Virus record (IMG/VR): IMGVR_UViG_3300009320_000419 | Span: 1 to 36,019 of that record | From: a virus | Strand: one strand, 5' to 3' | Length of the DNA stretch: 36,019 nucleotides | The notes under the pieces: generated by a model | Database searches by the model: none | What the model was told of the DNA's origin: nothing | What the model saw: only the letters and a program-made list of their open reading frames with translations | Part shown: piece after piece, positions 1-36,019 of the stretch | Numbering within the stretch: position 1 is the first letter of the stretch | Layout: each line of letters begins with the position of its first letter | Program-made: the position numbers and the translations under genes

Positions 1-1273
1 TGTTCACCGGCGTGATCGAGATGAACGACGGCAAATGCACCGGCGTGATCGAGATGAACGACGGCAAATGCACCGGCGTGATCGAGATGAACGACGGCAG
101 ATGCACCGGCGTGATCGAGATGAACGACGGCAGATGCACTGGCGTGATTGAAATAAACGACGGAATATCAGGTCCGATGATCGAAATAACTGACGGAATA
201 TCGGGTCCGATGATAGTAATGATCGGCGGAATTGACGGCCCAATGATCGAAATGAGAGATGGAATATCTGGCCCGATGATCGAGATTACGCTTGGGATGT
301 TAGGCGCAATCAACGAAATATTTGGAATGTGCGGCACTATCACGCTGATGAAGCTAGGGACATTGATATCCCCAATACTGATCGGCCCTATTTCGATATC
401 AATGGGTTCCAAGTCAATACACGGCGTTACGATAGGCGGTATTGAAATATCTGGTGTCGGAACCTCGACTGGAGGTATGTCAACATCTGGAATAGTTGGC
501 GTAATGACCGGGATGGTTAAATCTTCCTGGGGCGCTTCCACCTCTGGTTCATCAAATTCATCTCGTTCTACGCCCGTCAACATCACTTCACAAAGATCGT
601 TACGCACTGTCACGACAGGATCGATCTTCATTCCCGGAGCATATGTTTTCGTGCCATCGTTAGGCACCGTGGTGAATGTCCCATCACCAAAATCTAGGCG
701 GAAGTAATCGTAGTTGCCTTGTAGGCTCAACTGATATGTTAATACCGTGCCTTCGCATTCATCTTCACTTTCAATTCCATAATCGAAATTAACCTGTACA
801 CAACCTCCATCTTCCTCACACTCTTGAACATCTACCTCCTCGATACAGCAGTTCAGTGTATCTGTGTCATCGCAGTCTACTGTGCCCAACCACCGTTCGA
901 TCTGGATGATTGCCTGAGCAATCTGGTTATGATGTTCGGCAATAACAAAGCTGCGTATATCGGTTCCTGATGCGTTAAATCGAGTTTGTTCTCCCCCTAG
1001 ATTCCGCACACAGTCTTTGAGCTTTATTACTCGGTCGTTAGTGTTTCTCTCAACCGAGTTATAATACAGCAATTCCCCCGAGATCGTAGCGTAACCGTTA
1101 TCGGCCCAGATTTCTTGTTTACTGGGAGGAACCGGTTTGATTGTAATCTCTTCGGACCAAGGTTGATTATCCGCTGTGGTCACAGTCTCGACAGTGTTGT
1201 ACACTAAGAAAAGGGTGTAGTCGCTGTCGATAGCTTCGGGATAAACTGGTACTGGAGGAAAATATACTGGCAT
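1..1273 (-). CDS. PKD-type adhesin/tail protein with proline-rich 11-residue repeats (3' end beyond window)
   Basis: The frame is open from an ATG at 1273 to the window edge, giving at least 424 residues with no stop codon. Residues 1-131 match the N-terminal module of the two upstream neighbours: a beta-rich start, then AEHHN at 112-116 and a short helix ending ERWLG at 126-130. Residues about 155-225 are Cys- and acid-rich and contain FGDG (195-198), the PKD-domain signature. From about 253 the chain is Pro/Ile-rich and settles into 11-residue repeats (type IPSVISIIGPD, later LPSFISITPVH) that are still running at the edge. PKD domains are common in surface adhesins, and position after the baseplate genes suggests a tail-attached, host-binding protein. 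The start lies 15 bp after the upstream stop codon. No catalytic motif is visible. Confidence 0.82.
   Translation of the reverse strand, partial: MPVYFPPVPVYPEAIDSDYTLFLVYNTVETVTTADNQPWSEEITIKPVPPSKQEIWADNGYATISGELLYYNSVERNTNDRVIKLKDCVRNLGGEQTRFNASGTDIRSFVIAEHHNQIAQAIIQIERWLGTVDCDDTDTLNCCIEEVDVQECEEDGGCVQVNFDYGIESEDECEGTVLTYQLSLQGNYDYFRLDFGDGTFTTVPNDGTKTYAPGMKIDPVVTVRNDLCEVMLTGVERDEFDEPEVEAPQEDLTIPVITPTIPDVDIPPVEVPTPDISIPPIVTPCIDLEPIDIEIGPISIGDINVPSFISVIVPHIPNISLIAPNIPSVISIIGPDIPSLISIIGPSIPPIITIIGPDIPSVISIIGPDIPSFISITPVHLPSFISITPVHLPSFISITPVHLPSFISITPVHLPSFISITPVN
8..139 (-). repeat. 33-bp in-frame tandem repeat, four near-identical copies
   Basis: Units at 8-40, 41-73, 74-106 and 107-139 are identical except for one A/G position that separates the first two from the last two. 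Each encodes 11 residues (LPSFISITPVH type) of the minus-strand adhesin. Degenerate 11-residue copies continue to about 340. Recent copies sit at the edge and older, diverged copies inside, as expected for expansion by slippage or unequal recombination. Confidence 0.95.
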
Positions 1274-1288
1274 AACACCCTATCTATC

Positions 1289-3463
1289 CTAGAACACAAG
1301 CATACTGAACTGCTCATTTGATGTTGGTCTAGCTCCAATCGTAGTGAATGTCAAATCCGCTTCATTGAATTTGATAAAAGCGTTTGTGCTGTAGTCGTAA
1401 GACAAGTAAACTCTCCGATCTCCATCTGATGCGGCTAACAACGGTTGCGACAGTTCGGCAAATCCTTCTACGGTGGCATCTTGCAAGGATCGGAAGGAGG
1501 CTGATCCTACACCTGGGCCGCCAGTAGTCCATACGTTCGTCGTCGGGTTATACGCCGCTACTTCTCCGCTGTTGTTGAACACAAAGATACCACTAGACAG
1601 TGGCGCAAGTTGTAATTCGGTGCGAGCCGTGCCTGGAATATCTGGCAATTTCCTCAAGGAGGTAGCGTAATTGCCTAGACTGCCCTCCGAGCGATAGAAA
1701 CTACGGATACGGAAGAATCCCCCCGGACCAGCATCATTCCTAGCAAAGAACCCATTGCCGTCCTTGTAACAGGTTCGATATGTTGCTGGGGCCGAATCTG
1801 CTAAAGTGCCTAGTTCGTCAGCACCATTGATAAGTTCATCTGCGGCATACGTATCAGTTGATGTCGTAAGTGCCGACATGTCATTCTTGACATAACCAAC
1901 GATAGGCGCTGTGGGCGTTCCGGTGATACTTGATAGGCCGAATAGAAGGTAAATGTTCGACGCATCTCCAAATGTCGCCCAGTTCCAATTCCGAGTTTGT
2001 GTATCTCCAAATGCAAAACCTGGCGATGACCAGACTTCATCAAATGCCTCGAACTGCGTATACCGCACCGTTGTTGAATCTTCCGCCCAATAGAGAATGC
2101 CTTGCCCACGGTCGCCTGAAGTAGTTGTGCCCTTTTGTACGAAACCGTTGTTTGTTAGGAACAAGTTTCGCTGGTACGCCAATTCAGGGTATCCACTTGT
2201 GAAGCTGTAATCTCTCTGAACATCTATTTCTGGCATTACCTCCGATTTCCAGGATTCGCTGATTAGCCCAAACTCGTACGTGCGTAATTTCTTTGTGGTG
2301 GCTAACGCACTTTTCGCAGAATCAAACGCCATCAACCAGAGGTTAGTTTGTTCTACGACGTTGAGGACACCTTCAAGCGCCGTAATACGATATGCTCCAA
2401 GTTCTGTGTCCACACGCAGTTTCACATCATAAATCCCACCAACGCTATACAAAGCAACTGCTTCTGCCGCACTGTTGTGTGGTAGATCATCGCCTAGCAT
2501 CCAGGTGTATTCTGTAACAGCATCAATGGGGTCGCCTCCCGCATCCGTTTGCTCGCCATTATCTACCACTTCGATATTAGTAAGCTGATTCGTTCTTACT
2601 TTCGTTGGGGCGACTAGAAGAGTCGCTTCGTCGGGAGCAGCGGCACGAGCGCTAATGAGATCAGGCAAAATGATAGTGTCTCGTCCAAACTTATTACCGA
2701 CAGTTAAGGTGATGTCATACTGTCCCGGCGTGAAATATGTATGATTGATCGTCCTCTCAGCAGTAGTTGGAGATGTGATGTCGCCACAGGGAACAGCCCC
2801 TGAGATAATGGGCGTCAATGTCGACGTTGAAACATTTGAAGCAACCGAAACGCCTGAAACTTCAGAAGGTGTTACAGTACCGTCACCAAAATCCCAGACC
2901 CACGACGTTGGATCACGAAGGCTCTCATCTACAAACGTGACTGTCAAAGGAACGATACCAATACGCTTATTCGCCGTGAACCAAGCTCTAGGCGAAAGAA
3001 CTAACCTGCGCAAAAAGTTAAGGCGGCCAACTAGGGTCGAGCCAAAGGGCGTAGTATCCACGGTCCCTTCAACTCCAATAAACTCCTCTATTGCAATACA
3101 AGCGTCCTTGAGGGCATTATGGTGCTTATCCATCACGTTCTGCGTGACGTTTGTATAAGTCTTCGGCTTTCCAACATCTTGAAACTCCGGCAACAACTCA
3201 AGACCATCGAAAGTCGTATCAGTCCGAGAACTATAGTAGAAAGAAATTGCACGAAGCTCCGGTTCACTGCACTGTTCTGTCAAGGTAATTAAGCCGATTG
3301 CCGGGAACTGCGCCATCACATCAGCATTACCTGTAACAGTGATAGAGGTATCCCCAGGCGTGTAATCTTCGGTCAAGGTCATGCGTAATGAGTCATGCAC
3401 CAGGAACAAGTTGTCATCTGTGTCGTATGTTGCTGGGTAGTTCGACCCGCTGGGTATTGTCAT
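1289..3463 (-). CDS. Large PKD-domain tail protein with possible C-terminal beta-propeller
   Basis: The protein has 724 residues. Residues 1-131 are the shared N-terminal module, with KHHNA at 113-117 and EEFIG at 126-130. A PKD domain follows at about 157-270, with VWDFGDGT near 189-196 and a long insertion after it. A second PKD-like unit at about 280-365 has WMLGDD in place of the usual WDFGDG. Residues about 370-724 are beta-rich with recurring aromatic and Gly-Asp turns, such as could form a Kelch-like propeller; this part is a guess from composition. Its ATG overlaps the upstream TAA (TAATG), so the two genes are translationally coupled. The likely role is a receptor-binding or decoration protein at the tail tip. 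Confidence 0.83.
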   Translation of the reverse strand: MTIPSGSNYPATYDTDDNLFLVHDSLRMTLTEDYTPGDTSITVTGNADVMAQFPAIGLITLTEQCSEPELRAISFYYSSRTDTTFDGLELLPEFQDVGKPKTYTNVTQNVMDKHHNALKDACIAIEEFIGVEGTVDTTPFGSTLVGRLNFLRRLVLSPRAWFTANKRIGIVPLTVTFVDESLRDPTSWVWDFGDGTVTPSEVSGVSVASNVSTSTLTPIISGAVPCGDITSPTTAERTINHTYFTPGQYDITLTVGNKFGRDTIILPDLISARAAAPDEATLLVAPTKVRTNQLTNIEVVDNGEQTDAGGDPIDAVTEYTWMLGDDLPHNSAAEAVALYSVGGIYDVKLRVDTELGAYRITALEGVLNVVEQTNLWLMAFDSAKSALATTKKLRTYEFGLISESWKSEVMPEIDVQRDYSFTSGYPELAYQRNLFLTNNGFVQKGTTTSGDRGQGILYWAEDSTTVRYTQFEAFDEVWSSPGFAFGDTQTRNWNWATFGDASNIYLLFGLSSITGTPTAPIVGYVKNDMSALTTSTDTYAADELINGADELGTLADSAPATYRTCYKDGNGFFARNDAGPGGFFRIRSFYRSEGSLGNYATSLRKLPDIPGTARTELQLAPLSSGIFVFNNSGEVAAYNPTTNVWTTGGPGVGSASFRSLQDATVEGFAELSQPLLAASDGDRRVYLSYDYSTNAFIKFNEADLTFTTIGARPTSNEQFSMLVF

Positions 3464-4428
3464 TAAGTCACCACGATTGAATCCGCTAAGTTTATTCGTC
3501 TCAACGACTGATCGGAAAAAATCACCAGTAAGTTAGGGCTGTAAACGCCAGCATCGCTATATTGATGAGTAATGCTGTGCGAATCAGGGTCGTTAACAGA
3601 CTCCTTTTCTCCATCACCAAAGCTCCAGTGACGTTGGATGATGTCTCCGTCGGTTTGGTCTACAAACTCGAAGGTTGTAGAAGTCGTACCGATTTCGGGA
3701 GTGACGTAGATAAAGCCCATGCCTTTATCATTTCGCACCTCGATGTAATCATTCTTCGTAACAACCCCGCTACCACCAAGCGAAGTGACCATACGCAACT
3801 GCACACTGAAATTTCCTTCTGATAAGTAGATATGCGTAGGGCTCTCGTCCGTTGAAAATGAACCATCTCCGAAGTCCCACAAGAACCGTACCGCCTCCTT
3901 ATTGGAGAAGTTTTGAAACCGTGCCCTGAATGGTGTCTGGCCATTGCGTGGATAAGCCCGAACCGATGGTTTAGGCGATAAGAACTTACGTTCTAGCGCC
4001 GTCAACGTGTAGTTGTACGTGTCTGACTCGGGACTAGCACTGGTACCTAGGTAATGCTCAATGTTGTAGATGGCATCCTTACAAGCGTTATGGTGCTCCG
4101 CCATAACGGAATGAGAAACTTCCGTCCCAACTGGGTGATACTGTTGCTTCGATCCACCAAAACCTCGTTTTAGGTCTTTGAGGACACCAGTAGTTTTCTC
4201 AGCGTAGTAAATGAGTTCTTCGCCAACCCGTACAAGGCCCTTACTTGGAAAGGCTGTCGTGTCTTCAACGACGATGAAGTTGCCGCCATACGTAAGACTG
4301 TGGACAAGTGCGGTCTCAGCGTTGTTCTTTACCTCGTATAGTTCATCGAAAGTGTCAAGAGCCTGTGGGAATACTGACAAATCACCAGCTTCGTAGCCGT
4401 CATCTAATGTGCTTACTCTATCCGCCAT
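3463..4428 (-). CDS. Two-PKD-domain tail protein
   Basis: The protein has 321 residues. Residues 1-130 form the shared N-terminal module, ending with AEHHNACKDAI (110-120) and IEHYLG (123-128). PKD domain 1 spans about 154-233 with LWDFGDGS near 183-190. PKD domain 2 spans about 236-321 with WSFGDGE near 268. There is no signal peptide, so surface display would come from assembly into the virion. It starts at ATG 4428 behind an AAGGAAAAG ribosome site and overlaps the next gene by its stop codon. It is the simplest of the three paralogues and may represent the basic plan: an attachment module plus immunoglobulin-like PKD domains. A virion adhesin is the best guess. Confidence 0.85.
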   Translation of the reverse strand: MADRVSTLDDGYEAGDLSVFPQALDTFDELYEVKNNAETALVHSLTYGGNFIVVEDTTAFPSKGLVRVGEELIYYAEKTTGVLKDLKRGFGGSKQQYHPVGTEVSHSVMAEHHNACKDAIYNIEHYLGTSASPESDTYNYTLTALERKFLSPKPSVRAYPRNGQTPFRARFQNFSNKEAVRFLWDFGDGSFSTDESPTHIYLSEGNFSVQLRMVTSLGGSGVVTKNDYIEVRNDKGMGFIYVTPEIGTTSTTFEFVDQTDGDIIQRHWSFGDGEKESVNDPDSHSITHQYSDAGVYSPNLLVIFSDQSLRRINLADSIVVT

Positions 4429-4463
4429 AAAGTTTCTTTTCCTTGGAGGTATTTACCGTTTGT

Positions 4464-5129
4464 CTATTGCTTTTCATTCTCTAGTGCAGGCTTTTCCTCA
4501 CGACCCACCATCTTCTTAACATCGCCTTTCCGTCCCTCGATCAATTTGACGGTAGCATCCTTGATAGGAAGGCCGCTCGGCATGGCCATCACCGTCTTGA
4601 AATCCTCGGGATTTGGTTGCTGGCTGAGAAGCAGTCGAGTCTCAATCTCCTGGGTCAACTTGGCATTCCAGTAGTTAGCTTGGACTTCTAAAGAGTCCCA
4701 ATCTTTTTCTGGTTCTACTTCTATCAGTTTCTCATAAAGGCCGATCAGGAAGTTTGCCTCGTTTTCTTTCGCCTTGATGGTTGACGCAAAGCTCTCGATC
4801 TGATGATCGACGCCCTTGATACGTCGCCTCGTCTGGCGAATCCTGATTTGCTCTTCTTCGGGCAAAGGTGCTTCGTTTGCTTCTTTGATCTTCTCAATCT
4901 CTAATTCATGCAAACGGCGTTGGTCGCATAAGTCTTCTAGCGCAACGACAATCGACTCTATCTCGTCTTTACGAGAAAGTAACTCTTTCTTACAAGCCCT
5001 AATTTTGGCTTGAATAGTAGGTTCCTTACCTATCACGAAGTACTGAAGTTGGAAGTACGAATGCTGGTTACGGTGGCCCTCTGGGCAAAGTTCATCGATC
5101 TTGTCTATCAAGTTTTTACTTTCGCTCAT
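4464..5129 (-). CDS. Coiled-coil protein of unknown function
   Basis: The 221-residue protein is chosen to start at ATG 5129, behind a GGAGA site. The reading frame extends 33 codons further up to 5228, but that extension crosses the divergent intergenic region and the start of the plus-strand gene. The sequence is rich in Glu, Lys, Arg and Leu with heptad-like patterning over about residues 40-165, so long helices or a coiled coil are likely. No membrane segment or catalytic motif is seen. It is the first gene of the leftward adhesin group and could be a virion scaffold or fibre-assembly factor, but nothing in the sequence fixes the role. Confidence 0.75.
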   Translation of the reverse strand: MSESKNLIDKIDELCPEGHRNQHSYFQLQYFVIGKEPTIQAKIRACKKELLSRKDEIESIVVALEDLCDQRRLHELEIEKIKEANEAPLPEEEQIRIRQTRRRIKGVDHQIESFASTIKAKENEANFLIGLYEKLIEVEPEKDWDSLEVQANYWNAKLTQEIETRLLLSQQPNPEDFKTVMAMPSGLPIKDATVKLIEGRKGDVKKMVGREEKPALENEKQ

Positions 5130-5197
5130 GTTTCTCCTTGTTTTTGCCGATCTCAGTAATAGTAGAGAAATGAAAGCCTCATATTTGGAGGGATAAG
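5130..5197. promoter_or_regulatory. Divergent intergenic region, probable two-way promoter
   Basis: These 68 bp separate two divergent genes, each with a good ribosome site at its edge: GGAGA for the minus-strand gene and GGAGGG for the plus-strand gene. Promoters for both directions are expected here, or just inside the flanking genes. I cannot assign clear -35 and -10 boxes. Confidence 0.4.
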
Positions 5198-5761
5198 ATG
5201 GATGCACACGATTGGTTTCGATCAGCAATAAAGGGCAAAAACAAAGACGCTTTGCTAGGCACGGAGTGTTACCTTTCTGGTCCTATTGAACATGAGGACG
5301 ACAACTTGCCTGATTGGCGGCCACCCGTCATCAAGACGCTCACTGAAAGATTTGGTATCAATGTCCATGACCCCGCCCACGACGAAAAACAACAACGAGC
5401 GGCGAAACTAGAAACCGCCATTGAAGCAGGCGATTTTGACACCGCTGAACAGATCGCTACGTGCTTTGTTAAGAAAGACCTAGCGATCATTGATCGCTGT
5501 GATTTCCTAGTCGTCTATAACCCTTACAAGGTTCCCACGACAGGCACACCCTGCGAAGTTCATCATGCTGTACAGATCAAGAAACCTGTGATGATTGTCT
5601 GCCCGGAGGGAAAGAAAAACGTCTCTCGTTGGTACATGGGGTACCTACGACATAGGTATCTATTCGGTTCTTGGGGAGATTTGTACGAGTATCTCGATGG
5701 CGTAGACCGATACAAAGAGTACAAGAACCACCGTTGGTGGGTTGTGTATGGGTTGGTGTGA
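5198..5761 (+). CDS. Nucleoside 2-deoxyribosyltransferase-like enzyme
   Basis: The protein has 187 residues. YLSGPI at 25-30, followed by W40-R41 and HDP at 57-59, matches the N-terminal strand and substrate loop of the nucleoside 2-deoxyribosyltransferase superfamily. DRCDFLVVYNP (99-109) and GTPCEVHHAV (116-125) match the family's Asp strand and its GTxxE catalytic segment, which gives E120 as the probable nucleophile. Such enzymes move deoxyribose between bases, and phage versions are thought to act in nucleotide salvage or base modification. It starts at ATG 5198 behind GGAGGG. It is the first plus-strand gene of the accessory region, and a GG-rich pentamer array begins 23 bp after its stop. 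A TIR-like NADase has a related fold but is less likely here. Confidence 0.72.
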   Translation: MDAHDWFRSAIKGKNKDALLGTECYLSGPIEHEDDNLPDWRPPVIKTLTERFGINVHDPAHDEKQQRAAKLETAIEAGDFDTAEQIATCFVKKDLAIIDRCDFLVVYNPYKVPTTGTPCEVHHAVQIKKPVMIVCPEGKKNVSRWYMGYLRHRYLFGSWGDLYEYLDGVDRYKEYKNHRWWVVYGLV

Positions 5762-5783
5762 GGAGTTAAGGTATTGAAGAAAT

Positions 5784-5848
5784 AAGCTATGGTCCGGTGG
5801 GGTTGGCTCTGGTACAGTCAGGCGAGGAACGGCAGGCAAATTTGGGTC
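5784..5848 (+). repeat. NNGGT pentamer array, third and most degenerate copy
   Basis: Thirteen consecutive 5-nt units follow the register seen at 14471 and 15511, with the third base G in 11 of 13 and a fourteenth fitting unit at 5849-5853. The first seven units end in T; later ones vary, and one unit (5839-5843) does not fit. The array begins 23 bp after the stop codon of the deoxyribosyltransferase-like gene and runs into the 48-bp repeat at 5844, which contains a weak TGGCTC/GAGCCA hairpin. The pair of units at 5789-5798 is identical to 14481-14490. Confidence 0.65.
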
Positions 5849-5891
5849 ATGGCTCCATTTGAGAAAAAGTGATCTGAACGTGTGAGCCACT
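5844..5891. repeat. 48-bp dispersed repeat, copy 1
   Basis: This sequence recurs at 9102-9149 in the same orientation with only 2 mismatches in 48. It contains the inverted pair TGGCTC (5850-5855) and GAGCCA (5884-5889) around an AT-rich middle. Both copies lie outside recognised genes and delimit a 3.3-kb segment of non-structural genes, so they may be ends of an inserted unit or a recombinase site. Confidence 0.85.
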
Positions 5892-5984
5892 GATTTGCGG
5901 CGTCGATCTAGTTTATGGCTCCAGCCATCCAAGGTCATCCTCTCAACTTACCCGTCACTTCACCCATGTCAAATCAGCGAGGCC

Positions 5985-6030
5985 CTGTTCACACAGGGGC
6001 AACAGGGCTGTTCACTCAGGGGCAACAGGG
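5985..6030. repeat. 23-bp tandem duplication
   Basis: Two adjacent 23-bp copies (5985-6007 and 6008-6030) differ at one base. They lie 48 bp upstream of the start of the next plus-strand gene (6078). They could be paired operator sites for that gene or a chance duplication. The rest of the 316-bp gap (5762-6077) holds the pentamer array and the 48-bp repeat. Confidence 0.8.
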
Positions 6031-6077
6031 ACGTTCAAGAAACAGAAAACGACACTCCTCTAAGTAGGAGTATACTC

Positions 6078-6830
6078 ATGATGGAGCAGTCAAGTCACTT
6101 CCAGAAGAGCCTGAGCGACAGTAGACTACACGGTTGCTTAAGTGAATCTCCAGACGGGTGGATTGTGATTTCTCTCACCTTGACAACCTGCGATGTCACC
6201 GACACGACGACTCCCGTCGAGAAGTCGCTAAGGCTAGTACGTCAGAACGAGGGCTATCTGGTATTCAAGTGGTTCACCGCAAATCAGCCAGTCGGCGAGG
6301 GAACCTTGTATGTGGATGACTGGGACGAGTTCTTGGAGCAGGTTCGAGGGCGAGAGCCGAACCGTTGGGCATCGAACACTGACCTAGCAGGGCCAATGGG
6401 CGAGGGCGGAATGCGGGATGTAGTGCGACAGGTCGCCACGACCCCCGCCTACCAACTGTTCCTAGCTGCTGTTGATATTGCTGTCGTCACAGAACTATAC
6501 CAACGAGGAAATCCAGAGCAGTTCGGATTCTTACCCTTTTTGGCTGCTCGCAACTTTGGGGAACTGACGAGATTTCTGCCAGCGGTCGTGAGTGGTGGTC
6601 GTCTCTTCGTACTACCCGAAGGTATTTGCTCAGGCCAAGGCGATTGCCTTGAGGAACTCATAAAGAACGGCAAGATCGGCAAGGTGACGCTCAACGTTGG
6701 CGACGCACCGGGCGAGACCAGGTACTACATACCGTATTCCACTCCAATCGGGTTTTCGACGGGAGTCAGCAATGACGCAAAGACGCTTTGGGACGATGCG
6801 AGAGATGCCTACTATGCAGTAAAAGGGTAG
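6078..6830 (+). CDS. Hypothetical protein
   Basis: The 250-residue protein is placed at ATG 6078 behind TAGGAGT. The frame is open upstream to 5895, but that stretch translates the repeats and has no ribosome site. I recognise no family. The first 90 residues are beta-rich (GWIVISLTL, SLRLVRQNEGYLVFKWF); the later part has mixed helices and several Gly-rich turns. No signal peptide, membrane segment or metal site is obvious. It is followed after 5 bp by a membrane-protein gene on the same strand, so the two are probably co-transcribed and may work together. It lies inside the segment delimited by the 48-bp repeats, so it looks like cargo rather than a virion gene. Confidence 0.65.
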   Translation: MMEQSSHFQKSLSDSRLHGCLSESPDGWIVISLTLTTCDVTDTTTPVEKSLRLVRQNEGYLVFKWFTANQPVGEGTLYVDDWDEFLEQVRGREPNRWASNTDLAGPMGEGGMRDVVRQVATTPAYQLFLAAVDIAVVTELYQRGNPEQFGFLPFLAARNFGELTRFLPAVVSGGRLFVLPEGICSGQGDCLEELIKNGKIGKVTLNVGDAPGETRYYIPYSTPIGFSTGVSNDAKTLWDDARDAYYAVKG

Positions 6831-6835
6831 TCATC

Positions 6836-7351
6836 GTGTTTTGGTTTCACGTCATTTGCTTGCCGGTACTAGCACTCGCAGCGGCCTACATCACGACCTA
6901 CTTCGGTCGCCGACGCCATGAGGCAAAGACCCTGAAAAAGGCTGAATTGCAGCGCCGCTATGTTCCCGATTTCAGGTATTACATATTACTCTTCAAGTTT
7001 GAGGCACTCTGGAGAACCTTCTACCTTAATTTGGCCTTTGCCGGTGTTAGCGTAGGGGTCGTGACCACTGGATATGTCTCACAGCAGGTCGGCGATATAT
7101 GGTTTAACCCCCTACTCGCAGCGGCAGCATGTGTGGCTGCGGGTATCGTTTCGCAGATCGGTGTAAGGGATGATGTGATTGATTGGATGTCAGCCAGAGG
7201 TATCAGACGTGTGGTGTTTTGGGGGATTGTTTTCATCGCTACATTCGCCTATTCAGTTTTCCTTAGTGATCGTCATTCAGGGAACGACAACGATCCGACG
7301 AAGAACGGTCCAACACCGACTGAAAACGGGCAACGTGACGCCAAGGACTGA
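6836..7351 (+). CDS. Small four-helix membrane protein
   Basis: A GTG at 6836, 8 nt after an AAAAGGG site, gives 171 residues. An in-frame ATG at 6788 would overlap the previous gene by 43 bp and has a poorer site. Four hydrophobic stretches are visible: the N-terminal FWFHVICLPVLALAAAY, then NLAFAGVSVGVVTTGYV, LLAAAACVAAGIVSQIGV and VVFWGIVFIATFAYSVF. Between the first and second is a basic, helical segment (GRRRHEAKTLKK), and the C-terminal tail of about 25 residues is polar and Asn/Asp/Thr-rich. The family is not recognised. As the second gene of a two-gene unit within the repeat-bounded segment, it may be the membrane part of a defence or exclusion pair, which is only a guess. Confidence 0.65.
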   Translation: MFWFHVICLPVLALAAAYITTYFGRRRHEAKTLKKAELQRRYVPDFRYYILLFKFEALWRTFYLNLAFAGVSVGVVTTGYVSQQVGDIWFNPLLAAAACVAAGIVSQIGVRDDVIDWMSARGIRRVVFWGIVFIATFAYSVFLSDRHSGNDNDPTKNGPTPTENGQRDAKD

Positions 7352-7410
7352 TACAATCTGAATCGTTAGTTATATTGACACTCACCATCCATGCGGGTTC
7401 TCGCAGTTAT

Positions 7411-7437
7411 TGCCTTCATTTGGGACAAATGAAGGCA
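7411..7437. terminator. Hairpin between convergent genes
   Basis: A perfect 12-bp stem (7411-7422 with 7426-7437) closes a 3-nt loop between the convergent genes ending at 7351 and 7448. There is no clear T-run on either side, so it is a likely but unproven bidirectional terminator. Confidence 0.55.
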
Positions 7438-7447
7438 TGCCCCTTTC

Positions 7448-8086
7448 TCACGGCCTCTCGATACTGGTAGCGACGTTTCCACGCACAAACTGACCATCGT
7501 TGCAGACGAACCGAACAATTAGAGTATCGCCGTGTCCAGCATTTGGCACGTTGAGATCCCGTGGGATTTGGATATACATGTCCGCTGACGCATCGGAGTC
7601 CATGTCATAAAGATAAAACGGTGCCATCCCACCGCTATACAACCTTAGCGAGATCTCGTCCATCGGAAAAAACTGCATCTCAAATTCAAGTTCATCGCCT
7701 CGATAGTCCGCCGTGTTGTCGATGAAATCGGCGACCGAGACATATTCCCATCCACCTCCCGAACAACCCCGCAGACCGCCACAGCAAAGAACCATCACGC
7801 CAAAGGCAGGCAAGGCAATCTTCAACCAAAGCGGCCATGATGTTCTCTTCGATGCCTTCTGCTGGCCATGTCGTTGCGATACGCTTCTCGGACGACGCTC
7901 GTCGCCATCGGATGCGGACAACTGCGAGAAGTCGAAGCCTGGGCTGCCTTCTTGCGGTACAGCGGGCTTTGCGGACTGCCCAGGCATGACGAATTGTGTG
8001 CTGCAATGCGGACAGGTTACATTCTGGCCTGCGAGTTGCGGGTTGTTCTGGATTGCTCCGTTGCACTGCGGACATTGGACGTTCAT
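7448..8086 (-). CDS. Zinc-ribbon membrane protein of planctomycete type
   Basis: The 212-residue protein starts at ATG 8086, 8 nt after GGAGG; the longer frame to 8242 has no such site. Residues 4-36 form a zinc ribbon with two CPxC pairs (CPQC and CPHC) around NPQLAGQNV, ending QFVMP. This exact layout is frequent in planctomycete proteins. A charged, low-complexity linker leads to one membrane helix near 85-103 (LKIALPAFGVMVLCC), then a beta-rich domain of about 105 residues, probably outside the membrane. The function is unknown; related proteins are usually uncharacterised. It is the clearest host-type gene in the window and is probably acquired. It converges with the upstream two-gene unit. 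Confidence 0.75.
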   Translation of the reverse strand: MNVQCPQCNGAIQNNPQLAGQNVTCPHCSTQFVMPGQSAKPAVPQEGSPGFDFSQLSASDGDERRPRSVSQRHGQQKASKRTSWPLWLKIALPAFGVMVLCCGGLRGCSGGGWEYVSVADFIDNTADYRGDELEFEMQFFPMDEISLRLYSGGMAPFYLYDMDSDASADMYIQIPRDLNVPNAGHGDTLIVRFVCNDGQFVRGNVATSIERP

Positions 8087-8258
8087 CGTGTGGCCTCCGA
8101 GGTTAGGTGGTGATCCTCGATCTCGAAGCCCATCAAGAAAAAAAGAGGAGCGCCGAAACCAAGGCCGCTCCCCAGACCGTCGCCAAACGGCACTATTGAA
8201 CAGCACAAGGCCCGACGCTCCATACATGGAGCGCCGCACCAAGTGACTAATAGTTCAA

Positions 8259-8272
8259 GAGCCGTACGGCTC
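8259..8272. promoter_or_regulatory. 14-bp perfect palindrome
   Basis: The palindrome GAGCCGTACGGCTC lies about 170 bp upstream of the zinc-ribbon gene. It could be an operator for that gene. The rest of the gap 8087-8421 shows no convincing gene. Confidence 0.35.
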
Positions 8273-8302
8273 AAGTTGGCGATTTCTGGGGAAGCAGTGA
8301 CT

Positions 8303-8317
8303 TGACGCTAAGCGTCA
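8303..8317. promoter_or_regulatory. 15-bp inverted repeat, possible operator
   Basis: TGACGCT and AGCGTCA flank a single A. The site lies between the ribbon-helix-helix-like gene (8422-8619) and the zinc-ribbon gene. Small DNA-binding proteins of that fold often bind short dyads of this size, so it is a candidate operator. Confidence 0.35.
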
Positions 8318-8421
8318 TTCAGGTTGTCAGTTTCTCGTGAAAAGAGCCTCCAATATTCGGGATACCTTCACATTTCTGGATAGTACCGCCGTTGGCGGGA
8401 AAAGCAAGCCGCCCGTCCGAT

Positions 8422-8619
8422 TTAGTCCAACTCCAGCAACTCCACACGTCCGTCGTGGTCGTTGACGACCTTCCAGGCCGCCAGCCGCAACCACAGTGCC
8501 AGGGGAATACCCTGTGCTCTTGCGGCTGCTTGAAACGCTCGCTTCTCTTTGGGGCTCATCCGCAACTCAAACCGTTTGCCCAAGACTGGGCCTGCCGTTC
8601 TCGATTTCTTCTTTGCCAT
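8422..8619 (-). CDS. Small ribbon-helix-helix/MobC-like DNA-binding protein
   Basis: The protein has 65 residues. It starts with a basic tail (MAKKKSR), then a short strand (KRFELRM) and a helix-turn-helix pair (SPKEKRAFQAAARAQG, then LALWLRLAAWKVV). This is the pattern of small ribbon-helix-helix regulators and of MobC-like mobilisation proteins, in which the second helix carries the xxWLRxAA motif. GGAGG lies 9 nt upstream of the ATG. No toxin or relaxase gene adjoins it on the same strand, so whether it is an antitoxin, a mobilisation factor or a simple regulator is open. The small inverted repeat at 8303-8317 is a possible target. Confidence 0.65.
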   Translation of the reverse strand: MAKKKSRTAGPVLGKRFELRMSPKEKRAFQAAARAQGIPLALWLRLAAWKVVNDHDGRVELLELD

Positions 8620-8881
8620 TCCTATTGTCCTCCATTCATTGGCATTGGGAGCCCAGACAATATACGGATGGTGTACGTAAAGATCAAGGATATGTCAGAC
8701 CCACCAGGGTCTCTTGATTTGCCAGAGATTGCACGTCCTGTAGCGGCATCGCTACCCGAAGCGTGAGCAAGAGGTTTTTTCGTGTTGCTGGAAAAGGAGC
8801 GAGGTGATAACTTGTGGGCGGATGTTCACCAAGGAAGCCGCCTGTTTTCCAGCGATAGGAAGCGTGGCGGTTTTTACTGAT

Positions 8882-8916
8882 AAAAAAAGACCCGCAGAAC
8901 TGGCATTCTGCGGGTC
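8882..8916 (-). terminator. Intrinsic terminator, leftward
   Basis: An 11-bp stem (8889-8899 with 8906-8916) has seven T residues directly after it on the minus strand. It would end leftward transcription coming from the TIR-like gene 270 bp away, or from an unrecognised RNA between them. Confidence 0.8.
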
Positions 8917-9101
8917 AGATGGTTCATTACGACTTACCCAAAGTGTCAGGGAGAAGAGGATTTGCATTTCGGCAAGTCCAACGGCTCCCTTTATGCGCCG
9001 CTCGAACCAATAGGATGAATCTATGCGAAAAGGAACGCTCCGCCAAGTCCAATTCGTCCGGAAACTTTCCGGTTTCTTGTCCGAACCACTTGCACGAAAA
9101 G

Positions 9102-9149
9102 GGGTCATGGCTCCATTTGAGAAATAATGATCTGAACGTGTGAGCCACT
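9102..9149. repeat. 48-bp dispersed repeat, copy 2
   Basis: This matches 5844-5891 in direct orientation with two mismatches. TGGCTC (9108-9113) and GAGCCA (9142-9147) form its ends. Unlike copy 1, it runs into a further hairpin partner at 9160-9167. Confidence 0.85.
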
Positions 9150-9186
9150 CCGAAAATCAGAGTGGCTGTTGAACTGCCAATTTACG

Positions 9187-10440
9187 TCAGTCGTCGTCCT
9201 TGTATCTGGGCTCTTCCGGCAGCAGTTGCCGCAAATCGTTCAGAGTCATCGTTCGTTCAGTGGTCTCAAAATCGATGAAAAGAGCGACCTCCTGTGGTTC
9301 GGAGAAATCGTCGGAATATATGCCCCCAACTAACTCCACTTGACGGCTCCTGATGGCACCTACGTAGAAGATGTCAGTGAAAACTGATGCCTTCGCCTGC
9401 ACGTCTCCGAAATCCACCTCGACCTTGAAACGGTCGTCGAACGCACGCACTTCCACAGCCCCAGGATTATTGCTCGCTCTTAGCACGTTTCGCAAGGCTA
9501 ACCCTGGACTGACATTGTACGGATTCGAGTAGCGATTCGGGAGTTCAGGCATATCTCGCTTGTTGAGCATCACAAGGCCGCCGCCCTCGTATCGAGGTAC
9601 GGTGAGGTTCAATCGCACGTTGCGCAACAGTTGTTCGCCAACGTTGCTGACGATGAATGCTACCGGACGGGTGAGCCGTGAATGCACTAGGTAGTCTGCT
9701 TTCTCCACATAGTAGTCAGTGTTCGCTTGTATGCCTGGAATCATCACAAACTCCGTCGTGCCAATGACCGACCGTATCTCCTTTTGGAACTTGGGTATCT
9801 GGTTCTTCGGTAGCGGGCTGTAGAGAACTCCCTCCAGAGTGATCGTCGTGCCTAGTTCTTTTTCGCTTTCGCTGTCTGCGAACTGCAAATCTAAGGCCAC
9901 TCGGGGCATGTCCAATACTTCTCTTAGTCTTTTCTTGAGCGATCCCACCAGCAACTTGCGTTGATCCGCCTTTTCCTCCCCCATCGTGAGTCGGTATGTG
10001 AGTATCCGACGTTTTCGCAGATCGAACGGCAAGTCTTCCACGTCTCCCGTCGTTTCGTTCAATACGCAAATAATTCGGTTGAAATCCACTGACCGAGTGG
10101 CCCTTCCCCATTCCGCAATAACATTGGGGTTCGGAGTGAGGCGAGTGCAACTGCATCTTTCTCCCTCGGTTGCGAATGCAGGTGAGGTATTGTTCGTGCA
10201 ACCGTTGATGAACGACACATCTGCAACAAACGCTGAACAGTTGTCAATTTTCTCGAAGATCGTGTCAGCGATGTCGGGGCTTCCTGGCCTTCCCTCTGTA
10301 TCTCGATCTAGAGCCGGTTCAACGGCAACGGTTCCTTCCGCCTTCAATTCCTTGATCGCTTTCTCCAAGCAACCCTGAATGAACCCTCGGTTCGTTGAGT
10401 TTGGCAAGTCAGATTGCCAGGAGTAGAAGACGGTCTGCAT
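9187..10440 (-). CDS. TIR/deoxyribosyltransferase-fold protein, probable defence effector
   Basis: The protein has 417 residues. The first 150 have the pattern of a TIR-like or nucleoside-deoxyribosyltransferase-like Rossmann domain: FYSWQSD at 5-11, LDRDTEGRPGSPDIA at 44-58, FVADVS at 71-76, NPNVIAEWG at 104-112 with E110 as probable catalytic residue, then RIICVLN and LPFD. Proteins starting this way are found in bacterial defence loci. TIR domains there typically cleave NAD, but which reaction this one performs cannot be read. Residues about 180-417 are beta-rich with no family I recognise. It starts at ATG 10440 behind AAGGAAGG; a 36-bp palindrome lies 63 bp upstream. GC content looks higher than in the tail genes, consistent with acquisition. 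Confidence 0.7.
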   Translation of the reverse strand: MQTVFYSWQSDLPNSTNRGFIQGCLEKAIKELKAEGTVAVEPALDRDTEGRPGSPDIADTIFEKIDNCSAFVADVSFINGCTNNTSPAFATEGERCSCTRLTPNPNVIAEWGRATRSVDFNRIICVLNETTGDVEDLPFDLRKRRILTYRLTMGEEKADQRKLLVGSLKKRLREVLDMPRVALDLQFADSESEKELGTTITLEGVLYSPLPKNQIPKFQKEIRSVIGTTEFVMIPGIQANTDYYVEKADYLVHSRLTRPVAFIVSNVGEQLLRNVRLNLTVPRYEGGGLVMLNKRDMPELPNRYSNPYNVSPGLALRNVLRASNNPGAVEVRAFDDRFKVEVDFGDVQAKASVFTDIFYVGAIRSRQVELVGGIYSDDFSEPQEVALFIDFETTERTMTLNDLRQLLPEEPRYKDDD

Positions 10441-10502
10441 TTTGCGTGCCCTTCCTTGCTTCTAGGAGAGCGTCAACTCCACTTCTTCCGTCACTCTCAT
10501 TG

Positions 10503-10538
10503 ACGCCATTTTCCCCAAAATTTTGGGGAAAATGGCGT
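10503..10538. promoter_or_regulatory. Perfect 36-bp palindrome upstream of the TIR-like gene
   Basis: The dyad is perfect over 18 + 18 bp with its centre at 10520/10521 (CCCCAAAA|TTTTGGGG core), and TGAC/GTCA ends extend it imperfectly. It lies 63 bp upstream of the start of the leftward TIR-like gene. The most likely role is a repressor operator; a cruciform or recombination site is possible. Confidence 0.7.
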
Positions 10539-10698
10539 GTGTCATACTCTGTTAGGAAAAGAGGGGCCACCCAAGCCCTCGCCTGCACTTAAGCCTATAT
10601 ATGGCAGCGGCTCGGCCGACGTTAGAGACTGCCAAGCGTAGCCAGGAAGTATCGACCCGCAGGAATGCTGGACAAGGTTGGCCCCCATTTCATTCTAC

Positions 10699-10737
10699 AA
10701 AAAACCCGCTCCCGTCAATGTGACGGGAGCGGGTTTT
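10699..10737. terminator. Strong bidirectional intrinsic terminator
   Basis: A perfect 17-bp GC-rich stem (10701-10717 with 10721-10737) closes a 3-nt loop and is flanked by A/T runs, so it has a T-run in both directions. It stands 26 bp past the end of the leftward methyltransferase gene. The remaining gap, 10441-10762, holds the palindrome and no gene. Confidence 0.9.
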
Positions 10738-10762
10738 TCAGAGCGAGAACACGCCGTCGTTC

Positions 10763-11542
10763 CTATCCCAAAACCCTCGCTAGCCGACGCTGGGCGATTT
10801 CGATGTACTTCGGCGAGACATCACAGCCCAGGTAACGGCGTCCCATCTCTGCTGCGGCCTTGATGGTAGTGCCACTACCGCACATCAGATCACAGACGAG
10901 ATCTCCTGGATTGCTCCAGGAGCAGATATGATCTCTCACCAGTTGGTCGGGGAAAATTGCAGGATGCTCGAAGGCTTCTTCGTCCTTCGTCGAGCAATGC
11001 TTTCCGACCTTGTACGACCAGATGTTTCCCTTGATCTTGTCTGTGTTATGTCCTCGCTGCCTATTGCCACGCCGATAGTTGTTCGTGTGATGTTTGTCCT
11101 GCTGCACAGGTCGAGGTGAAACGACAGGAACACGAATGGGGTTAAAGGTCTTCGGCTTGCCTTTGCTGAACACGAACATGTACTCGAAACACTGCTCATA
11201 GCGATTGTGATTCAAGGGTGTCGGGTTACTTTTGGCATAGATCATTGTGTCATGGACGTTGAAACCAGTATCTCTGAACGTCATAGCATGACGGAATGAT
11301 GTCAGGCTCTCGCTTCCCTTGTGGGTCTTGTCGCCCGTCACCCAAACGACCACCCCACCTGGTTTCATCACACGCCACAAGCCCCAGGCGACTGCCCCGA
11401 CGTTGAACTCGTCTTTGTTGCGGCCGTACTTACGCAGATCATCATAGGGAGGCGAAGTGACAACTAGATCAACGTGGCTGGGAGGCATCTTCGCCATTGC
11501 TTCTACACAGTCACCACAAAACAACTCATCGACCCATCGCAT
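10763..11542 (-). CDS. Orphan DNA methyltransferase (N4-cytosine/N6-adenine, beta class)
   Basis: The protein has 259 residues. Catalytic motif IV TSPPY is at 29-33, and the AdoMet-binding motif I (DLMCGSGTT) lies at 218-226 in the C-terminal part, an order typical of beta-class amino-methyltransferases. Between them, FEYMFVFSKG and HPAIFPDQL are usual for the family, and a 50-residue basic stretch (about 140-185) may contact the target. Length is normal. No restriction endonuclease lies beside it, so it probably shields phage DNA from host restriction or marks it. The target sequence cannot be inferred. The ATG at 11542 has no clear ribosome site. A strong terminator follows the gene. Confidence 0.88.
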   Translation of the reverse strand: MRWVDELFCGDCVEAMAKMPPSHVDLVVTSPPYDDLRKYGRNKDEFNVGAVAWGLWRVMKPGGVVVWVTGDKTHKGSESLTSFRHAMTFRDTGFNVHDTMIYAKSNPTPLNHNRYEQCFEYMFVFSKGKPKTFNPIRVPVVSPRPVQQDKHHTNNYRRGNRQRGHNTDKIKGNIWSYKVGKHCSTKDEEAFEHPAIFPDQLVRDHICSWSNPGDLVCDLMCGSGTTIKAAAEMGRRYLGCDVSPKYIEIAQRRLARVLG

Positions 11543-11642
11543 GAGATAAACGAGTGCGATGGGTGGAGAAAATAGTCGTGCTTCGTCACGTTTTTGTTCC
11601 GAATCACACTACATTACAGAGGACACTCTGCATGGAGAGATA

Positions 11643-12176
11643 ATGCCATCATCCATAGAACTGAACATGGCCGACAAAACCAACGAACGTTGGATCACAA
11701 TTTTGGAAGGGGCGATGGCCTGTGTGCGGGAATTGAAAGCATCTCGGGCTTACCGGACGGCGACGATACTGTGGTTTGCCGATCTTTGTCACGCCATCGA
11801 GTTGAGGGCAGGGAATCTTGCCAAAGCCATTCGTTACGACACAGCCAGTCTTTCCAGCGAACCAAATCCCGTGCCAAAGGTCGCCGGTAAGTACTCCCGT
11901 ATTCGGCAATCGACTCGTTCAATTACAGACTCGCTTTCCGCAATCCTGGATTGTGATGTGTGTTCCACTCTCACGTGGCTAGACGCTGCAAGGAAGTGTG
12001 CCGATGAGATTCGCCAACACGAACTAGCGGGCGAAAAATGTGTCGAACTGGAACCGAGGGCAAGATGGTATGAATGGGAAACCACTTTGCTCTCGATATA
12101 CACATACAACCTGGCCTACTGCATCCGGCAAGCGGAGACTATTGCTGTTCCCCAAACGGAAGAGGAATTGGAATAG
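11643..12176 (+). CDS. Hypothetical helical protein
   Basis: The 177-residue protein starts at ATG 11643 behind GGAGAGA; the frame is open up to 11559 but that part lacks a site. It is mostly helical, with hydrophobic stretches too short for membrane segments (AYRTATILWFADLCHAI) and an acidic C-terminus. No motif is recognised. It converges on the GIY-YIG-like gene and their 3' ends overlap by 38 bp. It diverges from the methyltransferase gene, 100 bp away. Confidence 0.6.
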   Translation: MPSSIELNMADKTNERWITILEGAMACVRELKASRAYRTATILWFADLCHAIELRAGNLAKAIRYDTASLSSEPNPVPKVAGKYSRIRQSTRSITDSLSAILDCDVCSTLTWLDAARKCADEIRQHELAGEKCVELEPRARWYEWETTLLSIYTYNLAYCIRQAETIAVPQTEEELE

Positions 12177-12531
12177 GTCGGGGCCTATTCACTAAAGGAA
12201 CGAGTCTGCATTGCAGGTATCGTTCAACGCCATCCGAAAAGTCGGAAGGTATGACCACCCATGTTACCTTCAACGAGTATTCCTTGGCATATTGCAGGAT
12301 TTCGTCATCCTGTTTGTGGGCAGGTATCCTGGCGGCCAAGTCGCCCTTACCCACATCTACGGCGACAACATCATCACCTTCCACGTAGAAGACAACATAG
12401 ACACCATGTGCTCCTTCCTCAATGGGATGATCGTCGTCCAAATCATACCATTCACCAGATTCCTTCCCCCACCACTTGGCATCGGCAACAGCCTCTCGTT
12501 CCTCGTAATACCTTTGCCACTTCTTCGCCAT
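12139..12531 (-). CDS. GIY-YIG-like nuclease-fold protein
   Basis: The 130-residue protein starts at ATG 12531, 7 nt after GGAG. GVY at 43-45 and VDVGKGDLAARIPAH at 58-72 match the GIY...YIG strands with the following arginine (R68), and GVERYL (101-106) gives the usual metal-binding Glu (E103). It ends in a Pro/Arg-rich tail. GIY-YIG proteins are often homing or repair endonucleases. Here the second strand reads VDVG, with Asp replacing the Tyr of YIG, so activity may be altered. It is a free-standing single domain without a recognisable DNA-binding extension. The gene is next to a transposase, in a part rich in mobile-type genes. Confidence 0.65.
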   Translation of the reverse strand: MAKKWQRYYEEREAVADAKWWGKESGEWYDLDDDHPIEEGAHGVYVVFYVEGDDVVAVDVGKGDLAARIPAHKQDDEILQYAKEYSLKVTWVVIPSDFSDGVERYLQCRLVPLVNRPRPIPIPLPFGEQQ

Positions 12532-12583
12532 TCTGCATCTCCTTTCAGCCATCGTCGTGTGAGATCGGCGCATAGCAGAACCA

Positions 12584-13483
12584 CTACCCTACCGGAACTG
12601 TCTGGGGCGAGCAATTACGTACGTGGTCGAAGAAGTCGCTCCAGGACAGGGGCCTGTCTGCAATCCCAGCCATTACCGCAGGCGTCGTCCTAAACGTACT
12701 GATGATCCAGCAGTAGTTGTAGAAGGCGAAATGCAGGGCGACGGCAGCCACCAGATGTTCCAGTTTTCGAGAAAACGCATTGGTCTTGCGGGTCAGACGG
12801 CGGATGAATTGGCGGGTCGTGAGGTTGTTTCGCTCGACTAAGGAGGTGCTAATGTCCTTCTCGTCGACTCTCCCATAGAGGACTCGCTTGTTTACATCGA
12901 CCCACTTGCCTGTCGCCTCTCGCTCTTTCTTGCTCGTTTGTCTCTTCACAATCTGTGCATATTCGGCGTAGGGGCCGAAGGCCATCTTGACAGCACCTGC
13001 GTATGCTTGCCAGGCGTCAGTGGAAATGCGAGTGATAGGCTTGTATTGTCGTCGCTTGTAAGCATCGTCGTCCGATTCGTGCGGTTTCGGCCACTTGAGG
13101 CGTCCCGCCAACTCCGCCAGGAAAATCTCGGTCGCCTCGCCATGTCTACGTGCCACAAGGTGCGCCGGAACAAGGCGGCTGTCCTCGTCAAGTGCGACAA
13201 AGATATAATACTCGCCAATTCTGTCGTAGTCGGGTTCTTCTCCGGTCAGATTAAACTCCTTCTTTCTCACAAACGCCCACATTTCATCGACCTGGATGTG
13301 CCGTAACTCAAGGTCTCGCATCTCTCTGTCGAGGAAGTTCTGGCAGGCACGCCCAAAACGCAAGAGCAATCGAGCACATGTGTTTCTTGTAATACCTGTT
13401 TCTCGACAGATCGCTCGCATTGAAGTCCCATGCACAAGTCGCTGTAGGACGGTAATCTGCAGTCCTTTGGGCAAAGCGTTCAT
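12584..13483 (-). CDS. IS1-like DDE transposase
   Basis: The protein has 299 residues. A helix-turn-helix domain spans about 8-46 (SMRAICRETGITRNT). The DDE triad fits D66 (QVDEMWAFV), D156 (ISTDAWQAY) and E217 (SLVERNNLTTRQF), and FVALDEDSRLVPAHLV at about 95-110 is typical of IS1-like transposases. The frame is intact and unshifted, unlike enteric IS1, where the gene is split by frameshifting. GGAGG precedes the ATG. I could not find convincing inverted ends or a target duplication, so either the ends are diverged or the element is no longer complete. Length and motifs suggest the protein itself could be functional. Confidence 0.85.
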   Translation of the reverse strand: MNALPKGLQITVLQRLVHGTSMRAICRETGITRNTCARLLLRFGRACQNFLDREMRDLELRHIQVDEMWAFVRKKEFNLTGEEPDYDRIGEYYIFVALDEDSRLVPAHLVARRHGEATEIFLAELAGRLKWPKPHESDDDAYKRRQYKPITRISTDAWQAYAGAVKMAFGPYAEYAQIVKRQTSKKEREATGKWVDVNKRVLYGRVDEKDISTSLVERNNLTTRQFIRRLTRKTNAFSRKLEHLVAAVALHFAFYNYCWIISTFRTTPAVMAGIADRPLSWSDFFDHVRNCSPQTVPVG

Positions 13484-13505
13484 TGAAAAGCCTCCTGGGA
13501 AGTCC

Positions 13506-13539
13506 GCCCCTCCTCACTCGTTATCGGGTGAGGAGGGGC
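13506..13539. terminator. GC-rich hairpin upstream of the transposase
   Basis: A perfect 12-bp stem (13506-13517 with 13528-13539) with a 10-nt loop lies 22 bp upstream of the transposase start. It is downstream of the DnaQ-like gene on the same strand. Similar hairpins shield transposase genes from outside transcription. No T-run follows. Confidence 0.55.
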
Positions 13540-13621
13540 TTGGAAAAGAAATCGGTACGTTCCATTGCATCACGATGGTGGCGGTCGTGGTCGGGTCATG
13601 ACGCCCTCCTTCGAGAGAAGA

Positions 13622-14263
13622 TCAAACAGAAAGTAGCCCCATTTCGTTTGCGCAACTTGCGACCACGGTTATGTGATCTCTTAGCGAATACACTGCTTCC
13701 GTCTGACTCCTTTCTAGAATGTTGTAGAAGTGCTCGCTGTCATCAGGCGGCGTTGAAACGCTAAGAGTGCGGGCTAGGTCGTCCAGCGAGATGATCTGGT
13801 CGAGGCCAACGCACTTCCACTCATTCAGCAAGTCGATGAACGTCTTGCTCCAGTACTGCCGACCAGATCGATAGACAATGTCCGGCACTCGCACAGAGCA
13901 ACTCCAGGAACGGCGGACTAGGAACGGGAGGGTGAATCCCAGGACATTGAAGCCAAAAATTTTGGCCGTGAATCCGTTTACGCCTAAGAAGGCATCCCAA
14001 AACTGACGAAGCATGGCGGCTTCGTCGGCAACGTGAATCGAGTGCAACTTCTTACTCGGCTCATAGTAGCCAATCGCAATGATCCGTGAGCATTGCGGAT
14101 CATTGAACATGGCGGGATCATGGCCGCCACTGAACGGTTCACGTTCGATGTCAACGACGACATCGCCATCAGGACGGAAGGGACTGTCGCTAGAAATCAT
14201 GACGACAGGCTCGCCGACATTCTTGCTCCGTGATTTGGTCTTTCTGGTCTTGTTGTGAGTCAT
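13622..14263 (-). CDS. DnaQ-like (PolB-exo2-type) 3'-5' exonuclease fold, catalytic Asp missing
   Basis: The protein has 213 residues. The exonuclease motifs of the DEDD superfamily can be followed. Exo I is VVVDIE with D38 and E40. Exo II is FGFNVLGFTLPFLVRR (103-118), where the family normally has FNxxxFD: the Asp is Thr111. Then FIDLLNEW (142-149), and Exo III is YSLRD with D196. The order and the LPFLVRR run resemble predicted PolB-type 3'-5' exonucleases. Loss of the Exo II aspartate suggests a weak or dead enzyme, perhaps a nucleic-acid-binding protein. The N-terminal 18 residues are basic. It starts at ATG 14263 and diverges from the cassette at 14590. Confidence 0.68.
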   Translation of the reverse strand: MTHNKTRKTKSRSKNVGEPVVMISSDSPFRPDGDVVVDIEREPFSGGHDPAMFNDPQCSRIIAIGYYEPSKKLHSIHVADEAAMLRQFWDAFLGVNGFTAKIFGFNVLGFTLPFLVRRSWSCSVRVPDIVYRSGRQYWSKTFIDLLNEWKCVGLDQIISLDDLARTLSVSTPPDDSEHFYNILERSQTEAVYSLRDHITVVASCANEMGLLSV

Positions 14264-14359
14264 GGCTGTTCTCTCTATGCAGGTACTGGAATTGACGCAA
14301 CAGTTCGAGGCGTGAGCATGGGTGGTTCATCGAAATCTCTCCTTGCTTACGTTGAGTGT

Positions 14360-14374
14360 ACGTACATTGTACGT
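14360..14374. promoter_or_regulatory. Inverted repeat ACGTAC-ATT-GTACGT
   Basis: This 15-bp dyad stands in the 326-bp gap (14264-14589) between the divergent exonuclease-like gene and the cassette at 14590, about 100 bp before the pentamer array. It is a plausible operator for either direction. No convincing -35/-10 pair was found. Confidence 0.4.
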
Positions 14375-14470
14375 GTCCTATTTTACCTAGACCGCCTTTT
14401 CGCCTGCCGTCTTTATTTTAACTCAAGTTTCTTTGTATAGATGTCGATATTAAAGTAAGAACTATCTAAT

Positions 14471-14535
14471 GTGGTAAGGCATGGTCCGGTTTGGTGGGAT
14501 AAGGTTAGGTAAGCTGGGATACGGCGAGGTGTGAC
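14471..14535 (+). repeat. 13-unit NNGGT pentamer array preceding a terminator
   Basis: Thirteen successive 5-nt units keep register without a slip. The third base is G in 13 of 13, the fourth is G in 9 (A in 3, C in 1), and the fifth is T in 10 and C in 3; the first two bases vary freely. The units before and after break the pattern, so the edges are sharp. The array ends one base before the stem of an intrinsic terminator (14536) and lies upstream of the gene at 14590. In a transcript it would present GGU every 5 nt. Confidence 0.85.
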
Positions 14536-14566
14536 ACAGCAGACATCATCTGCTGTTTTTATTTTT
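14536..14566 (+). terminator. Intrinsic terminator between array and gene
   Basis: An 8-bp stem (14536-14543 with 14549-14556) with a 5-nt loop is followed by TTTTTATTTTT. It points rightwards and stands 24 bp before the ATG at 14590, so transcripts that start before the array would stop before the gene unless read-through occurs: an attenuator-like layout. Confidence 0.85.
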
Positions 14567-14589
14567 AGTTAAGATTTCAGGAGTTAACA

Positions 14590-15111
14590 ATGAAAATTAG
14601 GGCTAAGATTACTGGTACTGCTCCATTGCTTCATCATAAATGCAACCTCGGAACCGACGAGGGGGTTAACAAGAAAAAAGATGAGCCGCATGATGGCAAA
14701 AAGGAAGCCGAAAAGGCGTGTTACTGGGACGATGATATTGGTTGCTACTTACCTTCATGTCATATTGAAGCATCAATGAGGGAGGCGGCTAAGAACTTTA
14801 AGAACAAACGATCCAACCACAAGAATACAGTCTTGTCATCTGTATTCATTGATGATGAAAAAATACCACTAGGCACTCGTGAGTATGACATCGACATTCG
14901 ACCAGTTAATATCCAACGCAATAAAGTACTACGACACCGACCTAGGTTTGACAAGTGGTCGGTGGAATTTGTCGCCACGGTAGATGAAGACAGAATGAGT
15001 AAAGACTTGTTCTATGATATTCTTGTCGAGGCAGGAGCCACTAAGGGTGTCGGCGACCACCGGCCGAAGTTTGGTCGATTCAAAGTTGACGAATGCGAAG
15101 TGGCAACATAA
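14590..15111 (+). CDS. Possible RAMP/Cas7-like RNA-binding protein
   Basis: The 173-residue protein starts at ATG 14590 behind CAGGAG. The chain begins with a strand ending in TGTAPLLHH (8-16). LPSCHIEASMREAAKNF (54-70) resembles the PGSSLKGALR helix start of RAMP (Cas7/Csm3-type) proteins. VLRHRPRFDKWSVEF lies at 113-127, and a C-terminal Gly-rich loop GVGDHRPKFGRF (153-164) resembles the RAMP glycine loop. The ferredoxin-like assignment rests on these motifs by eye and is tentative. RAMP proteins bind RNA, often as filaments in regular nucleotide steps. The gene is preceded by the pentamer array and terminator and overlaps the next gene by 19 bp. An unrelated phage protein family remains possible; that the gene is real is much surer. 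Confidence 0.6.
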   Translation: MKIRAKITGTAPLLHHKCNLGTDEGVNKKKDEPHDGKKEAEKACYWDDDIGCYLPSCHIEASMREAAKNFKNKRSNHKNTVLSSVFIDDEKIPLGTREYDIDIRPVNIQRNKVLRHRPRFDKWSVEFVATVDEDRMSKDLFYDILVEAGATKGVGDHRPKFGRFKVDECEVAT

Positions 15112-15512
15112 ATGAGACTAAAACGACAATGGAAGACCAACCTATCGAGCCAGAAGTAGTCTTTTTGGAATTGTATATCAACAATACATGGCCTTGTCTT
15201 GGCACAAGAACACATGTGCGGCTTAATGAGTTATTTCCAGAGCCAGAAAACAAGGGCTTAAAGCACATATGGAAATACGGCCATGCAGATGTAGTTGTTG
15301 AGCGCAACAGTAAGGTAGTGGCGGTCCTCGAACCAGGCGGGAACCACCATCTGCAAGATGAAAAACAACGGCGTAACGACAGACGCAAATACAAGCTATG
15401 TGATATAAATGGTGTTCGGTGTTTGCACTATATGAACAACATAAGAGATGGGTTGTCGAATCGAAAATGGAGATCAATGATTGGTGGGGCAATTTTCGGG
15501 TACAGAGAATAA
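15093..15512 (+). CDS. PD-(D/E)xK-like nuclease (DUF2726/Vsr-like)
   Basis: The protein has 139 residues from ATG 15093; an in-frame ATG at 15129 would give 127, and neither has a clear ribosome site. HADVVVE (64-70), VVAVLEPGGNHH (75-86) and RNDRRKYKLCDINGVRCLHY (94-113) match the core of small restriction-fold nucleases: D66, E80, then H85/H86, and a basic helix with D96, K99 and K101. This is the pattern of DUF2726-type domains. The start overlaps the preceding gene by 19 bp, so the two are coupled. Its stop codon overlaps the first unit of a second pentamer array. A nicking or RNA/DNA-cleaving effector is plausible; the substrate is not known. Confidence 0.68.
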   Translation: MRSGNINETKTTMEDQPIEPEVVFLELYINNTWPCLGTRTHVRLNELFPEPENKGLKHIWKYGHADVVVERNSKVVAVLEPGGNHHLQDEKQRRNDRRKYKLCDINGVRCLHYMNNIRDGLSNRKWRSMIGGAIFGYRE

Positions 15513-15575
15513 GGTAAGGTGGGATCTACTGGGGTCTGGTAAGTTGGGGTGTGGTCTGCTGGGCTATGTATAGGC
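15511..15575 (+). repeat. 13-unit NNGGT pentamer array after the nuclease gene
   Basis: Thirteen 5-nt units begin on the last two bases of the upstream stop codon. The third base is G in 12 of 13 and the fifth is T or C in 12 of 13; the fourth varies more than in the 14471 copy. The length of 65 bp is identical to the 14471 array. An intrinsic-type hairpin starts at 15582. The two arrays share several units but are not copies of one another base for base, so the period itself seems to be conserved. Confidence 0.82.
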
Positions 15576-15581
15576 TGTGAA

Positions 15582-15625
15582 ACGGCTCCTTTTGATATCT
15601 TGGAAAGGAGCCGTCTTAGTTTTGC
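15582..15625 (+). terminator. Terminator between convergent genes
   Basis: A perfect 11-bp stem (15582-15592 with 15604-15614) with an 11-nt loop is followed by CTTAGTTTT on the plus strand. It closes the 14471-15614 cassette and separates it from the leftward gene that ends at 15629. Confidence 0.8.
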
Positions 15626-15628
15626 GAC

Positions 15629-16204
15629 TTAACCAACGATACGAGAGCTTAAAACACCCTTAAACCTACAACCCTTCTTGATTGCTGTGTAGGCCCAGAC
15701 AGTCTTCGCTTGTTCCAGATTGCTGATCTCCGGCAGGCGGCCGACACGTTTTAACACGTTCTCATGCAGCAGAAGGCCGTTCATTGAGCCGTCGATGAAG
15801 TTGGTGCACCCCCTGACTACGGGAAATAGGATGTCCTTATCATCTTCTAGGAACATGGTGTAGCGGACCCAGAAGTTAGGACGGATCATTGATCCGGCAA
15901 AGATGATAAAGTTCCAGTCTGCTTTCGTTTTGCTCAATCCAACGTTGATGAGAGAGGTGTAGGTCTCCTGACCCCGGTGAACGTCACAGACTGCTTTCAT
16001 GTAATCTGTAACGGTTCGCTTAGTACCTTTCGGTACAACAGCGATACAAGGGGCCTCAGAGAAGTGGCGGAGCGAGCGCACGGTGAGCAGTAGGCTCTTC
16101 GGATTTCGGTCTGGGCAAAGTACGACACAACCGAAATCTAAGTGTCGTGGTTCATGCATATTGTCATTAACTAAGAGGTTGATCGAAGTCGATTCGCAAG
16201 ACAT
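15629..16204 (-). CDS. Glycosyltransferase-like (GT-A/GT2 fold) protein
   Basis: The protein has up to 191 residues. FGCVVLCPDRNPKSLLLTVRSL (24-45) looks like the first strand and helix of GT2-type transferases. WNFIIFAGSMIRPNFW (near 96-111) sits where the DxD-bearing strand would be but has AGS instead of DxD. MNGLLLHENVLKRVGRLPE (near 142-160) matches the acceptor-side GGLFRR-like region. It is shorter than usual family members (about 230 or more residues). A start at 16204 overlaps the upstream gene by 38 bp; ATG 16159, 8 bp after that gene's stop, is an alternative. Such genes in tail clusters may glycosylate fibre proteins. Without DxD the activity is uncertain. Confidence 0.6.
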   Translation of the reverse strand: MSCESTSINLLVNDNMHEPRHLDFGCVVLCPDRNPKSLLLTVRSLRHFSEAPCIAVVPKGTKRTVTDYMKAVCDVHRGQETYTSLINVGLSKTKADWNFIIFAGSMIRPNFWVRYTMFLEDDKDILFPVVRGCTNFIDGSMNGLLLHENVLKRVGRLPEISNLEQAKTVWAYTAIKKGCRFKGVLSSRIVG

Positions 16205-16901
16205 CGGAACCGCTAATCGCCTTGTTAAGTGTGAACGTCCCTAGGGTGGGACTGGTCTCTGTGTATTTGAATCCACCTACCAAAGTCGTTGTGTTCAAGC
16301 GGAGGCCGTTGATATACACACGGAGAGTTCCGCTCTTGTATGGCGTGTTTACCGAGGTTGTCTTGTAGGTGTAGCCCGAAACAAGAATGGGCGTAATGTT
16401 GTAGCTCGGCAACACCATCACCGAAATGGCCCAGGCGGTGTCTGCGTAGACTTCGCCTGATTCAATGCGCCACATGATCGTGTCGGAATCTGCTAATCGT
16501 AACACATTCCCGACAGTAGGCCATGTCAATGTGGTCGAAATGGTCTCAACAGTGATAGACAGATTCGTAGCTTCGCTTTGCACTAAGCTGAGCTTAGATC
16601 GCTCCGTATCCGTCATCCTGACGTAACTACCCTCGTCGAGATGCTCAGCAATCGAGTGGAGAGCATCGTCAATAGCTGTCGCCTTGAGTGAACCGTCCTC
16701 CTCCAGGGACTGGTTCAAGCGATTAGCCAGAGACCCAGCAGTGCCCACTGAATTCTCAAGGGCCAATTGATTCAGGTCCACTTGAGCGTTTACGACAAAA
16801 ATCTGATCTTCGATGTCTTCGATAGGAAGATTGTCGTAATAGTGATGGTACGCCCAAAGCGGTTGATACTTCGTAATGGGCATTCCTGCTATGTTAGGCA
16901 T
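16167..16901 (-). CDS. Tail fibre/baseplate-attached structural protein
   Basis: The protein has 244 residues. The N-terminal 50 residues are Tyr- and Asp-rich. The middle (NRLNQSLEEDGSLK, about 62-75, then DDALHSIAEHLDEGSYVRMTD and ERSKLSLV) is a segment commonly seen in phage tail fibre proteins. The last 110 residues are Ser/Thr-rich beta structure with RVYINGLRLN, a frequent fibre motif. No chaperone or peptidase domain is visible. It lies downstream of the baseplate genes in the same leftward operon, and its 3' end overlaps the glycosyltransferase-like gene. The assignment as a virion fibre is by composition, motif and place. Confidence 0.7.
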   Translation of the reverse strand: MPNIAGMPITKYQPLWAYHHYYDNLPIEDIEDQIFVVNAQVDLNQLALENSVGTAGSLANRLNQSLEEDGSLKATAIDDALHSIAEHLDEGSYVRMTDTERSKLSLVQSEATNLSITVETISTTLTWPTVGNVLRLADSDTIMWRIESGEVYADTAWAISVMVLPSYNITPILVSGYTYKTTSVNTPYKSGTLRVYINGLRLNTTTLVGGFKYTETSPTLGTFTLNKAISGSDVLRIDFDQPLS

Positions 16902-16916
16902 CGGCTTTTTCCCGTG

Positions 16917-17318
16917 TTACTCTTTAGACTTTCCTGACAAAAAACGGTCTAATTCGTCTTGTTTGTGATAACCAAGGGCTAGAAGAGGCAATTTTTCCTT
17001 GTTGCGATGGACAACTTGAGGAATAGCTCGGCGGAGAAACAGCGCAACGTCGGCCGTAGTGGTAGCTACCTCTTGAAGATTTGGATCACGCTCCTTCAGC
17101 CAGTCCTCGAACGAGAGATGTTCGTTCTTCTTCTTTTCCTTTTTTTTCTTCTTCTTCTCTGGCAAACCCTTGTGTTTTGTCCTGGCGAACTTCTCTGCGT
17201 CTTTGGGCTTCATTCTGGCGGCGAGTTCAGCTACTTTTGGGCTGGCTGGTTTTTCGCCTTTATGAACAGCATGGACCATACCCATCAATTCTTGTTGGTT
17301 TCGACTAACTGCTGGCAT
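16917..17318 (-). CDS. DUF3008-like small phage protein with lysine run
   Basis: The protein has 133 residues. Residues 1-55 (MPAVSRNQQELMGMVHAVHKG, then AELAARMKPKDAEKFARTKHKGLPEK) match the DUF3008 family, small proteins common in phage structural regions and of unknown role. A run of mixed Lys and Glu (about 54-66) leads to a phage-specific C-terminal domain of about 65 residues (SFEDWLKERD, LFLRRAIPQVV). The family usually stops after the first part, so this is an extended version. AGGAG stands 6 nt before the ATG. It is in the leftward late operon. Confidence 0.8.
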   Translation of the reverse strand: MPAVSRNQQELMGMVHAVHKGEKPASPKVAELAARMKPKDAEKFARTKHKGLPEKKKKKKEKKKNEHLSFEDWLKERDPNLQEVATTTADVALFLRRAIPQVVHRNKEKLPLLALGYHKQDELDRFLSGKSKE

Positions 17319-17326
17319 CTGTTCTC

Positions 17327-17689
17327 CTATGCGGCAAGGTCTCTATCAGGCTGAGCCATCGTTTGGCCAAGTTCCTGTCCGGTTTCCTTGTCTCTCCCTT
17401 GAGGACTGTATTTGTGAGGGACGTTTCTTAGCTCATCAGCATTACGACCTAACGCCTTGGCAGCGTCATCCATTAACTGCCTGGCCTTCAGCACGTCTTG
17501 TCGAATCGACTCAAACTGTGGATCAACACCAAATGACGAAAAGACCATAGACGCCATGTGCATAATCTGTGTCTCGGCAGCAGAGATCGTTGGCGGATTG
17601 AAAGGCTCGCCGTCAATTGTAGGCGAATAAGTTCTCGCATACGTCTCATCAAGTTGCTCTCGCTCTGTCAACCACTGTTCCCACTTCAT
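17327..17689 (-). CDS. Hypothetical protein, late operon
   Basis: The 120-residue protein is acidic and mostly helical, with a DPQFESIRQDVLKARQLMDDAAKAL helix near 57-81 and a polar, Gln/Asp-rich C-terminus. The first residues (MKWEQWLTEREQLDE) resemble the FEDWLKERD segment of the next gene's product. No family is recognised. Its ATG overlaps the stop of the 40-residue gene upstream (TAATG), so it is translationally coupled and surely part of the operon. It could be a minor virion or assembly protein. Confidence 0.68.
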   Translation of the reverse strand: MKWEQWLTEREQLDETYARTYSPTIDGEPFNPPTISAAETQIMHMASMVFSSFGVDPQFESIRQDVLKARQLMDDAAKALGRNADELRNVPHKYSPQGRDKETGQELGQTMAQPDRDLAA

Positions 17690-17811
17690 TAGAACCCCTT
17701 TGGCTTTTGGGCTTTCCCCGTCTTGCCAGCTTTGGCAATAGTGTTCTTGTTCTGCTCGTACTTCTTCACGTACTTCTGCTTGATCTTCTTGAGTTTAGAC
17801 TGAAATGACAT
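17689..17811 (-). CDS. 40-residue basic protein
   Basis: A short frame from ATG 17811 to TAA 17689 encodes 40 residues, very rich in Lys (KKIKQKYVKKYEQNK start) with no acidic residue except one Glu. GGAGA lies 5 nt before the ATG, and the stop overlaps the next start as TAATG, both strong signs of translation. It fills the gap between two operon genes exactly. A small nucleic-acid-binding or packing protein is possible from charge; nothing else supports a role. Confidence 0.72.
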   Translation of the reverse strand: MSFQSKLKKIKQKYVKKYEQNKNTIAKAGKTGKAQKPKGF

Positions 17812-17840
17812 AAACTCTCCTTGTTGGTATATAGGGAACA

Positions 17841-18503
17841 TTACAGGAAACTGATGCGCCAGTTGATAGTAAGCTGCATCACTGAGGTCTTATTCAAATC
17901 CGGGAAGGTAATCATGCTGTAAAGATCGGCGTTCTTCATCCTCAAGGCCATCTCATTCAGCGTACTACCATTTCCTTCATCGTATGCAATCACCGAAGTC
18001 AAAATGGCCGTCGTAGGCGCAGCATCATCACGAGAAGAGATTACGTTCTTCGTCAGTAACGTCGTGCCAAATAACCCACTACGAGACTCGTCAACATACT
18101 TTGGTGTGCCGCCCGTGGCACCATTCGTCCCAAAGGTCATTGATTCGATGTAGAAGTCAAATGGGTCTTCCACATCATTTGTCAGTACTTTGGCCAGAGC
18201 AACCTTGCCGGTTTGTAAAATCGTGTTGTGTATATCGTGCGTCTCTCGACGCCCATCAGCGTAGTCGACAACGATCTCCACGTCTCCTCTGGATTTCACC
18301 TCAGATTCTTGCTCACAAATCAGAGCCAGCTTCTCTTCGGCTTTACGCCGAAGAGAAGCTCTTGCCTTCGGGTCTCGAAACCGCTCGCACATCACTATGG
18401 TGGAGCGCAGTTCATCGGTTAGTTCATCGTCTGTGAAGAACCTGTACCATTCATTGATTCGCTTTTGGACTTTTGCCTCTTCTTCTGGATAAAGACTTGT
18501 CAT
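17841..18503 (-). CDS. Baseplate/tail fibre connector-like protein
   Basis: The protein has 220 residues. The N-terminal 75 residues are helical and charged. The rest (HNTILQTGKVALAKVL, YIESMTFGTNG, then STLNEMALRM and LTINWRISF at the end) has the form common to phage tail proteins of the type V..N.I...G...LA, MxFG, NE.xL and final WxIxF. Those proteins often sit between baseplate and fibres. The gene begins 1 bp after the end of the gpI/gp7-like gene, consistent with the wedge-to-fibre order seen in myoviruses. Confidence 0.68.
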   Translation of the reverse strand: MTSLYPEEEAKVQKRINEWYRFFTDDELTDELRSTIVMCERFRDPKARASLRRKAEEKLALICEQESEVKSRGDVEIVVDYADGRRETHDIHNTILQTGKVALAKVLTNDVEDPFDFYIESMTFGTNGATGGTPKYVDESRSGLFGTTLLTKNVISSRDDAAPTTAILTSVIAYDEGNGSTLNEMALRMKNADLYSMITFPDLNKTSVMQLTINWRISFL

Positions 18504-18504
18504 A

Positions 18505-21420
18505 CTAATCCTTCCACTCTACTTCTATCGAGACCCCTTCACTCTGGGTTTGGTATTCTAAGGGTTGATCGGCGTTGACTTTATTTAGCATCGACGCCGT
18601 AAACATCATCGGCGTGCGGTATTCGGTTCCTATCTCGTAGGTATCGCCATTTCTTCTATCTATAAAGGAGAAAGCGTGAGCTTGGACTGTTTTTGCTTCT
18701 TTGTCGAATTGAATGAAGTCAAAGTTCTTAGCTACCCCAGTTAGTCCCCAAGTTCGCTGTGGCCCATATATAGTGACCTCCGTGGGACTGATATCGGCCA
18801 TCTCATAGTAGTTGCCATCGAGCAGTATTAAGAAGTTTTCTTTGAATTGGTTGTCTTCCAACAGCGGCCCTAGCGCACTGGCCCCATTGGAGATCGAAAG
18901 GGCCGTCTCGTAATCAACCCCAGTTGAAATCACCATTCCCCGAGCGCCGAGATAACCCACGGCATTATCTAACATTCGACGATATGCCTCTGCTGCTGTC
19001 ACACCAACGGAACCACCTGTCCATCCTTCGATGTAGAACGTCTCATCGTCAACAAACTGGATGATAAGATATTGCGTACCACCAGCGCCACCAATTCGCA
19101 GATAGTCTCCCTGCCGGACCTGGTAACGAATCCTGAAATCAGCACCACCGTCTACAGTTCCTCGACGGGTCACGGTCATTTCACCGGTAGTACTGGCGCT
19201 TCCCACAGCAACATCGGCATCGGTACGAAGCTGATAGGTAATGCCAGTGGAGCTAGAGGTTGTTGCCCAACTCGCCAACTCTAAGGTATCGTCGGGATAC
19301 GAGTCATTGATTATGTAAGTGCCGATCAGCGGAGCGGGAGCAGTGACTTCGATTTTCCATCCGGCCTCTACATCTGACAATCGGAAATCGTTATTGTCGT
19401 CACTGAACACGAACCGATCATTTTGTGTGATGCTGTCTACTGATCCGCTAAAGAGTTCATTGGACAAACGGAATGGGAACGAGCTTTCGTTGAGTGGGTA
19501 AGCGATGGTATCAGGTGCGCCTTGCACGATGTCAACCGACATGTCTTGAGAGTTTGTCACCTTATAGTCGCCTTGGTCAGGCCCAGACAGAATCTCAAGA
19601 AGGTTATCGGTTTGGTCGATTGCTAGGAGGTCTTTATCGAACCGCACACCCAATGAGTACAGGATAATGGCGCTGTTCTTCGCCGTACCGGTGCCTACCG
19701 TCGTCGCCAGGACACTCGCCAATGCGTCACGTTTAACTTGCGTGGGATCAATCAAACCATCTTCAATAACTCTGTGGAACTTGTCGTTGGTGGTCACTAA
19801 GGTGTCATCAACCCTCATTGAGATGAGCATCTCCACTTCTTCTTCTTGTGGAGGAACGAACTCATTCACACCGCCAGAAACACTCATTTGATGAATGATT
19901 GCGTGAAATGGCTTGTATTCTTGGATGATTTCTTCTGCTTCTTCAATGCGCTGTGTTGAAAGCTGCTCGATCTCGATATCAATGTTGAACTTACTACTGA
20001 TGCAACAACTACAATCGTCAATGAAATCTTTGTTCAAGTCACATGGATCGGTAGAATCACGCAAGCTACCGTTGTATTCCTCCATGTTGTAGATGTTCTC
20101 GCTATACGGAAATTCCGTTCTCACTTTTCCGAATATGACAGCAGGTTGATAAGGGTGACGTGTCGGGCAAAGCACGTCGAACATCGCATCGGTTTCTTCG
20201 ATCAGGTAGACGTTCCAATTCTTCATGGGATACGTCACCTCTGTTTCATCCCGTTGATCGGCTAAAGGTAACGATCTGATATAGCTCTCCCACGTCGGGT
20301 TAACGACCGCTTGGAGGTTGTAGATAACTCGTATGATATCGCCATCTTCCAATTCAATAGGCGAGGTATCCTTCCAACGAAGGAGATGAATCATATCATC
20401 TGAGTCATAGACAATTTCCGCATGGGTTGAAGGGGTTAGCGTCGTATAGGTCGTTGCTCCGTTCTCACGGTAGTAAAGCTCAAAATCCGTCATGTCGTAG
20501 ACGACTTTGGCGAGTTCAAACTCGGTTTGGTCGTCTGAAATGGTGAAGGCTTCTTGCCATGTGTACGGAGAAGCGATCTGCCAGAGTTGTGTCCACGAGT
20601 TAAAGGTGATAGCGGCCTGCGCAAGAGCTTGACGAATCCCAATCAGTGTCCCTTTTCTTTTGAAGAGCGGTACAGCAGATTTGATTTGTCGTCGCCATAA
20701 CACTGGATCGGTTGAGCGTAATATCAGGTTGAAGTTGTTTGCCAGATACAAAAGAAGACGTTCGTGAATGGCATTGGCATCCAATAGATCAACCGATTGG
20801 TTTACCAGGTCTTCTAAGAAGACAAAGCCATCAGCAAGAGCGCCATTGAACGTGTCCAACGTCTCGGGCGTTAAATCGGTCGTTGAAAGATGTAACTTAA
20901 CATGCTCTGGCAAGTATCTTTCCAGAAGTGTCGGATACTTGGTTGTGTCTGTGACATGTGAAGGAAGTGTTGTGGTCGCTGCCGAGTCACCTCTCAGGAA
21001 GAATGCCTCAAAGTTGGAGAGCTTGTCTCCAGCAATGATCGGTGTCCATGTCCAACAAACAATGTAATCGCCTTCCCGTGCAAACTCCGGCGTCCAAAGC
21101 AACTCAAACTCGCCCGTTCCTACCCGTTCCATCATGGCGTTGTCAAGGTCTGTCGATAACCAAGCAGGGAACTCAGGAGTACCAAAAACTTTGATTACCT
21201 GCGCCCTGTTGAAGAACGTATCAATCGTCAGAGTCTCAGAGATCGTTGTAGTGAGTTGGTGGTCTCTAGCCGCTGTGAACTCCCTTGCTAAGAAGTAGGC
21301 CACAACTTTATCTACCCTGTATGGATTAGCGTTATTGCCATCGGCATCCGTAGTGATAAGCTCGAACTTAATTTGATCGGTAATGCTTGGTGATTCACTA
21401 AGTGTCTTGGGTGTGGTCAT
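18505..21420 (-). CDS. Large baseplate wedge protein with tail protein I (gpI/gp7-like) domain
   Basis: The protein has 971 residues. Residues about 165-275 (YLPEHVKLHL, LDANAIHERLLLYLANNFNL, WRRQIKSAVPLFKRKGTLIGIRQAL) are the conserved core of phage tail protein I. It joins gpJ/gp6 in the baseplate wedge in P2-like phages, and in T4 gp7 plays a related part. The rest is an 110-residue beta-rich head, then about 690 residues of mostly beta structure, with a Cys cluster near 480 (DPCDLNKDFIDDCSCC) and no recognised family. P2 gpI is about 180 residues, so this is a much expanded, multi-domain form. It follows the gpJ-like gene within 2 bp. Confidence 0.75.
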   Translation of the reverse strand: MTTPKTLSESPSITDQIKFELITTDADGNNANPYRVDKVVAYFLAREFTAARDHQLTTTISETLTIDTFFNRAQVIKVFGTPEFPAWLSTDLDNAMMERVGTGEFELLWTPEFAREGDYIVCWTWTPIIAGDKLSNFEAFFLRGDSAATTTLPSHVTDTTKYPTLLERYLPEHVKLHLSTTDLTPETLDTFNGALADGFVFLEDLVNQSVDLLDANAIHERLLLYLANNFNLILRSTDPVLWRRQIKSAVPLFKRKGTLIGIRQALAQAAITFNSWTQLWQIASPYTWQEAFTISDDQTEFELAKVVYDMTDFELYYRENGATTYTTLTPSTHAEIVYDSDDMIHLLRWKDTSPIELEDGDIIRVIYNLQAVVNPTWESYIRSLPLADQRDETEVTYPMKNWNVYLIEETDAMFDVLCPTRHPYQPAVIFGKVRTEFPYSENIYNMEEYNGSLRDSTDPCDLNKDFIDDCSCCISSKFNIDIEIEQLSTQRIEEAEEIIQEYKPFHAIIHQMSVSGGVNEFVPPQEEEVEMLISMRVDDTLVTTNDKFHRVIEDGLIDPTQVKRDALASVLATTVGTGTAKNSAIILYSLGVRFDKDLLAIDQTDNLLEILSGPDQGDYKVTNSQDMSVDIVQGAPDTIAYPLNESSFPFRLSNELFSGSVDSITQNDRFVFSDDNNDFRLSDVEAGWKIEVTAPAPLIGTYIINDSYPDDTLELASWATTSSSTGITYQLRTDADVAVGSASTTGEMTVTRRGTVDGGADFRIRYQVRQGDYLRIGGAGGTQYLIIQFVDDETFYIEGWTGGSVGVTAAEAYRRMLDNAVGYLGARGMVISTGVDYETALSISNGASALGPLLEDNQFKENFLILLDGNYYEMADISPTEVTIYGPQRTWGLTGVAKNFDFIQFDKEAKTVQAHAFSFIDRRNGDTYEIGTEYRTPMMFTASMLNKVNADQPLEYQTQSEGVSIEVEWKD

Positions 21421-21422
21421 CT

Positions 21423-22976
21423 CTACTCAAAAGTAAACGACAAGGTAATTTCATCTGGGCGGATGATCTGGTAGTATGCCGCTACCACCAGTTCGCCAGA
21501 GTTATCAGCATCATTTGTTACAAAGGTGATATCGGCTCGCTTGATTTCACGAATACGAGCAAGCTCCTTCACAACATCTTGCTCTCGAAGGCTGTCTCCA
21601 TAGTCCCAATTGGTAAGGGCAAAGAATTCTGTAATCTGATTTGTTGCCCGAGTTTCGATTTCATCCTTGAACTTCCTAAAGAAACGGTCTAGGGTCAGTT
21701 CCACAACAACATCCGCAGAAATGACTTCACCATCCTTAATGCACACATAGTCGGTGAGCATCTTCTTTTCATCCAAATGCTCGGCTAACTCAACCTTGAG
21801 ATGATCCGAGGCCGTTTGAAGATCGTCATCTCCGCTACGAGCAAGTACGAACAAATCAACGATATTGCCTGCGCAACCATAATTCCTCAGAACGGCTGTC
21901 GACTTACCAATTTGCCCGTTATAAGCTGTAGCAAATTGATCCGCTAAAGCCTTGTAGTCGTCGCCTGTCACCGCCCGATCCTGTGTTCTGATGTAAGCCG
22001 GTAACTTTCTTCGTATCTCCTCAATCGTATCGCCGTTGTAACCATTGTCGGCTCTCGTGTAGTTGGTTAGCGCCACAGGAATCGAAATAGAAAATCCAGT
22101 TACTTCAAAAGGAAGCGAAGTGTTAACAGTGCCAGTTACGACGTTACCGTTCGTTCCCCCGCCTCTCCGATACGTAATGATGACTTGAGAACCCTGTGGA
22201 GGAATTGCGCCCGCTCGATTGTTCCCGAATATCACATAAGCCCGCCAATCCGAATCAAACTCCACTCGATATTCTCTCCTTGGTTGCGCATCAGTAAAGT
22301 AATCAACTTCCTCCCAACGAACCCCATCTACGTCAACTCGAACACTATCAAAAATCACCGGGTAATCGCTTAATGTATATGACTGATTCATGTCACCACT
22401 AGCTTCAAACTGTTCTATACGTGTGACTCCCTCAACTCCAACAATCGCTGTATTACTAAAGCTGCCAGCGGGAATAATGATGTCATCTTCCAACATCGGA
22501 TTGCCGTTATCGTCTTCGGGGAAAAGCTCAAACGTGGTTGGCACATCATTGCTAACAATATCGATCCGTACTGGAGTTGGCAAAATCATATCCTGATCCA
22601 GTAGACTCCCCAGCGTTGCAGAGAAATTGGCTTTCGCCGCAATCGGAGCCGTAGGCTCGAAACCTACCAACGCCGACAATCGAAATGCGTTTTCCACCTC
22701 CGTCACAGTGTCAATAAACAACTCATTAACAATCTGGTCTAACTTGAATGATATTGTGTCGGCAAGAAAGGCCCAGTTCTCAATCAACATAATCGCCAAT
22801 GAAGATTCCACAAAATCATTGAAGTCATCTTCAAAATGCTCAGAAATGAACTGCACCAAACGTTGCTTCATAGACCAGAAGTCCTGGTTTGTGTAGTTCA
22901 TGCTGATAAGATTAGGTGTTCTGATCTCTTGCGATTGAGATAATGGAACAGCGTCAAAATTGCAGTTGTCTGGCAT
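21423..22976 (-). CDS. Baseplate J/gp6-like wedge protein
   Basis: The protein has 517 residues. An N-terminal helix bundle (NQDFWSMKQRLVQFISEHF, LIENWAFLADTISFKLDQIVNEL, then EVENAFRLSALVGFEP) leads to the beta-rich J domain: VIFGNNRAGAIPPQGSQVIITYRRGGGTNGNV (near 249-280), then ADNGYNGDTIEEIRRKLPAYIRTQDRAVTGDDYKALA (near 312-348). These segments are diagnostic of the gpJ/gp6 family. The protein forms the wedge ring around the hub. It is of normal length for the larger versions. Its ATG overlaps the upstream stop (TGATG). Confidence 0.92.
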   Translation of the reverse strand: MPDNCNFDAVPLSQSQEIRTPNLISMNYTNQDFWSMKQRLVQFISEHFEDDFNDFVESSLAIMLIENWAFLADTISFKLDQIVNELFIDTVTEVENAFRLSALVGFEPTAPIAAKANFSATLGSLLDQDMILPTPVRIDIVSNDVPTTFELFPEDDNGNPMLEDDIIIPAGSFSNTAIVGVEGVTRIEQFEASGDMNQSYTLSDYPVIFDSVRVDVDGVRWEEVDYFTDAQPRREYRVEFDSDWRAYVIFGNNRAGAIPPQGSQVIITYRRGGGTNGNVVTGTVNTSLPFEVTGFSISIPVALTNYTRADNGYNGDTIEEIRRKLPAYIRTQDRAVTGDDYKALADQFATAYNGQIGKSTAVLRNYGCAGNIVDLFVLARSGDDDLQTASDHLKVELAEHLDEKKMLTDYVCIKDGEVISADVVVELTLDRFFRKFKDEIETRATNQITEFFALTNWDYGDSLREQDVVKELARIREIKRADITFVTNDADNSGELVVAAYYQIIRPDEITLSFTFE

Positions 22977-23305
22977 CAGTTGTCTCCGTATTCACTTAGA
23001 TAGTCACCATAGGCCATCGTCTCGATGAAGAGATATCTAAGTTCTTCTTCAAAATCATCAGCAATCTCGTCGCCATGCCCTCGTTCATCTAGCATATACA
23101 CGGCGATACGAGCCGAACGGGCAGGCTCCTGTCTGAAAAAGTATCTGCCAATTGAGGTCTTACATCCGATAACGTTATTTATTTCCACATAGGAGATTTC
23201 AGGAGGCAGACTAGAACTGAAAGTCACAATGTTCGTTTTCAAACCGTCCGCAGGCCCACCAAAATACATTGCGTCATATTCGTATCCATAACCTTCTACT
23301 TGCAT
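22976..23305 (-). CDS. Hypothetical baseplate-operon protein
   Basis: The protein has 109 residues and an acidic C-terminal half (DERGHGDEIADDFEEELRYLF). The family is not recognised. It sits between gp25-like and gpJ-like genes, overlaps the J start by one base and begins 5 bp after gp25, which implies tight co-expression. A small wedge component or assembly factor is the natural guess. No motif contradicts or proves this. Confidence 0.7.
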   Translation of the reverse strand: MQVEGYGYEYDAMYFGGPADGLKTNIVTFSSSLPPEISYVEINNVIGCKTSIGRYFFRQEPARSARIAVYMLDERGHGDEIADDFEEELRYLFIETMAYGDYLSEYGDN

Positions 23306-23310
23306 ACCGT

Positions 23311-23736
23311 TTAACCTCCAGGAAGCGGAACTTCTAACTTGAGTTCTTGTACCTCCTTAATCTCTTCTGGGTCAAAGAAATTGATGCGGATGAAAAGAAT
23401 CGACGCCTTCTCTGTTAAGTCATCCTGGCTGTCCAACTCGTCCTTATCGGGGTTTATTGTCACCTCGATATCCTCAATGACTACACGAGGTTCCCAAAGC
23501 CGTAACTGCTGATCTAGTAACGCTCTTAATTCGGTGACAAGAAAGGTATCTGCTGGCTCAAACAAAAACCTACGTAGGTCTACACCATAATTCGGCAGCA
23601 TCACCCGCTCGCCCTGGTTCGTAAGAACCAGGGCGAGCATGTCTGACTTGATTTGATCTAAACCTGATTGAGTGTGTAGAAGCCCTCTAGCGTGCGTCTC
23701 AATCGGATATGGTGCCCCTTTGAATCTAGTTGTCAT
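23311..23736 (-). CDS. gp25/gpW-like baseplate wedge protein
   Basis: The protein has 141 residues. The pattern of the GPW/gp25 family is clear: VLTNQGERVMLPNYGVDLRRFLFEP (near 33-57), followed by LRALLDQQLRLWEPRVVIEDIEV with the conserved EPR. The family binds sheath and wedge and starts sheath polymerisation; the T4 protein is 132 residues, so the length is normal. It lies 3 bp after the spike gene and before the J-like gene, the expected place. Confidence 0.93.
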   Translation of the reverse strand: MTTRFKGAPYPIETHARGLLHTQSGLDQIKSDMLALVLTNQGERVMLPNYGVDLRRFLFEPADTFLVTELRALLDQQLRLWEPRVVIEDIEVTINPDKDELDSQDDLTEKASILFIRINFFDPEEIKEVQELKLEVPLPGG

Positions 23737-23739
23737 TTG

Positions 23740-25791
23740 TTATTCTTCTCCCTCCCCAGGACCACACATAGAAGCCGAAGCAAAGACCCTATCGCTCAAC
23801 GACTCAATGCCCCAGTGAATGTAACCTGTCCAAGGACAAGCCCACGGACACTTACCAACGACAATCGGATAAACACACGGCCCTTGATTTGGAACACCAG
23901 CAGCATCGGGACAGTCCCGTCCAGCCGCTAGAATGATGAATTGTTCAGCAAAGTGAAATTCAAGTTCACTAAGGTAGATGTACACTTCTTCGGTGATGTG
24001 GAGATCGTGCTGAGATACATATGTGATCTTTGAGGCTGCTGAACCACAATGGCACATTGGGTCTTCTTTGGAACCAACAATCTCTATCCACTCACACAGG
24101 CTAATGCCGAAGAAGTAGCCGCCACACCGCAAGAACACCAAACCAGGCGACTCTGGGAACTGTTCCTGCATACGGAAAATGTGTGGACCATGACAGTTAT
24201 CTTTATGTGGTGCTAACAACTCAATGAATTGTGTTTGCGTATCTTCCTGCGAATGGTCATCTCGCATCAGTAGTTGCAGACCATATCCAGTTCTCAGTCG
24301 CACGTAAGCCATTTTAGCAGTTGGGCTAGGCGATCCTCGTTCAGATCGGCCAGGGCTTTCTTGCTGCGCTGTAAAGTCCACCATTTCAAAGAGGTGGTTA
24401 GAAGTACTTCGCAGCCTAATATGACGTTCTGGACCTGCGGTACCTCCAGGCAGAGTATCGTCGTTCATCTCAAAGAAATGACCGGTAGCGGTCCAATCCA
24501 AGATACCATTTGGCTCGTATCTGCCTGTAACGGGATGTCGAAATGTACCATCCCTTACACTGGGTTCTCGTTCGGCATCGCCCATTTGCCGCAAATGACC
24601 TGTAGCAGAGACCCATTTGGTTTTCCCGAAGAACTTATCGGTACAGCCAAAATCAAATGGCCGTGTGCCCCGTTCCCAATTTGGCACACCCCTTGGTTCT
24701 TCTACTTCATCATCCGTAACAAAGATGTGGCCGCTAATCGAAGATTGAAATGTACCGGATTGTATCAGTTCACATTTGTTGTTTTGTGGCGTACATGGAC
24801 CACGCCACGGACGAGCTTCGCTTTCGTGTTTGAAAAGGTCGTAAGTACATCTTTCGGTACTGTTTTCGCAATTTTCGAGTTCTTCGTTTCGGCAGGTGCA
24901 AACAACAGCTTGTTGTTCTGCATTTGCTTCCATTGGAGGCCCTTCACCGCATTCAATCCCAGACCCACTGCCTCCACTAGCATTAGGTCCACAGCTACAC
25001 GCCAACGGATTAGCGTGTTGGCCCGCACGGTGCATGTGGTCGTCCCACATTATGAAGCTGTGTCCACAACTTGAACCAATTTCTAGGTGCTTCCATTTAT
25101 GGTTGCAGAAGTAATTGCCATCATCGAACTTGACTCGATGTTTTTGTTCCGTTTTGATCTCATGGAGGTGCGAAGGAACAATCTTGTTTAACGCTTCAGT
25201 ATCTTGCTCAAATGATTGTAGATCGTCAAAGTCTTTGATGTTGTAGTTATAAGTGTTTTGTGGGGGCAACACTTGAGATTCATCGTTTGGCCCAACCCAG
25301 TAACCTTTTCGGTGGCCTTTGTGAATACAATCATATTCCGGGACTTGATAGCCATAATCTGCCGGAGTCCCACGATCCCGATCCCAGATCGTTCCAAAGT
25401 AATAGGCTGCCTCTCGATCTCCTAATTCAAACAAGACTGCAACAGATGACCCGGCTGGGGGAACCCATAATGCGCCGCTGTCGTCGAAGCCTCCTAGCAC
25501 AGAGATAGGCCATGCCCAAGGCAGGTCTTCTACCTTTGTTTCCTTTTCGTGCAAACCCGGCATGTAGAACTTAATCCTACCCTGCGCAAATGGGTCTTGG
25601 GTGCATACACACAGGCCAATTCGCAAACCGTACATAGTTTCAGCTTGTACGTTAGTTGCCCAGTTCTTTTTGAGGTGTGACTGCACAGCCTGCAAGGTAG
25701 AATAACTGAACTCTTTGAAAGCCTCTTCAAGTGACTTCAGCCTCTGGTCGTGTTCGTAAACTCGTTTAATCTGTTCCGCTAACCAACCCAT
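23740..25791 (-). CDS. Baseplate spike/hub protein, gp5/gpV (VgrG-like OB fold)
   Basis: The protein has 683 residues. An N-terminal helix (1-45) is followed by an OB-fold domain at about 54-136 (GLRIGLCVCTQDP, GRIKFYMPGL, WAWPISVLGG, GALWVPPAGSSVAVLFELGD). The later part has repeated GHxFxMxDD-like units (for example TGHFFEMNDD and GHSFIMWDD), common in VgrG/gp5 stems. A Cys/His-rich stretch near 225-345, with many CxC pairs, may bind metal. No lysozyme domain is seen, so this spike probably pierces without the hydrolase of T4 gp5. A C-terminal domain with CPWACPW motifs may form the tip. Confidence 0.85.
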   Translation of the reverse strand: MGWLAEQIKRVYEHDQRLKSLEEAFKEFSYSTLQAVQSHLKKNWATNVQAETMYGLRIGLCVCTQDPFAQGRIKFYMPGLHEKETKVEDLPWAWPISVLGGFDDSGALWVPPAGSSVAVLFELGDREAAYYFGTIWDRDRGTPADYGYQVPEYDCIHKGHRKGYWVGPNDESQVLPPQNTYNYNIKDFDDLQSFEQDTEALNKIVPSHLHEIKTEQKHRVKFDDGNYFCNHKWKHLEIGSSCGHSFIMWDDHMHRAGQHANPLACSCGPNASGGSGSGIECGEGPPMEANAEQQAVVCTCRNEELENCENSTERCTYDLFKHESEARPWRGPCTPQNNKCELIQSGTFQSSISGHIFVTDDEVEEPRGVPNWERGTRPFDFGCTDKFFGKTKWVSATGHLRQMGDAEREPSVRDGTFRHPVTGRYEPNGILDWTATGHFFEMNDDTLPGGTAGPERHIRLRSTSNHLFEMVDFTAQQESPGRSERGSPSPTAKMAYVRLRTGYGLQLLMRDDHSQEDTQTQFIELLAPHKDNCHGPHIFRMQEQFPESPGLVFLRCGGYFFGISLCEWIEIVGSKEDPMCHCGSAASKITYVSQHDLHITEEVYIYLSELEFHFAEQFIILAAGRDCPDAAGVPNQGPCVYPIVVGKCPWACPWTGYIHWGIESLSDRVFASASMCGPGEGEE

Positions 25792-25798
25792 GTGTCCT

Positions 25799-27253
25799 CT
25801 ACGATTGTGGGATGCTCTTCCCGGTTGGATTCTGACCCATATTCAAATCTCGGGCCGCTGTTGCACCAGGCGGCTCTAACCATAGACTTAATGTTGTAGT
25901 ATAGGTACCTTGCCTTATATCATGTGCGATTCTAATAATTCGCCAAGTCTCATTACTGAGTGTTTCATTGCAAGTACTACCAGCTAAATGAGTCCACTCA
26001 GGGCACAACTCTCCAGAAAGATGAAAAGGGTTAACGACAATCAAGGCAACCGTTGAAAATTGCCGTTCAATCGGATTATCGATTGCGGGATCACCCTGAA
26101 TCACCAACTCTGCTTTGACCCCTGGGTGAGTAATAAAAGGAGCATTGGCCCGACCATGTCGCTTGTCGTGCAATCGGAATTTCTTTGCTGATTGTTTGCC
26201 GTAATTCCTAATATGATGTTCTGGTGCACTAGGGTTCATAGTGGTCATACCCGAATTGTGCCCACCCGGTCCTTCATCCTTGAAGTTGCACTCGTCGTCG
26301 TCCTCTTGTTTTTCTCGTTTCGCCGTAACTCTTGAATCAGCAAAACCACCAGTTTTTTGAACCAAGGGGATCGGCCATTTAATCTGAGGCGTAAAACTCA
26401 CTACTGGGCTACAGGCCCCTCCATTAACAATGTAAGTTCCGGCCTGGTTCCAACACTTTGCCTCTTCGGTACATCTAGGTGCGCCGTCTTCCCATGCTAT
26501 TAGAGTAGGGGTAGTTGCGGTATCATCCCACGCAAGGACAACACCTTTATCATTTTGTGTTGTGTATCCTCGTATCCACTTCTTAATAACACCTAATGGG
26601 TTTCGCTGGTCAGATATCCATTTACCTTTAGGGTCGTCCTTCCATTCCCATCTGGTAGTTCCTCCACCATCAACTTTTCGCTTCTGATGATATGATCTGA
26701 TCGGTGGATTGCTCTGTCTTAACAATTGTCGTATTGCCTGTTCAAGAGGCATAGGGTTATTGTCTGAGCCGAAAGTTTTTTGGCTCGACATTGCGTCCGC
26801 TGCTGCATTGAAGAAGTCGGTGCAATGCAATACAAATTTCATCGTTTGCTCGTATTTGATATCCACTGTGTTGAGTAAGAAATTATGCGTGCCGCTTTTC
26901 GGTAATTCACCTCCAGCTTGACAGCTACTACCAACCCAACCCCATTCGCATTGAATTTTGTATTTCTTCTCTCCTTCTGCAAGGTTCACTAAAATCTTCT
27001 CAAAGAACTTGTCGAAAGCACCACCCTCTTCGTCAGTGATCTCAATTTGAATACCAGCACCGTCCATGAAACTGTAATGGAAACTAGTGATGACCGCTGT
27101 GTTGTTGGTGGGATACGACTCATTTCCTACTGTTACTTCCGTCCCCTCTCCAATGATCCTGACCTTCACCCAAGGACCAACTACTTCTGGCTCAATTGGT
27201 TTCTTTAATACACCGCATCGGTATGTGTTCATGCAGCCTGCAAGACATGCCAT
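25799..27253 (-). CDS. Baseplate hub protein, gp27/gpD-like
   Basis: The protein has 484 residues and lies directly between the gp53-like and the spike gene, the usual hub place. The N-terminal 165 residues (VTVGNESYPTNNTAVITSFHYSF, ISMDG-like IQIEITDEEG, YKIQCEWGW, FVLHCTDFFNAAADAM) fit the first tube-like domain of gp27/gpD hub proteins. A middle region of about 190 residues is Cys/Gly/Asn-rich and charged, and the end (WRIIRIAHDIRQGTYTTTLSLWLE) is a typical hub C-terminal strand pair. The assignment rests on position and these features; sequence identity to T4 is not visible. Confidence 0.78.
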   Translation of the reverse strand: MACLAGCMNTYRCGVLKKPIEPEVVGPWVKVRIIGEGTEVTVGNESYPTNNTAVITSFHYSFMDGAGIQIEITDEEGGAFDKFFEKILVNLAEGEKKYKIQCEWGWVGSSCQAGGELPKSGTHNFLLNTVDIKYEQTMKFVLHCTDFFNAAADAMSSQKTFGSDNNPMPLEQAIRQLLRQSNPPIRSYHQKRKVDGGGTTRWEWKDDPKGKWISDQRNPLGVIKKWIRGYTTQNDKGVVLAWDDTATTPTLIAWEDGAPRCTEEAKCWNQAGTYIVNGGACSPVVSFTPQIKWPIPLVQKTGGFADSRVTAKREKQEDDDECNFKDEGPGGHNSGMTTMNPSAPEHHIRNYGKQSAKKFRLHDKRHGRANAPFITHPGVKAELVIQGDPAIDNPIERQFSTVALIVVNPFHLSGELCPEWTHLAGSTCNETLSNETWRIIRIAHDIRQGTYTTTLSLWLEPPGATAARDLNMGQNPTGKSIPQS

Positions 27254-27261
27254 AGTTGCTC

Positions 27262-27591
27262 CTAAATGGTATTATAAGGTTGCGGTATTCTGATGTTGAG
27301 ACCAGTCTTGTAATCAAAGATATCTGAAATGCTGTTAGTTTCTAAGATCAACCACCAATAGTCGACTGTCCCATAAGCTCGAAATGATGTTAGGTCGGGC
27401 CGATATTCTTCACCTGGCGGCACTACAGCGAAACGATCCGAATCCGACGGCTCGAAAGCAGTTCGTTTATATGTTTCAAATGTCAACAACCTATCGCTAC
27501 CATAAAGCAAGACTTGCGAATTAGCATATCGACTAGTTGCTGTAACGAATCTTCTTGCTACAACTTCTGCTTCTTCAACCGAAACTGCCAT
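27262..27591 (-). CDS. gp53-like baseplate wedge protein with LysM-type end
   Basis: The protein has 109 residues. The C-terminal half (GTVDYWWLILETNSISDIFDYKTGLNIRIPQP, near 74-105) matches the LysM-like end of gp53-type wedge proteins, with the W.I...N.I.D....G..IRIP pattern. In T4, gp53 links the wedges; LysM-like domains also occur in tail proteins that bind hub or peptidoglycan. Its ATG overlaps the upstream stop (TAATG) and the hub gene follows 8 bp later. Length is short compared with T4 gp53 (196 residues). Confidence 0.78.
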   Translation of the reverse strand: MAVSVEEAEVVARRFVTATSRYANSQVLLYGSDRLLTFETYKRTAFEPSDSDRFAVVPPGEEYRPDLTSFRAYGTVDYWWLILETNSISDIFDYKTGLNIRIPQPYNTI

Positions 27592-28118
27592 TATTGCCCC
27601 GAACTCATAATTCTTTCTTGGTTTGGTAGATTGCTGCTAGCATAAACGACATGCCACGTGGTGCTGACTTGGAAATAGTACGGCAACATCGTACGCCAGT
27701 CCCAAGCTACGTTCGTTGGGAAAGACACGTTATAGCTTTCCAAAATAACACACAACGGGTCTTTGCCTAATGCATCACCACAGTCAATTTTGCATACTGG
27801 CGGAGGAAGATATGGGTCGCCTCTACGAGGGTAAACAGCACTTTCCAAAGCCCGCAAGTGTTTCAAATTATCAGGTATGTCGTCTTTCTTAGTCACAATG
27901 AAATGTAATTTCATTGTGACTACCCTGTTGTCGCTATGCGAATAGGTTTTGATTGGAAACGACCGCCCGATGATTGTTTGGTCGGCATACGTGGCCTTCT
28001 TCGTATCCGAAATTTCCGGTAAGATTCTGAGGTTAATAGTATGGCCGGGAATGTAAATCTGACACTTGTCAGCAAGTGACTTGAGATCACCACCTGGCGC
28101 ATAAGTGGCTAATGCCAT
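27591..28118 (-). CDS. Tail tube/baseplate adaptor protein
   Basis: The protein has 175 residues. IIGRSFPIKTYSHSDNRVVTMKLHFIV (near 48-74), then LRALESAVYPRRG, PPPVCKIDCG, VILESYNVSF and a closing YYFQVSTTWHVVYA, form the layout of CIS-tube/LysM-adjacent adaptor proteins that cap the tube on the hub. A tube initiator of gp48/gp54 type is an alternative. It is the first gene after the tape measure gene, with a 77-bp gap, and overlaps the gp53-like gene. No enzymatic motif is present. Confidence 0.68.
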   Translation of the reverse strand: MALATYAPGGDLKSLADKCQIYIPGHTINLRILPEISDTKKATYADQTIIGRSFPIKTYSHSDNRVVTMKLHFIVTKKDDIPDNLKHLRALESAVYPRRGDPYLPPPVCKIDCGDALGKDPLCVILESYNVSFPTNVAWDWRTMLPYYFQVSTTWHVVYASSNLPNQERIMSSGQ

Positions 28119-28195
28119 GTACTTCCTCCATGTTTAAGTTAGTATACGAAGAGAAACGTCATCCTGTATTTATGTACTAGATGGCTTATTCCTTA

Positions 28196-31100
28196 CTAGG
28201 TTGGGTTCTTCGTTGCAACTGGTCCCTTGTTGGGGTTTTGGTCGTAGTTACTTACGTTCCATGTGTAGTTCGTTGAGGGACCACGTGCTGCTTTATTAGA
28301 CCGAGGATCACCGGCATCTACTGTTGGTTCATCCTCGTTTGGAACAGCTTGGTTAACCAGGTTAACGAACTTCGTTAGTTGTTCGGCGATAACCGACATT
28401 TGCTGGATCATCGAAGCCGTGTTCTGGCGAACACCGTGCATCTCTCTTACCGTTCCATCTGACCCTGGCTCACCTTTGGCAGCGACTCGATCTTCACGCA
28501 ACTTAGAAACGACTTTTGCTTCAGTTACGCCCTCTCCTGGAACCTTTGGAATCGCTTGTACGGTGACTTCTTTTTCCGGCACCTTTGGAACAGCTTGTAC
28601 CGTAACTTCTTTTTCTCGCCCACCAACTTCGCCCATTTCGGGCACGTGCTTATCAATGATGCGAGAAATGGCCTCTGTTGTTGTCTGCCGGATGTAGGCC
28701 CCATCTTCTTTTTCTTCCGCTTTTGGCGTGACCGTTGCTCGGGCGGCCATGATATCCGCAACAATGTCTTCAGTAGAACGACCATGATAACGTGCGTAAT
28801 CTTCTCGACTGGCGGCAACTGCCCTCTTGTCGGGGCCTTTCATTCCGACAGCATACTTTTCTATGGCGGCTAATTGCTTCGCCCCCATATCCGTTGCCGC
28901 TCTGGAGCGAAAATCTTCTGTTGCCGCTACCTTTCTTGCCGCACCTTTCTCGTGTAAGCGATATTTCTCACCAGCCTCCTTGCCGTATGATCGTATGCCC
29001 GCTTCTTCTGTTTTCGTCTCAATCTTTTTCTTTATCCCGCTAGCTATTCCAGGCATACCCTTACCAACAACCTCGGCTCCCATTCTGGCGGCAGCGCCGA
29101 CAGATGTGCTAACTTCTTCAACAGCGGGGGCTATCTGCTCTGTGATGATCTTCGGATCAAATTGTTTTTCCTTGTAGGCTTTCATTTGGGCAGCGACAAC
29201 CGCATCGTATTTGTCTTTTGGCAATGGCTCGGGTCGACCCGCCGCAGCTTTGGGCTTCGTGACCATCTCAACTGCCTTAGCACCAAGCATACCAGGCAGT
29301 CCAAGTACATCTTTCTTCATAGCACCCATCACAAAGCCGCCAATTTTACCAAACAAACCCTTGGGTTCTTCTTTGGATTCTTCTTTGGTTTTGTCACTTG
29401 GCTTTTCAATGGCAGTATAGAACCTGTCTAGTTCCATAGTTTTCTTTGTAAGCGTCTTCATCAATTCAGGATCAGTAGGGACAACGCCAGCTTCCAATTC
29501 AGCATAAACACCCATACGGTCAGCAGCCTTCGCTAACATGTAAGCCGTCTTGTTACCAGACTGCATAGCCTCGATGAACCTATTAGAACCGCCCGTCATC
29601 AGTTCGCCTATGTCGCTCATCTCTTCTGCTTCTCGTCTCATTCCAACTTTCTTACGAGGAGCTTCTTCTTCCTTTGGCTTTCTCGTAACCATCTCAGTTA
29701 CTTTGGCACCTATCATTCCAATAGGTCCAAGCATACCGACTTTCATAGCTCCCTTCATAACACCGGCTGCCTTGCCAAGCATTCCTTCCGGCTCTATTCT
29801 TCGCATCCTTGCAACTTTCTTACGAGGAGCTTCTTCTTCCTTTGGCTTTCTTGTAATCATTTCGACAGCTTTGCCGATTGCACCGGTTGCTACCAAACCA
29901 GCCGCCTTGCCAGCCAGACCCTTTGGCTCTTCTTTCTCCTTCTTCGCTGTAAATGTCTCAGCGATCTTAACACCTATCATACCAGGAAGCCCAAGCAAAC
30001 CGGCTTTCATAGCTCCTGCCATTAAGCCGCCTATCTTACCAAGTAGATTCCTGGGCTCCTCTTTTGTTGCTCGTTCAATTCGCTCAGCGGGCGCTTCGGT
30101 AGCTTCTTTACGGTCGGTGAATGACTTGTTGGCGTCTTTCCACGCCTCCATAGTGCGTTGCCATTCGGCGACGGTAGCAGCAACTGCAATTTCTTTAGTC
30201 GCCTCTTTGGGTGCCTCGGCAGCTTCCTTCGCAACTACTTGCGTCACTTCTTTGGTAGCCCCTTTACCAGCTTCCGCCATACCTTCTTGGACGCCTTCTT
30301 TGACAGCCTCTTTTATTGTTTTAGGTGGTGGTAGTTCTTTGCTGGTTTCCTTAGCAATGGTCTTGGTAGCTTCCTTCGTGGTCTCTTTCGAGGCTTCTTT
30401 TGTTACTTCCTTTGCAGCATCTGTTGGTACTTCGGCGGCTTCTTTTGTCGCCGCTACAGCGGCTTCTTTTGTGGTCTCTTTTACGTCTTCAGGTTTCTTA
30501 GCAATCTTCTCTATCACCGCAGCACCTGCCATACCGGGAAGGCCAAGCATACCTCCCTTCATGGCCCCTTTGACGTAACCAAACATCTTCCCAAGGAAGC
30601 TCTTTGGTTCTCCTTCTTTTTCTCCTTTGATCTTTTCTGTAACTGTCTCAATAGCTCTGGCACTTAACATACCAGGAGCACCAAGCATACCTCCCTTCAT
30701 AGCCCCTTTAACGTGGCCAAACATCTTTCCAAGCAAGCTCTTAGGTTCTTCTCCTTCTCCCTCCTTCTTTTTCTTGCCAAATAATCCAAAGATACCTTTT
30801 GTGATTGCTCCGAGAGGGCTAATGGAAGCTAAAAGCGTCCTGCCGACTCCAAAGAGACCTTTGGCGATTGCTCCGAGAGGACTAATGTAAGTTAAGAGCG
30901 TCTTGCCGACTTTCATTATGACGCTCTCACCAGTGCCAAACGACTTCTCGCCCGTTGTAACTCCCTCTTCAAAACTGCCAGTTATCTGTGCTGTGCGAGC
31001 ATATTCTTTTGGCACAACCATCTCGCCTTCGTGCAACCAAACCATTCCTTCTTTGGCAATCCCTGCCGTTCCTTCTTGCAGTAACCCAAATGTTGCAACA

Positions 31101-34100
31101 CTCTTAATGCCACCTCTGATTATCTCAGAGAGCGACTTAGACTCAGTTGGAGGCGCTACTGCTGGACCTCCTTCGCCTATCTTTTCTGATCCTGGCTCGG
31201 CCCCTGCTATTTTCTCTCCTACAAATGGAATTTTTCGGATAGCCGCAAGAATCCCTTCAACAAAACCATCAATATAGGACTTTATTGTTTCAAAAGTGCC
31301 AACAATGGTGTCTTTAATAGGCGTCCAGACAGCATCGGCAACTGACTTAATTGTTTCCCAAGTGCCAACAATGGTGTCTTTAATAGGCGTCCAGACATAA
31401 TTGGCAACTGACTTAATTGTTTCCCAAGTGCCAACAATGGTGTCTTTGATTGGCGTCCAAACAGCGCTCGCCACCGCCGCAATAGTATCCCACACGCCAA
31501 GAACGACACCCTTAATAACCTCCCATGTGATCTCCACAGCTTTTCTTAATGGCCAGGTCGCCACCATAACGGCTTTCCAAGCCCCCATTACCACAGCTTT
31601 AATGCCTTTAAGAACTAAACCAACCCCTCGAAGAAGAAGGCGAAAACTTTTGATTACCATGCGAGGGCCAAATGTAATAGTCTTGAAGAATGCTGACACT
31701 ACTTTTCTCGTCGTCTCGACCGTAGTACTAGCCTTCTCGGCTTTATCGGAAACTAACCCCAACCAACGACCAAGTGCCTTCACCTTATCTGTGACCCAAG
31801 TAATTGGCTTAGTCACAGTTGCAAAAGCAGATTTCATCACCTCCCATGTTCCGATAACAGTGGCTTTAATGGGCGTCCAAATAGCGTTTGCAGTTGACTT
31901 GATAGTTTTCCAGGTTCCAACAACAATTTCTTTGATGGGTGTCCAAATGGCAGTTGCGGCTCCTTTAATGGCATCCCATACACCAAGAACAACGCCTTTA
32001 ATGATCTTCCATGTTAAAGTCACAGCTTTTCTAAACGGCCATGTGGCAAACATAATCGCCTTCCATATGCCCGTTACTACCATTTTCATAATCTTGAAGT
32101 TTGTTGCTACGAACTTGAAAAACGTTTTCCAGATAAACTTCTGAACAGCCCACCAACCTTGAATCCCTTTCTTAATCCATCCAAAGAAAGTTCCCCATAC
32201 TTTCTTTTGGATGCCCCACCACAACTTAACCCCTTTGTTGATCCAATCAAAAGCTGTCCTAAATGCTTTTTGTACGCCTTCAATCACTGGCTTCAAAGGA
32301 GCAAATACTGTTTCTAATCCCAACCATTCCCAAATCTTATTAAAGAACTTAGCCAAACCTTTCGTCCATGTCCCATCAGGCCCAAGGTGTTTCTTAAAGA
32401 CTCCGAATGTTAAAGCGTTAAAAGTACCAGTGAAAGAACCTACCGCCCCTGCCGAGGCTTTCATTCCCAGTGTTACTTCTTCTTGCTTAACGCCAAAGAT
32501 TTCAGCGGATTTTTCCATTGCCCTGAATCCACTGACAACACCACTCAAGGGGTTAGGAATATGGGATAGCACCTTTTCAACGCTGTTGAAGTGCTCAATA
32601 ATGTTTTTTCGCAGTGGTGAATCCTTATCAGCGAACACTTTGTAAAGTTCAGCGCCAGCACCTGCGATAGCACCAACAGCAGCGCCTACACCGGTTCCAA
32701 TAACGGGAAAAACAAGAGTACCGATTGCGGCACCACTCATTGCGCCAAATCCAGCAGCGCCTGCAACGCCTAGAGCTTCGTCAGCGGCCGTACCTTTTTC
32801 GATGCCGACCATACCGCTGAACATACTGCCCTTCCTTGCCCCACCTGTAAGGGCACCAAGGACGCCAGCCTCAAGTTTGCCGCCTATACCTTTACCTTTG
32901 AGTAGACCAGTTCCGGCACTTTCTGCTTCCACAACACCTGTTATTGCACCAACAACGGGAGCAAGAAAAGCAAGAGCTTTGCTGCCTACGGCACTAGCAC
33001 CCTTAGCAGCAGTTCCCAACATCTTTGACGCAGGTTCAAGAGTCTTTGATACACTGCCAAGAGCTTTTGATACGGGACTAAGGGCCTTTGAAGCACCACC
33101 AAGAGCTTTACTGCTCCCTGTGAGGCTTTGAGCCGAACTAGTAAGTCTTGTTGCCGAGTCGGCAAGGCGAGCAGTTGCTTTGGTTAAACCGGTGGTAATC
33201 TTTGCGCCAGATTTACCCACTACACCACTACCGGCCCCCTTTGGCAGAGATTTGGCAATTGAACTCCCCATGTGCCCAACATCGGTTGCCATAAAACCAA
33301 CGTCCATTACCTGCGCAGCGCCGGGAATATCATATAGACTAGGACCACCGAGCATCGATGAGATCATATCAGCAGTCATCATAGCCCCAGCGGCTTTACC
33401 CATGCGTCCGCCGCCCATTGGGCGTCGTGCTGCCGTAGGGCGTCGTGCTGCCATAGGACGACGGGCTGGTACCGCTGGGCGGCGAGGTGCAGGTCGACGG
33501 GGGCCTGCTCCACGTGCCATTGGACGGCGGCCTGCCACCGGACGTGGACGTGCAGGTGCTCGGCTACGCATCGTGGGCCGACGACCACCACGCATCCTAC
33601 CACGGCGTCCACGACGACCTACGCCAGGCAGGCCCATGCCTCCCATACCTTGGCGTCGAATAGCACTTTCAATTCTGCTAAGGGCGGTTAATTGCCTCTT
33701 GCCAAGTCGTTCGACATAGATATCATGGACGTAACCACTACCTCGCCTGGCAAGTTGATTCCACAACCTACCTGGCCAACTTTGTTTGCTCTTCCCCCAC
33801 CGATAAATGTCGGAGGCTATCTTCTTTGTTCCCTGTATGGCGTTCTTCACGAAGGTAAAAATAAGAACAGCCTGGCCCAAGATTGTCACGATCACAGCCA
33901 ACGGAGCTAACATAAAGGCAATTTTGGCAAACATACTCCCAAAAGTACTTTGAAGTAGCGTGTGAATCTCTCTAAGGTGATCCTCCATTCGAGTTTGTGG
34001 GTCTTGAAGCTGCTTTAGAAGAGTTGATGAGCGATCCATTGAGCCTTCAACTTGCTGGGTAAAGGTTTGCATCGCTGCTTCGTCACCTTTTGCATAAGCC

Positions 34101-36019
34101 TCAACAGCCTTCGCAATTTCGCCTGCGCCAATTTCAGGCCCCAGACGACCCAGATCAATTCCTTGCTCGGCCGCAGCTTCACGAGCCGCATTAGCCGCTT
34201 CAGCCATAGCCTGAATTACAGCTTCTTGTCTTTCAGGCTCACCCATACCCTCGACCATTGTAGTGGCCGTACCCATATCACGGGCGTCACCAGATTCCAC
34301 CATAAAGCGGGCAATCGACTCGGTGGCGTTTTGGAAATTACCCTTATCCAATAACTTGGCAGCTTCGGCGAATTGCAAACTAGACAACTCGTGAACGTGA
34401 TTTGCCTTTTCTAATGCCGAAGCATACTCCATGTTTCTGTCGTGAAGTTCATCCATACGGTCGGTGAATGACTTGTTGGCGTCTTTCCACGCCTCCATAG
34501 TGCGTTGCCATTCGGCGACACCCATCCCAAATCCCTCTCGGGATACATTGTCAGCGGTACGCAATAAATCAACAGCCCGCTCATATGCTCGTTGCGCTGT
34601 TTCGCCTTCTCTAGTGCCTGCTTTCGCAATAGCAGTATCCTTCAAATGGGCAATCCCTTTTGTTAAGTCTTGTACTCCTTCAACCTTAACATCGCCTAAT
34701 ACACTAGCAAACTCTGCATTGAAGTTCTTAAAACGACTTCCAAGGATGTTGTCGAAATTCTGCCCCATCCCCTGTAAGACTTTACCCATCACCTCTGGAT
34801 CAGTAGGCGCAAGACCAGCTTCTAACTCTGCATAGACGCCCATCTTGTCAGCGGCCATTGCTAAGTTGTAAGCCATCTTGTCGCCGCTTTGCAGGGCTTT
34901 AATGAATGCGTTAGAACCCCCCGTCATCAACTCACCAAACTTACCCATCTGCTCTTGAACACCAAACTTCTCAGCAGAAGCCATCATCCTAGTAAGTTGA
35001 CCAGCGGCCCCAGTTGTTAAGGTTCCAACATTACGCATGTTCTTGGCAAGTTTTTCAGCGGCTTGTAAAGCTGCTGTCAGTTTCTCGCCAATAACACCTG
35101 TCGCTCGACCAGCAAATTGAATCTCACGAGTCAAGCCTCCCATTTGCTGTGCAGAAATGCCTAATTCTTGATGCCAACGCCGCATCGATTCGACTGTTTC
35201 GTCCGAGTCCATGAGCATTTGTGTACTCAAATGCCCGCCTCGTTGAGTGATCTTCAATGCTTTCGTCTGATCCTTAACACCAGCACGTAGTATTTTGGCA
35301 TAAGCCTTTTGTATCTTGAGGGCATCTACCCCTGTTCGATGCACCGCTTCCCTGAGTTTCAACTCTTGGTGTACCTGATCGACAAGATTACCCTGAGCAA
35401 AAGCCGCTTGACGAATATCCTGTTGCCCTTTCATATAACCTTGAATGGCTTTACCAACATCCACTTGACTCGCAAGGTCTAAGCCGCCGTAAAGCGCCCC
35501 AGCTTTTTGAGCCATTTGACTCAGCCATTGAACATTCTGTTGAAATGTTCCGGTCATCCTCCGAGCGTTTTTATTCGCCTTTTCAAGAGCTTCGAGGTAA
35601 TTGCTCATAGCCTCTTCACGAGCTTCGGCAATCAACCTTTCCTTCTCGGCCCCTTCTTCCATCTTGTCATATTGCGTCCCAGCCATGACAATCTCTTGCT
35701 CCAGATTCTGAATATGCTTCTTATCAAAATCTGTCCAATGAGAACGCATAGCTCGACCCCGGCGCAATGTTTCAAGCATGTGCTCCATCTGTTGAGTCGT
35801 ATCTCCAGCCGTTTCACGAGCCTTAATGAAGTCGTAGACCATTTCCTGCATAGTGTTTTGTGATCTACGTTGGTTTATTAAGAACCTTCGGTTATGCTCA
35901 CTAAACTGACCCATCCAGCCAGCAGCGTCTTGTGTAGAGTCGGCAGCTTCAGTTGCGGCGTCAGACGCTCGCTCCATATCATCAGCGCCTTCCCCAATCT
36001 CATTGGAAAAGTCATCCCA
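28196..36019 (-). CDS. Giant tape measure protein (5' end beyond window)
   Basis: The frame runs 2,593 residues from an ATG at 35977 and stays open through 14 more codons to the edge, so the true start may lie outside. The first 650 residues are helical and polar. A hydrophobic segment (FMLAPLAVIVTILGQAVLIFTFV, about 680-705) is followed by an Arg/Pro/Ala-rich stretch (about 766-859), Gly-rich helices, 22-residue WTPIKxTIVGTW repeats (about 1329-1375 and 1489-1572), several 45-residue EEPKGLxGKxxG modules (about 1730-2230) and a Lys/Glu/Thr/Ala stretch (about 1832-1934). This is the structure expected of a tape measure protein, which sets tail length. At about 0.15 nm per residue it implies a tail near 0.4 micrometre. 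No lysis domain was recognised. Confidence 0.9.
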   Translation of the reverse strand, partial: WDDFSNEIGEGADDMERASDAATEAADSTQDAAGWMGQFSEHNRRFLINQRRSQNTMQEMVYDFIKARETAGDTTQQMEHMLETLRRGRAMRSHWTDFDKKHIQNLEQEIVMAGTQYDKMEEGAEKERLIAEAREEAMSNYLEALEKANKNARRMTGTFQQNVQWLSQMAQKAGALYGGLDLASQVDVGKAIQGYMKGQQDIRQAAFAQGNLVDQVHQELKLREAVHRTGVDALKIQKAYAKILRAGVKDQTKALKITQRGGHLSTQMLMDSDETVESMRRWHQELGISAQQMGGLTREIQFAGRATGVIGEKLTAALQAAEKLAKNMRNVGTLTTGAAGQLTRMMASAEKFGVQEQMGKFGELMTGGSNAFIKALQSGDKMAYNLAMAADKMGVYAELEAGLAPTDPEVMGKVLQGMGQNFDNILGSRFKNFNAEFASVLGDVKVEGVQDLTKGIAHLKDTAIAKAGTREGETAQRAYERAVDLLRTADNVSREGFGMGVAEWQRTMEAWKDANKSFTDRMDELHDRNMEYASALEKANHVHELSSLQFAEAAKLLDKGNFQNATESIARFMVESGDARDMGTATTMVEGMGEPERQEAVIQAMAEAANAAREAAAEQGIDLGRLGPEIGAGEIAKAVEAYAKGDEAAMQTFTQQVEGSMDRSSTLLKQLQDPQTRMEDHLREIHTLLQSTFGSMFAKIAFMLAPLAVIVTILGQAVLIFTFVKNAIQGTKKIASDIYRWGKSKQSWPGRLWNQLARRGSGYVHDIYVERLGKRQLTALSRIESAIRRQGMGGMGLPGVGRRGRRGRMRGGRRPTMRSRAPARPRPVAGRRPMARGAGPRRPAPRRPAVPARRPMAARRPTAARRPMGGGRMGKAAGAMMTADMISSMLGGPSLYDIPGAAQVMDVGFMATDVGHMGSSIAKSLPKGAGSGVVGKSGAKITTGLTKATARLADSATRLTSSAQSLTGSSKALGGASKALSPVSKALGSVSKTLEPASKMLGTAAKGASAVGSKALAFLAPVVGAITGVVEAESAGTGLLKGKGIGGKLEAGVLGALTGGARKGSMFSGMVGIEKGTAADEALGVAGAAGFGAMSGAAIGTLVFPVIGTGVGAAVGAIAGAGAELYKVFADKDSPLRKNIIEHFNSVEKVLSHIPNPLSGVVSGFRAMEKSAEIFGVKQEEVTLGMKASAGAVGSFTGTFNALTFGVFKKHLGPDGTWTKGLAKFFNKIWEWLGLETVFAPLKPVIEGVQKAFRTAFDWINKGVKLWWGIQKKVWGTFFGWIKKGIQGWWAVQKFIWKTFFKFVATNFKIMKMVVTGIWKAIMFATWPFRKAVTLTWKIIKGVVLGVWDAIKGAATAIWTPIKEIVVGTWKTIKSTANAIWTPIKATVIGTWEVMKSAFATVTKPITWVTDKVKALGRWLGLVSDKAEKASTTVETTRKVVSAFFKTITFGPRMVIKSFRLLLRGVGLVLKGIKAVVMGAWKAVMVATWPLRKAVEITWEVIKGVVLGVWDTIAAVASAVWTPIKDTIVGTWETIKSVANYVWTPIKDTIVGTWETIKSVADAVWTPIKDTIVGTFETIKSYIDGFVEGILAAIRKIPFVGEKIAGAEPGSEKIGEGGPAVAPPTESKSLSEIIRGGIKSVATFGLLQEGTAGIAKEGMVWLHEGEMVVPKEYARTAQITGSFEEGVTTGEKSFGTGESVIMKVGKTLLTYISPLGAIAKGLFGVGRTLLASISPLGAITKGIFGLFGKKKKEGEGEEPKSLLGKMFGHVKGAMKGGMLGAPGMLSARAIETVTEKIKGEKEGEPKSFLGKMFGYVKGAMKGGMLGLPGMAGAAVIEKIAKKPEDVKETTKEAAVAATKEAAEVPTDAAKEVTKEASKETTKEATKTIAKETSKELPPPKTIKEAVKEGVQEGMAEAGKGATKEVTQVVAKEAAEAPKEATKEIAVAATVAEWQRTMEAWKDANKSFTDRKEATEAPAERIERATKEEPRNLLGKIGGLMAGAMKAGLLGLPGMIGVKIAETFTAKKEKEEPKGLAGKAAGLVATGAIGKAVEMITRKPKEEEAPRKKVARMRRIEPEGMLGKAAGVMKGAMKVGMLGPIGMIGAKVTEMVTRKPKEEEAPRKKVGMRREAEEMSDIGELMTGGSNRFIEAMQSGNKTAYMLAKAADRMGVYAELEAGVVPTDPELMKTLTKKTMELDRFYTAIEKPSDKTKEESKEEPKGLFGKIGGFVMGAMKKDVLGLPGMLGAKAVEMVTKPKAAAGRPEPLPKDKYDAVVAAQMKAYKEKQFDPKIITEQIAPAVEEVSTSVGAAARMGAEVVGKGMPGIASGIKKKIETKTEEAGIRSYGKEAGEKYRLHEKGAARKVAATEDFRSRAATDMGAKQLAAIEKYAVGMKGPDKRAVAASREDYARYHGRSTEDIVADIMAARATVTPKAEEKEDGAYIRQTTTEAISRIIDKHVPEMGEVGGREKEVTVQAVPKVPEKEVTVQAIPKVPGEGVTEAKVVSKLREDRVAAKGEPGSDGTVREMHGVRQNTASMIQQMSVIAEQLTKFVNLVNQAVPNEDEPTVDAGDPRSNKAARGPSTNYTWNVSNYDQNPNKGPVATKNPT
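30109..30172. repeat. 64-bp exact repeat, copy 1 in tape measure gene
   Basis: This is identical base for base to 34456-34519. It encodes VAEWQRTMEAWKDANKSFTD (about residues 1935-1956). The sequences beside it differ completely, so the boundary is sharp. Confidence 0.93.
31295..31492. repeat. 66-bp tandem repeat in tape measure gene
   Basis: Three 66-bp units begin at 31295, 31361 and 31427. The first two are nearly identical and the third is diverged. Each encodes 22 residues of WTPIKDTIVGTWETIKS type. Older relatives lie near 31850-31990. Confidence 0.88.
34456..34519. repeat. 64-bp exact repeat, copy 2 in tape measure gene
   Basis: This is identical to 30109-30172. It sits in the N-terminal helical domain (about residues 486-507), where it fits its surroundings, so this is probably the original copy. 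Confidence 0.93.

Follow-up and report, generated by a model that had tools for sequence, protein, structure and literature searches.

VIPR systems were described in a 2026 preprint, in which the RAMP protein Vipr binds RNAs termed vrRNAs (PMC13142463). A vrRNA consists of 9-16 YNNGG repeats and a constant tail; its NN letters recognize double-stranded DNA with one target base skipped per unit, and the skips fall mostly on codon wobble positions (PMC13142463). Most natural targets are competing phages, satellites and prophages, and the systems are divided into types I-VII by Vipr phylogeny and by vap, the accessory genes being vap1-6 (PMC13142463). VIPRs that carry a nuclease are tied to host defence islands (PMC13142463).

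The DNA analysed here, referred to as the window, is the complete stretch of 36,019 nucleotides of IMG/VR virus record IMGVR_UViG_3300009320_000419. Judged by its sequence, the window comes from a large myovirus whose genome it covers only in part; a tail protein encoded in it is 39% identical, over 44% of the length, to one of a 595-kb phage. It contains a locus with the order vrRNA-B, vipr, vap, vrRNA-C that agrees point by point with the published VIPR description, and we consider it very likely that this is a VIPR system with guide B aimed at the DUF3820/ExoX genes of rival phages. Systems of this kind have been known since April 2026; the details that are new concern its predicted target, the pair of Vap proteins and the simple form of the tail. 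An earlier note on this DNA had stated that the GGU pentamers of array B match no described element, which is out of date since they correspond to the vrRNAs of VIPR (PMC13142463).

The vipr gene and its homologs

The gene vipr, located at 14590-15111 on the + strand, encodes a Cas7/Csm3-like RAMP protein of 173 aa that belongs to PHROG_4652, a family annotated as unknown function. Its start codon at 14590 lies 24 bp after position 14566, as the earlier note had it, and the RAMP-like character that was assigned to the downstream gene is borne out by homology to Vipr and by the Cas7/Csm3 fold. Comparison of the window protein by phmmer with the chain deposited as 'SUSP1 Vipr protein' in PDB 36pp (36pp_D) gave E=8.3e-16, and the Vipr family profile matched the same chain with E=1.5e-51. 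The AF2 (AlphaFold) model of the protein had a pLDDT of 90.2, and its best Foldseek and VIA-align matches were Csm3/Cas7 subunits, with a VIA-align Z of ~12, ~150 residues aligned and an rmsd of ~4. The C-terminal glycine-rich loop reads GVGDHRPKFGRF; its pattern GxGDxRPxxGxF is invariant or nearly so across 39 sequences. The product of the gene that follows array B is, on the strength of its homology to the SUSP1 Vipr of known structure, a Vipr RAMP protein, and the system was identified as VIPR.

The VIPR of Escherichia phage SUSP1 (Mooglevirus, type II; PDB 36pp; PMC13142463) resembles the window locus in its homologous Vipr, the YNNGG arrays that flank vipr, a guide of ~13 units, a structured 3' tail, the accessory gene that follows vipr and one-base-skip decoding. 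In the window, array B lies before vipr and array C after vap. The two systems differ in that the Vipr proteins are ~31% identical, the accessory genes are not the same, and the window tail is a simple 8-bp hairpin with a T tract whereas the SUSP1 tail is a pseudoknot. The window units are also more degenerate, and a third, remote array is present. The closest relative is found in a 135-kb viral sequence (IMGVR_UViG_3300020171_000017, L050), with 47-48% identity for Vipr, 51-53% for Vap and the same tail hairpin. Unlike in the window, vap precedes vipr in L050, its three arrays are all downstream of vipr, and they carry other NN letters.

With the backbone of class 1 CRISPR systems (Cas7/Csm3) the window protein shares the fold, with a VIA-align Z of ~12 to Csm3 and to type VII Cas7, and presumably the same filing along a guide RNA, but the guide is a 5-base repeat and not a repeat-spacer array. 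No CRISPR repeat-spacer array occurred among the tandem repeats of the window and no cas gene apart from the RAMP among the scanned neighbours, and CRISPR-Cas was rejected on these grounds. The in-gene tandem repeats of the window have units of 33 bp at 5-283 (left end) and of 66 bp at 31278-31517, the latter in a 2593-aa gene that possibly encodes a tape-measure protein. Two genes directly precede the VIPR locus, at 12584-14263 on the - strand; one is transposase-like, with weak matches to IS1/IS481, and the other resembles a 3'-5' exonuclease gene.

Repeat arrays and the tail of vrRNA-B

The repeat tract of vrRNA-B covers 14473-14537 on the + strand and comprises 13 GGYNN units, which is within the 9-16 YNNGG units of described vrRNAs, with conserved GGY and variable NN. 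Read in pentamers from 14471, the units are GTGGT AAGGC ATGGT CCGGT TTGGT GGGAT AAGGT TAGGT AAGCT GGGAT ACGGC GAGGT GTGAC. All 13 pentamers have G at the third and T or C at the fifth base, as had been noted earlier, and four have an imperfect triplet (GAT, GCT, GAT, GAC). The NN letters of the array are AA AT CC TT GG AA TA AA GG AC GA GT AC; a degenerate unit AATGT, which precedes the 13 units, contributes NN = GT.

Arrays were evaluated with a GGYNN array score, using shuffled sequences and control contigs as null. Array B scored 47.6, as compared to a maximum of 23.1 in 200 whole-window shuffles, and its periodicity was not reached in any of 2000 dinucleotide shuffles of the local sequence. 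No GGYNN array scoring at least 20 was found in the control contigs (1.04 Mb, both strands counted). The periodicity that the earlier note had pointed out is far beyond chance. A search of Rfam returned no family at gathering score, and thus no known structured RNA.

The window holds exactly three GGYNN arrays, all on the + strand (B, 47.6; C, 32.5; A, 32.2). Arrays A and C, which were absent from the earlier note, are more degenerate than B, yet none of 2000 local shuffles reached either of them. The vrRNA-C repeat tract (15513-15577, + strand) is located just after vap and consists of 13 degenerate units with NN letters AA GG CT GG CT AA GG GT CT GG AT TA TG. It is followed by a long inverted repeat in the fold at 15582-15614, which is probably a terminator that the convergent gene at 15629-16204 (- strand) also uses. 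The vrRNA-A-like tract, the weakest array (5786-5835, + strand, 10 units), is 9 kb from vipr and directly follows a nucleoside deoxyribosyltransferase-like gene at 5198-5761 (+ strand). No tail hairpin matching that of B was present in the inspected folds of A and C, and these two arrays may be decayed.

The 3' tail of vrRNA-B at 14536-14566 (+ strand) consists of an 8-bp hairpin and a T tract. The hairpin, ACAGCAGA-catca-TCTGCTGT, occupies 14536-14556 and is followed by the T tract; it shares its first bases with the end of the array, whereas the earlier note had placed a terminator one base after it. Each of the three L050 arrays ends in GGCAC plus an 8-bp hairpin, and array B ends in GACAC plus the same hairpin. 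When the tail of B was aligned with the three L050 tails, 96.9% of the cells were paired and 3 of the 8 pairs were changed on both sides. Since the hairpin is in place after all three L050 arrays and shows covariation, we read the earlier note's terminator as the constant vrRNA tail. Given the T tract, this tail may also act as an intrinsic terminator.

The predicted target of guide B

Units 2-10 of guide B (NN = AA AT CC TT GG AA TA AA GG) were used as a query with one skipped base per unit. This nine-unit query matched 36 viral contigs exactly, and in 34 of these the match was in frame with the skip at the wobble base. The in-frame matches spell [K/N][M/I]PFGKYKG, which is the DUF3820/ExoX motif. 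Downstream of the 34 matches 27 different sequences were found, with the W typical of the family present in 32. Two of the targets matched Pfam QSregVF_b/DUF3820 above cut-off; in named phages members of the family are annotated as ExoX/exonuclease or DUF3820, and they are common in large phages. The skip lengths scanned in the viral collection were 1 and 2, and the one-base rule gave the better fit: with a two-base skip the same letters matched 3 unrelated contigs. Units 5-13 of guide B matched a single contig, in a DUF3820-like gene reading FGKYKGTDV. No full 13-unit target was found in the databases, the best candidates being L037 with 24 and L011 with 23 of 26 bases.

For guide A no target was found. 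Nine units of guide C gave no match in the viral collection; there were 16 genome matches, but since the flanking units matched at random only, these were treated as chance. Within the window, none of guides A, B and C had a self-target above background.

Because guide B spells a conserved motif of a gene that is common in other phages, it is probably a weapon against the ExoX/DUF3820 genes of rival phages. Skipping the wobble bases would allow one guide to cover many synonymous variants and with these a whole protein family. The decoding of guide B to one motif in 34 viral genomes by the published rule gives independent support for the VIPR code in a distant phage. The locus leads to three predictions, namely ExoX/DUF3820 as target, a new accessory protein and a tail of simple form.

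By analogy to SUSP1, Vipr subunits would load along the vrRNA at one subunit for each 5-base unit, with GGY held and NN left exposed. The resulting complex would bind double-stranded DNA matching NN-x-NN-x-NN, with one base skipped per unit, and either repress the target gene or recruit Vap to it. Guide B would direct the complex to DUF3820/ExoX genes of competing phages, where Vap could act as a nuclease or helper.

It is very unlikely that the match of guide B to DUF3820 is a coincidence and that the true target lies elsewhere. We estimate that ~1-2 chance matches are expected for 18 fixed bases in such a collection, and the outer units of guide B match imperfectly, but 34 of the 36 matches fall on a single protein motif, all in the same frame and with the skips at wobble positions. 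Guides A and C each gave 0 matches, and 3 were obtained in the two-base-skip control. The guide might also be aimed at a host or own-lineage gene, for regulation or lysogeny control, instead of at rival phages. A SUSP1-type complex is a repressor and as such could act on any DNA, bacteria have DUF3820 genes as well, and no full 13-unit target was found that would place the genome of the target. Still, we find this reading unlikely: all DUF3820 matches came from the viral collection, large phages commonly carry the ExoX/DUF3820 family, no target was found in the window, which is however only a fragment of the genome, and satellites and prophages make up most of the published natural targets (PMC13142463). 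Decay of the locus, with A and C as relics and B perhaps no longer expressed, would agree with the scores of 32 for A and C against 48 for B, with the lack of a tail on the first two and with the four imperfect units of guide B. It is made quite improbable by the open and conserved vipr and vap genes, by the G and Y kept in 13 of 13 units of B together with a covarying tail, and by the intact motif that guide B decodes to.

The earlier note had put forward two other comparisons. TRAP sites in trp leaders comprise ~11 NAG triplets with 2-nt spacers and thus have a period of 5, near a hairpin; in a TRAP-like or other attenuation mechanism a ring protein on the repeats would control read-through into the downstream gene. 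The period of 5 and the hairpin with T tract before the gene are in line with this, but the likeness is only an analogy. The triplets are GGY and not NAG, the protein has a different fold, the downstream gene is vipr and not a trp-type operon, and attenuation logic is lacking. Furthermore, arrays also occur downstream of genes and 9 kb away, in relatives they are on either side of vipr, and in L050 the hairpin recurs downstream of vipr. A TRAP-type attenuator was rejected, and we regard attenuation of any kind as hardly credible. Type III toxin-antitoxin systems have RNA repeats of tens of bases before a gene for a ToxN-like endoribonuclease; with a 5-base unit and a RAMP protein encoded downstream, this comparison was also dropped. 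What stands of the earlier proposals is that the transcript may be the track of an oligomerising protein or a free RNA; control of read-through is not supported. As a VIPR component modelled on SUSP1, vrRNA-B is probably both, a free RNA along which Vipr oligomerises. Elsewhere in the window, at 7448-8242 on the - strand, a sub-threshold match to Anti-TRAP (E=4.8e-4) was observed, which is probably just a zinc-binding motif.

The accessory gene and the arrays of relatives

The gene vap (15129-15512, + strand) encodes an accessory protein of 127 aa; a longer start at 15093 is possible and would give 139 aa. Vap is 51-53% identical to the product of a gene beside vipr in L050 (BLASTP E=3e-45), where the gene order is swapped, and its assignment as accessory gene follows from this conserved place. 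Pfam (above cut-off), NCBIfam and PADLOC contained no close family for Vap, and sequence searches with Vap alone gave no relative in phages and viral contigs; the L050 relative was found via the vipr neighbourhood. The AF2 model, made from two sequences, had a pLDDT of 41 and was too poor to interpret.

PD-(D/E)XK nucleases have a D...E-x-(K/G) core in an alpha-beta-beta-beta-alpha-beta fold. Comparison of the two Vap sequences showed that D54, ExGG at 68-71 and H74 are kept. The resemblance of D54, E68-x-G-G and H74 to a DUF559/DUF2726-type PD-(D/E)XK core is suggestive only. Pfam DUF2726 matched Vap below threshold (E=0.035), and profile comparison with DUF559-type neighbours gave a weak alignment. 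In other vipr loci of this clade, DUF559 genes (L047, L052) or HNH genes (L048, L049, L061) are located between arrays; those of L047 and L049 were confirmed by Pfam and those of L052, L048 and L061 were read from the sequence. Vap is probably an effector or helper and possibly a PD-(D/E)XK nuclease, the latter prediction being the least certain step. A nuclease-type vap would suggest VIPR type III-V. We tentatively raise the possibility, which is itself doubtful, that this VIPR is phage-encoded and equipped with a nuclease of its own (Vap, which a second large phage shares), and that its motif-directed guide, by skipping wobble bases, attacks the ExoX/DUF3820 genes of many unrelated rivals at once. 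Because VIPRs with a nuclease were linked in the preprint to host defence islands, finding one in a phage would point to a new use.

The window Vipr matched 129 records of phages, the majority of them Felix O1-like, as well as three plasmids. Of these relatives, Mijalis, Gordonia Trine, Pseudomonas Medea1, DSL-LC04 and the Bradyrhizobium and Azospirillum plasmids were inspected first, and GGTNN or GGCNN arrays adjoin the vipr relative in every one of these genomes. In viral contigs, the Vipr protein as single query gave no close relative, but searching by profile yielded 577 candidate stretches that encode relatives, of which 80 loci were kept. Arrays were present on the vipr strand in 77 of the 80 loci, so the period is kept in related phages, as the earlier note had proposed to check. 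The three loci without an array carry sub-threshold ones. Opposite-strand arrays occur in 3 of the 80 loci (L070 1927-2001, L119 2561-2740 and L121 1549-1593).

The 199 distinct guides of relatives have G, G and Y at frequencies of 0.92, 0.90 and 0.93, with mixed NN. In a codon-frame test of these guides, NN as codon positions 1-2 was the best of six frames, with 89 guides. Since base composition by itself gave a better fit than did any of the codon frames, this test gives weak support.

In L064 (IMGVR_UViG_3300036798_000539), a vipr gene is accompanied at 3649-4569 by one in-phase run of 152 GGYNN units and by 32 further units; the array is about ten times the published vrRNA length. Decoded as a peptide it matched nothing in PHROGs or phages. 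Ten consecutive arrays lie beside one vipr gene in L058 (3572-4333) and in L111 (1850-2913). Metallophosphoesterase or calcineurin-like genes are found near vipr in L003, L005, L045 and L052 (plasmids and phages), and in two Bradyrhizobium plasmids such a gene is followed by one for an AAA ATPase.
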